Shown here in pieces: positions 1 to 64,000 of a stretch of 64,000 bases of DNA (position 1 is its first letter; each line of letters begins with the position of its first letter). The notes beneath the pieces were generated by a model. It was given only the letters and a program-made list of their open reading frames with translations, had not been told where the DNA came from and made no database searches. The stretch spans positions 1-64,000 of the forward strand of contig NWQT01000027.1 in assembly GCA_002798295.1 (NCBI GenBank), given 5' to 3'. Position numbers and translations under genes: made by a program. This stretch comes from Lysobacteraceae bacterium NML07-0707. GTDB taxonomy: Bacteria; Pseudomonadota; Gammaproteobacteria; Xanthomonadales; Xanthomonadaceae.

Positions 1-79
1 ACTTTCAAAGATCGAAAGCCAACCCTCAACGATTGACTTATCATCAAGCCCCGAAGGCGTGTTGCCGAAGGGGTCGCTC

Positions 80-107
80 ACTATATCCTGTTTTTTGTTT
101 TTGTCAA
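80..107 (-). promoter_or_regulatory. Sigma-70 type promoter, leftward (proximal)
   Basis: On the minus strand a perfect -35 TTGACA (107-102) is followed after 16 nt by TATAGT (85-80), five of six matches to the consensus -10. A GC-rich discriminator (GAGCGACC) follows, as is usual for stringently controlled rRNA or tRNA promoters. The gene served lies outside the window. Confidence 0.6.
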
Positions 108-165
108 CACTTGACTCAAACTTTTTTTCAGGTCCGGCAACCGAAGCTGCCGAAGTGAGCTGGAA

Positions 166-193
166 ACTTTAACACGTCTTTTTGACTTGTCAA
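166..193 (-). promoter_or_regulatory. Sigma-70 type promoter, leftward (middle)
   Basis: Minus-strand TTGACA (193-188), 16-nt spacer, TAAAGT (171-166). The -35 lies in the second exact copy of the TTGTCAACAC decamer shared with the proximal promoter, which suggests a duplicated promoter unit about 86 bp apart. Confidence 0.5.
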
Positions 194-249
194 CACCCCG
201 AAGGGAAGTTTCCGTTCCCGACTGCGACCGCGTCGCTGCCGGGACGCGA

Positions 250-278
250 ATTATGCATAGTCCAGAGGCGTTTGCAAA
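250..278 (-). promoter_or_regulatory. Weaker promoter-like sequence, leftward (distal)
   Basis: Minus-strand TTTGCA (278-273), 17-nt spacer, CATAAT (255-250). The match is weaker than in the two downstream elements. It is listed because it sits in series with them and is followed by an AT-rich upstream tract. Confidence 0.3.
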
Positions 279-348
279 CACTTTTTTGCAAAAACATGAA
301 AATTTCTTGAAAAAGTGACGAGACTCACAATTTTTCACCCCAAGCCAT

Positions 349-379
349 AAAAAACGGCTCGGGTTGCTCCGAGCCGTTT
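349..379 (-). terminator. Rho-independent terminator of rpoH
   Basis: Perfect 11-bp inverted repeat (352-362 and 369-379, stem AAACGGCTCGG) with a 6-nt loop. On the minus strand it is followed by a T run (354-349). It begins 22 nt past the rpoH stop codon and insulates the leftward promoters beyond. Confidence 0.85.
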
Positions 380-400
380 GCGTTTGTCCCTACGCCTGCA

Positions 401-1279
401 TCAGGCGGCGAACAATGCCTTCATTTTTTTCAGCGCGTTGACCTCAATCTGGCGGATACGCTCGGCACTCACGCCGTATTCGTCAGCCAGTTCCTGCAAG
501 GTCACCTTGCTGCCCTCGTCCAGCCAGCGGCGACGGATGATGTCGCGGCTTCTGGCATCGAGGCTTGCCATGCTCTCGCGCAGCAAGGCCAGTTGGTGGT
601 CTTCGCTGTCGGCGCGCTCATAGGCTTCGGAGGGGTCTTCTTCGGAAGCGGCCAGATACGCCACCGGCGAGGCCGGCGCATGTTCATCGTCTTCGCCTTC
701 CGGTGCATCAAAGCCGATATCACGACCGGACAGGCGTGCTTCCATTTCCAGCACTTCGGATTCGGGCACATTGAGGTCACGCGCTACGGCGCTGACTTCT
801 TCGGCATTCATCCAGCCCAGGCGGGTCTTGCTCTTGCGCAGATTGAAGAACAGCTTGCGCTGCGCCTTGGTGGTGGCCACTTTGACGATACGCCAGTTCT
901 TGATGATGAAGTCGTGCATTTCAGCGCGAATCCAGTGCACCGCAAAGCTCACCAGGCGCACGCCCATGTCCGGGTCAAAGCGCTTGACGGCCTTCATCAG
1001 GCCGACATTGCCTTCCTGGATAAGGTCGCCCAGTTGCAGGCCATAGCCGTTATAGCCGCGCGCCACGTGTACCACAAAGCGCAGATGGGAAAGAATCAGG
1101 TTCTGTGCCGCGCCCAGGTCGTTTTCATCACGCAGGCGGCGTGCATAGTCTTGTTCTTCTTCAACCGTCAGCACTGGAATCTGGTGAACCGCGCTGATGT
1201 AGGACTCCAGCGAACCCAGCGCGCTGGGCACCGGCAGGTTATTGGGAATCAGGGCTGTTGTAGCTGCATGTGTATTCAT
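401..1279 (-). CDS. rpoH: RNA polymerase heat-shock sigma factor RpoH (sigma-32)
   Basis: Alternative sigma factor that directs RNA polymerase to heat-shock promoters. The 292-residue protein has the usual family length. Region 2 contains the core-binding stretch GDLIQEGNVGLMKAVKRFDP and then the -10 recognition segment with SFAVHWIRAEM; region 4 ends with a helix-turn-helix (LQELADEYGVSAERIRQIE). I chose the ATG at 1279 because the protein from there begins like known RpoH; upstream in-frame codons add a 23-residue tail of no family character. It is the last gene of a leftward run that includes ftsE and ftsX, the same association as ftsEX-rpoH in Escherichia coli, but with two genes in between. 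A strong terminator follows. Confidence 0.95.
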   Translation of the reverse strand: MNTHAATTALIPNNLPVPSALGSLESYISAVHQIPVLTVEEEQDYARRLRDENDLGAAQNLILSHLRFVVHVARGYNGYGLQLGDLIQEGNVGLMKAVKRFDPDMGVRLVSFAVHWIRAEMHDFIIKNWRIVKVATTKAQRKLFFNLRKSKTRLGWMNAEEVSAVARDLNVPESEVLEMEARLSGRDIGFDAPEGEDDEHAPASPVAYLAASEEDPSEAYERADSEDHQLALLRESMASLDARSRDIIRRRWLDEGSKVTLQELADEYGVSAERIRQIEVNALKKMKALFAA

Positions 1280-1344
1280 GTACGTGATTCTAGCAGAGCC
1301 CATGTGTGTGGCATGCCGGGAAATAACGCAGCTTTTTGTTCCAT

Positions 1345-2055
1345 TCATGCAACACTGGCATCCGGCTGCGCCGGAAGCTGCCAGTCAATCGGCGCCACGC
1401 CGCGACGCGCCAGATAGTCGTTGCTGCGCGAAAAGTGACGACAGCCAAAAAAGCCGCGATGAGCTGAGAGCGGAGAAGGATGCGGTGCGCGCAGCACGCA
1501 GTGGCGGCGGCCATCGAGCATCTTGCCCTTGGCCTGGGCATGACTGCCCCAAAGCAGGAATACCAGCCCTTCGCGCTCACGGTTCAGGACATCGATGACA
1601 TGGTCGGTAAAGCCCTCCCAGCCCCGGTTTTGATGGCTGCCCGCACGTCCGGCTTCCACGGTCAGCACGGCATTGAGCAGCAGCACGCCCTGCCTTGCCC
1701 AGTGCATCAAATAACCGTGATTGGGGCGCTGAAAGCCGGTGTCGGTTTCCAGTTCCTTGTAGATATTGAGTAGAGAAGGCGGTGGGGCAACGCCGGGCAA
1801 TACCGAAAAGCACAGCCCGTGCGCCTGTCCGGCGCCGTGGTACGGGTCTTGCCCCAGTATCACGACCTTGACGGCATCAAATGGAGTAGCGTCGAAAGCG
1901 GCAAATATTTGCGCAGCGGGCGGATAAATCTGTGCGCCCTGCCGTTTGCGCTGACGCAAGAAAGCCGACAACGCCTGCATGTCCTCGCGCTCGAACCATG
2001 CGCCTACCCGCGCCTTCCAGGATGACTCCAGGCGCACATCGCGGCCAGCACTCAT
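1345..2055 (-). CDS. ung: Uracil-DNA glycosylase
   Basis: Removes uracil from DNA, the first step of base-excision repair after cytosine deamination or dUTP incorporation. The 236-residue protein carries the family-1 signatures: the water-activating loop GQDPYHG near residue 66, the uracil-binding LLLN segment, and the C-terminal [14 protein letters not shown] motif that inserts into the minor groove. The start at 2055 is fixed by a 4-nt ATGA overlap with the stop of the preceding receiver protein; an 11-residue longer form is possible but would overlap further. It lies 65 nt upstream of rpoH in the same direction. Confidence 0.95.
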
Positions 2056-2903
2056 GCCGTCACCCCTTGTGTTGCAGGCAAGGCACAAAGACGCAGCTGG
2101 AACAGCGCCTTGGTCAGTAACAGCCGCTCCTCGATGGGCTTGAGCACCAGGTCATTGGCGCCAGCGCGCAGCAGCTCGCTCTGGTTTTCGGCATTTTCAT
2201 CGCCGGTCATCAGCAGCACCGGCAATTGCCGCTTGCCAAGCCCCAGTTGCTGGCGAACATGCGCCAGCACATCCTTGCCGGTCAAATCTCCCAGCAGATA
2301 GAGGTCAGTCAGCAGCAAGTCGCAGCCGGGCGTACCCGTCTCGGCGATGCGTGCATCCAGCCATTCAATCGCGGCCTCGGCACTGGTGACGTGGGTGACT
2401 TCCAGGCCGTGCAATTGCAGCATCTTGCGGGTGGCATGCGCGACCACGCGGCTATCTTCGACATACAGGATGCGCGCACCCGCAACCGGCTCTGGATGCA
2501 CAAAGCCGCGAATGAAGGTCGCCAGGGCACCCAGTCCCAATGATTTGTCGAAATAGTCGGTGACTTCTTCGCCCAAGGTGCGTGCTTCAAGGCGTGCCTG
2601 CGCCTCGGCCGATACCACAATCACCGGCACATAGGCTTGCCCGGCAGATTCGCGCACTGCTGCCGCCACGGCCAGGCCATCGCCATCGGGCAGGACCAGC
2701 GATGTCGTGACCAGGTCGAATATGCCGGTGGACAGCACGCGGCGGGCATCGGCCACGCTTTCAGCCTGCTGCACGCTGACATTGGGTAGTTCCTTGATGA
2801 GCACATCGCAAATGATTTTGCGCACCAGCCTGGAGCCATCGACCACCAGCACGCGCGGCGCATCGCTCACTACATGGCGCAAATCGTGGCCTTTATCGCT
2901 CAT
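2052..2903 (-). CDS. Double-receiver response regulator (REC-REC), first domain lacks the phospho-acceptor
   Basis: Consists of two CheY-like receiver domains (about residues 17-135 and 143-275) and no output domain, 283 residues in all. In the second domain the acidic pair E149-D150, phospho-acceptor D200 and the conserved lysine of LKPI are present. In the first domain the position expected for the phospho-acceptor is S68, in the segment [14 protein letters not shown], although D22, the PDGDG turn and K120 remain. The domain is therefore probably a non-phosphorylated pseudo-receiver. ATG at 2903 overlaps the ftsX stop by 4 nt, and its own stop overlaps ung. No kinase is encoded beside it. 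The cellular role is unknown; the operon suggests co-expression with the division machinery. Confidence 0.85.
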
Positions 2904-3835
2904 CAGCGCTCCGGTCGGGTCAGCCGCAGAAAGTGGCCGGTCACGATGCCCGCGCCCAGCCAGCCCAACAGGGCTGCCACCGCCATCACCATGAGCGCCT
3001 GCCACAGGGTAAGCCCCTGCAAGGCAAAATGGCTGCCATAACTTGCGGCAAGTTTGGCCAGCGGCTGCGACAGGTAATGCTGCGCCAAGGTCAGCAGCAG
3101 CAGCGCCAATGCCCCGGCGGCCAGACCATACCAAGCACCCAGATACAGGAATGGGCGACGAATGAAGCCGTCGGTCGCACCCAGCAATTGCAGCACGCCG
3201 ATTTCTTCCTTGCGCGACTGGATATCAAGACGCACGGTATTGCCGACCACCAGCAAGGCGCCTGCGCCCAGCAATATGGCCAGCACCCAGGCCAGACGCT
3301 CGCCAAAGGCCAGCCATTGGTCGAGTCGCTCACGCCAGAGCGCATCGTGTTGCACCCATTCGGCCTCCGGCAGTGCCTGCAAGCGCTCGGCAAGCGCCGC
3401 CTCGTCATGGGCCGGTGTCAGGATGAAAAGATGCGGCAGCGGATTGTCTTCAAGCTGGTCGATGGCACCCCCCAGCGCCGGATTCTGCCGCAAACGCTGC
3501 AACCCTTCATCCGGGGTGCGCCATTCAAGTGAGGCTACATCCGGCCAGGTGCGCAATTCATCGGCCAGTGCAGCCACTCGTGTCGCATCGGTATCCTGCT
3601 TCAAGAACACGCTGAGCGCGCGCGCTTGCTGCACATTGCCGGCAAAGCGCTCGACATTGCCCAGCACCAGCGCCAGCCCCAGCGGCAATGACAAGGCCAC
3701 CGCCATCACGCCGATGGTCAGCAAGGTCGCCCAGGGTTTGCGCAGGGCACGGCCAAGGCTGGCGCTCAGGCTGTAAAGATGTTGCTCAAACCAGGCGGTG
3801 ATGGCCGTTGGCTGTGTGGGCTGTGGTGTACTCAT
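2903..3835 (-). CDS. ftsX: Cell division ABC transporter permease FtsX
   Basis: Integral membrane partner of FtsE; in relatives the FtsEX complex activates septal peptidoglycan hydrolysis via periplasmic factors at the divisome. The 310-residue protein has the FtsX pattern: one N-terminal membrane segment (about 39-62), a periplasmic domain (about 65-170), then three C-terminal segments in an FtsX/MacB-like domain, with the cytoplasmic loop SRKEEIGVLQLLGAT between the first two of them. ATG overlaps the ftsE stop by 4 nt. Its stop overlaps the start of the receiver protein, so translation is probably coupled along the series. Confidence 0.93.
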   Translation of the reverse strand: MSTPQPTQPTAITAWFEQHLYSLSASLGRALRKPWATLLTIGVMAVALSLPLGLALVLGNVERFAGNVQQARALSVFLKQDTDATRVAALADELRTWPDVASLEWRTPDEGLQRLRQNPALGGAIDQLEDNPLPHLFILTPAHDEAALAERLQALPEAEWVQHDALWRERLDQWLAFGERLAWVLAILLGAGALLVVGNTVRLDIQSRKEEIGVLQLLGATDGFIRRPFLYLGAWYGLAAGALALLLLTLAQHYLSQPLAKLAASYGSHFALQGLTLWQALMVMAVAALLGWLGAGIVTGHFLRLTRPER

Positions 3836-4518
3836 TCGGCCAAATCCTCCGGCGCGATATCGTCCACCAGCCGTCCACGGTCGAGCACCAGCACGCGCTT
3901 TCTCATGCGCTTGACCAAGCCCAGGTCATGACTTGCCACCAGCACGCTGGTGCCACGTTCGGGCAATTCGGCAAACAGCGCCATGATTTCTTCAGCCAGC
4001 GTCGGGTCAAGGTTGCCGGTAGGTTCGTCCGCGACCAGCAGGCGCGGCTCGCCCACCAGGGCGCGGGCAATGCCCACACGTTGCTGCTCACCTGCCGAAA
4101 GCTCACCGGGCAGGGCGTTTTCGCGTCCGGCAAGCCCCAGGCGTGCCAGCATCTCTCGCGCGCGCTTGCCGATTTCCTCACGCCTGAGACCGCGCAGGAT
4201 CAGCGGCAGCGAGACGTTTTCCAGCACGCTGCGGTCGGCCAGCAGCAGGTGATTCTGATACACCACTCCCACATCACGGCGGTGCAAGGCTATCTGCCGT
4301 CCACGCACTTTCAGCAAGTTGTTGCCCCGAAACAGCACCGCGCCGCGGCTGGGGCGCTCGGCCAGCTGGATGAGTTTGAGCAAGGTGCTTTTGCCTGCAC
4401 CGGAGTGGCCGGTGATGAACAGCATTTCACCTTCTGCCACGGCAAAGTTCACTTCCACAAGCGCATCCTGCCCGCCTGCATAGCGTTTGCTCACATTGTC
4501 AAAGCGAAGGATGCTCAT
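3832..4518 (-). CDS. ftsE: Cell division ATP-binding protein FtsE
   Basis: ABC-type ATPase that drives FtsX. Walker [10 protein letters not shown] lies near residue 37, Walker B LLVADEP near 160 and the H-loop SH near 193. The signature motif reads LSAGEQQR instead of the usual LSGGEQQR, an acceptable variant. At 228 residues it has the normal length. It is 24 nt downstream of the rhlB stop and may be co-transcribed with it. The 4-nt overlap with ftsX is characteristic of this pair. Confidence 0.95.
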
Positions 4519-4542
4519 GCAGAAAGTATAGTCTGCCTGTGC

Positions 4543-6183
4543 TCAGCTGCCGGACGAAAACAATGATTTGATGCCGCGCACCACCCGTGTCAGCAACGAC
4601 GCCGGTTGCTGTGCCTTGGCAGGCTTGGAGAGGCTCGAATCAGACGTTGCGGAAGTAACCACCATCGCCGTTTCTGCCGCAGCATGGCCTGGCTTGCGAC
4701 GGCGGCGGCGACGTTTGCGCGCCGGATTTTCGCCTTCGGCAGCAGCTGCCCTGCCCTCATCCGCTTGCAACGGGCGGGACGGACGGGGTTTGCGCTCACC
4801 TTGCCGCTGGCCTTCGGCTTGCTGCGTACGCTCGCCGCGCGCCTGCGCTCCGGCCTCGCCATCACGACCACCACGGCGGCGATTGCGGTTGCGGCTACGG
4901 CCACCGCTGCGTTTGGCCTCATCGGCAGCGCGCTGCTCACGAGCCTCCTTGAAAATCTCGCCAATGCTTTGGTCAGCGGCCTCTGCCGGACGCTCGGGGC
5001 GCGGCAGGGCAGTCAACAACTCCTGCGTCACCGGCTCGGAAGGAATCTTCTGCTCGATATAGGCCTCGATGTCCGGCAGGCTCATCGCATAGCGTTCGCA
5101 GGCGAAGCTGATGGCATCGCCCTCGGCGCCCAGCCGTGCGGTGCGGCCAATGCGGTGCACATAGTCCTCGGCATCGAACGGCAGGTCGTAGTTATAAACA
5201 TGGCTGACGCCGTCGATATGCAGGCCGCGTGCGGCCACATCGGTGGCGACCAGAATTTCCAGCTGCCCCTGCTGGAAGCGCTTGAGCAGGGTTTCGCGCT
5301 TTTTCTGCGGCACATCGCCCGAGAGCACGCCGACCCGATAACCGGCTTTTTCCAGCGCCCGCGCCACCCGCTCGACAAAGGCCTTGGTGTTGACGAACAC
5401 CATGGTGCGCGCGCCTTCGCTGCGCGAGAGCAACCCCAGGAGCAATGGCAGCTTTTCCTCATCCGCCGGGTAATAGAGTTTTTGCCGTACCCGCTCGGCG
5501 GTGATGGTTTCGGCCTCCACCACCAGCTTTTCCGGCTCGTTCATGTGCTCATAAGCCAGCTCCAGCACGCGATGGCTGAGTGTGGCCGAAAACAGCAGGG
5601 TCTGGCGCTCGGTGCGCGCCGGCATGCGCCGCAGCAAGAAGCGCAAATCCTTGATGAAGCCCAGGTCAAACATGCGGTCGGCTTCATCCAGGATGCATAT
5701 TTCGCAAGCATGCAGGCTGACCACCTTGTGCTGCTTGACGTAATCAATCAGCCGCCCGGGCGTGGCGATGATGATGTCCACACCGCTTTGCAATTGCGCG
5801 CGCTGCTTGTCGTAATCCACGCCGCCGTAAATCAGCGCGAATTTGAGATCCAGATCGGAGGCGAATTTCATCGCGTCCTTGTGGATTTGAATCGCCAGCT
5901 CCCGGGTCGGCGCCAGAATCAGCGCGCGCGGGTCTTCGGGATTTTTCTCAGCCAGCGCCGGGCGGGACAGCAAGCGGTTGATCGCGGCTACCAGGAACGC
6001 CAGTGTCTTGCCGGTACCGGTTTGCGCCTGGCCGGCGACATCGCGGCCTGCCAGCGCTACTGGCAAAGTCATGGCCTGAATTGGCGTGCAGCGCGTAAAG
6101 CCGGCTTTCTCCAGCCCGGCAAGCAGCGCCGGATGCAGGTCAAGTGTTGAAAACAGGGTATCGGTCAGGGGTTTTTCGCTCAT
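4543..6183 (-). CDS. rhlB: DEAD-box ATP-dependent RNA helicase RhlB
   Basis: Unwinds structured RNA; in E. coli RhlB works within the RNA degradosome. The core (residues 10-400) has Q motif (CTPIQ), Walker [24 protein letters not shown], and the C-terminal RecA-like domain with HRIGRTAR. Beyond about residue 400 there is a long basic, arginine- and alanine-rich tail with RKRRRRRRK, typical of the xanthomonad protein and probably RNA-binding. I chose the ATG at 6183 because the protein then begins MSEKPLTD, as the xanthomonad RhlB does; the upstream nine residues have no such match. It is divergent from trxA across 154 nt that should hold both promoters. Confidence 0.95.
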
Positions 6184-6337
6184 GGGCTTAATCTGCGCCA
6201 GCCAATGCACTGGCTTGCATGGAAAAGAGTCGCAGCGCAGACTGGTGCCATGTGCTGCATGGGCACGACGGTGGGCTTGAAACGGCCACCGGGGCGCCCC
6301 AGTTTAACAACTTCTGCCCAATTCCCGAGGAACCCCC

Positions 6338-6664
6338 ATGAGCGATAACGTCATTCACGCCACCGATGCCGACTTCAACCAGCAAGTGCTGGAGTCGGAT
6401 GTGCCGGTACTGGTGGATTTTTGGGCGCCCTGGTGCGGCCCCTGCCGGATGATTGCCCCGGCATTGGACGAGCTGGCCGACGAATATGCCGGTCGCGCCA
6501 AAGTCGTCAAAGTCAATGTGGACGAAAACCAGGCCACGGCCCTGAAATATCAGGTGCGCTCGATTCCTTACCTGCTGGTGTTCAAGAATGGCCAGCCGGT
6601 AGCCACCCAGGTGGGCGCCGTCGGCAAGCCGCAACTGGCCGGCCTGATTGACAAGGCGCTTTGA
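6338..6664 (+). CDS. trxA: Thioredoxin
   Basis: Small cytoplasmic disulfide reductase that supplies electrons to ribonucleotide reductase, methionine sulfoxide reductases and others. It has the canonical redox site WCGPC (residues 32-36), the cis-proline loop RSIPYLL and the family length of 108 residues. It is preceded by GAGGAA, a fair ribosome-binding site, and followed by a strong terminator, so it is probably monocistronic although rho lies next on the same strand, as in E. coli and xanthomonads. Confidence 0.97.
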
Positions 6665-6678
6665 TTCCCTGTCCCCCG

Positions 6679-6704
6679 GGCGGCGCATGAAGCGCCGCCT
6701 TTTG
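6679..6704 (+). terminator. Rho-independent terminator of trxA
   Basis: Perfect 8-bp GC stem GGCGGCGC (6679-6686) / GCGCCGCC (6692-6699) with a 5-nt loop, followed by TTTTG. It starts 15 nt past the trxA stop. Confidence 0.85.
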
Positions 6705-6869
6705 TTTGCGTTCACGCCAGCGCTTGCATCCATCTGGCTGCGATGCTAATTTTTGCCCGCGTTTGGCGCACTTGGCTTTGTCCGGTTGCTTGGGCCAACG
6801 CTTCCCGAACTTTTCAAGACCACGAGCCCCGATGTTGATGCCGGGCGCTCGACCGCGAGGATTCCCCGC

Positions 6870-8552
6870 TTGTCCGACGAGACCACTACTCCGCCACCCG
6901 CGCCCAAGCGCCGTGGCCGCCCGCCCAAGGCTCGCCCCGCAGCCGATAGCCCCCAAACCAGCCTGATTGTTGAAGTTGAGCCTGCAACTCCGCCGGCTCC
7001 GCCAGAATCTGCCCCCACCGCTCACACGGCAGCGGAAACCATCCCGCCTGCGCCGGTAGCCGCGCCATCTGAAAAGACCACCGATACGGACAATAATGCC
7101 GATGCCGCGCAGCAAGCGCCCTCGCCCTATGGCGAAGGCCAGTCGCAGCCACGCGAATTCCGCAACAATCGCCGCGAGCGCTTCAAGAACCGCCGCGACC
7201 GCCAGCGTTACCGCGACGGTTATCCCGACGATGGCCCGCAGGAGCCGTTCGTGCCGCGCCCGCATCCGCAGGTGCCCGAAGGCTTTCCAACGTATTCGCT
7301 GTCTGATTTGAAGCGCATGCCCGCGCCCAAGCTGCTGGATATTGCCGAGCAGCTACAAATCACCGACGGCGTGGCACGCGCACGCAAGCAGGACATCATC
7401 TTCGCGCTGCTGAAAGTGCTGGCGCGCCACGGCGAAGGCGTGGCTGCCGATGGCGTGCTGGAAATCCTCTCCGACGGCTTTGGCTTTTTGCGCGCTGCCG
7501 AAGCCAGCTATCTGGCAGGACCGGACGATGTCTATATCTCGCCCAGCCAAATCCGCCGCTTCAACCTGCGCACCGGCGACCATATCGCCGGCCGCATCCG
7601 CTGGCCGAAGGATGGCGAACGCTATTTCGCCCTCAACACCCTCGACAGCATCAATGGCGAGCCGCTGGAGGCTTCCAAAAACAAAACCCTGTTCGAGAAC
7701 CTCACGCCGCTGTTTCCGCGCAAACGCTTCCGCCTGGAGCGCGGCGATGGCAGCAGCGAGGACATCACCGGCCGCATCCTCGACTTGATGGCACCGCAGG
7801 GCAAGGGTCAGCGCAGCCTGATTGTTTCACCGCCCAAGGCCGGTAAAACCATGATGATGCAGCAGATTGCCACGGCCATCACCAGCAATCACCCGGAAGT
7901 GCATCTGATTGTGCTGCTGATCGACGAGCGCCCGGAAGAAGTCACCGAAATGCAGCGCACCGTGCGCGGCGAAGTGATTTCCTCCACCTTCGATGAGCCA
8001 GCCGCCCGCCATGTGCAGGTGGCGGAAATGGTCATCGAGCGCGCCAAGCGTCTGGTCGAGCACAAAAAAGACGTGGTGATTCTGCTCGACTCCATCACCC
8101 GCCTGGCACGCGCCTACAACAATGTGCTGCCCAGCTCCGGCAAGGTGCTGACCGGCGGCGTCGATGCCAATGCCATGCACCGCCCCAAGCGCTTCTTCGG
8201 CGCCGCGCGCAATGTCGAAGAAGGCGGCAGCCTCACCATCATCGCCACCGCGCTGGTGGATACCGGCAGCGCCATGGACAAGGTGATTTACGAGGAGTTC
8301 AAGGGCACCGGTAACAGCGAAATCCATCTGGATCGCCGCATCACCGAAAAGCGCGTGTATCCGGCCATTGGTGTGAATCTCTCCGGCACCCGCCGTGAAG
8401 ACCTGCTGATTGAGCCAGAGCTGCTGCAGAAGATCTGGATTCTGCGCAAACTGCTGCACCCGATGGACGAAATCGCCGCGATGGAATTCCTGCTCGACAA
8501 GATGAAGCAGACCAAATCCAACGACGAATTCTTTACCTCGATGAAGCGCTAA
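6870..8552 (+). CDS. rho: Transcription termination factor Rho
   Basis: Hexameric RNA-dependent ATPase that terminates transcription. The C-terminal 415 residues are a standard Rho: an N-terminal helix bundle beginning [19 protein letters not shown], a cold-shock-like primary RNA-binding fold ([10 protein letters not shown]), Walker A SPPKAGKT, Walker [17 protein letters not shown], and the R-loop region. In front is a low-complexity extension of roughly 140 residues rich in proline, alanine and then arginine/asparagine, as in other GC-rich bacteria. I prefer the TTG at 6870, which gives MSDETTTP followed by the basic KRRGRPPK; an upstream ATG at 6753 would add 39 unlikely residues. The leader of up to 160 nt leaves room for autoregulation. 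Confidence 0.93.
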
Positions 8553-8562
8553 ACCGGCAAAG

Positions 8563-8589
8563 CCCGCTCACTTAAGCTAAGCGGGGTTT
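8563..8589 (+). terminator. Probable terminator of rho
   Basis: Stem CCCGCT (8563-8568) / AGCGGG (8580-8585) with an internal self-complementary CTTAAG loop, then GTTTGTT. It lies 10 nt after the rho stop. Confidence 0.55.
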
Positions 8590-8610
8590 GTTGCTAATTG
8601 GCAAGCCCTT

Positions 8611-8677
8611 GCGAAAAACCGCAGTTTTTTGCTCGGCTCCGGCAGGATTCTGCAACTGCGCTGCGCTTGTGCAGAAT
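8611..8677. repeat. Pair of inverted repeats between rho and the Sel1 gene
   Basis: Two hairpins lie in series: GCGAAAAAC/GTTTTTTGC (8611-8619 and 8624-8632, 4-nt loop) and ATTCTGCA/TGCAGAAT (8647-8654 and 8670-8677, 15-nt loop). Either could terminate the minus-strand Sel1 gene, whose stop is at 8725. The second resembles short palindromic repeats scattered in many genomes, which I cannot test here. Confidence 0.4.
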
Positions 8678-8724
8678 GACGCTAGATTCTTGGGAAAGCG
8701 TTGTTCAGACCTTCCTTGGAGCGA

Positions 8725-9387
8725 TTACTTGTCCAGGCGCTCCAGATTGTCGCAACCAATGAGATTGCCGGCATCGCAGGCCATGACGTACAGCTCCCGC
8801 GCACGCGCCTTGTCTTGTGCAACGCCCTCTCCACGCTCGTACAGGCCGCCCAGGCTGCTGAGCCCCAATGAATGGCCTTGTTCTGCCGACAGTTCAAACC
8901 AGTGAAGCGCCTTTGCATAATCTTTCCTGGATGCATATATCGCCCCAAGCGCTTGCTGGGCAATGGCATTGCCCTGCTCAGCCGACTGCTTATACAGGTG
9001 CTCTGCCTTGGTCATGTCTGGCTCGACGCCGCGGCCAAATTGATACATGAAGCCAAGCAACTGCTGCGCCTTGCCATGTCCTTGTTGCACGGCACGCTCC
9101 AACCATTGCCGTGACTCATTCATGTCACGATTCACGGCTTGCTGAAGCACACCGAGCTGATACTGAGCTTCAGCATGGTTTTGCTGTGCAGCCTGGGTGT
9201 ACCAATGCATGGCTTCTTCGTGTTTCTGGGCTAACAGCAGCTCTTCGGCCAGTGCCAGTTGTGCATCGACACTGCCCTGCTCGCTCAACCGGGTTAATGT
9301 CTGGATATCCGCAGTTTCCTGTGCACTTGCCACATGCGGCAAGGCAAAAGCAAAACTCAAGGCAAGCGCACTCAGCAAAGTCTTCAT
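8725..9387 (-). CDS. Exported Sel1-like repeat (SLR/TPR-type) protein
   Basis: 220-residue protein with a Sec signal peptide (hydrophobic stretch to about residue 22, cleavage after ASA) followed by about five Sel1-like repeats. Repeats are recognised by spaced A..LG..Y elements such as AEAQYQLGVLQQAV, AQQLLGFMYQFGRGV, AQQALGAIYASRK and GLSSLGGLYERGEGV. Such solenoids mediate protein-protein contacts in the periplasm; the partner is unknown. The ATG at 9387 is chosen because it begins the signal peptide (MKTLLSALALSFAFALP); the frame is open a further 35 codons upstream. It is isolated between two hairpins and the end of the ankyrin gene. Confidence 0.85.
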   Translation of the reverse strand: MKTLLSALALSFAFALPHVASAQETADIQTLTRLSEQGSVDAQLALAEELLLAQKHEEAMHWYTQAAQQNHAEAQYQLGVLQQAVNRDMNESRQWLERAVQQGHGKAQQLLGFMYQFGRGVEPDMTKAEHLYKQSAEQGNAIAQQALGAIYASRKDYAKALHWFELSAEQGHSLGLSSLGGLYERGEGVAQDKARARELYVMACDAGNLIGCDNLERLDK

Positions 9388-9488
9388 ATGTCTTGGAAAA
9401 GTGAGTCTTGCGCCAGTATACCGACAGGCTTGTAAGCGAACCCATACCATTTCACTTCGGGCAAGATGCCCTGGATATAGTAGTGAGA

Positions 9489-12400
9489 TCATTTGCGCTC
9501 GCGCAGCAGGCTGGCCACGGATACGCCTTGTTGACGCACGCCACCGAATTCGGCCGCCACATCGATAAGGCCGCGCATCATGGCGATTTCGCGCGGGCTG
9601 CGCCCCAGCTGGTCGCGGATATTGGGATCGGCGCCAAAGCGCAACAGGCAGCGGATGACATGGGGCAGGCCATGCAGTGCAGCCAGATGCAGCGGGGTAA
9701 AGCCGCGCGGGTCGCGGGCGGCCAGATTGACGCCCCGCCCGAGGAGATATTCCACCCCGGCCAGCACTACATGCTCATTGCAAGCTGCACCCGGTTCTGC
9801 ACGGCAGCCCAGCAGGAATAGCAGCGGGGTCACCCCCAGATGGGTGCCGGCATCCGGCGCGGCACCGGCGGCCAGCAATACATCCAGCAGGTTGCGTACC
9901 CGGTTGGCATCATTTGCGGCAAAGCCATAGAGCGCAGCGCAGTGAATCGGCAGAAGTCCCTCGCCATCGCCACTGTCAATGCGTGCACCGGCGGCAATCA
10001 GGCGGCTGGCAATATCGGCAAGCCCCAGCGCCGAAGCCAGCATCAACACCGTGGCCCCCCCGGACAGCGGCCGCTCAACATCTGCGCCAGCTTCAAGCAA
10101 ACGCTCCACCACGGCCAGATGATGGCGGTTGGCGGCAGCGGAAAGCGCAGTGGCGCCGGTATTGGCAGGAATATCGGGATTGGCTCCGGCGGCCAGCAAA
10201 TAGGCCACGGCGGCTACATGCCCGCCGCCTGCGGCGCGCAGCAGGGCGGTACAACCCTGGGCATCCTGGCTATCCACGGCAAAGCCCAGCGCCAGCAGGC
10301 GGCCAATGGCAGCGACATCGCCCTGCATGGCAGCCACCGGCAGGTCAGCGGCGCGCAAGCGGCGCCCCGGATGCGGCCAGATCCGCCAGTCCAGCCATTC
10401 GGCCAGTTGACGATGCCCAGCCGACAAGGCGATACCTTGAGCGGTTTGTCCATCGGCCGCGCGCAGTGCCGGTTGCGCACCGGCCGCCAGCAGCGACTGC
10501 ACGGCTTCATCACGTCCCAATGCGGCCGCCAGATGCAGGGCGGTCATGCCGCGGGCATCGGCGCGATTGGGGTCGGCACCCACCACCAACAGCGCATCCA
10601 TGAGCCGCATCCAACCCAGCCGAACCGCCAAGGCCAGCGGGGTTTGCCCATCCGCCGCAGGCGCAAAGGCATCCGCCCCCCGCGCCAGCAAGGCCAGTGC
10701 CAGCGACTCTCCCTGTCCGGCATCCAGTCGCACGGTTTGTGCAGCCGCAAGATAGCGACCCAAGCCGCCGCGGCCTGTGGGCTGTGCGCCGGCCTGCAAG
10801 CGCTCGTGCAGCGCCTGGCGCGCGGCCGGGTCGGCAGCGGCATCGAGCAGCAGGAACAGCGCGGTTTGCACCTCGGTATTACGGGTTTCGATATTGGCGC
10901 CAAGCTTGCACAGCGTAGCCACATGCGCCGGGTGGCGGCGCACGGCTTCCAGTAGCGCACGGTCAAGCTCCTGGCGCTCTAGCAGGCCAACTACCCGCTG
11001 CACCGCCGCATCATCACCGGCATCCAGTGCATCGGCCAGCAACTGCAGGGGCGGGCGGGTCACTTCGCCCTCGCCCTGGGCAAAGCTGACCGGCAGCGGA
11101 TAGTCCGGGTCAATGGCAGCAGCCAGGGTCCAGCGGCCTTCCGCCACCGCCATGTCCAGTGCGCCGCGGCCAGCCGCATCCAGACGGAAGGTGTCGATAC
11201 CCGATTCGCGCAGCCATGTGGCCAGCGCCGGGCTGGCCTTGCCATTTTCGATGGCGAGAATCAGCGCATCACGGCCTTCCGGGTCAGTCTTGTTCACATC
11301 CGCACCGGCAGCCAGCAGGATTTCCAGCACCCGCTGATGCCCGCCGGCAGCAGCCAACAGCCAGGCATCCAGTCCTTCGTCGTCGCTCAGCAATGGGTCG
11401 GCAGCCGCCGCCAGCAGCGTTTTCGCGATCTGCACATGCCCAGCTTGCGCGGCTTGCTGCAAGGCGGTGCGCCCCTGGCGGCTGCGCGCATCCACGGCTG
11501 CCTTTTGCCGCAGCAAAAATTCAACGCCTGCCGGATCATCGTCATCACTTGCCGCAGCGGCCAGCAATACCGGATCGCCGCCCAGTGGCCAGGGTTTGGC
11601 GCCGCGCTCGACCAGGAATTTCAGCATCCGCCAGTTACCGGCCAATGCCGCCTGTGCCAATGGCGACTGCCCGGCATGGTTGAGCGCATCCAGCGAAGCC
11701 CCGGCATCGAGCAGCAGCGCGGCCACACTCGGATCAGTGCTGCGCGCGGCATGGTGCAGCGGCGTGCAGCCTTCATCATCGGTTTCCGCCGGGTTGGCGC
11801 CATTGGCCAGCAGGGTCATGACTGCCTCCGGGCGACCATGCCAGCTATCGCGGGTAGCGGCCAGCAACGGGCTGGGTTTGTCCGCCATAGCAGCCACCGA
11901 TACGCCGCGGGCAATCAGCTCGCGCAACAGGCGCAAATCAGGCAAGACGGCCGCCAACTGCACCAGGGTTCGCTGGTCGCGGTCTTCTGCCGGTGGCAGG
12001 GCTTTGGGGTCAGCGCCTGCTGCCAGCAATGCCAGCGCGTTTTCGACCCGCCCGCTACGCGCAGCGGCGTACAGCTCGGCAGGTGCGGGCACAGGCTTTG
12101 GACTCTGTGCCTCACCCACCGATAGCGGCTGCGCCACTGAGTGCACAAGATTTTCTGCCGGGGCATCGGCAACGGCCTGATATTCGTCCCAAAGGCTTTC
12201 CAGTGCGACTGGCTCGGCGTTTTTCAGCGGTTTTTGTGCCTGTGGCTGGCGGTGGCGCGACCGCCGTGCCTGTTGCAGCCATAGCGTCAAGGGCAGCGCC
12301 GCCAGCGCCGCCGCACACAGCCAGCGGGCGGTCGCTGGCAACCAATCGGGCACGGCCAGCAGCACCGGCAAAGCGGCAACCCAAGTGGCCGGAATGGCCG

Positions 12401-12815
12401 TTTTCAGCCCCTGCCAGGCCAGCGTCTCCTGCTGCGCGGTGCTTTGCCAGTTATCCAGCGGCTCAATCCCGCCCGCCACAAAACGCCGCCACAACGGCCA
12501 GTGCCGCCACAACGCCAGCAGCAAAAAGCCAAACCCGGCCGATAAGGCCAGTGCCGCCCACAGGCTGCCACTGTGCCCCAGTCGCAGCGCCGGCCATAGC
12601 AGCAACAGCACCGCCAGACCCAAGCGGGTTGCCAGCGTTTTGCCCAGCGCCAGCGCGGCGGGCCGGGTCATGGAGTGCGCATTGCCTGCCAGTGTCAGCC
12701 AAAGTCCGGCCAACGCCAGCGGCAGGGCAAACCACCCCGCTATAGCCGTAATCAGCCATACCGGGATGGCCAGCAATAAAGCAAGCCGGCGCTTGCTACT
12801 GATGTTCTCAGGCAT
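9489..12815 (-). CDS. Large membrane-anchored ankyrin-repeat protein
   Basis: About 1,108 residues. The first 200 hold several hydrophobic segments (about 11-40, 48-80 and two between 125 and 170), so the N-terminus is in the inner membrane. From about residue 225 to the end come roughly twenty ankyrin repeats with the G.TPLH.AA..G / LL..GADPN pattern, continuous apart from degenerate stretches. The repeat domain is probably cytoplasmic and binds proteins. The start could be ATG at 12815 (used here, 8-nt overlap with the ycgL stop) or ATG at 12830. Large ankyrin proteins beside YcgL are typical of xanthomonads; their function is unestablished as far as I know. Confidence 0.88.
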   Translation of the reverse strand: MPENISSKRRLALLLAIPVWLITAIAGWFALPLALAGLWLTLAGNAHSMTRPAALALGKTLATRLGLAVLLLLWPALRLGHSGSLWAALALSAGFGFLLLALWRHWPLWRRFVAGGIEPLDNWQSTAQQETLAWQGLKTAIPATWVAALPVLLAVPDWLPATARWLCAAALAALPLTLWLQQARRSRHRQPQAQKPLKNAEPVALESLWDEYQAVADAPAENLVHSVAQPLSVGEAQSPKPVPAPAELYAAARSGRVENALALLAAGADPKALPPAEDRDQRTLVQLAAVLPDLRLLRELIARGVSVAAMADKPSPLLAATRDSWHGRPEAVMTLLANGANPAETDDEGCTPLHHAARSTDPSVAALLLDAGASLDALNHAGQSPLAQAALAGNWRMLKFLVERGAKPWPLGGDPVLLAAAASDDDDPAGVEFLLRQKAAVDARSRQGRTALQQAAQAGHVQIAKTLLAAAADPLLSDDEGLDAWLLAAAGGHQRVLEILLAAGADVNKTDPEGRDALILAIENGKASPALATWLRESGIDTFRLDAAGRGALDMAVAEGRWTLAAAIDPDYPLPVSFAQGEGEVTRPPLQLLADALDAGDDAAVQRVVGLLERQELDRALLEAVRRHPAHVATLCKLGANIETRNTEVQTALFLLLDAAADPAARQALHERLQAGAQPTGRGGLGRYLAAAQTVRLDAGQGESLALALLARGADAFAPAADGQTPLALAVRLGWMRLMDALLVVGADPNRADARGMTALHLAAALGRDEAVQSLLAAGAQPALRAADGQTAQGIALSAGHRQLAEWLDWRIWPHPGRRLRAADLPVAAMQGDVAAIGRLLALGFAVDSQDAQGCTALLRAAGGGHVAAVAYLLAAGANPDIPANTGATALSAAANRHHLAVVERLLEAGADVERPLSGGATVLMLASALGLADIASRLIAAGARIDSGDGEGLLPIHCAALYGFAANDANRVRNLLDVLLAAGAAPDAGTHLGVTPLLFLLGCRAEPGAACNEHVVLAGVEYLLGRGVNLAARDPRGFTPLHLAALHGLPHVIRCLLRFGADPNIRDQLGRSPREIAMMRGLIDVAAEFGGVRQQGVSVASLLRERK

Positions 12816-13080
12816 CCGTACCCCAGTCATCACTCATCGGGTCTTGCGCCACAGAGGGCGGAAATTGCAGATGGAAACCGCGTGCGGCCAGATTTTCCAT
12901 GACCTGACGCGGGTTTTCGCGTGCCAGTTTGCGCTCGGGCGTGAGCTCGACCTGCAAAACGAAATGCAGCGCCCCCAGCTGGCTGCGCAGCGACCCGGGC
13001 AGGCGGTCAAAATCATCGCGGGCGGCCAGATACACATAGGTATCGGCGCGTTTGGAGCTTTTATAAACGTGGGCGAGCAT
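12808..13080 (-). CDS. YcgL domain-containing protein
   Basis: A 90-residue member of the small YcgL family, recognised by its start AHVYKSSKRADTYVYLA, the central LHFVLQVELTPERKLARE, and the C-terminal GFHLQFPP. YcgL proteins are short cytoplasmic proteins of unknown biochemical role found in gammaproteobacteria. It is the first gene of a leftward pair with the ankyrin protein (stop at 12808 lies inside the next gene's start). It is divergent from the S9 peptidase gene across 122 nt. Confidence 0.9.
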   Translation of the reverse strand: MLAHVYKSSKRADTYVYLAARDDFDRLPGSLRSQLGALHFVLQVELTPERKLARENPRQVMENLAARGFHLQFPPSVAQDPMSDDWGTDA

Positions 13081-13202
13081 GGCAAAACGCGAAACAAATA
13101 ATCACCGATTGTGCGGGAAAGCGCTGCCCCGGAAAAGATGCAAGGCCATGCCCACCCTGAACAACTGTTAGGCTTGTCGCCCCTCAAGCTGATATTGCCC
13201 TC

Positions 13203-15572
13203 ATGCGCCTGCTCCGTTCCGCCCCGCTCGCTCTTGCCCTTGTTGCCGGTCTCGCCCATGCCCAGCCCAAGCCTGCGCTGACGCTGGAGACCATCATGGC
13301 TGACCCCGACTGGATCGGGAATGGCGTGGAATCGGCCTGGTGGCGCTGGGATGGGCAAAACATCGAGTTCCAGCAAAAACGTGCAGGCAGCAGCATCCGT
13401 GACAATTTCCGCATTGCCGCCCAAGGCGGTCAGGCCGCGGCGCTGGCCGATGGTGCGCGCGCCGACCTGGATGCGGCCGACGCCGTTTACAGCCCCGACC
13501 GCCAGCGCACGGCGTTTGTGCGTCATGGCGATGTATTCGTGCGCGATTTGCGCAGCGGCGCACTGACGCAATTGACCCGTGACCTGAGTCGCGCCGGGCG
13601 GGTGCAATGGAGCCAGGACGGCGCGCTGATCTGGCAGCAGGGTGCAGACTGGTATCGCTGGGATGGCCGCATGGCAAGTCTGGCCGCTGCGCCGCGCGCC
13701 ACCGATGCGCCGGGCAAACCGCCCAAGGCCGATGCGCTGCGCGAGCAGCAACTGCGCCTGATCGACACCCTGCGCGAAGAGCGCGCGCGCCGCGATGCCC
13801 TGCGCGAACAAAACCAGTCCTGGCAAGCGGCTGATGCCAGTCGCGCCCCGGCGGCCATCCATCTGGGCGCGGATGTGGAAATCGAAGACAGCGCGCTCTC
13901 ACCCGATGGCCGCTGGCTGCTGGTCATCACCCGTGCCAAGAACGCCGATGCCGGCCAACGCGGGCAGATGCCGAAATATGTCACCGAGTCGGGCTACGAA
14001 GAATTTGAAACGGTGCGCACCCGCGTGGGGCGCAACCCGCCGGTTCCGCACCGGCTGTGGCTGGTGGAAGTCGCCACCGGCACGTTGCGCGAAGTGAAGT
14101 TCGACACCCTGCCCGGTATCCATCAAGACCCGCTGGCCGAGCTGCGCAGCGCCGCAGGCAAGGAGCCGCTGAAAGGCGCGCGCCCGGTACGACTGATGAG
14201 CCAGGGACGCAGCGCAGAACCGGCGATTATCTGGAGCGCCGATTCGGCACAGGTGGCGCTGGCAGTGCGCGCCATCGACAACAAAGACCGCTGGCTGGCC
14301 ACCCTCGACCTTGACAAGGCCGCCCTGGCGCCACGCCACCGCCTGCATGATGCGGCGTGGATTAACTGGGACTTCAACGATTTCGGCTGGCTGCCGGACA
14401 ACCGCACATTGTGGTTCCTGTCCGAAGAAAGCGGCTTCTCGCATCTGTACACACAACGCGGCAATGGCAAGCCCACGCGCCTGACCCAGGGGCAGTGGGA
14501 AGTCTCCAGCGTGGAGCTTTCCCGCGATGGGCAAGCCTTCCACTTCCGCTGCAACCGCAACTGGCCGGGCGATTACGAGCTGTGCAGCGTGCCGGTGACT
14601 GGCGGTGCAGTACGTGAAATCACCGCACTCGATGGCGTGGAAAGTTTCAGCCAGTCACCCGACGGGCGGCAATTCCTGCTGCGCTGGTCGGCCAGCTACA
14701 CCCCGCCGCAATTGGCGGTCATCGCTGCTGACGGACAAAACCTCAAGCGCCTGACCGATACCCGCAGCGCCGACTTCCGCAAATTCGACTTCATCCAGCC
14801 CGAATACGTGCGCATCCCCTCCAGACACGGCGCGGGCGAAGTCTGGGGCAAGTTCTACGGCCCTGCCCGGCTGGAAGCGGGCAAGCAATATCCCATCGTG
14901 CTGTTCGTGCATGGCGCGGGCTATTTGCAGAACGTCCATGCCGGCTATCCCAATTACTTCCGCGAGCAGATGTTCCATAACCTGCTGGTACAGCATGGCT
15001 ATATCGTGCTGGATTTGGACTTCCGTGCATCTTCAGGTTATGGCCGCGACTGGCGCACCGCCATCTACCGGCATATGGGCAAGCCCGAGCTTGAAGACTA
15101 CCTGGACGGCATCGAATGGCTGGTCGCCCACAAACAGGGCGCGCGCGATAAAGTCGGCATCTATGGCGGCAGCTACGGCGGCTTCATGACCTTCATGGCC
15201 TTGTTCCAGCGCCCGGACGTGTTCAAGGCCGGCGCCGCCCTGCGCCCGGTCACCGACTGGTCGCAATACAACCACGGCTATACCAGCAATATCCTCAACA
15301 CCCCGGATATCGACCCGGAAGCCTATCGCCGCTCCTCACCGCTGGAATTTGCCGATCGCCTGCAAGGCCACCTGCTAATCAGCCACGGCATGATTGACGA
15401 CAACGTGTTCTACCGCGACTCGGTGATGCTGGCGCAACGCCTGATTGAACTGCGCAAACACAACTGGGAACTGGCCAGCTACCCGATGGAACGCCACGGC
15501 TATGTCCACGCCGCCAGCTGGTACGACCAATACCGCCGCATCTTCGAACTGTTCGAGCGCAGTTTGAAGTAA
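13203..15572 (+). CDS. Exported S9 family (DPP IV-type) serine peptidase
   Basis: 789-residue secreted or periplasmic prolyl-oligopeptidase/dipeptidyl-peptidase IV type enzyme. A signal peptide occupies residues 1-20 (cleavage after AHA). The middle region (about 50-530) is a beta-propeller of the DPP IV N-terminal type, and the C-terminal alpha/beta hydrolase carries nucleophile S657 in GGSYGG, an acid at D732 or D733 (GMIDDN) and H765 (RHGYVH). It would remove X-Pro or related dipeptides from peptides outside the cytoplasm. It is followed by a clear terminator and probably transcribed alone. Confidence 0.93.
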   Translation: MRLLRSAPLALALVAGLAHAQPKPALTLETIMADPDWIGNGVESAWWRWDGQNIEFQQKRAGSSIRDNFRIAAQGGQAAALADGARADLDAADAVYSPDRQRTAFVRHGDVFVRDLRSGALTQLTRDLSRAGRVQWSQDGALIWQQGADWYRWDGRMASLAAAPRATDAPGKPPKADALREQQLRLIDTLREERARRDALREQNQSWQAADASRAPAAIHLGADVEIEDSALSPDGRWLLVITRAKNADAGQRGQMPKYVTESGYEEFETVRTRVGRNPPVPHRLWLVEVATGTLREVKFDTLPGIHQDPLAELRSAAGKEPLKGARPVRLMSQGRSAEPAIIWSADSAQVALAVRAIDNKDRWLATLDLDKAALAPRHRLHDAAWINWDFNDFGWLPDNRTLWFLSEESGFSHLYTQRGNGKPTRLTQGQWEVSSVELSRDGQAFHFRCNRNWPGDYELCSVPVTGGAVREITALDGVESFSQSPDGRQFLLRWSASYTPPQLAVIAADGQNLKRLTDTRSADFRKFDFIQPEYVRIPSRHGAGEVWGKFYGPARLEAGKQYPIVLFVHGAGYLQNVHAGYPNYFREQMFHNLLVQHGYIVLDLDFRASSGYGRDWRTAIYRHMGKPELEDYLDGIEWLVAHKQGARDKVGIYGGSYGGFMTFMALFQRPDVFKAGAALRPVTDWSQYNHGYTSNILNTPDIDPEAYRRSSPLEFADRLQGHLLISHGMIDDNVFYRDSVMLAQRLIELRKHNWELASYPMERHGYVHAASWYDQYRRIFELFERSLK

Positions 15573-15582
15573 TCTTCCCACC

Positions 15583-15608
15583 GCCCCGGCTCTGACCGGG
15601 GCTTTCTT
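15583..15608 (+). terminator. Rho-independent terminator of the S9 peptidase gene
   Basis: Stem GCCCCGG (15583-15589) / CCGGGGC (15596-15602), 6-nt loop, followed by TTTCTT. Confidence 0.75.
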
Positions 15609-15832
15609 CATCAGAAACTGTCCGCCTCATGCCTGCCCTGCCTGCCTTTCTGCGTCCACGCCTTTCTGCCAACGCCTTGATGTTCATTACTGCGTTGTGG
15701 CTCACCGTGCTTTGCAATCAGCGCCTATGGAGCCTGATTTAAGCTTTACCGATGTCAGCAACTATGCTCTGCGTGCCACACTGGACATCGTTTACAACTG
15801 CCGCCAGATCCATTTCTCCGTAAAATTTGCGC

Positions 15833-16759
15833 ATGGAAAACTTCAACCGCGTGCGCGATTACCTGACCGGCCTCCAGGATCGCATCTGTGCCGCCATCGA
15901 ACAGGCCGACGGCAAGGCAAAGTTTCATCAGGATGTCTGGACGCGCGAGCCCAATGGCCTGTTGCTGGGCGGTGGCGGGCGTACCCGGGTACTGCGCGAT
16001 GGCGCGGTGTTCGAGCAGGCCGGGATTGGTTTTTCCGATGTTTCTGGTACCGCGCTGCCGCCTTCGGCCACCGCCGCCCGCCCGGAACTGGTCGGCGCTG
16101 CCTGGCGCGCGGTCGGGGTGTCACTGGTATTTCACCCGCTAAATCCCTACCTGCCCACCACCCATGCCAATGTGCGCCATTTTTGTGCCGAAAAAGACGG
16201 CGAAGTGGTCGCGGCATGGTTTGGCGGCGGCTTCGACCTGACCCCGTTCTATCCGTTTGACGAGGACATCCGGCACTGGCACCAGACCGCACGTGACTTG
16301 TGTGAAGCCTTCGGCGGCCAGGCGCGCTATCAGGCGCACAAGCGCTGGTGCGATGAGTATTTCTTCCTGAAGCACCGCGGCGAAACGCGCGGCATCGGCG
16401 GGCTGTTCTTTGACGATCTGGACGAAGATTTCGAGCGCGATTTTGCCTATCTGCGCGCGGTCGGCGATGGCTTTCTGGAGGCTTACTTGCCCATCGTCGA
16501 GCGCCGCAAGGACACCCCCTATGGTGAGCGCGAACGGCAATTCCAGCTATATCGTCGTGGCCGCTATGTCGAGTTCAATCTGGTGTTCGACCGCGGTACG
16601 CATTTTGGCCTGCAATCGGGTGGCCGCACCGAATCCATCCTGATGAGCATGCCGCCGCTGGCGCGCTGGGAATACGGCTATCAGCCCGAAGCCGATAGTG
16701 CCGAAGCCCGGCTCCAGCACTATCTAAAGCCGCAAGACTGGCTGGCCTCCACCCGTTGA
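15833..16759 (+). CDS. hemF: Oxygen-dependent coproporphyrinogen III oxidase
   Basis: Converts coproporphyrinogen III to protoporphyrinogen IX using O2, a late step of haem synthesis. The 308-residue protein has the hallmark stretches [30 protein letters not shown] and [13 protein letters not shown], with the conserved histidines and aspartates in place. ATG at 15833 gives the usual N-terminus [12 protein letters not shown] second haem gene, hemH, lies 11 kb downstream. The stop codon sits within an inverted repeat shared with convergent sodC. Confidence 0.96.
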
Positions 16760-16789
16760 CTTGCCGGGGGCGACTGCCGCAAGTCAACG
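16754..16789. terminator. Bidirectional hairpin spanning both hemF and sodC stop codons
   Basis: A perfect 11-bp inverted repeat, CGTTGACTTGC (16754-16764) and GCAAGTCAACG (16779-16789), with a 14-nt loop. The left arm includes the hemF TGA and the right arm the sodC stop on the other strand. There is no T run on either side. It may act as a shared RNA 3' end or a processing signal for the two convergent mRNAs. Confidence 0.6.
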
Positions 16790-17344
16790 CCTGCCAATCA
16801 CCCCGCAGGCGATACGGCCGCCCGCATTCCCCGTCGGCTGTGAGTGATAGTCATCCTCTCCGGCATGAATAATCACCGCCTTGCCCAGTGCATCGCTTAC
16901 TGCGCCATCGCCCAGGCTGACACCGGGGAAAAGCGCATCCACTGCCGCCACGCCTTTGGCATTGGCGCGCAGATTGTCCTGGTCACCCAGATGATGCGCG
17001 CCGCGGGCGCTACGGCCATGCGGCTGTGCGGTCGGGTTGAAATGGCCACCGGCACTCGTGCCATCGGCAGCACTGCAATCCCCCTTTTCATGGATATGAA
17101 AGGCATGCACGCCATTGGCCGTCAGTCCACTGACTTGCCCGCGCAGGCGTATCCCTGCGCCTTCGCTCAGCACATGCAACTCCCCTGCCACTTGCGAGCC
17201 GGATTTGGCTTCCAGCTTGACCACGGCGCTGGCCGGATACGAGGAAACACCGGCTACTGATAGCTGCTTATTGCCGCCATCGCTGCTGCATGCGGCCAAT
17301 GCCAATAGCGCCATCGGCAGCAATATCCTGAAAGATTGACTCAT
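16784..17344 (-). CDS. sodC: Copper/zinc superoxide dismutase, lipoprotein form
   Basis: Dismutates superoxide outside the cytoplasm. The 186-residue precursor has a lipobox LALAAC with C19 as the lipidation site, so the enzyme is probably membrane-anchored in the periplasm. Copper and zinc ligands are visible: HAFHIHEKG, GGHFNP, the HH of the zinc loop, HLGD, and IIHAGEDDY. The active-site arginine lies in GGRIACG. It is convergent with hemF. Confidence 0.95.
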   Translation of the reverse strand: MSQSFRILLPMALLALAACSSDGGNKQLSVAGVSSYPASAVVKLEAKSGSQVAGELHVLSEGAGIRLRGQVSGLTANGVHAFHIHEKGDCSAADGTSAGGHFNPTAQPHGRSARGAHHLGDQDNLRANAKGVAAVDALFPGVSLGDGAVSDALGKAVIIHAGEDDYHSQPTGNAGGRIACGVIGRR

Positions 17345-17435
17345 CGCACGTCTCCATCACAAGAGCGCTCACGCTACCTGATCTGCATGCGCTTGAAAAC
17401 CTGCGATCATCATTCCCAGAAATCAAGGAGCTGTC

Positions 17436-17855
17436 ATGTTTCGTGCCGATATTTCTCTCCAACAACTCAATGACTGGTCGGAAAACACCCTGATGCGTCC
17501 CCTGGGTATCGTGTTCACCGAACTGGGCAAAGACTATCTATGCGCCAGCATGCCGGTAGATGCGCGTACCCATCAGCCTTACGGGCTACTGCACGGCGGC
17601 GCTTCGGCAGCACTGGCAGAAACCCTGGGCAGTACCGCTGCCGGCCTATGTGTGGGTGATGACGAAGCCGTGGTCGGCATTGAGATCAACGCCAATCATT
17701 TGCGAGGCGTACGCAGTGGCGAGGTCAAGGGCACTGCCCGGCCACTGCATGTGGGGCGCAGCACCCAGGTATGGGAAATCCGTATCGAAGACGGTAATGA
17801 CCAATTGGTCTGCATTTCCCGGCTGACCGTAGCCGTCATTGCCAAACGCAGATGA
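17436..17855 (+). CDS. Hotdog-fold acyl-CoA thioesterase (PaaI/YdiI type)
   Basis: 139-residue cytoplasmic thioesterase. The catalytic signature HGGASAALAETLGSTAA (residues 53 on) and the length match the YdiI/MenI-YbdB group, which hydrolyses aromatic acyl-CoAs such as 1,4-dihydroxy-2-naphthoyl-CoA. The actual substrate cannot be told. It is preceded by AAGGAG, a strong ribosome-binding site. Its stop overlaps the start of the acyltransferase gene by 4 nt, and the next gene is also joined by such an overlap, giving a three-gene lipid/acyl operon. Confidence 0.88.
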   Translation: MFRADISLQQLNDWSENTLMRPLGIVFTELGKDYLCASMPVDARTHQPYGLLHGGASAALAETLGSTAAGLCVGDDEAVVGIEINANHLRGVRSGEVKGTARPLHVGRSTQVWEIRIEDGNDQLVCISRLTVAVIAKRR

Positions 17856-18697
17856 CATATCAGCAAACCCCGGTGGCAGAGCAGGACGCTTGCCGGTATC
17901 GTGCGCAAATGCCCAAACACACTGACTCTTACCTGCTGCGTACAGGCCGCTATCTGTGGCGCGTGCCGTTTTTGCTTTGGCATGTCCTGGTCAATCTGCC
18001 GCTGGTACTGCTGACCATCACCCTGCCTGTGCGGCGTATCAAGATTCGCGCCATGCGTCTGGAATACCGCGCCATCAATTGGTGGTCGCGCTGGCTGATG
18101 CGGGTATTTGGCATCCGCGTGCGCAGCGTGGGCACGCCATTGCCCGGCGCCACCCTGTTTGTCGCCAATCATGTCAGCTGGGTGGACATCGTGGTGCTGC
18201 ACAGCCAGCGGATGATGGGCTTTGTCGCCAAGCGCGAAATTGCCAGCTGGCCGCTGGTGGGCTGGATGGCCTCCAAGGCGGAAACCATTTTTCACCAGCG
18301 CGGCAGCCAGGAATCCCTGGGCGATGTCTTGGCATTGATGAGCGAGCGGCTCAAGACCGGCTATTCGGTCGGCGCTTTTCCCGAAGGCGGCACACGCAAT
18401 GGCCGCGAGCTGGGGCCATTCCATGCCCGCATCTTCACCGCGGCGGTGGAGGCCGCCGTGCCGGTGCAGCCGGTGGCGTTACGTTATGGCCGTGATGGCA
18501 CGGCACAGACCCAGGTCGCCTTCGCCCCGCGCGAGAATTTTCTGCAAAATTTCCTGCGGCTTCTGGGCAACCCGATGATTGATGCCGATGTGATTTTTCT
18601 CGAACCTATCCTGCCCGGCAGCACCGAGGCCGAAGGCCGTCGCCGCATCGCCGAAACCGCCCGCGCACGCATCGCTGCTGTCCTGCCTGCCTCGTGA
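17852..18697 (+). CDS. 1-acyl-glycerol-3-phosphate acyltransferase-type protein (PlsC family)
   Basis: 281-residue membrane-associated acyltransferase that transfers an acyl chain to lysophosphatidic acid or a similar acceptor. Motif I is NHVSWVD (H-X4-D), motif III is FPEGGTRNG, and a hydrophobic segment near residues 36-58 anchors it. The start at 17852 overlaps the thioesterase stop (ATGA); a downstream ATG (MPKHTDSYLL) at residue 20 is an alternative. Its place behind a thioesterase and before a hydrolase suggests phospholipid or ornithine-lipid metabolism, which is inference. Confidence 0.85.
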   Translation: MTYQQTPVAEQDACRYRAQMPKHTDSYLLRTGRYLWRVPFLLWHVLVNLPLVLLTITLPVRRIKIRAMRLEYRAINWWSRWLMRVFGIRVRSVGTPLPGATLFVANHVSWVDIVVLHSQRMMGFVAKREIASWPLVGWMASKAETIFHQRGSQESLGDVLALMSERLKTGYSVGAFPEGGTRNGRELGPFHARIFTAAVEAAVPVQPVALRYGRDGTAQTQVAFAPRENFLQNFLRLLGNPMIDADVIFLEPILPGSTEAEGRRRIAETARARIAAVLPAS

Positions 18698-19701
18698 ACC
18701 TTGCATCCAGCCCATTCCTGCCAGCCCGCGGCCTGCGCAATGGTCATATGCAGTCGGTTCTGGCTTCCAGCCCGGCACGTGCCCGCCATGCCGCCCGCAA
18801 ACTGACTGAAGCCGCCGCCCACCACCAGACCCTGACCCTGGATGCCGGTGACGGTATCCGCCTGCAAGGGGTTTTAAGTACGCCACAAAACCATTCGCAC
18901 AAGGCATTGGCGCTGCTATTGCACGGCTGGGAGGGCAGCGCCGAATCCAGCTATATCCGCGCCGCCGCTGCCCGCCTGCTGCAAGACGGCCACCGGGTTT
19001 TCCGGCTCAATTTCCGCGACCACGGCAACACGCATCATCTCAACGAAGAGATTTTTCATTCTGGCCGGATTGCCGAAGTCGTGGCCGCTACAAGCGACTT
19101 GCTCACACGCCTTGAGGTGCAGCGCCTGGCTGTGGCCGGCTGGTCACTGGGCGGCAATTTCGCCCTGCGCCTTGGCCTGCAGGCACAGGCTGCACATCTG
19201 CCACTGACCGCCATTGCCGCCATCTGCCCGGCGATTGACCCGGCGCGCACCATGGAGGCGATGGAGGCCGGGCTACCGCTTTATCTGCGCTATTTCGAGC
19301 ATAAATGGCGGCGCTCGCTGGCCAAGAAACGCAAGCTGTTTCCCGAGCGCCATGATTTTGACGATACGGTCTTGAAGCTGCGGATGCGTCCGCTGACCCG
19401 TTATTTTGCCGAGCACCACACCGATTACGGCTCGCTGGAAAATTATTTCGATGCCTACAGCATTACCGGTGAACGGCTGGCTGCCCTGCCCGTGACCGCC
19501 GATATCCTGATGGCCGCCGATGACCCGGTGGTGCCGGTGGCCGACTTCCATGCCATTGCCCACCTGCCCAGCCTCCGGATTGAACTGGCCGAATATGGCG
19601 GCCATTGCGGCTTTTTGCTGGATTGGCAAATGAACGGCTATGCCGAGCAGTGGCTGGCCGAGCGCTTTGCCACACTGCTGCCAAACCCGCCTCCGTCCTG
19701 A
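18694..19701 (+). CDS. YheT-type alpha/beta hydrolase
   Basis: 335-residue cytoplasmic hydrolase of the YheT (UPF0017/COG0429) group. It begins with the group-specific RGLRNGHMQSVLAS segment, then has LLHGWEG, the nucleophile elbow GWSLGGNF, an acid near the LMAADDPVVP segment and a histidine in YGGHCGF. Substrates of the family are mostly unidentified; eukaryotic relatives act on medium-chain esters. It starts at GTG 18694, which overlaps the previous stop by 4 nt (GTGA). Confidence 0.88.
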   Translation: MNLASSPFLPARGLRNGHMQSVLASSPARARHAARKLTEAAAHHQTLTLDAGDGIRLQGVLSTPQNHSHKALALLLHGWEGSAESSYIRAAAARLLQDGHRVFRLNFRDHGNTHHLNEEIFHSGRIAEVVAATSDLLTRLEVQRLAVAGWSLGGNFALRLGLQAQAAHLPLTAIAAICPAIDPARTMEAMEAGLPLYLRYFEHKWRRSLAKKRKLFPERHDFDDTVLKLRMRPLTRYFAEHHTDYGSLENYFDAYSITGERLAALPVTADILMAADDPVVPVADFHAIAHLPSLRIELAEYGGHCGFLLDWQMNGYAEQWLAERFATLLPNPPPS

Positions 19702-19749
19702 TTGCGCTACCCTGCGGGCATCTCTTTGCAACCACACAGGAAATCTCAG

Positions 19750-20352
19750 ATGCAAATCCACAGCAACAGCTTTGCCCACGGCCAGCCCATCCCCGCCGAG
19801 TTTGCACTCGGCGCACCTGACGGCTTTGGCGGCAACCGCAGCCCGCATTTGGCCTGGACAGATGCACCCGAGGGCGCCCGCTCATTCGCCTTGCTGTGCA
19901 TCGATACCGATGCGCCCACCGATGCGACACTGGTCGCCAGCGGCCAGGACATCCCGGTGGCGCATCCGCGCGGCGACTTCGTGCACTGGGTGGTGATTGA
20001 CCTCCCGGCCGATGCGCGCGAAATCCCCGCAGGCGCCTCATCCGATGGCGTCAGCAAGGGCGGCAAAGCCGCTGCCCCGCTTCTTGGCAGCGCCCGTCAA
20101 GGTCTGAACGACTACACCGGCTGGTTTGCCGGGGATGAGGGCGGCATGCGCGGCGATTATTTCGGCTATGACGGCCCCTACCCGCCGCCGCAAGACCTGC
20201 GCACCCACCGCTACTTTTTCCGCCTGTTTGCACTGGATGTGGAAAAACTCGACCTGCCCGAGCGCTTTACCGCCGCCGAAGTGTTCAGCGCCATGCACGG
20301 GCATGTATTGGCCGAAACCAGCACCTGGGGCAGTTACTCACTACATCCGTAA
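19750..20352 (+). CDS. YbhB/YbcL family protein (phosphatidylethanolamine-binding fold)
   Basis: 200-residue member of the bacterial PEBP-like family related to Raf kinase inhibitor protein. It has the conserved sequence SPHLAW, the ligand-site segment IDTDAP, an HWVV motif, and the C-terminal GPYPPPQDLRTHRYFF. Bacterial members are cytoplasmic proteins of uncertain ligand and role. ATG at 19750 follows an AGGAAATCTC ribosome-binding site. It may be the last gene of the 17436-20352 series, 48 nt after the YheT gene. It converges on glyS. Confidence 0.92.
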   Translation: MQIHSNSFAHGQPIPAEFALGAPDGFGGNRSPHLAWTDAPEGARSFALLCIDTDAPTDATLVASGQDIPVAHPRGDFVHWVVIDLPADAREIPAGASSDGVSKGGKAAAPLLGSARQGLNDYTGWFAGDEGGMRGDYFGYDGPYPPPQDLRTHRYFFRLFALDVEKLDLPERFTAAEVFSAMHGHVLAETSTWGSYSLHP

Positions 20353-20372
20353 CGGACGAAGACTCACCAATG

Positions 20373-20397
20373 AAAAGGGCAGCCATCAGGCTGCCCT
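20373..20397 (-). terminator. Terminator of glyS
   Basis: Stem AGGGCAGCC (20376-20384) / GGCTGCCCT (20389-20397) with a 4-nt loop; on the minus strand it is followed by TTTTC. It lies 21 nt past the glyS stop and could also serve the convergent ybhB-type gene. Confidence 0.8.
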
Positions 20398-20417
20398 GGT
20401 TGTACGAGTGGCAAGGC

Positions 20418-22484
20418 TCACAAATGCTCGATGGCGGCAACGCTGCCCAGACGGTCAGCGAGCTTTTTCAGAAGTGCCAGACGGTTGCCACGCACTGCCG
20501 GGTCGTCGGCATTGACCATGACGTTTTCAAAGAAACCATCCACCACCGGACGCAATGCGGCCATCCTTGCCAGTGCGGCCACATAGTCACGCGCCTTAAG
20601 CAGCGGGTCGGTAGCGGTGATGACTTCATCCAGCGCTGTAGCCAGTGCCTGTTCGGCAGGCTCTTGCAGCAATGCTGCATCGACATTGGCCGCAATCCCG
20701 CCCTCGACTTTTTTCAGGATATTGCGGGCGCGCTTGTTGGCTGCGGCCAGCGCGGCGGCTTCCGGCAGGAGGGCAAACTCAGCAATCGCCTTCAGGCGGG
20801 CATCGAAATCGGTCAGCGAGGCCGGACGCAGCGCAGCCACGGCATCAAACTGCTGCGCGCCCAAGCCGCGTTCTTCGTAATAGCTGCGCAGACGCTCAAG
20901 AATAAAGTCGTACAGCTCATCACTGCCGCTTGCCGCAATCGGCAATGCCTTGCCCGCCTGCGCCAGCAGTGCCGGCAAATCCAGATTCAAACCGCCTTCA
21001 ATCAGGGTGCGCGCCAGCCCCAGCGCATTGCGACGCAGCGCGAACGGGTCCTTGTTGCCGGTGGGTTTGAGCCCTGCGGCAAAGCCGCCTGCCAGCGTGT
21101 CGAGGCGCTCGGCCACGACCAGCACCTGCCCCAGTTTCGACGGCGCAATACTGTCGCTGGCATTGCGCGGCATCCAGCCCTCATCGATGGCCTGGGCGAT
21201 GTCTGCACCCTCGCCCTCTGCCTGCGCATAGTGGCGACCAGCGATGCCCTGCAATTCCGGAAACTCACCGACCATGCGCGATTGCAGATCGGCCTTGGAC
21301 AGCATGGCCGCGCGCTGTGCCGCCGCCGCATCCACGCCCAGTTGCGCGGCGATGCTTGCGGCAAGCTGCTCAACACGCTGCACCTTGTCGGCGATGCTGC
21401 CGAGCTTGTCCTGATATTTGACGCTGGCAAGGCCCGTATTCATCGACGCCAGCCCCTGCTTGAGGTCTTCGTCAAAGAAGAACTTGGCATCGGCAAAGCG
21501 CGGGCGAATCACCCGCTCATAGCCCTTGCGCACTTCGGCCTCGTCCTTCGATTCAATATTGCTGGTACCGATGAAGTGCTCGGTGAGGCGGCCTTGCGTA
21601 TCCAGCACCGGGAAGAATTTCTGGTTGGCCTCCATGGTGGAAATCAGCGCCTCCTGCGGCACGGCCAGGAACTCGCGGCCAAAGGCGCAGGCCACCGCCT
21701 GCGGCCATTCGGTGAGGCCATTGACTTCTTCCAGGATGTCGGCGTCGATACGCACCGTGCCACCGGCCTTGGCGGCGGCCGCTTGCGCCCCGTCCACGAT
21801 GCGCGCGCGACGCTCGCCGGCATCGACCAGCACTTTGGCCGTGCGCAAGGCATCCACATAGGCGCCGGGCGAGGCAATTTCCACTTCAGCCGCATGCATG
21901 AAGCGGTGACCGCGGCTATGGCGGCCCGCGCTGATGCCCATCACTTCGCCGGGGGCGATGTCCTCGCCCAGCAACATCACCAGCCAGTGCAGCGGGCGGG
22001 CAAAAGCGTAGTCGTGTGCGCCCCAGCGCATCGGCTTGGGGATGGGCATGGCAATGATGGCCTCATTGACGATAGCCGCCAGCAAGTCACGGGTGGCCGC
22101 GCCGGGCTTCACGCTGCGATGCACAAAGCGCTCGCCCTTGGCATCGGCGGTTTTTTCAAGCTGCTGCCAGTCAATCCCGGCCTTGGCAGCAAAACCTTGC
22201 AGCGCCCTGGTGGGCTGCCCGGCAGCATCCAGTGCAATCGACAGATACGGCCCCAGCACTTCGCTGCGCTGCTCCGGCTGCATGCTGGCCACGCCCGGCA
22301 GCAGCACCGCCAGACGGCGCGGCGTGTACAGCGGCTTGGCCTCTGCCTTGTCCACGGCGATACCGCGCTTTTCCAGCCCGGCCAGCACGCCGTCAAAGAA
22401 CGCCCTGGCCAGTCCCGGCAAGGCTTTGACCGGCAATTCTTCGGTGCCCAGTTCAATCAACAAGGGTTGCATGTTGCTGCTCAT
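20418..22484 (-). CDS. glyS: Glycyl-tRNA synthetase beta subunit
   Basis: The 688-residue beta subunit of the bacterial heterotetrameric glycyl-tRNA synthetase, which binds tRNA-Gly. It starts with the typical [11 protein letters not shown] motif and ends with a DALR-like anticodon-binding region. Length agrees with the family. ATG at 22484 overlaps the glyQ stop by 4 nt, so the two subunits are translationally coupled. Confidence 0.97.
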
Positions 22485-23398
22485 CGGGCGGCCTCCTTGT
22501 GCAAACCGGGAAAGCCCAGTTTTTCGCGTTGTGCGTAATAACCTTCAGCCACCGCGCGCGCCAGATTGCGCACCCGCAGGATGTAACGCTGGCGTTCGGT
22601 GACCGAAATCGCGCGGCGCGCATCCAGCAGGTTGAAGCTGTGGCTGGCCTTCATCACCTGCTCGTAGGCCGGCAGCGGCAGCCCCGCCTCCACCAACGCC
22701 AGCGCCTCACGCTCGCAGGCATCAAAGCGATGGAACAGCTCGGTCACATCGGCATATTCAAAATTGTAGGTGCTCTGCTCCACCTCGTTCTGGTGATAGA
22801 CATCGCGGTAATGCACCGGCGCGCCGTCCGGGCCATACGTCCACACCAGATCGAACACGTTATCGACGTTCTGCAGATACATGCACAGCCGCTCAAGGCC
22901 GTAGGTGATTTCGCCCAGCACCGGCTTGCATTCCAGCCCGCCCGCCTGCTGGAAATAGGTGAACTGGGTGACTTCCATGCCGTTCAACCACACTTCCCAG
23001 CCCAGCCCCCAGGCGCCCAGCGTGGGCGATTCCCAGTTGTCCTCGACCAGCCGCAGGTCATGCACTTCAGGGTCAACGCCCAGCGCCTTGAGCGAATCGA
23101 AATACAGCTCGACGATATTGTCCGGCGAGGGCTTCATCACCACCTGAAACTGGTAATAGCGCTGCAGGCGGTTCGGGTTCTCGCCATAGCGGCCATCGGT
23201 GGGGCGGCGCGAGGGCTGCACATAGGCGGCATTCCACGGCTCAGGCCCCAGCGCGCGCAGGAAGGTGGCCGGGTGAAAGGTGCCGGCACCGACCTCAAGG
23301 TCGAGCGGCTGGATCAGAACACAGCCCTGCGCCGCCCAATAGGCATTGAGGCGCTGGATGAGTTCCTGAAAGGTAATGGAAACGCGGTCGGCAGACAT
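22481..23398 (-). CDS. glyQ: Glycyl-tRNA synthetase alpha subunit
   Basis: The 305-residue catalytic subunit forming glycyl-adenylate. Class II motifs are clear: [37 protein letters not shown] (motif 2) and [14 protein letters not shown] (motif 3). ATG at 23398 gives [13 protein letters not shown], like other GlyQ proteins; further upstream in-frame codons belong to the divergent promoter. It is divergent from a membrane-protein gene across 115 nt. Confidence 0.97.
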
Positions 23399-23513
23399 CA
23401 ATCTGAAATCACGAAAAACAGCCGTAAAGTATAGCGGCCAGCCCGTTTGCAGCGGCATTCTGCGACAATTCGCAGCCATTACCGCAGCTTCTGCATTTGC
23501 CCAGGCCGCCATC

Positions 23514-24428
23514 ATGCCCATCCGTCCGCTTCCGCCACTTCAAGCCTGGCACTGGCTCGTCCAGGCCATCAATCTTGGCATGCGCAACCCGCGTGCAATT
23601 TTTGGCGCGGCGCTGCTCTTGGTCGGCAGCCTGTATGCGATGGTGATGGCAAGCGGCGTACTGGTTGCGCTGTTTGGCGGTGGCGAAGTCAGCACCCCGA
23701 CCCTGCTCATCACCCTGCTGATGGTGGTGGCGATTTTCATGATGATGCCGGTGCTGGCAGGCGGCCTGATGCACGTGATTGCCGAGGCCGAAGCCGGACG
23801 CCCGACCGCCGCACGCGACTTGTACCGGCCATTTGCACTGGGACGCGCCGGCCGGCTGGCCGCACTTGGCGGCCTGCAAATCCTGCTGATGGCAGGCGGC
23901 ATGCTCATCACCCGGCAACTGGCTGGCGAGGCCTACATGGCCGCCTACAACGAGGCACTGAACAGCATCATGCAGAATCCGCAACAAGCGCCTGCCCAGC
24001 TGCCTGCACCGGCGCACCCGGTATTGATGTTTGTCTGGCAGGTCTGCCTCAACTACTTCACCGCCATCACCATGCTGCTGGGCATCGCGCTGATCGCCCT
24101 TTCCAACAGCAGTGTGCTGGCCGCCATCAAGTCCGCAGCACTTGCTGCCGTGCGCAATTTGGCCGCCAATTTTTTGGCCATCACCCTGTTTTTTGTGTTG
24201 ACGATGCTCAGCGCGGTACTGCTGTCGATGGTGCTCAGCATGGTGATGTTGCTGCTGGGTGCCCTGTTCATGCCGCTGGCGCTGCTGGTCACCTTCGTGC
24301 TCGGCATGTGTTTTGCCGCCGTGTTGTTGGTCATCGTCTGCGGTGGCGGCTACCTCATCTGGCGCGACACCTTTACCGCTGCGCCCGAAGCCCCCACGCC
24401 TGCAACGCAAGGCCGTATCGAGCTTTAA
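23514..24428 (+). CDS. BPSS1780-type multi-pass membrane protein
   Basis: 304-residue inner-membrane protein with about six hydrophobic segments and little else: paired helices near 25-55, 63-88, 115-135, 175-205, 213-240 and 240-285, with glycine/alanine-rich packing. The opening ([21 protein letters not shown]) resembles the BPSS1780/BPSL1445-type uncharacterised membrane family seen beside glyQ in related genomes; that assignment is from memory of the pattern and the function is unknown. Its stop directly abuts the convergent RDD gene, leaving no intergenic terminator. Confidence 0.7.
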
Positions 24429-25133
24429 TCAGGCTGCCAAAGAGGCCGCCATCGCGGCACTCAGTTGCGCGCCCGCCAGTGCGGCAAGCAGCCATGGCAA
24501 TGCCATCACCAGCGCGATCAGCAGCCAGCCCCACCACGGGGTGCGTTGCGCGGTATTCGGGCGCCACACCACACAGGTATCGGCAATACGGTCATGCAGG
24601 GCGCGGTGCTCGCCTGTGGCTATCAGCAAGTGACCGATATTGAACGTAAGCCAGGACAGGCTGCCGGCCAGATGACGTTTGAATGCACGGCCAAGACCAA
24701 GCGGGGCGTGCCGGGCGCGCACTTGCAGACCCACCCAGCGCTTGCCCAAGGTGGCGTGTTTGCGACCAGACTCCAACAGTGGCCAGTACAGCAGCCCCAA
24801 CAGGATGAATATCAGCAGCGGGATGCCCAGCCCTTGCAGCAGGGCGTGGTGGAGGTTTTCAACGTGCGCCCGGACAAGCCCATCTGCTGCCCACACATCG
24901 CGCATATAGGCCAGAAAATCATCTCCCTGGCGGATGCTCCGCTGCATTTGCCAGCCCATCGCCTCACCCAATGCACGCCAATGCTGCACCAGCCCGGCAT
25001 CACGCACCGCAGGCAGGGCGGCAGAGAGCAGTGCGGCAGGCATGGCCAGCAGCAGGGCATCCGCGCACCAGGCGGCCGTGCGCGGCCATAGTCCGGCAGT
25101 TGCTGGCAAATCAGGCGGAATCGGCGGACGCAT
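24429..25133 (-). CDS. RDD family membrane protein
   Basis: 234-residue inner-membrane protein with an RDD domain: the segment WPRTAAWCADALLLAMPAAL (R and D in the first helix), a central helix near 105-125 and HATLGKRWVGLQVRA, then further hydrophobic segments at the C-terminus. RDD proteins are suspected transport or assembly proteins without a fixed role. ATG at 25133 (preceded by GGGTGA) overlaps the tatC end by 23 nt, so it is probably expressed as the fourth gene of the tat operon. Confidence 0.82.
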   Translation of the reverse strand: MRPPIPPDLPATAGLWPRTAAWCADALLLAMPAALLSAALPAVRDAGLVQHWRALGEAMGWQMQRSIRQGDDFLAYMRDVWAADGLVRAHVENLHHALLQGLGIPLLIFILLGLLYWPLLESGRKHATLGKRWVGLQVRARHAPLGLGRAFKRHLAGSLSWLTFNIGHLLIATGEHRALHDRIADTCVVWRPNTAQRTPWWGWLLIALVMALPWLLAALAGAQLSAAMAASLAA

Positions 25134-25857
25134 GTTTTTCACCCGGCGCCAGCAGGGTGGCGGCGACTATCCCGACCTCATACAAGAGATACATCGGAAC
25201 CATCAGCAAAATCATGGTCACGCCATCGCCGGGCGTGACCAGCATGGCTATCACGGCGATGGCAATCAGCGCATAGCCACGGATTGAGCGCAGCTGTGCG
25301 GGCTTCACCCAGCCCAGCGCAGCCAGAATCACCAGTGCCACCGGCACTTCAAAGCTGAAGCCTGCGGCCAGCGAAATGACCGCGACAAAATCCAGATAAC
25401 GGGCGATATCAGGCATCATCGCCACCGCCTCCGGCCGGGTCATGGCCAGAAACTTGAACATCATCGGCAGCAGCAGAAAGTAAGCAAAGGCGCAGCCGGC
25501 GTAAAACAGCAGCATGGACGAGGCCATCAGCGGCATGGCCAGACGTTTTTCATGCCGGTAAAGACCGGGGGCGATGAACGCCCAGAGCTGGTACAGCAAT
25601 ACCGGGGCGGCCAGCAGGATGGCCAGATACAGTGCCAGCCGCAGTGGCGTGGAAAACGGGGTCAGCGGGTCGATGGCGACCAGTTGGCTGCCTGCGGGCA
25701 GGGCGGCCACCATCGGCGCGGCCAGCAAGCTGTAGAGCTGGCCACTGAAGGCCGCCAAGCCGGCAAACAGCACCCCCACGGTGATGATGACTTTCAAAAG
25801 CCGCGCCCGCAGCTCGACCAGATGCGACAGCCAGCCTGCGGCCTCATTCTGGCTCAT
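25111..25857 (-). CDS. tatC: Twin-arginine translocase subunit TatC
   Basis: Six-helix inner-membrane receptor for twin-arginine signal peptides; it exports folded, often cofactor-containing proteins. At 248 residues it has the usual N-terminal HLVELRARLLK motif, conserved P and E residues in the first periplasmic loop, the FSFEVPV segment and six hydrophobic stretches. The start overlaps tatB by 4 nt. The three tat genes run in the common order A-B-C. Confidence 0.96.
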   Translation of the reverse strand: MSQNEAAGWLSHLVELRARLLKVIITVGVLFAGLAAFSGQLYSLLAAPMVAALPAGSQLVAIDPLTPFSTPLRLALYLAILLAAPVLLYQLWAFIAPGLYRHEKRLAMPLMASSMLLFYAGCAFAYFLLLPMMFKFLAMTRPEAVAMMPDIARYLDFVAVISLAAGFSFEVPVALVILAALGWVKPAQLRSIRGYALIAIAVIAMLVTPGDGVTMILLMVPMYLLYEVGIVAATLLAPGEKHASADSA

Positions 25858-26165
25858 GGGCGTTGCTCTCCAGCATCAGCGCCCGGGCTTTCACCTGCTG
25901 CAGCCTTGGCGGCGGTTTCTGCCTCGAATTGCCGGGCTTCGGCCTCCATCTGCGCCAAAGCCTTGCGCGTGGCTTCCATATTGCGGCGCATCTCCTCGAC
26001 CTGCAGCTCTTCTTCAAACTCGCTCCTGAGCTTGTGCCAATGCGCACGCGCGCGGCGCACCCACAACCCGGCAAACCGCGCCGCACGCGGCAGACGTTCA
26101 GGCCCCAGCACCAGCAGCACGATCACTGCCAGGATGATGAGTTCGGGGAAACTGACTTCAAACAT
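25854..26165 (-). CDS. tatB: Sec-independent translocase subunit TatB
   Basis: 103-residue protein with one N-terminal membrane helix beginning MFEVSFPELIILAVIVLLVLGPERLP, in which E8 and the G-P hinge are diagnostic for TatB, then an amphipathic helix and a long charged, alanine/glutamate-rich tail. It bridges TatC and TatA in the translocase. It overlaps tatC by 4 nt. Confidence 0.94.
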   Translation of the reverse strand: MFEVSFPELIILAVIVLLVLGPERLPRAARFAGLWVRRARAHWHKLRSEFEEELQVEEMRRNMEATRKALAQMEAEARQFEAETAAKAAAGESPGADAGEQRP

Positions 26166-26190
26166 CGCCCAATGCCTGCGCGGTCAGCCA

Positions 26191-26415
26191 TCAGGGCTTG
26201 TGCTGATGGCTATCCTCGCGGCTTTGCGCCGTGGCAGATGCGGCTTTGCTGCGCGCATCTTCAAGCGCCTGCGGCTCGTCCGGCTCGCGCATGCCTTTTT
26301 TGAATTCGCGCACGCCTTTGCCGAGGTCACGCATGCCACGGGTCAATCGCGTGGTGCCGAAAACCACCAGCACGATGACCAGCAGAATCAGAAGTTCACG
26401 CCAACCCACCATCAT
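26191..26415 (-). CDS. tatA: Sec-independent translocase subunit TatA
   Basis: 74-residue pore-forming component with a short membrane helix ([20 protein letters not shown]), the FG hinge, and an amphipathic helix ([15 protein letters not shown]). I used ATG at 26415, five nt after GGTGG; a GTG two codons upstream or the adjacent ATG is also possible. It heads the tatA-tatB-tatC-RDD operon and is 25 nt from tatB. Confidence 0.93.
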
Positions 26416-26457
26416 TGCCACCCACTAGAAAGCCGAAACGGCAAGGATAACGCAGCA

Positions 26458-27318
26458 TCATTCAACCGGCGGCAGTGGCGTGGTCACCACCCCGCCCTGT
26501 TGCGGCGGATTTTCTGGCTGCGGCTGCACAGCTTGTTGTACGGGCTGCGGTGTGCCGGGCGTGGGCATGCGCCCATCAGGCTGCGCCACCGGGGCATACT
26601 GCGGTGCTTGCTGCTGCACCGGGGCGCGTCGGCTGCGCGCCGTGGCGCTGGCTTCTTCCAGCGCATCACGCATGGCTACAGTGGCTTGGCTGCCCGGTTG
26701 CGGCGCGCGGTTTTCAAAAATCATGCGCGGGGTCACGCCCTGGCCATACACGGCCTGATTGGCGTCATCGTCGATTTTCAGCACCGCGCCATCCAGCGCC
26801 ACCCCGGCAAACAGCCCTCGCGAGCGCGACCATGACCAGATTTCCGCCTTGAACTGCGCATCGGTCATGGCCGAGGCATTGCGCCCCACCGGCCCGGCCG
26901 CCGCTGCCGCATCCGCGCCCAGGGTGAACTTGCCGTTGACGATGTTCTGCACACCACGGTCATTGCGAATCACCAGGATGACATCCGAGGCCTGCACCCC
27001 GGCCTGGAAGCCCACGCTGCCACCGACCAATTTGATGAATACCGGGTTGGACCAACTGCCATCGGTGGTTTTCACCGACATCAGGCCAAGGCCGCGACGC
27101 CCCCCGAAAATCAGCCCGGCCTTGATGGTTTCCGGCACCACGATAATCCCGCGCGCCTCATCGAACAGCTTGTCGGGAATCGCTGACTCGGGAATCGCCA
27201 GATTCTCGTTCAATACCCGCACCACATCGCGGGCACGCTGGTCTTCTTCTTGCCCGGCCATGGCCGGAGCCGAGGCCAGAAGTGCGGCGGCAAGCGCCAA
27301 AGCCGTGAATTTGCGCAT
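26458..27318 (-). CDS. Exported SYLF-domain (YSC84-type) lipid-binding protein
   Basis: 286-residue protein with a Sec signal peptide (residues 1-21, cleavage after AMA) and a SYLF domain (about 50-210) recognised by ARGIIVVPETIKAGLIFGGRRGLGLM, GGSVGFQAGVQASDVILVI and GPVGRNASAMTDA. SYLF proteins bind membrane phosphoinositides in eukaryotes; in bacteria they are periplasmic and poorly understood. The C-terminal 70 residues are proline- and glutamine-rich and disordered. ATG at 27318 opens the signal peptide. It is divergent from hemH across 113 nt. Confidence 0.88.
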   Translation of the reverse strand: MRKFTALALAAALLASAPAMAGQEEDQRARDVVRVLNENLAIPESAIPDKLFDEARGIIVVPETIKAGLIFGGRRGLGLMSVKTTDGSWSNPVFIKLVGGSVGFQAGVQASDVILVIRNDRGVQNIVNGKFTLGADAAAAAGPVGRNASAMTDAQFKAEIWSWSRSRGLFAGVALDGAVLKIDDDANQAVYGQGVTPRMIFENRAPQPGSQATVAMRDALEEASATARSRRAPVQQQAPQYAPVAQPDGRMPTPGTPQPVQQAVQPQPENPPQQGGVVTTPLPPVE

Positions 27319-27431
27319 GAGCCTGAATCCATGAAAAAGTTGCGCATCAGCATAACGGCAGCGCGCTGCACAATCCCGGCCAGAAGGTAAATCGCGCATT
27401 GCCCGGCCAAGGCGGGTATCCTTCCGCGTCT

Positions 27432-28400
27432 ATGCCAGCCCCCATGCCAGCCCTGAACCCGCGCGCCCTGGTGATCGTCAACCTCGGCACCCCTTCTGCC
27501 CCCACGGCCGAGGCCGTGCGCCGTTATTTGCGTGAATTCCTGACCGACAAGCGCGTGGTGCAGATTCCGCATTTCATCTGGAAGCCCCTGCTGGACTGGG
27601 TCATCCTGCCGCGCAGAAGCCCGGCGGTGGCAGAAAAATATGCCGACATCTGGATGCCCGAAGGCTCACCACTGCTGGCCTATGGCCTGCGCCTTGCCAG
27701 CGCCATGGACAGCGCACTGGCTGGCTGGCAGGTACGCGCGGCGATGCGCTATGGCGAGCCGGCACTTGCCCAGGTGGTACAGGCGCTGCATGCCGAAGGC
27801 CATCGGGACATCACCGTATTGCCGCTGTATCCGCAATATTCCACCACCACCACCGGCTCGGTGGAGGATGCCGTGGCCGCCCTGCAACAGCGTTTTGCCG
27901 ATACCCGCCTGCAGCTGATACGCGATTATCACCAGCATCCGGCCTGGGCCACAGCCATTGCCGGGCGCATCCGCCAGCATTGGGCGCAGCATGGACGCGG
28001 CGAAAAGCTGGTGTTCTCCTACCACGGCATCCCCGAGCGCCTGGTGCGGGCGGGTGACCCTTATGCCGCACAGTGCGAGGCCAGCACCGCCGCGATTGCC
28101 GCCGCGCTGGATATTCCCCGCGAGGAAATCCTGCTGACCTACCAGTCGCGTTTTGGCCGCGAGCGCTGGCTGCAGCCCTATACCCTGCCGACGCTGGAGC
28201 AATTGGGGCGCGACGGTATCCGCACCCTGGATGTGGTCTGCCCCGGCTTTGCCGTGGACTGCCTGGAAACGCTGGAAGAAATCACCGAGCAAAACGCCGA
28301 AGCCTTCCGCGCTGCCGGTGGCGCCGCACTGCGCTATGTCCCCTGCCTCAACGATAGCCCGGCGCATGTCGATGCGCTGGCGGCGCTGCTGCCCCGCTGA
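27432..28400 (+). CDS. hemH: Ferrochelatase
   Basis: Inserts Fe2+ into protoporphyrin IX, the last step of protohaem synthesis. The 322-residue protein has NLGTPSAP at the start, the YPQYS segment, the catalytic histidine in FSYHGIPERLV, the signature YQSRFGRERWLQPYT, and VCPGFAVDCLETLEEI. I chose the ATG at 27432; the next ATG (27444) would also fit. It starts a rightward run that continues into a hydrolase and membrane cytochrome c, consistent with a haem/respiration theme. Confidence 0.95.
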   Translation: MPAPMPALNPRALVIVNLGTPSAPTAEAVRRYLREFLTDKRVVQIPHFIWKPLLDWVILPRRSPAVAEKYADIWMPEGSPLLAYGLRLASAMDSALAGWQVRAAMRYGEPALAQVVQALHAEGHRDITVLPLYPQYSTTTTGSVEDAVAALQQRFADTRLQLIRDYHQHPAWATAIAGRIRQHWAQHGRGEKLVFSYHGIPERLVRAGDPYAAQCEASTAAIAAALDIPREEILLTYQSRFGRERWLQPYTLPTLEQLGRDGIRTLDVVCPGFAVDCLETLEEITEQNAEAFRAAGGAALRYVPCLNDSPAHVDALAALLPR

Positions 28401-28425
28401 ACTGCCCTGCCAACGAGAATCTGCC

Positions 28426-29283
28426 TTGAGCATCCCCCTGCAAGAAACCCGTATCGACATCGCCATTGGCCCGATTGCGGCATTGCGTGGCGGCCAAAGC
28501 GGCCAGCCGCGTGTGCTGGCACTGCATGGCTGGCTGGACAATGCCGCCAGCTTCCTGCCGCTGGCACAGCATCTGCACGATATCGAGCTGGTCGCCATCG
28601 ACCTGCCCGGCCACGGCCATAGCGTGCATCTGCCCGCCGGCATCCCCTATACCTTCGAGCTGGCGGTACACCATGTGCTGGATATCGCCGATGCCCTCGG
28701 TTGGCAGCGGTTTACCCTGCTGGGGCATTCCATGGGCGCCGCCATTGCCAGCCTGGTGGCGGCCGCGGCGCCCGAGCGCGTGGAAAAACTTGCCTGCATC
28801 GAAGCACTGGGCGGCCTGACCCACCCGGCAGAAGAAGCCGGGCAACGGATGCGCGAATCGGTGACTGCCGCACGCGCCCTGCGCGGCAAAAACAAGCGCG
28901 TGTTCAGCCAAATCGCGCCCGCCATCTCGGCTCGCATGGCCGCCAACCAGATGAGCGAGCCGGTCGCGCGGCTGCTTGTCGAGCGTGGCGTGCAGCAGGT
29001 GCCGGAAGGGCTGGTCTGGTCCAGTGACCAGCGGCTGATGGTGCCGACTTTCCTGCGCCCGGTCGAAGCACAAATCACTGCCCTGCTGGCCAGCATTGAA
29101 TGCCCCACCCAGGTGGTTTTTGCCACGCCCGCCCAGCCTTATTTGCCCGACGACCAGCGCCGTCGCCTGGTGGCCGCACTTGGCAATGGTCAGGCGCATT
29201 TCCTGCCCGGCAGCCACCATCTGCACATGGAAACACCGGCAGAGGTGGCCGCCGTATTGGCCCAGTTCCTCGCCACACCCTAG
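28426..29283 (+). CDS. Alpha/beta hydrolase
   Basis: 285-residue alpha/beta-hydrolase with LALHGWLDNAASFLPLA (oxyanion loop), the DLPGHGHS strand, nucleophile elbow GHSMGAAIA and a C-terminal histidine in PGSHHLHME. The second aspartate probably lies in the segment before VFATPAQPYLPDD. Substrate unknown; members include serine-hydrolase/esterase-like proteins. The only sensible start is TTG at 28426, after an ACGAGA sequence and 25 nt downstream of hemH; ATG codons upstream in the same frame lie deep inside hemH. Confidence 0.82.
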   Translation: MSIPLQETRIDIAIGPIAALRGGQSGQPRVLALHGWLDNAASFLPLAQHLHDIELVAIDLPGHGHSVHLPAGIPYTFELAVHHVLDIADALGWQRFTLLGHSMGAAIASLVAAAAPERVEKLACIEALGGLTHPAEEAGQRMRESVTAARALRGKNKRVFSQIAPAISARMAANQMSEPVARLLVERGVQQVPEGLVWSSDQRLMVPTFLRPVEAQITALLASIECPTQVVFATPAQPYLPDDQRRRLVAALGNGQAHFLPGSHHLHMETPAEVAAVLAQFLATP

Positions 29284-29354
29284 CCCCGGCCTGCCTGCGG
29301 CCTTATACTTGCCACCTTAACCTCGGCCATCGGGGCCGTTTGGGACATTCGCAC

Positions 29355-29873
29355 GTGAACAAGCACGATTCGACCTTCCTGAAAAAATTTTCCATGGTGA
29401 TTGGCTTTCTAATCGCCCTGACCTTGGTATTGATTCTGTTTGCACGGCATCTCAATACCCTGCTGCCGCAGGAGATGACTGCGCAAGCCAAGGCACAGAC
29501 CGCTGCACGCATCGCACCGATTGGCGCAGTGTATTCCGGTTCCACCGGCGCCGCAGCGGCGGCCGCTGCGGCCGCCGCTGCGGCCAAGGCCGCCACTTCG
29601 CAGGCGGCTTATGGCGGTACGCTTGATGGCGAAGTCATCTACAACAGCCTGTGCACCGGCTGCCATACCTCGGGCGCAGGTGGCGCACCGATGCTGAACG
29701 CTGCAGGCATTGGCGCGCGTCTTGCCAAGTCCGGTCTTGAAACCCTGCACAAGCACGCCATCGAGGGCTTCACCGGCGCTACCGGCACGATGCCCGCCCG
29801 TGGCGGCAACCCGGCGCTGACTGACGAACAAGTGATTGCCAGCGTTGACTGGATGGTCGCGCAAAGCAAGTGA
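29355..29873 (+). CDS. Membrane-anchored class I cytochrome c (cytochrome c5 type)
   Basis: 172-residue electron carrier. An N-terminal hydrophobic segment (about 14-34) tethers it to the inner membrane, followed by an alanine-rich linker containing a run of twelve consecutive alanines, and a C-terminal haem domain with CTGCH and the axial methionine in GTMPARGG. The c5-type domain accepts electrons in the periplasm. It begins at GTG 29355, after the spacing region of the preceding hydrolase gene, and ends in a strong terminator. Confidence 0.88.
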   Translation: MNKHDSTFLKKFSMVIGFLIALTLVLILFARHLNTLLPQEMTAQAKAQTAARIAPIGAVYSGSTGAAAAAAAAAAAAKAATSQAAYGGTLDGEVIYNSLCTGCHTSGAGGAPMLNAAGIGARLAKSGLETLHKHAIEGFTGATGTMPARGGNPALTDEQVIASVDWMVAQSK

Positions 29874-29893
29874 TCCGCCGCTTAACTTTCATG

Positions 29894-29920
29894 CGCCGCC
29901 TTCGGGCGGCGTTTGTTTTT
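29894..29920 (+). terminator. Rho-independent terminator of the cytochrome c gene
   Basis: CGCCGCC (29894-29900), loop TTCG, GGCGGCG (29905-29911), then TTTGTTTTT. The UUCG tetraloop makes it especially stable. Confidence 0.88.
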
Positions 29921-29929
29921 GCCAGCCCC

Positions 29930-31633
29930 ATGAAAATTTCCTTTGCCCCCAAACTGCCACTAACCGCAGCGCTAAGCCTTGCCCTTGCCGGCGGCCTTGC
30001 TGCCAGCCAGCCAGCTACTGGCAAAGGGCTTGCCATTGGCCAGCTACAAGGCACAGGTAGTACAAGCCCATTGCAGGGGCGACAAGTGCAAGTCACAGGG
30101 GTCATCACCGCACGCATCAAAACCGAAGATGGCTGGATGTTCAGCCTGCAAGATGCAGGCGATGGGGATGAAAACACCTCTGATGCGGTGTTCCTGCTGG
30201 GAGCGCCCGATACGCTCACGGTGGGCGCCAGCCTTGCCGTCAGCGGCACGGTGATGGAACTTGATACCAAAAACAATAGCCGCATCACCGCCTTGCAAGT
30301 CGCAGCAGTGACACCCGTTGCTGCCCGCAACCTGCCTGATGTGCAGGTCATCCAGCAAGCGCCTAAACACGAGGCTGACTGGGAAAAACTCGAAGCCATG
30401 CGCGTCAGAATCAGCGTACCGTTGACCCTGACCGGCAGCCAGCATGCCGCCCGCTTTGGACGCTGGCAGGCCGCTTTTGGCGGACGGCTATGGGCTCCCA
30501 CCGAGCTGGCTCTGCCCGGTACGGCGGCCAATCAGCTGGCCGCCGAGAACCGCGCCCGCAGCCTGTGGCTGGCCGATGCCGAAGGTCGCAGCGCGATGCG
30601 CCGTGAAATCCCGCGCCTGGGCAGCCAGCTGCATGATGCCGAGGGCATCATCGATGAGCGCTTTGGCCGCCATCACCTGCAACTGACACAGGCGCTGAAC
30701 ATCCAGCCGCAACCCGCCCCTCCGGTACCCGCTCGCCAAGGCCGTTTACGTATTGCCGCGTTCAACCTGGAGAACCTGTTCAATGGCGATGGTCAGGGCG
30801 GCGGTTTTCCTACCCCGCGCGGCGCCCAGAACCATAAGCGCTACCAGCAGCAATTGGCTCGCCATATCGCAGCGCTGGCCGCACTGGATGCCGACATCAT
30901 CGCCCTGATGGAGCTGGAAAATGACGGCCAGGACGCACTGGCTGCCGAATCGCAACTGCTGGCGGCGCTCAATGCCCGCCACGGCGGCGACTGGCGCGCC
31001 GTGACGGTGGCGGCCAATGCCAATCAAGATGCCATCCGCAATGGACTGATTTATCGCAGCAGCCAGGTACAGCTCCTGGAACCACCCAAGGTGCTTGATC
31101 GCGGGCCGTTTGCCCATTTCAGCCGCCCCGCCATCGCTGCACGTTTCCGCAGCGGTGCCAGCGCGCCCTTCGTAGTGATTGCCAACCATCTCAAATCCAA
31201 AGGCTGCCGCAATGCGCGCGCTGCCGATGCCAACCAGCGTGATGGACAGTCGTGCTGGAATGCCACCCGGCTTGAATCGGTCAGGCAGCTCGATGGCTGG
31301 GTGCAGAGCCACTACAGCGGGCAGCCGGTAGTGATGCTCGGCGACTTCAATACCTATGCCATGGAAGACCCGCCACGCTGGCTGCGGGCGCATGGCTGGC
31401 AAGACGCCTTTGCCGCACTCGGCGTGCAACAGCCATACTCCTATGTGTATGAAGGCCAGGCCGGGCGGCTGGATCATGCTTTCGTAAACCGCCGCATGCA
31501 GGCATGGCTCACGGCCGCACACGAATGGCATATCAATGCCGACGAAGCCGAGGGCCTGCGTACACCCGATACCTCGCCGCTGCGCAGCTCCGACCATGAC
31601 CCGCTGCTGCTGGACTTCAACCCGCGCCATTAA
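29930..31633 (+). CDS. ExeM/NucH family extracellular endonuclease
   Basis: 567-residue exported nuclease. It has a signal peptide (residues 1-26), a beta-rich N-terminal domain of the OB/lamin-tail kind seen in ExeM/NucH proteins (residues 30-245) and a C-terminal endonuclease/exonuclease/phosphatase domain from about residue 275. The latter shows the catalytic motifs FNLENLF, LMELENDGQDA, NHLKSKGC, GDFNTYA and the final SSDHDPLLL. It probably degrades extracellular DNA for nutrition or biofilm turnover. ATG at 29930 lies only 10 nt beyond the upstream terminator, so its promoter must overlap that terminator or transcription reads through. Confidence 0.88.
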   Translation: MKISFAPKLPLTAALSLALAGGLAASQPATGKGLAIGQLQGTGSTSPLQGRQVQVTGVITARIKTEDGWMFSLQDAGDGDENTSDAVFLLGAPDTLTVGASLAVSGTVMELDTKNNSRITALQVAAVTPVAARNLPDVQVIQQAPKHEADWEKLEAMRVRISVPLTLTGSQHAARFGRWQAAFGGRLWAPTELALPGTAANQLAAENRARSLWLADAEGRSAMRREIPRLGSQLHDAEGIIDERFGRHHLQLTQALNIQPQPAPPVPARQGRLRIAAFNLENLFNGDGQGGGFPTPRGAQNHKRYQQQLARHIAALAALDADIIALMELENDGQDALAAESQLLAALNARHGGDWRAVTVAANANQDAIRNGLIYRSSQVQLLEPPKVLDRGPFAHFSRPAIAARFRSGASAPFVVIANHLKSKGCRNARAADANQRDGQSCWNATRLESVRQLDGWVQSHYSGQPVVMLGDFNTYAMEDPPRWLRAHGWQDAFAALGVQQPYSYVYEGQAGRLDHAFVNRRMQAWLTAAHEWHINADEAEGLRTPDTSPLRSSDHDPLLLDFNPRH

Positions 31634-31642
31634 AATGCCCGC

Positions 31643-32326
31643 ATGAATCAACCTGCATTCCCCAGCCAAGACACGGCGCTCAAGCTTTCCGGCCCTGCCG
31701 GGCTGCTGGAAGCCATGGTCGAGTTTCCCGATGCCAGCATCCGCCGCCAGCCGGTCATCGCCATCGTCTGCCACCCGCTGCCCACCGCAGGCGGCACCAT
31801 GAACAACAAAGTGGTGACCACAAGCGCACGCGCACTGCGCGAGCTGGGCATCATCACGGTGCGCTTCAATTTCCGCGGCACTGGTCACTCGGCCGGGCAG
31901 TTCGATCACGGTCAGGGCGAGCAGCAGGACTTGGCCGCAGTGGCCGACTGGGTGCGCCAGCATCACCCCGACAGCGCGTTGTGGCTGGCCGGTTTCAGTT
32001 TTGGCGCTTACGTCTCCATCCAGGCCAGCGCCAAGCTCTCCCCGGCTGCGCTGATCTCACTGGCGCCGCCTGCCGGGCGCTGGGATTTTGCCGCGCACGC
32101 ACCGCAAATGCCGTGGCTGGTGGTACAGGGCGAAGAAGATGAAATCGTCGCACCGCATGCGGTGTACCACTGGCTGGAAGATATCCAGCCGCCGCAGCTG
32201 ACGCTGGTGAAAATGCCTGGCTGCTCGCACTTTTTCCACGGCAAGTTGGTGGATCTGCGCGGCGTTATCAAAAACACTGCCAAACACTGGCTGCCGCTGC
32301 CACTGGATGAGAGCGAGCTGCAATGA
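31643..32326 (+). CDS. Alpha/beta hydrolase of the COG2945 type
   Basis: 227-residue protein of the 'predicted hydrolase of the alpha/beta superfamily' group. It has the group-specific HPLPTAGGTMNNKVV and RFNFRGTGHSAG motifs, the nucleophile elbow AGFSFGAY, an acid in VQGEEDEIV and a histidine near PGCSHFFHGKL. Biochemical activity is unknown. It is joined to zapE by a 4-nt overlap. Confidence 0.87.
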   Translation: MNQPAFPSQDTALKLSGPAGLLEAMVEFPDASIRRQPVIAIVCHPLPTAGGTMNNKVVTTSARALRELGIITVRFNFRGTGHSAGQFDHGQGEQQDLAAVADWVRQHHPDSALWLAGFSFGAYVSIQASAKLSPAALISLAPPAGRWDFAAHAPQMPWLVVQGEEDEIVAPHAVYHWLEDIQPPQLTLVKMPGCSHFFHGKLVDLRGVIKNTAKHWLPLPLDESELQ

Positions 32327-33414
32327 GCGCATCGCCCAGCCAGCTTTATCAAACCGGTATCGAGCGCGGCCAATGGCAGGACGACCCGGCGCAACGCGCG
32401 GTGATGGTCGAGCTTGACCGTCTGCACCGTGAGCTCTCGCGCCCGGCCGAATCCCCCGGGCTCATCGCCCGGCTGTTTGGCAATAAACCCACCACCGCCC
32501 CACAAGGGCTGTACCTGTGGGGCGGCGTGGGTCGTGGCAAGACCTTCATGGTCGATTTGTTTTTTGATTCGCTCGATTTTGCGGAAAAACGCCGCGCCCA
32601 CTTCCACCGCTTCATGCGCGAACTGCACGAGCGCCTCAAGCAGCATAGTGGCGAGCGTGACCCGATGGCCGCCATCGCCCGGCAGTGGCGGCAGGAGATG
32701 CGGGTGCTGGTACTGGACGAGTTTTTCGTCACCGACATCGGTGATGCCATGCTGCTGGCGCGCCTTCTGGAACATCTGTTTGCCGAAGGCGTGGTATTGG
32801 TGACCACCTCCAATACCGTGCCGGCCAATCTTTACAAGGATGGCCTGCAACGGGCGCGTTTCCTGCCCGCCATCGCCCTGCTGGAGCAGCACTGCGTGGT
32901 GTTTGAAATCCAGTCCAGCACCGACTATCGCCTGCGCGAGCTGACCCGCTCGCCGGTGTATCAAGTCGTCTCCGGCCAGCAGGCCGATGACTGGCTGGCC
33001 GGGCGCTGGCAGACCCTGACCCACACCCCGCCCAGGCCCGATGTGCTGGATATTGATGGTCGCCCGATTCCCTGTCGCGCCCGTCATCACGGCTTTGTCT
33101 GGTTCGACTTCAGCGCCCTGTGCGAAGGCCCGCGCGCAGCCGCCGATTACATCGAAATCGCCCAGGAATTCCATACCGTGCTGATTGGCAGCATCCCGGA
33201 CTTCAACGGTAGCAATGACGACCCGGCGCGGCGTCTGGTCAATGCCATCGACGAGTTTTACGACCGCCATGTCAATGTCATCATCACCGCCGCCCATCCG
33301 CCGGTGGCGCTGTATCAAGGCGAGCGTCTGGCGCATGCCTTCGAGCGCACCGCATCGCGGCTGATTGAAATGCAAAGCGCCGAATACCTGGCGCGCGAAC
33401 ACTTGCCGGGCTGA
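32323..33414 (+). CDS. zapE: Cell division ATPase ZapE (AFG1 family)
   Basis: 363-residue P-loop ATPase that in E. coli associates with the Z-ring and is needed for division under low oxygen or heat. Walker A is GGVGRGKTF (about residue 67), Walker B is VLVLDEFFV, and the AFG1-specific [22 protein letters not shown] follows. The C-terminal [16 protein letters not shown] and ITAAHPPV segments complete the family pattern. ATG overlaps the hydrolase stop by 4 nt. Confidence 0.93.
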
Positions 33415-33431
33415 CTGGCACAGGAGCGTCC

Positions 33432-34256
33432 ATGAACCCGAACCGCCCGGAAACCAGCCAGCTTGGCCGCGAAACCGCCTATCCCGACCGCTACGATGCC
33501 GGCCTTTTGTTCCCGATTCCGCGGCAAAGCGCCCGCGATGCCATCGGCATTGCCGGCGATGCCCTGCCCTTCACCGGCTTTGATGCCTGGAATGCCTACG
33601 AGCTGAGCTGGCTGGATGCGCGCGGCAAGCCGCGTGTGGCCGTGGCGCGCATCACCGTGCCTGCCGACTCGCCCAATCTCATCGAATCCAAATCTTTCAA
33701 GCTCTATCTCAACTCTTTCAACGCCGAGCGCATGGCAAGCCAAGCCGCACTGGCCGAGCGCCTCTGCCAGGACCTGTCCGCCGCCGCCGGTGCGCCGGTC
33801 AGCCTGCAGTTTGGCCTGCCGCCGATGGCGCCCATCGCCGCAGATGACGCCCAAAGCATTGATGCGATTGAAATAGACATCGACGATTACGGCCCGCCCA
33901 ACCCGGCCTATCTGAGCGTCAGCGATGCAATCGTGCAGCAGGCGCTTTCATCGCAGCTCTTGAAATCCAACTGCCCGGTGACCGGCCAGCCCGACTGGGC
34001 CACCGTCATCATCCGCTACCACGGCGCGCGCATCGACCCGGCCGGGCTGCTGCGCTATCTGGTGAGCTTCCGCAACCACCGCGAGTTCCATGAGCAATGC
34101 GTGGAGCGCATCTTCATCGAAATCATGCAGCACTGCCGCCCGCAGCAACTCTCGGTTGAAGCCCGTTACACCCGCCGTGGCGGCCTCGACATCAACCCCT
34201 GGCGCGCCACCCCCGGCTACCCGCCACCGGTTGCACAGCGCGACCTGCGCCAATGA
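33432..34256 (+). CDS. queF: NADPH-dependent 7-cyano-7-deazaguanine reductase (type II QueF)
   Basis: Reduces preQ0 to preQ1 in queuosine tRNA-modification synthesis. The 274-residue length marks the long (YqcD) type with tandem T-fold domains. The NADPH motif E(S/A)KSxK is [12 protein letters not shown], the nucleophile cysteine is in [12 protein letters not shown] and the partner residues follow in [15 protein letters not shown] at 33432 follows GGAGCG. It is 17 nt from zapE, probably in the same transcript. Confidence 0.95.
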
Positions 34257-34321
34257 GCTTGATGATGCGGTTTTAACAAGGCTGCTGCCATGCTCATCGC
34301 TCCACTCTTATGGAGCTCACC

Positions 34322-34594
34322 ATGTCTCACCCGCAAACCCCTGAAAACAACGGCGGCAAAGACCCGCGTTTTGCCGGTGTCACCGGCGGTGTTGAAATCG
34401 CTGAAGGCGCTGGCGGCGCCCAAACCGTGCAGCAAGAAAAAACCTACACCGTAAAGCCGGGCGATTCGCTGTCCAAGATTGCCAAGAACCTGTACGGCGA
34501 TGCCAACCGCTGGAAGGAAATCCACGAGGCCAACCGGGAAGAAATCAAAGACCCGGACAAGATTTTCCCCGGCCAAGTGCTGCGCCTGCCCTGA
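34322..34594 (+). CDS. Small LysM-domain protein
   Basis: 90-residue protein with a single C-terminal LysM motif (about 40-90: [23 protein letters not shown]...[10 protein letters not shown]), a peptidoglycan-binding fold. It has no evident signal peptide; the N-terminal half is flexible and rich in glycine, like the YgaU/KbpA-type stand-alone LysM proteins of proteobacteria, which are cytoplasmic. I take ATG at 34322 (MSHPQTP), preceded by GGAG. It is 23 nt from the next gene and may share a message with it. Confidence 0.85.
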
Positions 34595-34617
34595 CAATCT
34601 CTCCTGAAGGAATCTCC

Positions 34618-37411
<2,794 letters not shown>

Positions 37412-37432
37412 ACCACACGCATCCGGCAACCA

Positions 37433-37461
37433 CAGCAACCGCCTGAGGCGGTTGCTGTTCT
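37433..37461 (+). terminator. Strong terminator of icd
   Basis: Perfect 11-bp stem CAGCAACCGCC (37433-37443) / GGCGGTTGCTG (37447-37457), TGA loop, then TTCT. Confidence 0.8.
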
Positions 37462-37510
37462 GCTCGCCACTTTTCGCTTAAAAGGCTCGAGAGAAGCCTG
37501 TTGGATGGAT

Positions 37511-37543
37511 TTGACAGCTCTGCAAAATGAGAATAATTACTAT
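37511..37543 (+). promoter_or_regulatory. Promoter with a candidate Fur box
   Basis: A perfect -35 TTGACA (37511-37516) is followed by an AT-rich stretch in which the 15-nt sequence at 37528-37542 (TGAGAATAATTACTA) matches the 7-1-7 Fur consensus TGATAAT-N-ATTATCA at 11 of 14 positions. AATAAT (37532-37537) could serve as a -10 with a short 15-nt spacer. The operator would then overlap the polymerase site, which is how Fur usually represses. The downstream genes are the exported pair at 37568-38838. Confidence 0.45.
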
Positions 37544-37567
37544 TTATCACCTGCAAGGTAGAGTGCT

Positions 37568-38053
37568 ATGTCTCGATATATTGCTTGCCTGCTCGCTTTG
37601 ACGCTACTACTGGTTCCGCAATCCCCACATGCAGGCTTTACCCAACTCAGCATGTTTTCGAGAGCAAACTGCTCTGTTCCCACGGGCGGCATCCCTATCA
37701 TTGTTGGCTTTAACGAATCCATTACTTGGGATGGTTCCGGCAAAAAGTGGAAAATGTATACAAAATCCGATATGTCCCACTGCAATAATAGTGGGTGTAC
37801 TTATCAGTATTTCTCAAGCGAGGAAGAAGAAAGCACTTGGAGATCCTATGCAGGATGTATGTGGTGCGGAATTTATGGATGGCAAGTTGATGGAGAACAC
37901 TATATCGATGGCTTAGAAGCTAACTGGAATGATCCTGATTTACCAGATATTTGTGAACTCTATGGCACAGGGATGGCGAGTCCTAGCTTGAGTATCCCGC
38001 TTTGCAAATTCACTAGGGCAACTGACTGCAACCTGACGGAGTGGAGACAATGA
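37568..38053 (+). CDS. Small exported cysteine-rich protein, no recognised family
   Basis: 161 residues with a signal peptide (hydrophobic core about 5-17, possible cleavage after A22), giving a mature protein of about 139 residues with eight cysteines (35, 72, 77, 97, 100, 129, 146, 154), including CMWC at 97-100. The even number suggests disulfide bonds. It is acidic and tryptophan/tyrosine-rich. The coding sequence is clearly more AT-rich than its neighbours, with rarer codons, as for recently acquired genes. It is the first gene behind the Fur-like site, and its stop overlaps the next gene's start by 4 nt (ATGA). I do not recognise a function. Confidence 0.7.
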   Translation: MSRYIACLLALTLLLVPQSPHAGFTQLSMFSRANCSVPTGGIPIIVGFNESITWDGSGKKWKMYTKSDMSHCNNSGCTYQYFSSEEEESTWRSYAGCMWCGIYGWQVDGEHYIDGLEANWNDPDLPDICELYGTGMASPSLSIPLCKFTRATDCNLTEWRQ

Positions 38054-38838
38054 AAACCGTTGCCGCATTGATGCTTGCCCTGTTGCCTGCCACCGCAATG
38101 GCGCAGGCTCTGATTGTCGATTTCAGCAATCCACCGGATGAGGCCACTTTGCAGCAGATGGAGCGCGACGGCACGCCTTACCAGAAGCAGCAGGCACAGG
38201 CTTATCGCCATCAGGCGCAAAAGGATGCACTGCTGGCCGCGCGCGGCCTGCCTACCCTGCAACAGCGCAAGCAGGCCAGCATGGCGACGCAGGCAGATGG
38301 AAAAATGCAGCCAAGCTACCCGGCATTTACCAGCATCCTCACGCATATGCAGGGCGCCTTGCAGGAGTTGCCCATGAGGCTGACGCAAGCCGTCACAGCC
38401 GCCCCACCTCCCGTGCCGCTGACCCGGCAGCCCTTGCAGGCCGAAGGCTGCACCCTGGCGGCCAGCACACCCTCGGGAGTGGAGCTGCGCGCAGGCGGCT
38501 TGAATGGCAGCCGTTCGCTATATCGTTGCGCAGGCTTCTATCTGATGGCCTACGAATGGGATTATTCGCATCCGCTGCGTGGACAAGTCACGATTGATGC
38601 CAGTGGCTATGAAAAACACCCCGGCAGCGACCGCTACAAGGTGCGCGAAATGACTTTCCCAAGCGGCTCGGGCAGCGTGGAAACCATGCTGTCCTGGATT
38701 AGCCCCGATTATCAAATCCGGCTGGATGTCTATACCCCAGCAGGACGACCGCAGTATGCCGCGCAGCTTGACCGGCTCACCGCGCTGCTGGAGACATTGG
38801 CAGCACGCAAGCAGGCGGCCAGCCCTACAGGGCAATAA
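38050..38838 (+). CDS. Exported hypothetical protein, partner of the upstream cysteine-rich gene
   Basis: 262 residues with a clean Sec signal peptide (cleavage after AMA, residue 17). The N-terminal mature half (about 20-100) is glutamine/alanine-rich and probably helical, with the segment YQKQQAQAYRHQAQKDALLAARG. The second half is a beta-rich domain with two cysteines flanking LAASTPSGVELRAGG and GSRSLYR. Its base composition is like the chromosome, unlike its partner. ATG at 38050 lies in the ATGA overlap, preceded by GGAG, so the two are coupled. Function unknown; no family recognised. Confidence 0.7.
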   Translation: MKTVAALMLALLPATAMAQALIVDFSNPPDEATLQQMERDGTPYQKQQAQAYRHQAQKDALLAARGLPTLQQRKQASMATQADGKMQPSYPAFTSILTHMQGALQELPMRLTQAVTAAPPPVPLTRQPLQAEGCTLAASTPSGVELRAGGLNGSRSLYRCAGFYLMAYEWDYSHPLRGQVTIDASGYEKHPGSDRYKVREMTFPSGSGSVETMLSWISPDYQIRLDVYTPAGRPQYAAQLDRLTALLETLAARKQAASPTGQ

Positions 38839-38911
38839 AGCCCTCGCCCCGGTTTTTCCGCACACCCTCCGCGCCGGTTAATATCCATCGGGTTTCGTAT
38901 CGGGGTTTGCC

Positions 38912-39868
38912 ATGTCCATATCTCGCTCTATCCCTGCGTTGACACTCGGCCTGCTGCTGGCAGCCTGTGGTCAGCAACGCCCGCACTCGCAAGAGACCGC
39001 TGCCCATGCACCCGCAGCCGAAATGTTGCAGGCCGAAAGCCATGAGGTCGCAGACACCGCTGCCCCTGTGGATGCCGGACTTGCGCTTTCATCCCGGGCA
39101 GCCAGCGATGAGGTCAGCGGACGACAGCTGGTACGCACCGCCGATATGCGTTTCCAGGTCAAAAACGTGTATCAATCTGCACTGGCCATTGAAGATGCCG
39201 TTGCCGCAGAAGGCGGTTTTGTCGTGGAAAACCGCATCAACAACCAGCTGCATGCCTCACGCTATTTCTCATTGGGCAGCCAGCGCAAGAGGGTGGAAAG
39301 CTACCGAACGATAGCCCGCTTGACCGTGCGCGTGCCCAGCGAGCGCACGCTGCCATTTTTGCGCACCCTTGCCCGGCAGATGGAATTCCTTGACGAGCGC
39401 AACTTCCGTGCCGAAGACATCCAGTTCCAGCTTCTGCGCCAACAACTGGCCTGGCAGCGCGAGCAACAAATCAGCCGGGACATTGGCCGTGCCGCTGAAG
39501 CGCCTGGTAGCGTGGATGAAAAAGTGGATGCCGCAGGTGCCCGTGCGCTGGCACTGCGCGCCCGCGACGAGGCGGAAGTCAAACGCCGCGAATTGGCAGA
39601 CAAGGTTGCCTTTGCCACCTTGACCTTGCAGTTTGAGCAAGCCATGCAGACGCGCACGGCCATAGAGCCTGACCCGGACGCTGCAGCCTGGCTGGCAAAA
39701 CCGAGCTTCAGCCAGCGCATCGGTGTCGCACTGCAAACCGGTTGGCGCGTGTTTGTCGATATCTTGGTGGGCATGGCGTATCTGTGGCCACTCTGGCTGC
39801 TGCTGGCGATTGCTGCCGTGGCGCTACGCCGCCTGTGGCGTCACTGGCGCAAACCCGCACCACACTGA
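38912..39868 (+). CDS. DUF4349 family lipoprotein
   Basis: 318-residue predicted lipoprotein: lipobox LLLAAC (cysteine 19), a disordered region to about residue 70, then a DUF4349 domain recognised by QLVRTADMRFQVKNV, AIEDAVAAEGGFVVENRI, TVRVPSERTLPFL and a long coiled-coil-like helix pair (170-235), then a C-terminal membrane helix (about 286-308). Membrane insertion at both ends implies a loop in the periplasm. No biochemical role is known. It is separated from the preceding pair by 73 nt. Confidence 0.8.
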   Translation: MSISRSIPALTLGLLLAACGQQRPHSQETAAHAPAAEMLQAESHEVADTAAPVDAGLALSSRAASDEVSGRQLVRTADMRFQVKNVYQSALAIEDAVAAEGGFVVENRINNQLHASRYFSLGSQRKRVESYRTIARLTVRVPSERTLPFLRTLARQMEFLDERNFRAEDIQFQLLRQQLAWQREQQISRDIGRAAEAPGSVDEKVDAAGARALALRARDEAEVKRRELADKVAFATLTLQFEQAMQTRTAIEPDPDAAAWLAKPSFSQRIGVALQTGWRVFVDILVGMAYLWPLWLLLAIAAVALRRLWRHWRKPAPH

Positions 39869-39982
39869 CATCGCCCTCAACATACACGCCTCTCGCCATG
39901 TGCATCGGAGAGTGCAACCAATTTGCACCCGCCGGCAATGGCGGGTAAAAAGCCTGCACGTTTTGTCATCAAGGTAAATCGC

Positions 39983-40816
39983 ATGAAAAACCTGAGTCTT
40001 GCCCTGCTGGCTGCGGCTCTGCTGGCCGCATGCAGCACTGCGGCTGAAAAAACCGCCCCGCCCGCGGCGCAGCACGATGCACACGCCGAAGACGCACTGG
40101 CCGCCGCATTGTCCAGCCCGGCCAGAAGCGCGCAAAACCGTGCCCGTGATGTGTACCGGCACCCGCAGCAAACCCTGCAATTCTTTGGCATCAGCCCAAC
40201 GCAAACGGTGATTGAAATCAGCCCGGCGGGCGGCTGGTACAGCGAAATCCTCGCCCCCTATCTGCGTGCTGGCCGTTATGTCGGTGCGCTGCCCAAGGTG
40301 CGCGCTGAAAGCCCCTACCAGCGATTGCATAGCGAGTTGCAAGCCAAAATGGCGCAAGACCCGGCGCATTTTGGCCAGCCACACTGGCACAGCTATGACC
40401 CACGCAATCCGGTGCTGGGCGAGGCGAGCTCAGCCGATGCGGTGCTGACCTTCCGCAATGTGCACAACTGGGTGGCGGCAGGCAGCGCCGATGCCTACTT
40501 CAAGGCGTTTTTTGAGGTGTTGAAGCCCGGCGGCGTACTGGGGGTGGTGGATCACCGCGCCAAGCCCGGCACCGACCTTGAGGCAATGAAGAAATCCGGC
40601 TATCTCACCGAGGCGCTGGTGATTGAATACGCCACCCGCGCCGGTTTCCGGCTCGATGCAAAGAGCGAGGTCAATGCCAATCCGGCGGACAGCACCGACC
40701 ATGCCAATGGCGTGTGGACGCTGCTGCCGGTTGCCCGGCATGAGGCGGCCGATGCGGAAAAATACCGCGCCATCGGCGAGAGCGACCGCATGACCCTGCG
40801 CTTTGTCAAACCCTGA
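39983..40816 (+). CDS. Exported COG4798-type methyltransferase-like lipoprotein
   Basis: 277-residue protein with a lipobox signal (LLAAC, cysteine 19) and a class I methyltransferase fold (residues 55-277). The family-specific motif I reads [19 protein letters not shown], followed by [13 protein letters not shown] and [12 protein letters not shown] (strand 5 region). This matches the 'predicted methyltransferase' group COG4798 found with signal peptides in many proteobacteria. SAM is not known in the periplasm, so catalysis is uncertain. ATG at 39983 begins the signal. The next gene starts 7 nt after its stop. Confidence 0.8.
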
Positions 40817-40823
40817 CCTGCCC

Positions 40824-41357
40824 GTGCTGATTGCCCTCAACAAACCCTTCAATGTGCTGTGCCAGTTCACTGACCAAAGCCAGCCGCCAAGGCCAACCCT
40901 GGCGGCTTTTGGCCTGCCGCCGCATGTGTATGCCGCAGGCCGGCTGGACTATGACTCCGAAGGCTTGCTGCTGCTCACCGATGACGGCGCGCTGGCGCAT
41001 CGCCTGACTGACCCGCGCCACAAGGCGCCGAAAACCTATTGGGTACAGGTGGAGGGCGTGCCCGATGCGGATAAACTCGGCGCGCTGCAACGCGGCGTGC
41101 AATTGAAAGACGGCCTGACCCTGCCCGCGCACGCGCGCCAGATTGACCCGCCAGTGCTTTGGCCGCGCACCCCGCCGGTACGCTTTCGCAAGACCGTGCC
41201 CGATGCCTGGCTGGAAATCACCCTGCGCGAAGGCCGCAACCGCCAGGTGCGGCGCATGACCGCCGCCGTTGGCCTGCCCACCCTGCGGTTGGTGCGGGTG
41301 GCGATGGGGCAATACCATCTGGGCGATTTGCAGCCCGGTCAGTGGCGCAGACTCTAA
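40824..41357 (+). CDS. rluE: Pseudouridine synthase, RsuA/RluE family
   Basis: 177-residue enzyme of the small RluE type that isomerises uridine in 23S rRNA (U2457 in E. coli). There is no S4 domain, as in RluE. The catalytic aspartate lies in [17 protein letters not shown], and the C-terminal [25 protein letters not shown] motif is diagnostic. I favour GTG at 40824, which gives [12 protein letters not shown]; an in-frame TTG at 40803 would overlap the upstream gene by 14 nt. It is convergent with the ABC-permease gene 9 nt away. Confidence 0.9.
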
Positions 41358-41366
41358 CGCCCAGCT

Positions 41367-42485
41367 TCAGCGCGCGCGCCGGGTGATCAGGCACAGCAGC
41401 GCAAACCCCAGCAGCCCCTGAACAAGCAGCACGCCCAGCAGCGGCGCCACCATGGCCAGCGTAGCGCCCATCTGGTTAAGCGCCACACTGGCATGAATTG
41501 CCGGCGTGGAAGGCGTCAGCCAGCGCAGCCATTGCAAGACTTCCGGCAACGCCGCAGCCGGCCAGGAATAGCCACTCAGGAAAAACAGCGGCAAGGCGGT
41601 GACCAGCAGCACCTGCATCACCGCTTCACGGTCGGCCAGCCACAGGCCGAAAAGACCGCCGATAGCCGCCACGGCCAGACTGAAAACCGGCAGCAGCAAG
41701 GCGGCGCCGGCCAGATTGCCGCCATGGGCATAGCCCTGAAATACAAACAGCCAGCCAAAATAGAACAGGCCTATCAGCGTATTGGGCAACGCCAGTGCGC
41801 TGATGCGGGCAGCCCAGATACGTACTGGCACATGACGCTCGCCGCGCTCGCGCTGCCCGGCCACCCACATGCCCGCCGCCATCAGCAGGGTCTGCTGCAA
41901 AATCAGCACCGCCACCGCAGGCACCAGCGAGCTGCCATAGCCCTGATGACGGTTAAACAGCGCCGCAGACTGCAGCTTGACCGGCTCGCGCAAGGCCTGC
42001 GCCTTGTTCTCGGACAAACCCAGCGCTCGCAACTGGCGGATTTCAATACCCGCCGACACGGTCGCCACCGCAGTGGCCAGGCCGGACAATGCGCTCTTGT
42101 TCAACATGAAATAGCTGCCATTGCCGATAAGGGCGATTTCCACCGGCCGCCCGTGGCTGACATCGCGCTTGAGGCCTGCCGGAATCAGGGCATAACCCTC
42201 GATGCGCCGCTGTGCCAGCGCATCTCGGGCTGCGGCCTCCGAAGGCAGCACACTCACCTGCAATTCCGGGCTGGCCGCTGCATAACGGATGATTTGCCGC
42301 GACAGGCTGCTGTTATCCATGTCCACCACCGCCACCGGCACTTGCTCTACCCGCTCGTGCTGATATGGCCAGGGATAGAAAAATCCGTACAGCAGCGGCG
42401 CAACCAGCCATAACAGCAGCACGCCCTTGTCGGTCAGCGCCGTTTTCAGGGTATGGATGAGATGAAAGAAAAAGCCGTGCTTCAT
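41367..42485 (-). CDS. ABC-2 type transporter permease (distal gene)
   Basis: 372-residue inner-membrane protein of the ABC-2 (YhhJ/YbhR-like) type: one N-terminal helix (about 20-38), a periplasmic domain (about 40-180) that contains DMDNSSLSRQIIRYA, then five or six helices with the conserved FLSGYSWP near the C-terminus. It would form a heterodimer with the next upstream permease. No ATP-binding gene lies with it. It is joined to the previous gene by a 4-nt overlap. Confidence 0.88.
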   Translation of the reverse strand: MKHGFFFHLIHTLKTALTDKGVLLLWLVAPLLYGFFYPWPYQHERVEQVPVAVVDMDNSSLSRQIIRYAAASPELQVSVLPSEAAARDALAQRRIEGYALIPAGLKRDVSHGRPVEIALIGNGSYFMLNKSALSGLATAVATVSAGIEIRQLRALGLSENKAQALREPVKLQSAALFNRHQGYGSSLVPAVAVLILQQTLLMAAGMWVAGQRERGERHVPVRIWAARISALALPNTLIGLFYFGWLFVFQGYAHGGNLAGAALLLPVFSLAVAAIGGLFGLWLADREAVMQVLLVTALPLFFLSGYSWPAAALPEVLQWLRWLTPSTPAIHASVALNQMGATLAMVAPLLGVLLVQGLLGFALLCLITRRAR

Positions 42486-43693
42486 CGTGCCCCCCAGCGC
42501 TCCGGCAGGCGCAGCGCGCGGGCAAGCAGCAGATTCGCCAGCCAAAGCAGCAGCACGATGAGCATGATGAAAACCAGCAACAGCGGCAGCAGCTGGGCAG
42601 GCGCGGCCTGCATGTCCAGCAGGCGTATCTGCGCATGCAGATAATGCGTCAGCGGCAGGATGTTGGCCCACAACCACGCCCCTTCGGGCATCGCCAGCAG
42701 CGGAAAGACCACGCCAGAGAAGGCATAGGCCGGCGCGCTGACAAAGCCGGTCATCGACAGCGCCATGCGCAGGGACAGGCTCGCCAGTACCAGCAACACC
42801 CCGAGCAGCAGCGAAAGGCTGACAAAGGCAAGCAGCAGTGCCGCCAGCCATAGCCAGCTGGAGAATGCTGCATCCACGCTGCTGGCCATCAGCCCAAGCG
42901 CCAGCAGGGCATTGGCCGACAATCCCAGCCATGGCCACAACAGGCTGCCGCCAATGGCGGCAAGGCGCTGGCGGCCATCACCGGGCAGCCCAACACCGCT
43001 CTGCCGCCACCAGTCTCCCAGACTGGCATCGCGCAATTTGCGGCCAAAGCTCCAGGCGCCGGCAGTCATGGCCAGGATGAACAGCAGCGCGGGCATCAGG
43101 CTGTTGCCCAGAAACTGCCGGTAATTGCCGGCGGTATTGAACAGGCTATACATCCGGCTTTGCAGCGGATTGAAGCGGGCGCGCGCCGTGGCCGGACTTT
43201 GCCCCAGTTTTTGTCGGGCGCGCAGCTCAATTCCGGCAGAAAGCGTGGCGCTTGCCATGCGCACATCGCGTTGCAACAGGCCGGAATAGGCATTCCATTG
43301 CGCGTTATGCAAAAGCGCCAGCTCACTGTCCTGGCCGCGCTTGAGGTTGCGGGAAAAGTCCGCCGGCACCACCAGCAGCGCCGCGACCGCGCCACTTTTT
43401 ATCTGCCCTTCGGCCTCTGCCGCATCCAGTGGCTGCTGCGTTACCTCAAGCCCCGGGCTTTCATCCAGCATCCGCAGCAGCTGTCTTGAGAGCAGGCTGC
43501 CGTCCAAATCCAGCACCGCCAGCGGCATCGGCCCGGGCAGTCCGGCAGAAAACATCCACATCACCAGCAGCAATGTCAGTGCCGGCACCCAGGAAAACAT
43601 CGCCCATTCGCGCCGGCGCTGCCGCAACTGCCGCGCTTCCACCGCCGCCGCGCGACGGAAAACCGCTAACAATCCGGGGGCGGCAGCCGACAT
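42482..43693 (-). CDS. ABC-2 type transporter permease (proximal gene)
   Basis: 403-residue paralogue of the downstream permease: first helix near 36-55, a periplasmic domain (about 60-200) with LDLDGSLLSRQLLRML, then several helices from about 200, with FSGVVFPL before the last ones. In related gene sets (YhiI-RbbA-YhhJ, YbhG-F-S-R) such permeases pair with an ATPase that is absent here. I chose ATG 43693, which lies just past the HlyD stop at 43695. Confidence 0.88.
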   Translation of the reverse strand: MSAAAPGLLAVFRRAAAVEARQLRQRRREWAMFSWVPALTLLLVMWMFSAGLPGPMPLAVLDLDGSLLSRQLLRMLDESPGLEVTQQPLDAAEAEGQIKSGAVAALLVVPADFSRNLKRGQDSELALLHNAQWNAYSGLLQRDVRMASATLSAGIELRARQKLGQSPATARARFNPLQSRMYSLFNTAGNYRQFLGNSLMPALLFILAMTAGAWSFGRKLRDASLGDWWRQSGVGLPGDGRQRLAAIGGSLLWPWLGLSANALLALGLMASSVDAAFSSWLWLAALLLAFVSLSLLLGVLLVLASLSLRMALSMTGFVSAPAYAFSGVVFPLLAMPEGAWLWANILPLTHYLHAQIRLLDMQAAPAQLLPLLLVFIMLIVLLLWLANLLLARALRLPERWGAR

Positions 43694-43694
43694 C

Positions 43695-44693
43695 TCAAAG
43701 CTCAACCAGCACGCTCATGCCAGGGCGCATGCCGGGAATGGGCGCATCCGGGCGCGCCTTGATTTCAAAGCTGCGCACATCAAAGCCGCGGTCGCTGCGG
43801 GTCGCGCGCCAGGTGGCAAAATCTGGCAGCACCTGGCTTTGAAAAACAGTGAAGCGCAGCTTGCCCTGCCCGGGCAGCGCCGGAATCCGGCCATAAAAAT
43901 GCGCACCGATGGCAAACTGCGACAGCTGCGTTTCACGCACATTGAGCACCAGCCACTGCTGCGAGAGATCCACCACTGTCACCGCCGGTACGCCCTGCGG
44001 ATTGATTTCGCCCCGCTTGGCCAGCACCTTGGCCACCTGCCCGGCCACCGGGCTTTGCAGCTGCGACTCGGCACGCGCGACTTCGGCTTCGCGCACCACT
44101 GCGGCCACCTGGGCAGCCTGTGCATTGGCGGCTTTTTGGTCTTCGCTACGGCTGCCAGCGCGCGCCATCGAATACTGTGCCTGCGCCGCCTGCGCCTGGT
44201 CGCGCGCCGCCTGATAATTGGCCAGCGCCTCATCGCGCTTTTGTGCCGAGAGCAGCCCTTCATCGGCCAGCCTTGCCACCCGCTGCCAGCTTTTTTGCGC
44301 AAGCTCGGCTGCGGCTTGGGCTCGCCGTGCATTGGCACGCGCCATTTCCACTTCCTGGGGACGTGCGCCATGCGCAGCCTTTTCGGCCACCGCAAGCGCA
44401 GCATCATGCGCGGCCTCGGCCTGCGCCAGCTTGGCTTCCAGCTCCGGGCTATCCATACGCAACAGCGGCGTTCCCGCGCTTATCTGCTGCCCCTCCTGCA
44501 CCAATACTTCGGCCACCCGGCCACTGATTTTCGGCGCGATGTCGATTTCCTCGGCTTCCATCTGCCCTTGCAGAATCACGGCTTCAGGTTTTGCGCTGCG
44601 CCAAAGCCCGTAGCCCAGAATGCCCAGCAGCAGCAAGGCCGCAATCATCGCCAGACGACGGCGAGAAGAAGAAGGGGCAGGGGTAGCCGTCAT
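43695..44693 (-). CDS. HlyD-family membrane-fusion protein
   Basis: 332-residue periplasmic adaptor of a tripartite exporter. It has an N-terminal membrane helix (about 13-30), the biotinyl-lipoyl half motif GQMEAEEIDIAPKISGRV, a long alpha-helical hairpin (about 80-215) for contact with the outer-membrane channel, and the second lipoyl/beta-barrel parts (residues 220-332). It resembles YhiI/YbhG adaptors. It sits between a TolC gene (17 nt upstream) and the two permeases. Confidence 0.93.
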   Translation of the reverse strand: MTATPAPSSSRRRLAMIAALLLLGILGYGLWRSAKPEAVILQGQMEAEEIDIAPKISGRVAEVLVQEGQQISAGTPLLRMDSPELEAKLAQAEAAHDAALAVAEKAAHGARPQEVEMARANARRAQAAAELAQKSWQRVARLADEGLLSAQKRDEALANYQAARDQAQAAQAQYSMARAGSRSEDQKAANAQAAQVAAVVREAEVARAESQLQSPVAGQVAKVLAKRGEINPQGVPAVTVVDLSQQWLVLNVRETQLSQFAIGAHFYGRIPALPGQGKLRFTVFQSQVLPDFATWRATRSDRGFDVRSFEIKARPDAPIPGMRPGMSVLVEL

Positions 44694-44709
44694 TACAGTC
44701 TCCGGTCAT

Positions 44710-46131
44710 TCATGGGGCAATGCGTACATCGGCACGCTGTGCGTAATGTGAAAATTGCTCTGACACCCCGGCGCTTTCCAGCAGGGCGGCCAGCGCCAGC
44801 ACATAGTCATGGGCGGCTCGCGCGCTTTCGGTCCGGACTTTGGCCAGCTGCGTCTGCGCGTCCATCAATTCACTGGCGGTGCTGGTGCCCTCGCGCAACC
44901 CTGCCCGGTGCAGCCGCGCCACTTCTTCGGCCAGGCTCACCGCAGGCAGACTGGCCAGATATTGCTGCCGGGCATCCTCCACGCTGCGCCAGTTCTTTTC
45001 CACCAAAAGCGCGATGTTTTCCTGCGCTTCCACCCGGCTGTAGTCGGCTTGCAGCAGCCGCTGCTGGTTCGCAGCCAGCATCTGCCGCCGGTCTATCGGC
45101 GAAAACAGCGTCCAGCTGGCCTGTAGCCCCAGCACCCAGTTGGCGCGGCTGCCGCTTTGCAATTGGCGGCTGCCATAAAGCGCCAACGTCGGCTTGAGCC
45201 GCGAGGCCGAGACTTCGCGCAGCTGCTCGGCCTGCGCGGCCAGTGCATTCACCTTTTCAAGTCCCGGATGGCGCGCAGCGGCCAATGCCTGGAATTCGGC
45301 CAGTGGCGGCAGTGGCCGGGTATCGACAAACAATGGCGTCATCAGTTGCAGCGGCTGCGTTTGCTGCAACAGCCGTTGCAAGGCGATGTCGGCAAGCTCG
45401 GCATCGCTTTGCGCTTTCAAGGCCTCACGCCGGGCGGACTCCAGCGCCACCTGCGCTTGCAGGCGCTGCACCCGGGCAATCATGCCTTCTTCCATCATCC
45501 GCTGCGCCGCATGGTCATGCTCGGCGATGGTGCGCAAGGCCTCGGCGCGCAAGGCCGCCGCCTGATGTGCCAGTTGCGCACCGAAATAGCGCTGTGCCAG
45601 CAAGCTGTCCAGCTCCGCCGCCGTCTGCCGGACATCGGCCTGCGCCTCGTCACGTCTTGCCGCCGAAAGCGCCTTGGCGGCCTGCAGCAGGCCGCCGGTA
45701 TAAAGCGGCCAGACCGCGCCCAGACTGCGGCCATGGAAGTTTTTTTCGCGCTCGACTTCCAGCTCGCCGGGCAGGCGCGGCACCATCGGCTGAAACATCG
45801 GCAATGAGCCGCCGAGGCCATCGGCAATGCCGTGTTGCAGGCTGCTGGTGTCCAGCTGCGAGTGCAGGTGATAACGGCCTGCCTGCAACGATAGATGGAC
45901 GCTGGGCGCCCCCAGATTGCGCAACGCCTGTGCCTGCAAACGACGGCTCTCCAGCGCCGCCTCGCTGGCCGCCAGTTTCGGCGCGTTCTGCTGCATCAGG
46001 CGGCGTGCAGCGGCAAAGTCCAGCGGCTGTGGCTGCAGCGGCGTTTGCGCATCTGCTGGACAAACCCACAGCAACGATGCCGCCAGCAGGCAGACAGTGG
46101 TCGTCAGCGCAGAAAAACGAATCAAGGACAT
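44710..46131 (-). CDS. TolC-family outer-membrane efflux protein
   Basis: 473-residue outer-membrane channel with a signal peptide (cleavage after ADA, about residue 28) and two repeats of the long-helix TolC fold; segments such as LGGSLPMFQPM...VEREKNFHGRSLGAVWPLYTG and NWVLGLQASWTLFSPID mark the two beta-barrel parts. It is the first gene of the leftward efflux operon. ATG at 46131 opens the signal peptide. It is divergent from a two-component gene 119 nt away, which could be a regulator. Confidence 0.92.
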   Translation of the reverse strand: MSLIRFSALTTTVCLLAASLLWVCPADAQTPLQPQPLDFAAARRLMQQNAPKLAASEAALESRRLQAQALRNLGAPSVHLSLQAGRYHLHSQLDTSSLQHGIADGLGGSLPMFQPMVPRLPGELEVEREKNFHGRSLGAVWPLYTGGLLQAAKALSAARRDEAQADVRQTAAELDSLLAQRYFGAQLAHQAAALRAEALRTIAEHDHAAQRMMEEGMIARVQRLQAQVALESARREALKAQSDAELADIALQRLLQQTQPLQLMTPLFVDTRPLPPLAEFQALAAARHPGLEKVNALAAQAEQLREVSASRLKPTLALYGSRQLQSGSRANWVLGLQASWTLFSPIDRRQMLAANQQRLLQADYSRVEAQENIALLVEKNWRSVEDARQQYLASLPAVSLAEEVARLHRAGLREGTSTASELMDAQTQLAKVRTESARAAHDYVLALAALLESAGVSEQFSHYAQRADVRIAP

Positions 46132-46249
46132 GGGCACAGATTCTAGTGAAGTTTTCCGACGGCGGAAAAACCAAGACAGGTCAATGACATCGCCAGCGGC
46201 ATGCCTATAATCTGCCCCCAGTCCCCATGCCCTTCCCCAAGAGCCCGGC

Positions 46250-47398
46250 TTGCCCAACCTCACCACCACCACCGGCCGTATTCTTCTGGTTGACGACCAA
46301 CCTGTCAGCCTGCGGGTGGTCACGCAGCTATTACAGCGCCAGGGACATGAAGTCAGCAGCGCCGCCCGTGGCGAAGACGCACTGGCCGAGTGTCTTGCCC
46401 ATCCACCGGACTTGATTTTGCTGGACATGATGATGCCGGGCATGGATGGCTTTGAGCTGCTACGGCAAATCCGGCAGAACCCGAAACTGGCCAGCATCCC
46501 GGCCATTTTTCTCACCGCCGCCCAAGACCAGGAACTCTTGCTGCGCGCCTTTGAAAGCGGCGTGGTGGATTACGTCACCAAGCCATTCCTGGCCGAAGAA
46601 TTGCTCGCCCGCGTCAATGCCCATCTGGTACTGAAACTGACCCGTGACCGCCTGGAGCGTGTAGCCACGGAACGCCAGAACCTGGTCAACCTGGTCGCCC
46701 ACGATTTGAAAAACCCGCTGACCAGCGTGCTGTTTGCCAGTGAAATGCTGATGCTTCCCGACGTGGAGGCCGAACGTAAAGCGCGCTATCAAAAAATCAT
46801 CCACGAAGCCACACTGGACGCGCTGGGTTACATCAAGAGTTATCTGGAATCGCAATCCCGGCCCCCGGACACCGGACAGCAGTGCGCATCCCTGCATGAA
46901 GTCGTGGATTGGCTGCTTGAGCGCTATGCACTGCAACTGGAAGCCCGGGGCATTGAAGTCAGCACCCGCCTGCCAGAGCAAGCTGCCATGGTGGCCATCG
47001 CACCGAAGGTACTGCGCCAGGTTGCCGAAAACCTGGTGACCAATGCCAGCAAATACGCCGCCAGCGGTGGCGAGCTGATGTTCTGGGTACGCACCGGCGC
47101 CCCCGGCTACTGGCAGCTGGTGGTACAAGACCGCGGCCCCGGCATCGCGCCTGCACGGCAGCGCGAACTGTTCAAACCCTTCACCCGGCTTTGCGAACAC
47201 GACCCGGCCAATGGCCTGTCATCCGGCCTTGGTCTGGCACTGGCACGACAAATCATCGCCGCCGCAGGCGGACACCTGTTCTACGAAGACCGCGAGGGCG
47301 GCGGCGCGCGCTTTGTGATTGAGCTGCTCGAAGCCAGCTCCAATAGCCAAAAACAGGCTCGGATAACCGAGCCTTTGCAAAACAACTACAGACAATAG
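46250..47398 (+). CDS. Hybrid receiver-histidine kinase
   Basis: 382-residue cytoplasmic protein with an N-terminal receiver domain (residues 10-130; VDD, LLDMMMPGMDG with the phospho-acceptor, TKPF) followed by a histidine-kinase core: H-box LVNLVAHDLKNPLTSVL (about 138-165), N-box ENLVTNASKYA, G1 DRGPGIAP and G2 SSGLGLALARQ. This receiver-first layout receives phosphate from another kinase or senses through the receiver. The start must be TTG at 46250 because no ATG or GTG in frame precedes GRILLVDDQP. The C-terminal tail after ELLEASS is encoded by a terminator-like hairpin. Target unknown. Confidence 0.86.
   Translation: MPNLTTTTGRILLVDDQPVSLRVVTQLLQRQGHEVSSAARGEDALAECLAHPPDLILLDMMMPGMDGFELLRQIRQNPKLASIPAIFLTAAQDQELLLRAFESGVVDYVTKPFLAEELLARVNAHLVLKLTRDRLERVATERQNLVNLVAHDLKNPLTSVLFASEMLMLPDVEAERKARYQKIIHEATLDALGYIKSYLESQSRPPDTGQQCASLHEVVDWLLERYALQLEARGIEVSTRLPEQAAMVAIAPKVLRQVAENLVTNASKYAASGGELMFWVRTGAPGYWQLVVQDRGPGIAPARQRELFKPFTRLCEHDPANGLSSGLGLALARQIIAAAGGHLFYEDREGGGARFVIELLEASSNSQKQARITEPLQNNYRQ
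47350..47374 (-). terminator. Minus-strand terminator lying inside the kinase 3' end
   Basis: Perfect 8-bp stem AGGCTCGG (47355-47362) / CCGAGCCT (47367-47374), ATAA loop. On the minus strand it is followed by GTTTTTGG, so it fits as the terminator of the convergent gene at 47405-47839; on the plus strand TTTG follows. It codes for part of the kinase tail. Confidence 0.6.
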
Positions 47399-47404
47399 GC
47401 CGTA

Positions 47405-47839
47405 TCAAGCACCGGTGTCTTCGGCATGCTCATCACGTTCAATTTGCAGATGACGCCAATGTCCCTCAATGGCGGTTTGCTCGGCTTTTTTGCGAGCATG
47501 GCGACGCTGGGCATACCAGGCCAGTCCCACGCCTACCGCGGCTGCCGTCATCAGAACCGGGTGGCGGCGCACGAACTTGCCTGCCACTTTGCTGCCGGTT
47601 TTGACAGCTGCAAGCGCTGCGCCGGTTTCCAGCCACTTGATCGCGGCATCGGGCAGTTGGTTTTTCAGACCACCACCGAGATTGGAGGCGCGGCCGCCCA
47701 TGCTGGAGGCAAAATCAGCAGCCTTGTGACCCACCCTGGAGGCGCGCTGCCCCATATCCGCAGCAAAATCTGCCGCGCGGCTGCCCACTTCACTCGCAAC
47801 CTGGGCGGCGCGTTGGGTAATGTCGTCAAATTTGTTCAT
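47405..47839 (-). CDS. Small membrane protein with apolipoprotein/LEA-like heptads
   Basis: 144-residue protein. The first half (1-65) is an amphipathic helical region with near-11-residue repeats such as QVASEVGSRAADFAADMGQRASRVGHKAADFA. A hydrophobic segment (about 95-112) follows, then a basic and finally acidic tail. The plan resembles small stress-induced inner-membrane proteins of the YqjD/ElaB kind, though I do not identify a family. ATG at 47839 opens the helical region. It is convergent with the receiver-kinase gene, 6 nt apart. Confidence 0.7.
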   Translation of the reverse strand: MNKFDDITQRAAQVASEVGSRAADFAADMGQRASRVGHKAADFASSMGGRASNLGGGLKNQLPDAAIKWLETGAALAAVKTGSKVAGKFVRRHPVLMTAAAVGVGLAWYAQRRHARKKAEQTAIEGHWRHLQIERDEHAEDTGA

Positions 47840-47985
47840 GGCTATCTCCAGACAAGCATGGTTGAAAATTGGCGCAAGTATCCACTGCCTGATGTCTTTA
47901 TGGTGTGACAAACCCGCTTGTGACTGAACGGGCTTTCAGCTTTCCTCCGCAATTAGCACGCGACCCTGAGCATTGATTGAGAAGA
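47840..47985. other. Gap between the small membrane protein and the 125-bp repeats
   Basis: Holds the minus-strand start region of the small membrane protein (GGAGATAGCC just before its ATG) and no recognisable gene. The adjacent repeat region continues to the hrpB stop, so together they form a gene-free stretch of about 395 nt. Confidence 0.6.
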
Positions 47986-48278
47986 TCACGCCCCCTTGGC
48001 TTTGCCCTGTGCGTCGCCACCGCATTCCGCACCTTAAAAAACCGCGCAGTCCAGTCATGTGGCCACCGTCGTCACGGGCAAAACGCTTTCACGTTCACGT
48101 ATCCAGCGCTCACGTCCCGCGCGGCTTGGCTCTGTGCGTCGCCACTGCATTCCGCACCTTAAAAAACCGCGCAGTCCAGTCATGCCACCACCGTCGCCAC
48201 GGGCGAAACGCTTTCACGTTCACGCATCCAGCGCTCACGTCCCGCGTGGCTTGGCTCTGTGCGTCGCTACCGCATTCC
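47986..48278. repeat. 125-bp tandem repeat duplicating the hrpB 3' end (2 full copies plus 44 nt)
   Basis: Landmark CTGTGCGTCG recurs at 48007, 48132 and 48257, an exact 125-nt period. The first two units are roughly 90% identical; the third consists only of 48235-48278, which is the last 13 codons plus stop of hrpB. On the minus strand all three copies encode the peptide NAVATHRAKPRG, and the base differences within those twelve codons are synonymous. Other stretches shared by the units are ACCTTAAAAAACCGCGCAGT and CGCTTTCACGTTCACG. A minus-strand ORF of 42 codons (48055-48183) runs across one unit; I do not regard it as a proven gene. Confidence 0.9.
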
Positions 48279-50733
48279 ATGGATCATCCGGCCACGGATG
48301 CTTCGGGTATCGCCCTTTCATTTCTTTCTTCACTTCCGGGTAGGTGTTTTCCCAGAAACTTTTGAGGTCGCGGGTTACTTGCAATGGCCGTTGTGCAGGC
48401 GAGAGCAGGTGCAGGGTCAGCGGGATGCGTCCTTCGCAGATGCGCGGGGTTTCGCCGAGGCCAAACAGTTCCTGCAGCTTCACCGCCAGTACTGCTTCCG
48501 GCGCGTGCGTCTGGCCATCACCAGGCAGGTAGCGGATGCTGCGCTCAAGACCTGAAGGCACGGTGATGCGCCGCGGTGCAAGCTGGTCGATGCGGCGTCG
48601 GCATTCCCAGTCCAGCCGGTGACTGAGCGCCTGATGCAACTCCTGGCTTTGCAGCGCATCCAGTCGGGTTTTTCCGGCGAGCACGGGAGCAAGCCAATCT
48701 TCCAATGTGGCGAGCAGGGCGGGTTCGGAAAAATCCGGCAGCCCAAGTTCAGGCATCCAGTGCTTGAGGCAGGCCACACGGGCAAGAAAATCATCACGCT
48801 CATCCCAGGGCAGCACTTCAAGCCCCAACTCGCGCACCGCCGCCAACAACGCCGGGGTGGCCAGCGCCGGATCCACTTTACCTGCCGGACGCGAAGCCAG
48901 CACGATACCGGCAAAGCGGCTGATACGCTCGACGACCAGGGCGCGCTTTTCTGCATCCCAGCGTACCTCATCGCCTTCACGAAAATCGCTGGCAAAGGCA
49001 TCGCGCAAATAGCTCTCGTCCACGGGTGCGCCGCCCAATAGCAAGGCATCACGAGCCTCAAAACGCAGTTCACTGGCCACCAGCCACGGCTCGCCTTGCA
49101 GCGCGCTGTGCTCATGCAATCGCATGCGCCGGCCATTGCTGAGCTGATAACGCAACATCTGTCCGGGTTGCTTGCAAGCGATGCGGTCGGGAAAGGCGTG
49201 TACCAGCACATCCCCCAGTGCATGCGCAGGCACATGCGCTGGGGGCGAGTTTTGCAAGCGGATACGTCGGCGCCATTGCTTGGCCGCCTGGTCGATGGCG
49301 GCCAGGGCACTGCGACTGGCATCGGCCGGTATTTGTCCACGCCGGAACGCCGCCAGCGCCTGCCAGCGCTCGGCCAGCGCATCGCTGCGACTGCGCAACG
49401 GGTCACGCGCCTCCAGTAGCGCGGCCAGATCACAGGCCAGCGCGCGCGTTTCATCGCCTTGTGCAGCCAGCAACATGGCCGCCAATCGCGGGTGCGTACC
49501 CAATGCCAGCAAGGCGCGGCCATGCACGGTGATGGCGTGCTGTGCATCCAGTGCCCCGAGCTGCCGCAACAAATCGCGTGCCGCAGCCAGTGCGCCCGTT
49601 GGCGGGGCATCGACAAAGCGCAGGGCTGCGCTGCCCCAAGCCGCCAATTCCAAGGCCAGTCCGGCCAGCTCGACTTGCTGGATTTCCGCGCGCCGCTGCG
49701 GCGCAAGCCGCTCGGACTCGGGCCACAGGCGATAACAGTGCCCGGCCGCCACACGCCCGGCGCGTCCGGCACGCTGGTCGGCGCTGGCCTGGGCGATGCG
49801 CACCACCTCCAGCCGGGAAAAGCCGCTATTGGGGTCATAACGCGGCTCACGCGCCAGCCCACTGTCAATCACCACACGCACACCGGGCAAGGTCAGGCTG
49901 GATTCGGCCACATTGGTCGCCAGCACCACGCGGCGCTTGCCGTCGGGCGCAGGCTGCAAGACGCGGGCTTGCTGCTCCACCGGCAATTCGCCATGCAGGC
50001 TCAATATTTCCACATCGGGCACATCCAGCGTGTGCAGTGCGCTTTCCGCGCGGCGGATTTCCCGCAAGCCCGGCAGAAACACCAATACATCGCCAGGATG
50101 CTGCCCGAGAGCCAATTCCACCGCGCGCTTTAGCTGCACTTCCAGTACCTCATCGCGACGCGCCGGAAAATGGCTGATGTCCACCGGGAAACTGCGCCCG
50201 GCACTGCTGATGCGCGGCGCATCGAGCCACTGGGCAAGCCGCTCGCCATCGAGCGTGGCACTCATCAATACGATACGCAGGTCATCGCGCACACTGGCTT
50301 GCACATCCAGCGCCAGTGCCAGGCCAAGATCGGCAGCCAGATGCCGCTCGTGGAACTCATCAAACACAATCGCGCCCACGCCTTCGAGCATGGGATCGTC
50401 CTGAATCAAACGGGTGAGGATGCCCTCGGTGACGACCTCAATCCGGGTGCGTGCCGATACTTTTTGCTCGAAACGGATGCGATAGCCCACCGTTTCACCG
50501 ACGGCCTCGCCCAACTGCTGCGCCATGAACATCGCCGCCGCGCGCGCCGCCACCCGGCGTGGCTCCAGCATCAGGATTTTCTGCCCCGAAAGCCATGACG
50601 CCCCCAGCAGCGCCAACGGCACCTGGGTGGTCTTGCCTGCACCCGGCGGCGCCTCCAGTACCAGACGGGGATGCTGCCCGAGAGTTTTCAGCATCGTCGG
50701 CAAGCATTCTTCAACGGGAAAGCGCAAAGACAT
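48235..50733 (-). CDS. hrpB: ATP-dependent helicase HrpB
   Basis: 832-residue DEAH-box helicase of the HrpB group. Walker A is APPGAGKT (about 31), then PRRVAAR, DEFHER (Walker B variant), SAT, the second RecA domain with NVAESSLTLPGVRVVID and the QRAGRAGR motif VI, followed by the HA2 and HrpB-specific C-terminal domains. Its cellular role is not defined; it is widespread in proteobacteria. It ends KHPWPDDPWNAVATHRAKPRGT, and the final 13 codons are also present in the tandem repeat downstream. ATG at 50733 matches family length; a later ATG at residue 14 is an option. Confidence 0.94.
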   Translation of the reverse strand: MSLRFPVEECLPTMLKTLGQHPRLVLEAPPGAGKTTQVPLALLGASWLSGQKILMLEPRRVAARAAAMFMAQQLGEAVGETVGYRIRFEQKVSARTRIEVVTEGILTRLIQDDPMLEGVGAIVFDEFHERHLAADLGLALALDVQASVRDDLRIVLMSATLDGERLAQWLDAPRISSAGRSFPVDISHFPARRDEVLEVQLKRAVELALGQHPGDVLVFLPGLREIRRAESALHTLDVPDVEILSLHGELPVEQQARVLQPAPDGKRRVVLATNVAESSLTLPGVRVVIDSGLAREPRYDPNSGFSRLEVVRIAQASADQRAGRAGRVAAGHCYRLWPESERLAPQRRAEIQQVELAGLALELAAWGSAALRFVDAPPTGALAAARDLLRQLGALDAQHAITVHGRALLALGTHPRLAAMLLAAQGDETRALACDLAALLEARDPLRSRSDALAERWQALAAFRRGQIPADASRSALAAIDQAAKQWRRRIRLQNSPPAHVPAHALGDVLVHAFPDRIACKQPGQMLRYQLSNGRRMRLHEHSALQGEPWLVASELRFEARDALLLGGAPVDESYLRDAFASDFREGDEVRWDAEKRALVVERISRFAGIVLASRPAGKVDPALATPALLAAVRELGLEVLPWDERDDFLARVACLKHWMPELGLPDFSEPALLATLEDWLAPVLAGKTRLDALQSQELHQALSHRLDWECRRRIDQLAPRRITVPSGLERSIRYLPGDGQTHAPEAVLAVKLQELFGLGETPRICEGRIPLTLHLLSPAQRPLQVTRDLKSFWENTYPEVKKEMKGRYPKHPWPDDPWNAVATHRAKPRGT

Positions 50734-50872
50734 CTCTGACCCACAAAAACACGGTTGCGCATTTTACGAACACTGCACGAAACAAGAGGTCTGCGCGCAA
50801 ATACCCAAGACTTGCCTCATTTGCCACCACAGGCACAATAACGCCCTTTCACCACTGGCATTTGCCCTTTTC

Positions 50873-51676
50873 ATGCTTATCGACATCGGCGCCAATCTCA
50901 CCCATGACAGTTTCGACCACGACCGCGAGGCGGTGCTGGGGCGCGCACGCGCGGCCGGGGTTGCGCGGATGATTGTCACCGGCGCCTGCCGCAAGCATTC
51001 GCCCAAGGCGCTGGCCTTGGCGCAGCAATATCCGGGTGAGCTGTTCGCGACCGCCGGGGTGCATCCGCACCATGCCACCGAGTACACCGCCGAATGCGAT
51101 GCCGAATTGCGCGAGCTGCATCATCACCCGGAAGTGGTCGCCGTCGGCGAATGCGGGCTGGACTATTTCCGCGATTTTTCGCCACGGCCGATGCAGCGCA
51201 AAGCCTTCGAGCAGCAACTGCAAATCGCCGTGGACACGGGCAAGCCGCTGTTCCTGCATCAGCGTGATGCGCATGCCGACTTCATGGCGATGATGAAAAA
51301 CTTTGCTGGCCGGTTGGGCCCCGCCGTGGTGCATTGCTTTACCGGCAACCGTGAAGAATTGTTCGACTATCTCGACCAGGACTGGCATATCGGCATCACC
51401 GGCTGGTTATGCGATGAGCGCCGTGGCCAGCATCTGCGCGAGCTGGTACGGCATATCCCGGCCGAGCGGCTGATGGTGGAGACCGATGCCCCGTATCTTT
51501 TGCCGCGTAGCCTGAAGCCAATGCCCAAGGATCGCCGCAATGAACCGGCCTTTCTGCCGCATATCGTGGAAGAACTGGCACGTGACCGGGGTGAGCCGTC
51601 AGCCGTGACCGCTGCGACGTCCACGGTGGTAGCCGAGGCATTTTTCCGCCTGCCCAACATTACGCCGGCGCAATGA
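50873..51676 (+). CDS. tatD: TatD-type metal-dependent deoxyribonuclease
   Basis: 267-residue TIM-barrel hydrolase with 3'-5' exonuclease activity in relatives. Metal ligands are visible in the HxH-like start (MLIDIGANLTHDSF), the GEC(G)LDY segment, LFLHQRDAH, VHCFTGN and ETDAPYLLP. ATG at 50873 is chosen because a long in-frame upstream extension is antisense to hrpB. It is divergent from hrpB; 140 nt lie between the starts. It is followed by a strong two-way terminator. Confidence 0.94.
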   Translation: MLIDIGANLTHDSFDHDREAVLGRARAAGVARMIVTGACRKHSPKALALAQQYPGELFATAGVHPHHATEYTAECDAELRELHHHPEVVAVGECGLDYFRDFSPRPMQRKAFEQQLQIAVDTGKPLFLHQRDAHADFMAMMKNFAGRLGPAVVHCFTGNREELFDYLDQDWHIGITGWLCDERRGQHLRELVRHIPAERLMVETDAPYLLPRSLKPMPKDRRNEPAFLPHIVEELARDRGEPSAVTAATSTVVAEAFFRLPNITPAQ

Positions 51677-51677
51677 C

Positions 51678-51702
51678 AAAGCGCCGGAAAACCCGGCGCT
51701 TT
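51678..51702. terminator. Bidirectional terminator between tatD and the BOF-domain gene
   Basis: AAAGCGCCGG (51678-51687) / CCGGCGCTTT (51693-51702), AAAAC loop. T runs occur on the plus strand (TTTG) and A-rich sequence precedes it, so it can serve both convergent genes. Confidence 0.8.
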
Positions 51703-51728
51703 GTCTTGTGTGAAACAAAATTGACTGC

Positions 51729-52130
51729 TTAGAGCTTGCGAATCGAGTCCACGTCGATTTCCAGGGTACGCAGCCCCTTGTCCACTTCGCCGTGGATTTC
51801 TACGCGGTCATCCGGGCCGATCTGCTGACCGCCCCAGTCATCGGCATCGATGTCCACGTCAATCCGGCCACTGGCATCTTCAAATACGTAAATTTCACCG
51901 TGCTTGTGCTGCTTGATATGGCCTTGCAGCACCACCTTGGCATCATCCCGCAGCCCCTTGGCCTGAGCCACGCTGATGACCTGCTGCTGCGAAGGCCCGG
52001 TAAAGCCGGCGCGCGCATTAGCTGGTTGATTGCTGCGCGGGCCAGTAAAGCCACCGCCCTGTTGCGCCATCACACCGAGGCTGGCCACAGCCAGCGAGCA
52101 ACCTGCCAGAAACAACAGCGACTTTTTCAT
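51729..52130 (-). CDS. Exported BOF-domain (YgiW/YdeI type) stress-tolerance protein
   Basis: 133-residue periplasmic protein: a signal peptide (residues 1-22, cleavage after VMA) and a bacterial OB-fold (BOF) domain (about 48-130) with GHIKQHKHGEIYVFEDASG and VDIDADDWGGQQIGPDDRVEIHGEVD. E. coli homologues YgiW and YdeI contribute to resistance to peroxide, metals or antimicrobial peptides by unclear means. ATG at 52130 follows AAGGAG. It is divergent from the RND adaptor gene. Confidence 0.9.
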   Translation of the reverse strand: MKKSLLFLAGCSLAVASLGVMAQQGGGFTGPRSNQPANARAGFTGPSQQQVISVAQAKGLRDDAKVVLQGHIKQHKHGEIYVFEDASGRIDVDIDADDWGGQQIGPDDRVEIHGEVDKGLRTLEIDVDSIRKL

Positions 52131-52271
52131 TGCCAAACTCCTTACATATTAAAAAAACCTATAGATAAGCTGCACCCTATCAGAGACTGGCTGAACCACT
52201 GCTTCCATGGCATTCGTGCCATTTACCACGCCCGCCGCTACACTGCATTTGATTTTGCGCCGGTCTTTATC

Positions 52272-53420
52272 ATGCCCCGTCCGCCTGTCTCTCTTGCCTT
52301 GTCGCCCTTGTTGCTGGCTGCCAGCTTGTCCGCCCTGCTACTGGCCTGCAAGCCATCTGAAAAAGCCCAAGACGCTCCCCCCACTCCCCAGGCCAGCTTG
52401 CAGGCGGTGAGTCTTGCCCAGGCAAGCGTGCGCGAATTGACGCGGTCGCTGGTGGTTTCGGGGCCGGTTTCGGCGGTGGAAGAAATGCAGTTGGGCGTGG
52501 AGCTTTCCGGGCTGCGGGTCACTGCGCTGCATGTGGATGCCGGGCAGGCGGTGAAACGCGGCCAGCTGCTGCTGACCCTTGACCACCGCATGCTTGATGC
52601 TGAGCTTGCCCAGGCCGATGCCGCCTTGCGCGAGGCCGAGGCCGCTGCCGGGCTTGCCCGCAGCCATTTTGCCCGTGGCGAGAATCTGGCCAACAGCCAA
52701 TATATCAGCGCGATGCAGCTCGACGAATTGCGCGCAGCACGCACCCAGGGTGAGGCGCGGCTGGGCACCGCCCGCGCTGCCCGCAATACTGCGGCGCTGC
52801 GACGGAGCTTTGCCGAACTGCGCGCCCCGGCAGACGGCATCATCAGCAAACGTCTGGTACAGCCCGGGCAAGTGGTGATGGCAGGCGCGGAACTGTTGCG
52901 GCTCATCAAAAACGGGCGGCTGGAATGGCGCGCGGAACTGCCGGCCAGCCAGCTCGGCCAGGTCAATGTCGGTGATGTGATTCACCTGAGCACGGCCGAC
53001 GGCAGCGCACTGCAAGGCCGGGTACGCGCCGTCAGCCCCGGTGTGGATGCCGCTACCCGTACCGGTACGGTATATGCCGACTTGCCCGCCGGCCTGTTGC
53101 AGTCACGCACCTTGCAGGCTGGCGCCTATCTTGAGGGACGGATTGATAACGGCATCCAGAAGGTGCTGGCCGTGCCGGCCGATGCCGTGCTGTTGCGCGA
53201 TGGCTTCCCGGTCGTATTTGTGCTGGATGACAAGGCGCAGGCGCGGTTGCAGCGCATTGAAACCGGCGAGCGCGCCGATGGCTTTGTGGAAGTGAAATCA
53301 GGACTTGCCGCAGGTGCCCAGGTCGTGCTGGAAGGCGCCGGTTTTCTGACCGATGGCGACAAGGTGCGGGTTTTGCCCGCATCGGCTGATGCCGCCGCCA
53401 ACCAGAAGCCGGCTCCATGA
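52272..53420 (+). CDS. RND efflux periplasmic adaptor lipoprotein
   Basis: 382-residue membrane-fusion protein of a resistance-nodulation-division pump. It has a lipobox signal (LLLAC, cysteine 26), a lipoyl half (GLRVTALHVDAGQAVKRGQLLLTLD), an alpha-hairpin (about 105-170), the second lipoyl part (APADGIISKRLVQPGQVV) and beta-barrel and membrane-proximal domains to the end. It joins the permease to an outer-membrane channel. It overlaps the permease gene by 4 nt. No outer-membrane channel gene follows; the TolC-type gene at 44710-46131 is in another operon. Confidence 0.93.
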   Translation: MPRPPVSLALSPLLLAASLSALLLACKPSEKAQDAPPTPQASLQAVSLAQASVRELTRSLVVSGPVSAVEEMQLGVELSGLRVTALHVDAGQAVKRGQLLLTLDHRMLDAELAQADAALREAEAAAGLARSHFARGENLANSQYISAMQLDELRAARTQGEARLGTARAARNTAALRRSFAELRAPADGIISKRLVQPGQVVMAGAELLRLIKNGRLEWRAELPASQLGQVNVGDVIHLSTADGSALQGRVRAVSPGVDAATRTGTVYADLPAGLLQSRTLQAGAYLEGRIDNGIQKVLAVPADAVLLRDGFPVVFVLDDKAQARLQRIETGERADGFVEVKSGLAAGAQVVLEGAGFLTDGDKVRVLPASADAAANQKPAP

Positions 53421-56400
53421 GCACACCGCAAACCCCAGCCACGCAAGGCGGCGGCAATCTTTCCACCTGGGGCATCCACCACCCGGTGCCTTCGCTGATG
53501 CTGTTCTTCATCCTGTGTGTGGCGGGCTTGTGGGGCTTCCACAAGCTGCCGGTGGCGATGTTCCCGGATGTCGCCTTCCCGATGACCACGGTGACCATCA
53601 GCCAGCCCGGCGCTGCGCCCTCGCAGCTGGAAACGGAGGTCACCCGCAAGGTGGAAGATGCCGTTGCCACCTTGCGCAATGTCAAACGCCTGGAATCGAC
53701 CGTGGTGGAAGGCGTCAGTACCACGGCCATCGAGTTCCGGCTGGAGGCCAACCTCACCGAAGCCCTCAATGACACCAAGGACGCCATCGCCCGCATCCGC
53801 CAGGATCTGCCGCAGGATATTCAGGAGCCCATCATCACCAAGGTGGATATTGGCGGCGACCTGCTGAGCTATGCGCTGACCGCCCCGGAGATGAGTGAGG
53901 CGGAAATGTCCTGGTTTGTGGACCGCGAGGTCAGCCGCGCGCTGTATGGCGTGGAGGGCGTGGCGCAAGTGAGCCGCGTAGGCGGCATTGAGCGGCAAAT
54001 CCGCATCGACCTTGACCCGCAGGCGCTGGCATCCTGGGGCATCACCGCAGGCGAAGTCTCCCAGCAACTGGCGCGCGCCCAGGTGGAGCAACCCGGCGGC
54101 CGCGCCGAGCTTGCCGACGGGCGGCAAACCATCCGCACCATCGGTACCGTCAGCGATGTGGAAGCGCTACGCAATTACAGCATCAGCCTGGCCGATGGCC
54201 GCTCGCTGCGGCTCTCCTCCATCGCCACCATCCACGACAGCGCCGCCGATGTTTCCGCGCGCGCCCTGCTCGATGGCGAAGCGGTGGTGGGCTTTACCAT
54301 CAGCCGCAGCCGTGGCGCGGACGAGCTGAAAGTCCGTGATGGCGTCAAGGCGGCACTGGATAAGGTTCAAGCCCTGCATCCGGGTGTTTCCTTCCGGCTG
54401 ATCAACGACATGACCAGCGATGCGCAAAAGTCCTACAGCTCCTCCATGGAAATGCTGTTTGAAGGCGCGCTGCTGGCGCTGGTGGTGGTGTTTTTCTTCC
54501 TGCGCGACTGGCGCGCCACCTGGATTGCCGCACTCGCCCTGCCACTGTCCATCATCCCCACTTTTGCCGTGCTCTGGCTGCTGGGCTTCAGCCTGAACAT
54601 GATCACCCTGCTGGCGTTGTCGCTGGTGATCGGCATCCTGGTGGACGATGCAATCGTGGAAATCGAGAACATCGTCCGTCACCTCGGCATGGGCAAGAAA
54701 CCGATGCAGGCCGCGCGCGATGCCGCCAATGAAATCGGCGTGGCGGTGATTGCCACCTCGATGACCCTGGTGGCGGTGTTTATCCCGGTCGCCTTCATGC
54801 CCGGCATTGCCGGCAAATTCTTCAAGGAATTTGGCTGGGCGGCGGCAATGGCCGTGTTGTTCTCACTGCTGGTGGCGCGCCTTTTGACACCGATGATGGC
54901 CGCCTACCTGCTCAAGCCCCAACCCGAGCACGATCACGATGGCCCACTGATGCGCCGCTACCTGCGCTGGGTGGATGTCGCCCTGCGCCACCGCTGGAAA
55001 ACCCTCGCGGCTGCACTGTTGCTGTTCATCCTCTCGCTGGGCATGGTGCCGTTCATTCCCGCCACCTTCGTGCCCCCCTCCGACCGCGGCCGCAGCCTGG
55101 TCTCGCTGGAGCTGCCGCCCGGCGCACGCATCGAGCAAACCGAAGCCCTGGCCGAGCGCGCCCGTGCCCTGCTTGCCGACATCCCCGAGCTCAAGCAAGT
55201 GTTTGCCCAGGTGGGCAGCGTGCCCAACCTGGGCGACCCGAACCAGTCCGGCGAGGCCGACCCGCGCAAAGTGGTACTGACACTGGACTGGGGGCAGAGT
55301 GAGGAGCGCCAACGTGGCCAACAAGTGCTGGAGGAAGAAGTCCGCCAGCGCCTGCAACAGCTGCCCGGCGTACGCATGCGCTACCTCACCACCAATGCCG
55401 GTGAAACCCTGATGCTGGTGCTTTCCGGCGACGATGCCGGGGCGTTGAGCCGGATTGCCCTGCAACTGGAGCGGCAAATGCGCAGCATCGAAGGCCTGGG
55501 CAGTGTTTCTTCCACCGCCTCGCTGCTGCGCCCGGAACTGCGCATCCTCCCTGACCCGGCGCGTGCAGCGGAACTGGGGGTTTCCACCGCCGCCATTGCC
55601 GAGGCGGTACGCATCGCCACCACCGGCGATTACACCCAGCGCATGGCCAAGTTCAATCTGCCTGACCGGCAGATTCCCATCCGTGTCGGCTTTGCACAAA
55701 GCGCGCTGGAAAATCCGGCCACACTGGCGCAATTACGTGTACATGGCAGTCGCGGCCCGGTGCCGCTGGAGGCAGTCGCCGATATCCATTACGACAGTGG
55801 CCCCTCGGTCATCCGCCGCTTCAACCGCGAGCGCAATATCACCTTCACCCTGGAGTTGAACGGCCAGCCACTGGGCGATGTGATGAGCAAGGTACAAGCC
55901 CTGCCCGCCCTGCAGGACTTGCCGCCCGGCATCAGCTTTGGCAATACCGGCGATAGCGAAGCCTTCGTCGAGCTGTTTGTCGGCTTTGCCATCGCCATGG
56001 TGGTCGGCATCGTCTGCATTTACATGGTGCTGCTATTGCTGTTCAAACACCCGCTGATGCCGGCCACCATTCTTGCAGCGGTGCCCCTGTCGGCAGGCGG
56101 CGCCTTTGGCGCGCTGCTGATGACCCAGAACATGCTGTCCATCTCCTCGCTGATTGGCCTGTTGCTGCTGATTGGCATCGCCACCAAGAACTCAATCCTG
56201 CTGGTGGACTACGCCATCATGGCCGAGGACGAGCACGGCATGAGCCGGCACCAGGCATTGCTGGATGCCTGCCATAAACGCGCCCGTCCGGTTATCATGA
56301 CCACCATTGCCATGGGGGCAGGGATGATGCCACTGGCGCTGGGTATCTCGGGGGATTCCAGCTTCCGCGCACCGATGGCCTGGGCAGTGATTGGCGGCCT

Positions 56401-56518
56401 GATCACTTCCACCGCGCTCAGCCTGATCGTGATTCCCGCTGCCTATACCGTGATGCACGACCTGGGCAAGCGGGTTGCCCGCCTTTTGGGGCGCAAGCAC
56501 ACTGCCGCAGCTGCGTAA
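53417..56518 (+). CDS. RND efflux transporter permease
   Basis: 1,033-residue proton-driven inner-membrane pump of the AcrB/MexF superfamily. It has twelve hydrophobic segments in the two-half pattern, the proton-relay aspartates DD in LVIGILVDDAIVEIENI, and the family motif GIATKNSILLVDYA in the second half. The substrate cannot be told; HAE-type or a metal pump are the alternatives, the absence of a clear metal motif favouring organic compounds. It is translationally coupled to its adaptor. Confidence 0.94.
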   Translation: MSTPQTPATQGGGNLSTWGIHHPVPSLMLFFILCVAGLWGFHKLPVAMFPDVAFPMTTVTISQPGAAPSQLETEVTRKVEDAVATLRNVKRLESTVVEGVSTTAIEFRLEANLTEALNDTKDAIARIRQDLPQDIQEPIITKVDIGGDLLSYALTAPEMSEAEMSWFVDREVSRALYGVEGVAQVSRVGGIERQIRIDLDPQALASWGITAGEVSQQLARAQVEQPGGRAELADGRQTIRTIGTVSDVEALRNYSISLADGRSLRLSSIATIHDSAADVSARALLDGEAVVGFTISRSRGADELKVRDGVKAALDKVQALHPGVSFRLINDMTSDAQKSYSSSMEMLFEGALLALVVVFFFLRDWRATWIAALALPLSIIPTFAVLWLLGFSLNMITLLALSLVIGILVDDAIVEIENIVRHLGMGKKPMQAARDAANEIGVAVIATSMTLVAVFIPVAFMPGIAGKFFKEFGWAAAMAVLFSLLVARLLTPMMAAYLLKPQPEHDHDGPLMRRYLRWVDVALRHRWKTLAAALLLFILSLGMVPFIPATFVPPSDRGRSLVSLELPPGARIEQTEALAERARALLADIPELKQVFAQVGSVPNLGDPNQSGEADPRKVVLTLDWGQSEERQRGQQVLEEEVRQRLQQLPGVRMRYLTTNAGETLMLVLSGDDAGALSRIALQLERQMRSIEGLGSVSSTASLLRPELRILPDPARAAELGVSTAAIAEAVRIATTGDYTQRMAKFNLPDRQIPIRVGFAQSALENPATLAQLRVHGSRGPVPLEAVADIHYDSGPSVIRRFNRERNITFTLELNGQPLGDVMSKVQALPALQDLPPGISFGNTGDSEAFVELFVGFAIAMVVGIVCIYMVLLLLFKHPLMPATILAAVPLSAGGAFGALLMTQNMLSISSLIGLLLLIGIATKNSILLVDYAIMAEDEHGMSRHQALLDACHKRARPVIMTTIAMGAGMMPLALGISGDSSFRAPMAWAVIGGLITSTALSLIVIPAAYTVMHDLGKRVARLLGRKHTAAAA

Positions 56519-56621
56519 TGACTGGACACGACCATAGCCAGACATGAGCGCAAACCGCCGTTTCAGGTAAGCCCGCAAAGACGCATTCCCGCTCCAAGAA
56601 TTTGCACCCAGCTTAATATCC

Positions 56622-57827
56622 ATGCCTCCCAATACTCGCTATCAGGATGTCATTACTTCTTTGACTCACTGGCGCTCGCCAATACCGGCAGAGCTGCGCC
56701 GTGGCTGGTATGGCTATCAATGGCGGGAACAACGCAACGGCCTTTTGCTGCTGACTGCTATCTCCTGTTTTGCCTATTTGACCTTTGTATTGGCCGATTT
56801 GGCCATGTATCCAGACATTGCCCGCATTTCCTTAATGGTGCGCCTGCCCTGCAGTCTTTTGGTACTGGCACTTATCTGGCGCTTCAAACAAAAATCCGCA
56901 CACGCCAAACTCTGGGATGCCACCGTCCTGCCGATCATCACCCTGATGGCGCTGGCCTCGTTCTATCCCATCCTCCAACACCAGGGCACCGTTTCCACCG
57001 GCTATATCAGCTCATCGCTCAGCTATGTAGTCGTCGCCTGCCTGATTACCTTAACCAACTTTAGCTGGGCATTGATTGCCTGCCTCATTATTGGCGCAAG
57101 TGCCCTGGGGGTCACAATCCAAGTTCTTCCCAGCCCCAAAGTTGCTGTGCTGGAGTTTAGTTCCACATTTTTCCCAGTTTATGCTTTTTGCCTGATGGTG
57201 TGCTGGAACCGCCTGCTGACTTCACGCCGCGCCTATATGCGACGCGTACTGATTGAGGAAAATGTCGAAAGCCTCGATAGCAGCAACCGCATACTTTATG
57301 CAGAAGCCCATAACGACACATTGACCGGCATTAGCAACCGCCGTGCCTTTGAAGAAAATTTCCGCAAACGCCTGAAGCAAAACAGCAATTCACTCACAGC
57401 TTTTGGGCTAATACTGATAGATGTGGATTATTTCAAAACCTATAACGACCATTATGGCCACTTGGCCGGAGACCAATGCTTGCAGATGGTCGCTCATGCC
57501 CTGCACAACACCCTGGGCAGCCATACGCACAACCTAACTGCAAGTGTTTACCGTATTGGAGGCGAGGAGTTTGCTGTGCTGATGGAAGATGCCCAGCCTG
57601 ATACTTTGCACGCCCTGTGCAACACACTGGTAAACACCATTGGGGATCTCCGCACGCCACATATCGCTCGCCCCGATGATCTCAACAACGTCACCATCAG
57701 TATTGGCGCCTGCCTTGTCCCGGCACAAACCGCCATCCCACGGGAGAGCGTACTGACACGCACCGACCACCACCTCTATCAAGCCAAGAAACAGGGTCGC
57801 AATCAGGCAGTCGTCAGCGTACTGTAA
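56622..57827 (+). CDS. Membrane diguanylate cyclase
   Basis: 401-residue protein with five or six predicted membrane helices (about 40-210) and a C-terminal GGDEF domain (about 235-400) that synthesises cyclic di-GMP. The active-site motif is GGEEF (RIGGEEFAVLME), with substrate and metal aspartate in LIDVDYFKTYNDHYGH. No inhibitory RxxD site precedes it: the expected position reads NLTA. The gene is less GC-rich than its neighbours. It ends 25 nt inside the convergent SDR gene. Confidence 0.92.
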   Translation: MPPNTRYQDVITSLTHWRSPIPAELRRGWYGYQWREQRNGLLLLTAISCFAYLTFVLADLAMYPDIARISLMVRLPCSLLVLALIWRFKQKSAHAKLWDATVLPIITLMALASFYPILQHQGTVSTGYISSSLSYVVVACLITLTNFSWALIACLIIGASALGVTIQVLPSPKVAVLEFSSTFFPVYAFCLMVCWNRLLTSRRAYMRRVLIEENVESLDSSNRILYAEAHNDTLTGISNRRAFEENFRKRLKQNSNSLTAFGLILIDVDYFKTYNDHYGHLAGDQCLQMVAHALHNTLGSHTHNLTASVYRIGGEEFAVLMEDAQPDTLHALCNTLVNTIGDLRTPHIARPDDLNNVTISIGACLVPAQTAIPRESVLTRTDHHLYQAKKQGRNQAVVSVL

Positions 57828-58687
57828 TCCCGCCCATCGCCGGCCTGCCAGGCCGCCTCAAGCCCTTGCCGGTAATCGCGGTAAAGCGGCTGCCAATCCA
57901 GTTCTTGGCAGGTACTGCTGTTGTCAATGTGCTTTTCGCCCTGCTGGTAGAAGCGCCGCAATGCCGGTGACAGCGCCGGGTCATCCAGCGTCTGCGCAGG
58001 CGGCAGTGCAAGCCCGGAGAGTTGCGCGGCATGGCGCAATACCTCGGCCTGACTGGCTGGCGCCTCATCGCAGGGCAAATACACCGCATCCTTGCGTGGA
58101 CGCATCATCGCCGTCAGCACGATGCGGGCGATATCCTCCACATGCACGCGGTTGAAACGCACGGGTGAATCAACCAGGCGCGCCTTGCCCTCGGCCAACT
58201 GCGTCAGCGCATTGCGGCCGGGGCCGTAAATCGCCGGCAAACGAAACATGGCACTGGCCGCCCCACACGCATCTGCCAATGCCTGCCACTGGCTTTCGGC
58301 CAATACTCGCCGACTCCCGGTTTCGTCTTGCGGCGCCACGGGCGTAGCCTCATCGACTTTACCGGCCGCATACACAGCCGTGGAGGAGAGATAACCAAAC
58401 CAGCGCAAATGCCGGGTGGCGGCTTGCGGCAAGGCCGACAGCCAACGCGTCGCCGGATCGCCCCCGGCATCGGGCGGAATACTGGAAAGCACTGCCTGCA
58501 CACCGGCGATATCTTGCAACAGGCGCGCGTCCACCGCCTCGCCATCAAAGCCGCGAACTTCACCCTCGGCCATGCGCCGGGTGGCAATCACCCGCACGCC
58601 CGCCTCGCGCAACGCCCGTGCAATAAAGCCCGCCGTATAGCCCTGGCCAAAAATCAGGATGGACTGGGGCAGTGCAGATAGGTGCAT
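57803..58687 (-). CDS. YeeZ-type NAD-binding SDR protein
   Basis: 294-residue extended short-chain dehydrogenase/epimerase-like protein. It has the nucleotide-binding start LIFGQGYTAGFIARAL, GYLSSTAVY as the SxnY region, and MFRLPAIYGPGRNAL typical of nucleoside-sugar epimerase-like proteins of the YeeZ/COG0451 type. Substrate is unknown. ATG at 58687 is used; the frame is open upstream but lacks the fold's first strand. Its last 25 nt overlap the diguanylate cyclase gene on the other strand. Confidence 0.85.
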   Translation of the reverse strand: MHLSALPQSILIFGQGYTAGFIARALREAGVRVIATRRMAEGEVRGFDGEAVDARLLQDIAGVQAVLSSIPPDAGGDPATRWLSALPQAATRHLRWFGYLSSTAVYAAGKVDEATPVAPQDETGSRRVLAESQWQALADACGAASAMFRLPAIYGPGRNALTQLAEGKARLVDSPVRFNRVHVEDIARIVLTAMMRPRKDAVYLPCDEAPASQAEVLRHAAQLSGLALPPAQTLDDPALSPALRRFYQQGEKHIDNSSTCQELDWQPLYRDYRQGLEAAWQAGDGRDYSTLTTA

Positions 58688-58716
58688 ATTGCTTGCAACT
58701 GGATGCGGAGCTGATC

Positions 58717-59484
58717 TCAACTCCTCATCCCGGTACCGCGGTGCAAGAGGTGCAGTGCGAAGGCGGCCAGTGCGATGACAAACACGCCCATCAGTACGAA
58801 GGCTTGCCATACCGGCACATCGCTCACGCCCAGAAAGCCGTGGCGGAAGGCGTTGACCATATAGAACACCGGGTTGAAGCGGGTGGCGGTGGCGGCCCAG
58901 TCCGGCAGCAGGCTGACCGAATAGAACACGCCGCCCAGATAGGTCAGCGGGGTGAGGATGAAGGTGGGAATGATGGCGATATCGTCGAACTTCTTGGCAT
59001 ACACCGCATTGATAAAACCGGCCAGCGAAAAAATGATGGCGCCAAGCAGCAGGGCGGCAAGTGTCACCCCCGGATGCGGGATGCGCACTGGAGTGAAAAA
59101 CATGGCGATCGCCATCACGATGGCACCGACCATCAGCCCGCGCATCACTGCACCGCTGACATAGCCGGTCAGAATCACCCAGCTCGGCACCGGGCTGACC
59201 ATCAGCTCTTCGATATGGCGGCCAAACTTGGCGCCAAAAAAGCTGGAGCTGATATTGCCGTAGCTGTTCTGGATGACGCTCATCATCACCAGACCCGGCA
59301 CGATGAAGGCCATATAGTCAAAGCCGCCCATATCGCCGACCCGCGAACCAATCAGGCCGCCGAAAATCAGGAAATACAGGGTCAGGGTAATCGCCGGCGG
59401 CACCAGGGTCTGGGTCCAGATGCGCAGGATGCGCATGACCTCGCGGCGGGCGATGGTATAGAGCGCGGTCAGGTTGTGGCTCAT
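58717..59484 (-). CDS. ABC exporter permease (YadH type)
   Basis: 255-residue ABC-2 type permease with six membrane helices. The segments LYFLIFGGLIGSR, GLVMMSVIQNSYGNISSSFFG and TPLTYLGGVFYSVSLLP are the family pattern of YadH. It partners the ATPase encoded just upstream, overlapping it by 4 nt. Substrate is unknown. The SDR gene begins 30 nt downstream. Confidence 0.92.
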   Translation of the reverse strand: MSHNLTALYTIARREVMRILRIWTQTLVPPAITLTLYFLIFGGLIGSRVGDMGGFDYMAFIVPGLVMMSVIQNSYGNISSSFFGAKFGRHIEELMVSPVPSWVILTGYVSGAVMRGLMVGAIVMAIAMFFTPVRIPHPGVTLAALLLGAIIFSLAGFINAVYAKKFDDIAIIPTFILTPLTYLGGVFYSVSLLPDWAATATRFNPVFYMVNAFRHGFLGVSDVPVWQAFVLMGVFVIALAAFALHLLHRGTGMRS

Positions 59485-60422
59485 GCTTCGGCCTCCGGGT
59501 TGGCGGTCAGGCGCACGAACAATTCCTCCAGCCGGTTGCTTTGCGGGCGCATCGAGCGCACGCGGATGGCGGCCACGTCCAGCTCGGCAAAAATGCGGTT
59601 CAAACTGGTTTCGCGCGGCATTTCAAGCGCCAGCGTATGTGCATCGGTCGCATGCAGGCGCACACCGTCAATGGACGGCAGCTGTGCCGGCAGCGGGTCC
59701 TCCACATCCAGTACAAAAGCCTCCACATCCAGCTGCGAGAGCATGGTTTTCATCGGCCCTTCGGCCACGATGCGGCCATGATTGATGACCGCCAGCGTGC
59801 GGCATAGCGCCTCGGCTTCTTCCAGATAGTGGGTGGTGAGGATGATGGTGGTGCCTTCGGCATTGATTTTCTTCAGGCTGCGCCACATTTCGCGGCGGAT
59901 TTCGATATCCACCCCGGCGGTTGGCTCATCCAGAATCAGCAGCCTTGGGCGGGTCATCATCGCCCGGGCAATCATCAGCCGCCGCTTCATCCCGCCCGAA
60001 AGCGTGCGGCTCATCACCTCGGCCTTGTTCCACAGCTGCGCCTCGCACAATACCTCCTCGGCACGCAGCAGCGCCTCGCGCCGGGGAATGCCATAGAAGC
60101 CGGCGTAATTGACGCAAATATCCAGCGGCTTTTCGAACAGGTTGAAATTGATTTCCTGCGGCACCAGGCCAATCTGCCGCATTGCCCGGCTGCGCTCGGC
60201 ATCCACGTCAATGCCAAATACCTTGACCGTACCGGAAGTCTTGTTGACCAACGAACTGACAATGCCAATCAGCGTGGATTTGCCCGCGCCGTTTGGCCCC
60301 AGAAGGGCATGGAAATCCCCCGGCACCACGTCAAAAGACACGCCCTTCAGTGCCTGGGTGCCGTTGTCATAGGTTTTTACAAGGTCGCGCACACTGAGCG
60401 CGGCAGCAGCTTGGGAGGTCAT
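59481..60422 (-). CDS. ABC exporter ATP-binding protein (YadG type)
   Basis: 313-residue ATPase. Walker A LGPNGAGKST, signature LSGGMKRR, Walker B LLILDEPTAGVD and H-loop THYLEEAE are intact, followed by a C-terminal domain of about 80 residues. It pairs with the YadH-type permease. A promoter should lie in the 65 nt between it and the divergent fpr. Confidence 0.94.
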   Translation of the reverse strand: MTSQAAAALSVRDLVKTYDNGTQALKGVSFDVVPGDFHALLGPNGAGKSTLIGIVSSLVNKTSGTVKVFGIDVDAERSRAMRQIGLVPQEINFNLFEKPLDICVNYAGFYGIPRREALLRAEEVLCEAQLWNKAEVMSRTLSGGMKRRLMIARAMMTRPRLLILDEPTAGVDIEIRREMWRSLKKINAEGTTIILTTHYLEEAEALCRTLAVINHGRIVAEGPMKTMLSQLDVEAFVLDVEDPLPAQLPSIDGVRLHATDAHTLALEMPRETSLNRIFAELDVAAIRVRSMRPQSNRLEELFVRLTANPEAEA

Positions 60423-60486
60423 GAAAAAGCCGAATCAAGTGAAGCCTTATTATAGGCGGCTTTCTCCGCCCACCCGGCTGTGCCCG

Positions 60487-61266
60487 ATGTCCTCACTGTT
60501 TCCGATTCGCCTGACTGCCCGCCGCGAAATTTCGCCCTCTGTCCTGCATCTTTGCTTTGTGCGCGATGACGGCGCGCCGCTGGAATACACGCCGGGGCAG
60601 TTCATCCAGATTCACTTTCCGCTGGCCGATGGCAGTATCGCCCGGCGCAGCTATTCCTGCGCCACCCGCCACGACCATCACATCCAGGTCGGTGAAGCGG
60701 TGGAATTCATTGCCAGTCTGGTGCCCGGCGGTGCCGCCACGGCGCTGTTTCAGGGTATGGACATAGGTGACAGGCTCGAAGCCAGCGGCCCGCTGGGGCA
60801 GTTCGTGCTGAAGGCGGGCGATAACAACCGGCGTTATCTGATGGTCGCCACCGGCACCGGCGTTGCCAGCTATCGCTCGATGCTGCCCGAGCTGGAAGCG
60901 CAAATGAACGCGCGCAGCGTGCAGGTAACGCTGCTGCATGGCATCCGCAGCCCGGAAGATGCCCTGTTTGCCGATGAATTCATCGACTTTGCCCGGCGCT
61001 ACCCGCAGCAGTTCCGCTATCTGGCCTGCTTTTCCCGGCAAATGCCCGAAGCCGATAACGCCCTGCACGCACACGCCTTCCACGGCTATGTGCAAAACGC
61101 CCTGCCGACGCTTGCACCTGATACCACGCACGATGTGGCCTACCTCTGCGGCAATCCCAACATGGTCGATGCCTGCGTGGAAACCCTGAAAAACCTCGGC
61201 CTTGCCATGCGCCATATCCGTCGCGAGAAATACATCAGCCAGGCTGGTGCAGCGTCGCCGCCTTAA
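60487..61266 (+). CDS. fpr: Ferredoxin-NADP reductase
   Basis: 259-residue flavoprotein that moves electrons between NADPH and ferredoxin or flavodoxin. The FAD-binding RRSYSCATR (in the beta-barrel domain), the phosphate loop and the NADP-binding MVATGTGVASYRSML are present. It ends YISQAGAASPP. ATG at 60487 gives the expected MSSLFPIRLTA; the upstream frame to 60421 is a promoter region. Confidence 0.92.
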   Translation: MSSLFPIRLTARREISPSVLHLCFVRDDGAPLEYTPGQFIQIHFPLADGSIARRSYSCATRHDHHIQVGEAVEFIASLVPGGAATALFQGMDIGDRLEASGPLGQFVLKAGDNNRRYLMVATGTGVASYRSMLPELEAQMNARSVQVTLLHGIRSPEDALFADEFIDFARRYPQQFRYLACFSRQMPEADNALHAHAFHGYVQNALPTLAPDTTHDVAYLCGNPNMVDACVETLKNLGLAMRHIRREKYISQAGAASPP

Positions 61267-61302
61267 TCCCACGACAAGCTGCGAACAGAAGACACTCCCA
61301 GC

Positions 61303-61461
61303 ATGCTCATGATCTTCTTGCGCAGCTATTTTGAGAAAAACCCTGCACGCTGGATGGCAATATGCACTAAACAGCACTTGGGCAAGTATTTTCAATACAT
61401 AACAGACGCGGTTTTTGACCAGAAAACCGCAGCAATGGAGAGAGGCCGCTACTTACCGTGA
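61303..61461 (+). CDS. Possible 52-residue small ORF
   Basis: An ATG at 61303 opens a frame of 52 codons ending in TGA at 61461 in an otherwise gene-free 236-nt gap. The predicted peptide starts MLMIFLRSYFEKNP and has aromatic and basic residues throughout, plausible for a small protein or the remnant of a larger one. There is no convincing ribosome-binding site. I do not recognise it, and it may be chance. Confidence 0.2.
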   Translation: MLMIFLRSYFEKNPARWMAICTKQHLGKYFQYITDAVFDQKTAAMERGRYLP

Positions 61462-61486
61462 TATTTGCAGGCTTTCCTGGCCTCTC
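61408..61486. repeat. Two inverted repeats between fpr and the VOC gene
   Basis: GCGGTTTT/AAAACCGC (61408-61415 and 61423-61430, 7-nt loop) and GAGAGGCC/GGCCTCTC (61440-61447 and 61479-61486, 31-nt loop). Neither is followed by a T run. They may act as RNA 3' ends for the two convergent genes. Confidence 0.4.
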
Positions 61487-61502
61487 GACACTAAACCTGC
61501 CA

Positions 61503-61871
61503 TCAACCCAGCGAATGCAGCGCCATACGATTGCCTTCGCTATCAAGGAAAATCGCGATATAGCCTACCTCCGGGCTGATGTGGGTTTTGGGTAGCAACA
61601 CCTGACCACCGTGGCTGGCAACTTTGTCCAGCATCACTTGCAAATCCGCACCGCCATTCAGATACACCAGCACGCCTTGTGCAGAAGGCTGCCAGCGCTC
61701 GCCGTGACAAATGGCTCCGGCAACATTCTGCCCGTCCTGCGGGAAAAAGCCCATCAGATCATCGCCCACCTTTGCCTTGTGCACAGGCTTGCCGAGCACG
61801 GCCTGATAAAAATCCACGGCGCGATCGAAATCGGCTGCAGGAATGTCGATGAAATTCAGCAGGTTTTCCAT
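61503..61871 (-). CDS. VOC superfamily protein (glyoxalase-like)
   Basis: 122-residue single vicinal-oxygen-chelate domain with the family pattern FIDIPAADFDRAVDFYQAVLG at the start and GYIAIFLDSEGNRMALHS at the end, the latter holding the usual Glu-Gly-Asn element. Such proteins bind metals or small molecules; reaction unknown. ATG at 61871 matches relatives. It is downstream of an AraC-type regulator gene on the same strand, which might control it. Confidence 0.88.
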   Translation of the reverse strand: MENLLNFIDIPAADFDRAVDFYQAVLGKPVHKAKVGDDLMGFFPQDGQNVAGAICHGERWQPSAQGVLVYLNGGADLQVMLDKVASHGGQVLLPKTHISPEVGYIAIFLDSEGNRMALHSLG

Positions 61872-61947
61872 GAATGACTCCCGGTTGCTTGAAAACAGGG
61901 AGCTTAAGTGCCGATATTGGCCATGCACTTGTAAAAATGCGACGACA

Positions 61948-62838
61948 TCACGTGTGGAACAATGACATCTGCACCTGGCTTTGTTGGAACTGCCTTGGGG
62001 TCATATGCGTCAATGTCTTGAAATCCTTGATGAAATGCGCCTGATCGTAGAAATGCACTTGCTGCGCCAATTCGGTCAGGCTGGAAAACGATTGGCTCTG
62101 CATTTGACGAATAGCGTTTTGCACGCGGTTCAGCCTGATCAGCTGCTTGGGGCTGATACCGACCTGACGGGCAAATTTTCTTTCCAATTGCCTGCAACTT
62201 GTCCCCGCATGCAGTGCCAGCGCCGTGACTTGGCGGAATGCCTCATTACCAGAAACAATCGCCTTCACCGCCGTCTGCACAGCCGGATCTGGACGCACCT
62301 CGTGCCGGCACAAAAATCTGCACAAAAATGCCTCTACCTCCGCCAGCCGTGCAGCGCTGCATGAGGCATGCAATACCGCGTCCGCAAGCGCAGCGCCTGG
62401 CGCACCCAGCACAACATCCAAAGCCAGCGCCATGTTCGCAGGCAGTACTTCCTGCAAACCTGTGAGCTGTATCCAACCATGCGGCTGGAAGCGCGTGGCG
62501 AACAATACGCTTTTGCCCAATGCCTCCAGTACCAGCGGCTGACCACTCGGTCTGATGAGAAAAGCCTGTGGCTGGATCAAGCCACGGCCTTTGTCCAGAT
62601 ATTGCCAATAGGAGTCTGCACAGTGAAATACCATGCTGACTCCCCCATCAGGCACGATGTGCAACCGCTGCCCGGCAGTCACACAAGCACTTTCAAAGTC
62701 CCAGTGACAACGCACGAAATCACGCAGCCACGGGCTTGCAGCAAAACTCCGATAATGCACCCCAAAAGTCCCATGAAAGCTATGACGGAGGAAGCATAAC
62801 GCTCTCGCCCGGCACACTTGCAGCCGATACGTCTCCAT
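61948..62838 (-). CDS. AraC family transcriptional regulator
   Basis: 296-residue regulator with an N-terminal sensing part (20-170: YRSFAASPWLRDFVRCHWDFE, HIVPDGGVSMVFHC) of the AraC-like DUF6597 type and two C-terminal helix-turn-helix motifs (about 200-290), including FARQVGISPKQLIRLNRVQNAI and FYDQAHFIKDFKTLTHMTPRQF. Start at ATG 62838; the N-terminal 25 residues are not conserved in type, so a later start is possible. The gene is richer in AT than most. Likely target is the neighbouring VOC gene, by position only. Confidence 0.88.
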   Translation of the reverse strand: METYRLQVCRARALCFLRHSFHGTFGVHYRSFAASPWLRDFVRCHWDFESACVTAGQRLHIVPDGGVSMVFHCADSYWQYLDKGRGLIQPQAFLIRPSGQPLVLEALGKSVLFATRFQPHGWIQLTGLQEVLPANMALALDVVLGAPGAALADAVLHASCSAARLAEVEAFLCRFLCRHEVRPDPAVQTAVKAIVSGNEAFRQVTALALHAGTSCRQLERKFARQVGISPKQLIRLNRVQNAIRQMQSQSFSSLTELAQQVHFYDQAHFIKDFKTLTHMTPRQFQQSQVQMSLFHT

Positions 62839-63009
62839 TACCAACACGGCTGCTTCGCCTCATTAGATTCATCACTATCTGGACATGCAGAAGTAGTAAT
62901 GAGCGGATTGCGAGTTTCCGGCAATAGCTATGCAAGAATTCACCCCCTGTCTGCACCGACCAGATGAAACATGAAGCACAGCCGCTCTTTACCTATACGG
63001 CAAATTGCC

Positions 63010-64000
63010 ATGAAACCCCTTGCCCTGGCGCTGCCATTGGCCACCCTCCTGCTGCTGGCCGCCTGTAATAACGCTGACAAAACGGCGCCCGGCAGTGAGC
63101 AAGCGGCTTACCGGCTTGGCTCGCTTGCCTTCGAGCCTTGCACGCTTGCCAATGCGCAAATCAACAAGTCGATTGCAGCGCAGTGCACCACGCTGCAAGT
63201 GCCGGAAAACCCGGATGCGCCCGATGGCCGCAAGATTGGTTTGCGCATCGCCTGGGTGCAGGCCGACAACCCGGCAGCCGCCGAGCCAGACCCGATATTC
63301 ATGCTCGCTGGCGGGCCTGGGCAGTCGGCCATCCAGAGCTTTCCGCAGGTGCAAATGGCTTTTGCCGATGTGCTGAAAAACCGCCATGTGATTTTGCTTG
63401 ACCAGCGCGGCACCGGCAGTTCCAATCTGCTGGCCTGCCCGCAGGATGATGAGCGCGCGCAACAAAACACGCCCGAGGCGATGCGCACAATGGCGCAGGC
63501 TTGCGTGCAAACACTCTCGCAAAAAGCCGACCTGCGCTACTACACCAGCACCGATGCGGTGCGTGACCTGGATACGGTACGGCAGGCCATTGGCGCTGAA
63601 AAAATCAATTTGATGGGCATCTCCTACGGCACCCGCGTGGCGCAGCAATATGCGCTGCGCTACCCGCAGCACACCCGCACCCTGGTGCTGGATTCGGTAG
63701 TGCCCAATACCCAACCGCTGGGCAGCATTTTTGCCCGCAATCTGGATGATGCGCTGGCGCTGTATTTCGCCCAATGCCAGAGTGATGCCCATTGCCGGGA
63801 ACAGCTCGGCGATACCCGTGCGCAACTGGATGCACTGCTGGCACGCCTCAGGCAACAGCCGGTACAGGTGCGCTACCGCGATGCTTCCACCCACGAAGAA
63901 ACCACGACCACACTGACCGCCGACATGCTGGCCGGGCTGGTGCGCATGTATGCCTATATGCCGCAAGCGGCCGCACTGTTGCCCAAGTTGATTCACGATG
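63010..64000 (+). CDS. Exported TAP-type alpha/beta hydrolase, cut by the window edge
   Basis: At least 330 residues, running off the right end. The N-terminus is a lipobox signal (LLLLAAC, cysteine 19 from this start). Then comes the alpha/beta-hydrolase core: LAGGPGQSA (oxyanion loop), LLDQRGTGSS, and the nucleophile elbow GISYGTRVAQQYA. This matches the tripeptidyl-aminopeptidase/proline iminopeptidase-like group. ATG at 63010 begins the signal; an in-frame ATG at 62971 would add 13 residues. The catalytic acid and histidine lie beyond the window. Confidence 0.85.
   Translation, partial: MKPLALALPLATLLLLAACNNADKTAPGSEQAAYRLGSLAFEPCTLANAQINKSIAAQCTTLQVPENPDAPDGRKIGLRIAWVQADNPAAAEPDPIFMLAGGPGQSAIQSFPQVQMAFADVLKNRHVILLDQRGTGSSNLLACPQDDERAQQNTPEAMRTMAQACVQTLSQKADLRYYTSTDAVRDLDTVRQAIGAEKINLMGISYGTRVAQQYALRYPQHTRTLVLDSVVPNTQPLGSIFARNLDDALALYFAQCQSDAHCREQLGDTRAQLDALLARLRQQPVQVRYRDASTHEETTTTLTADMLAGLVRMYAYMPQAAALLPKLIHD

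Follow-up and report, generated by a model that had tools for sequence, protein, structure and literature searches.

The array behind hrpB

The window, a stretch of 64,000 nucleotides from Lysobacteraceae bacterium NML07-0707, carries on its minus strand, at 47986-48278, three tails of the helicase gene hrpB at 125-bp steps, each encoding NAVATHRAKPRG (Table 1). Tandem Repeats Finder places the repeat at 47998-48278 with a period of 125, 2.2 copies and 92% match, and each period consists of a 44-bp hrpB tail and an 81-bp spacer with a conserved core. An initial annotation, made from the letters alone, had described three such periods encoding this peptide and had taken the third as the actual end of hrpB. 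Both statements are confirmed, the copy at 48235-48278 closing a reading frame that scores over the TIGR01970 cut-off. Between tails 3 and 2 there are 3 differences in 44 nucleotides, and between tails 2 and 1 there are six in the first 35. All of these substitutions are silent, just as the annotation had described the codon differences, although a 1-nt deletion must be added for copy 1, the most distal tail, whose stop is out of frame because one base is lost after its GGG codon. The two 81-bp spacers differ at six positions.

Table 1. Features of the hrpB array and its surroundings in the window.
Feature	Position	Strand	Evidence or remark
hrpB, ATP-dependent RNA helicase HrpB, 832 aa	48235..50733	-	ORF; 1125.2 bits to TIGR01970, above its cut-off
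Functional hrpB tail (copy 3), starting at the GG of the final TGG codon and ending with the TGA stop	48235..48278	-	
Unit 1, spacer plus element, 81 bp	48154..48234	-	R1 match 48152-48210, 35.1 bits, E 1.6e-4 (genome)
Box A, CCCGTGGCGACGGTG, with 4-bp hairpin CCGT-GGCG-ACGG	48189..48203	-	One pair covaries across loci
Box B, GGTGC, adjoining GG of the next tail copy	48154..48158	-	
Displaced tail copy 2, reading to its stop	48110..48153	-	3 silent differences from copy 3
Unit 2, spacer plus element, 81 bp	48029..48109	-	6 differences from unit 1; R1 match 48027-48085, 23.6 bits
Displaced tail copy 1	47986..48028	-	Silent substitutions; one nucleotide missing ahead of the stop
Small ORF downstream of the array	47405..47839	-	ORF list

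The small ORF downstream of the array matches nothing in Pfam or NCBIfam at E ≤ 0.001, and an ORF with a similar start follows hrpB in 14 of the 17 genomes of the window's genus, its own included (judged by eye). A reading of the repeats as a terminator or promoter was rejected, with zero promoter or terminator consensus sites found in 47800-48400.

All 17 genomes of the genus carry an hrpB over the cut-off. The closest relative by BLASTN of the array, G001 (85% over 211 of 281 bases), has a two-unit array of its own, the second tail of which reads NAVATHRVKLRGT, with one silent and two replacement changes. CCCGTGGCGACGGTG, exact or with two mismatches, is common to the spacers of the window's genome (G000), G001 and G009. 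Downstream of hrpB in G009 (L003) lie tandem repeats of about 51 bp that consist of the element alone, without a gene tail. The hrpB end of G012 (L017 and L005) is close to the edge of a contig, and directly after it comes unrelated DNA that by eye resembles an insertion sequence.

Similar arrays occur throughout the family. The exact, synonym-tolerant pattern ATHRAK(P/S)RG matches in 237 of 297 family genomes and at least twice in 16, with the copies in tandem in 15 of these and on different contigs in G062. Periods of hrpB arrays are 102-127 bp, or 193-194 bp in genus g45, and as many as four tails are present in G521 and in Xanthomonas euvesicatoria L135. Alignments of tails using DNA only (score ≥18) recover a copy on the sense strand of 22 of 234 distinct hrpB ends and on the antisense strand of none, in a sample that is enriched for picked arrays and includes ends from other families; the copy begins 58-83 nt past the stop in 17 of the 22. 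Allowing up to two mismatches, CCCGYGGCGRCGGTG lies within 120 nt of the hrpB stop in 29 of the 234 ends, compared with one on the other strand and seven in a control region 250-370 nt downstream of the stop.

A short element behind unrelated genes

The core in the spacers is about 50 bp long and runs from a left hairpin, CCGTGGCGACGG, to a right end (box B) that is GGCGC in most array-bearing relatives and GGTGC in the window. One pair of the box A hairpin covaries across 25 elements, 20 with T-A and five with C-G, while the other three pairs do not. A model of the core (R1), built from 25 elements with the window's own left out, matches 70 of 297 family genomes and 23 of 54 genera at E ≤ 0.01 with up to 18 candidates scored per genome; taking the rough E-values as valid, chance would account for about three genomes. 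With the same number of candidates scored, G135 has at least 18 hits and G283 at least 17. Among 299 genomes of the order, 16 match at E ≤ 0.001, 15 of them in the Lysobacteraceae/Xanthomonadaceae and one elsewhere. A gapped two-box pattern finds 16 of the 297 genomes, with 11 places in G135 and a single hit for the reversed control, and several of its single hits resemble chance matches in coding DNA.

The array is thus one instance of a short element that recurs across the Lysobacteraceae/Xanthomonadaceae with displaced gene ends. The earlier suggestion that the element may be dispersed is borne out by these 70 genomes, and a search of the unit succeeded among relatives but not at home, where BLASTN of the array against its own 2.39-Mb draft genome (54 contigs) gives no second place at E ≤ 0.001. 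In G135, many dispersed copies (L336, L350 and L354-L362) share a non-coding stretch that begins with GGCCGGACGGAAGGGCGGAGCAA and often follows a palindrome, GGCCATGGATGGCC. A phage origin was rejected; hits of the pattern on viral contigs are, among the matches listed, for the most part a small set of variants of a single recurring 51-nt sequence, and blastn of the window array against 50,697 phage and 72,556 plasmid records yields no match at E ≤ 0.01. Literature searches, which reached their sources in part, returned no publication describing the core element.

Whether the unit is always located behind hrpB had been raised as a check in the initial annotation; it is not. The core, followed by a copy of the preceding gene's 3′ end, was found at hrpB, parE, SRP RNA, a tRNA, cysW, an M23 peptidase gene (L447) and a PfkB kinase gene (L427). 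The parE target is identified by TIGR01055, over the cut-off in L390 and just below it in L333. SRP RNA (RF00169) was found in L389 and in all 10 loci tested, a tail copy being present in some but not all. At L437 the element lies behind a tRNA, read by eye as Lys, and at L413 behind cysW (TIGR02140), where the displaced tail apparently runs into the start of the next gene. The stretch duplicated after the element at L429 (G145) is not a sense-strand gene end and is an exception to the gene-end rule. Upstream of the SRP RNA in L389, L387, L417, L334, L443 and L449, the Rfam family sX4, a Xanthomonas-type sRNA, overlaps a whole tRNA-Ser gene, so these sX4 matches may partly be the tRNA. Many core copies have no gene-end duplication at all. 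At the best R1 loci a direct repeat scoring at least 15 accompanies 20 of 26 box A/B sites and is missing from six, and in a second batch it is missing from 27 of 48.

Where a tail is duplicated, the copy usually begins at a GG inside the gene; in hrpB this is mostly the GG of the last or the last but one TGG codon. The GG is preceded by GC in 14 of 18 hrpB records (GGTGC in the window), or in 13 of 17 distinct ones because G318 and L131 are identical here. Three of the 18 break the GG rule (G107, G158 and G225, the last keeping GGCGC at its joint without the GG), and G004 is ambiguous. In a wider table the element side ends in GCGC at 33 of 65 joints, with the copy starting GG in 28, GT in three, AG in one and CC in one (a joint between two elements), although this is no independent test of the GG rule because the search favoured box B before GG, AG or GT. 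Most of the remaining 32 rows reflect mismatches within near-identical units, or weak matches. There is little microhomology at the hrpB joints, since the sequences to the left of the shared GG mostly do not match.

Silent and replacement differences between tails

Counts of silent and replacement differences omit the loci found with the synonym-tolerant pattern and drop nothing else. They include L153 +82 (0 silent, 4 replacement) and pairs scoring under 17, whose inclusion weakens the p values. Copies of the hrpB end differ from the gene at 54 silent and 31 replacement nucleotides over 20 pairs (64% silent), where 31% would be expected of neutral copies and 47% if the gene-borne tail alone were selected (p = 1.7e-3). 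For parE the corresponding figures are 42 and 29 over 17 pairs (59%, p = 0.05 against one neutral side), or 32 and 27 at scores of at least 18 (p = 0.24). Taking the nearest copy at each of 27 loci gives 73 silent and 43 replacement differences, an excess over the expectation for one selected and one neutral tail (p = 9e-4) that is also seen when all non-pattern loci are used (p = 4e-4).

The excess of silent differences therefore holds in the tabulation that the initial annotation had called for, whereas the silent-only divergence that it had noted in the window does not extend to other copies. Pattern-found hrpB pairs (16) give 40 silent differences to one replacement, a count that is biased because these pairs were found with a pattern that tolerates synonyms, and individual pattern-found loci are entirely silent (7:0 in G173, 8:0 in G225 and 5:0 in G190). 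Copies found otherwise show silent-to-replacement ratios of 1:2 in G001, 7:4 in L241 and 2:8 for the distal copy of L379. Such decay is frequent in distal copies, with ratios of 4:4 in L390 and of 5:1 in L391, where the stop is lost, in addition to L379. An in-register stop is absent from 9 of 46 compared copies, including window copy 1. A diversity-generating retroelement was rejected as the source of the differences, which are not adenine-directed; the gene tail has A at 39 of 174 changed positions and at 436 of 1,849 compared positions.

Tails and spacers of the same array can also be compared. In the parE array of G156 (L381) the tails differ at 12 of 39 positions, but the 36 bases that follow show no difference (Fisher p = 2e-4). 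This excess in the tail is absent from six other comparable arrays of adjacent units, in which tail and spacer differences are 0/57 and 3/67, 4/57 and 1/68, 0/57 and 3/61, 1/44 and 2/58, 1/44 and 3/70, and 3/44 and 2/69, and from the window (3/44 and 6/81).

Judged from these comparisons, the silent differences are likely explained by the former function of the tails as gene ends. Their excess fits tails that were once functional and have been displaced or exchanged better than it fits translated copies, and duplication followed by concerted evolution could also have produced it. A downstream copy that differs from a gene end at silent positions alone need not be translated.

Origin of the units and comparison with known systems

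Occupancy of the hrpB site was compared in genus g17, where 36 of 38 genomes match and provide 36 hrpB ends. By eye, six of these have the full structure and four have remnants. On a tree of the hrpB body this distribution needs eight changes, at least six of them forced by starred branches, and occupancy is no more clustered than in shuffles, 147-154 of 500 of which are as low. The site of G536 is empty, and its tail end and downstream sequence match the end of the displaced tail of G318 and what follows it, both tails ending GGCACCTGA-CGAAGTCGTTCAGCC. Recombination between the two tails of G318 may have given the tail of G536, which makes a precise deletion as possible as a site that was never occupied; in this pair of genomes insertion and precise deletion look alike and cannot be told apart.

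We consider it probable, with moderate confidence, that the 125-bp repeats reflect a short dispersed element placed directly behind genes, and that the displaced tails are fossils of functional ends. A unit carrying a working gene tail would be placed in front of a GG in the gene, either by a site-specific joining reaction or through import from a relative by homologous recombination. The gene would keep a complete end while its former end was displaced downstream, and repetition would give arrays of tail and element units in tandem. Displaced tails would diverge silently at first and then lose frame, stop and residues, so that the downstream copies would need no coding role. Recombination between tails could remove exactly one unit and would account for the empty sites seen in close relatives. 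The proposed movement of the units was at no point observed directly; how they arise is inferred from sequence comparison, and a dedicated joining reaction is an unproven candidate.

The most serious competitor is ordinary tandem duplication, in which a conserved sequence behind genes would promote slippage or unequal crossing-over, with concerted evolution among the copies and silent divergence of the gene-borne tail under selection. Variable copy number, up to the four tails of G521 and X. euvesicatoria L135, the element-only tandem copies of G009, and the similar divergence of tails and spacers in the window as well as six of seven comparable arrays are all as expected of such a process. 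One selected and one neutral tail also predict about 47-49% silent differences, which parE alone nearly fits. However, the silent excess goes beyond this model both for hrpB and for all non-pattern loci, the parE tails of G156 have diverged beside an unchanged spacer, unrelated genes are joined to one and the same core and right end, and the poorly matched bases left of GG at hrpB joints offer little microhomology. On balance we regard duplication as unlikely, though deserving serious consideration. Coding selection on the downstream copies, as peptides or spare ends, was one of two readings offered by the initial annotation, the other being repeated capture of diverged hrpB tails. Capture or displacement gains from the 54:31 ratio over 20 hrpB pairs, while coding selection was rejected and seems very improbable. 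It would account for the silent-only substitutions in the window, G173, G225 and G190, but the last three come from the synonym-tolerant pattern. Selection on downstream peptides is not supported because downstream copies gain replacements (as in G001, L241 and the distal copy of L379), lost stops (nine of 46) and frameshifts; the non-pattern counts, the same architecture at RNA genes and the lack of a promoter-like site in 47800-48400 also speak against it.

Two further readings tie the element to known kinds of mobile DNA. REP-associated Y1 (HUH) transposases use hairpins and a short target motif, and the box A hairpin with its covarying pair, the constant right end and the GG-type joint are what a non-autonomous element moved by them in trans might show. 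A Y1 transposase is present in 22 of 30 genomes tested, yet PF01797 has no hit in the other eight, six of which are carriers of the element (G000, with no match in the window's draft genome, and G001, G009, G078, G090 and G251). We rejected Y1 movement on this ground and hold it to be improbable. Slightly more doubtful still is that the arrays are collapsed attachment sites of larger islands integrating at gene 3′ ends with tyrosine integrases. In the portions of the Islander study consulted, tRNA and tmRNA genes are typical sites, and the incoming DNA regenerates its target and leaves the old end displaced as a fragment (PMC4383910). These islands have sizes peaking at 13.6 and 39.9 kb (PMC4383910, same portions), whereas hrpB units measure 102-194 bp. 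Islands come with integrases, and no integrase is encoded between the target copies of the window, where the spacers are 81 bp. A single core of about 50 bp at different genes, and an array unmatched in the phage and plasmid records, likewise tell against islands.

Among other short repeats, REP/BIME and other small palindromic repeats are likewise short, dispersed and hairpin-forming. We know of no REP/BIME-type repeat that carries a copy of the end of a neighbouring gene. Sequences like rtT have been noted within BIMEs, according to the accessible part of one report (PMC2965389).

The closest known system is RtT (Rfam RF00391), which lies in the E. coli tyrTV operon, encodes the small RNA RttR and resembles the window arrangement in having an element behind a gene, a displaced 3′ end and a tandem layout. 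In the tyrTV-rttR region of E. coli K-12 (control L616), we found three RtT matches at 178-bp steps, and a 17-nt sequence, TCCTTCCCCCACCACCA, that occurs six times, twice in tRNA-Tyr genes and four times displaced. The discovery of RtT as an RNA liberated from the tyrT transcript, and its link to the stringent response, are given in the available text of PMC4986893. RtT differs in sequence from the window element; its model has no match at E ≤ 1 in 47300-49000 of the window and none over threshold on L001, L333 or L437, where the only Rfam match is the tRNA of L437 itself. At L334:1163-1284 an RtT-type element (RF00391, 51.8 bits) lies behind a tRNA-Ser, ends in a displaced tRNA-Ser 3′ end and directly precedes an SRP RNA gene bearing a window-type element.

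RtT sits in a tRNA operon, whereas the window element lies behind hrpB and that of one relative (L437) behind a tRNA, the targets of the window-type element being mainly protein genes and SRP RNA. To our knowledge, the RtT-like layout is otherwise known only from tRNA operons. If the insertion proposed here is true, the units would rank among the smallest that can insert into conserved genes while leaving these intact, and would offer a testable handle on the origin of RtT-like repeats. More tentatively, and as a possibility that we hold well short of probable, they might form a new minimal class of mobile DNA in the Lysobacteraceae, defined by a constant sequence of about 50 bp, by joining of GGCGC before GG and by the carrying or copying of a gene end, with the host gene never broken, RtT of enterobacteria as another member sharing its mechanism, and the displaced tails as a fossil record of former gene ends. 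The layout typified by RtT is found here behind protein-coding genes and SRP RNA as well, with a core of its own.
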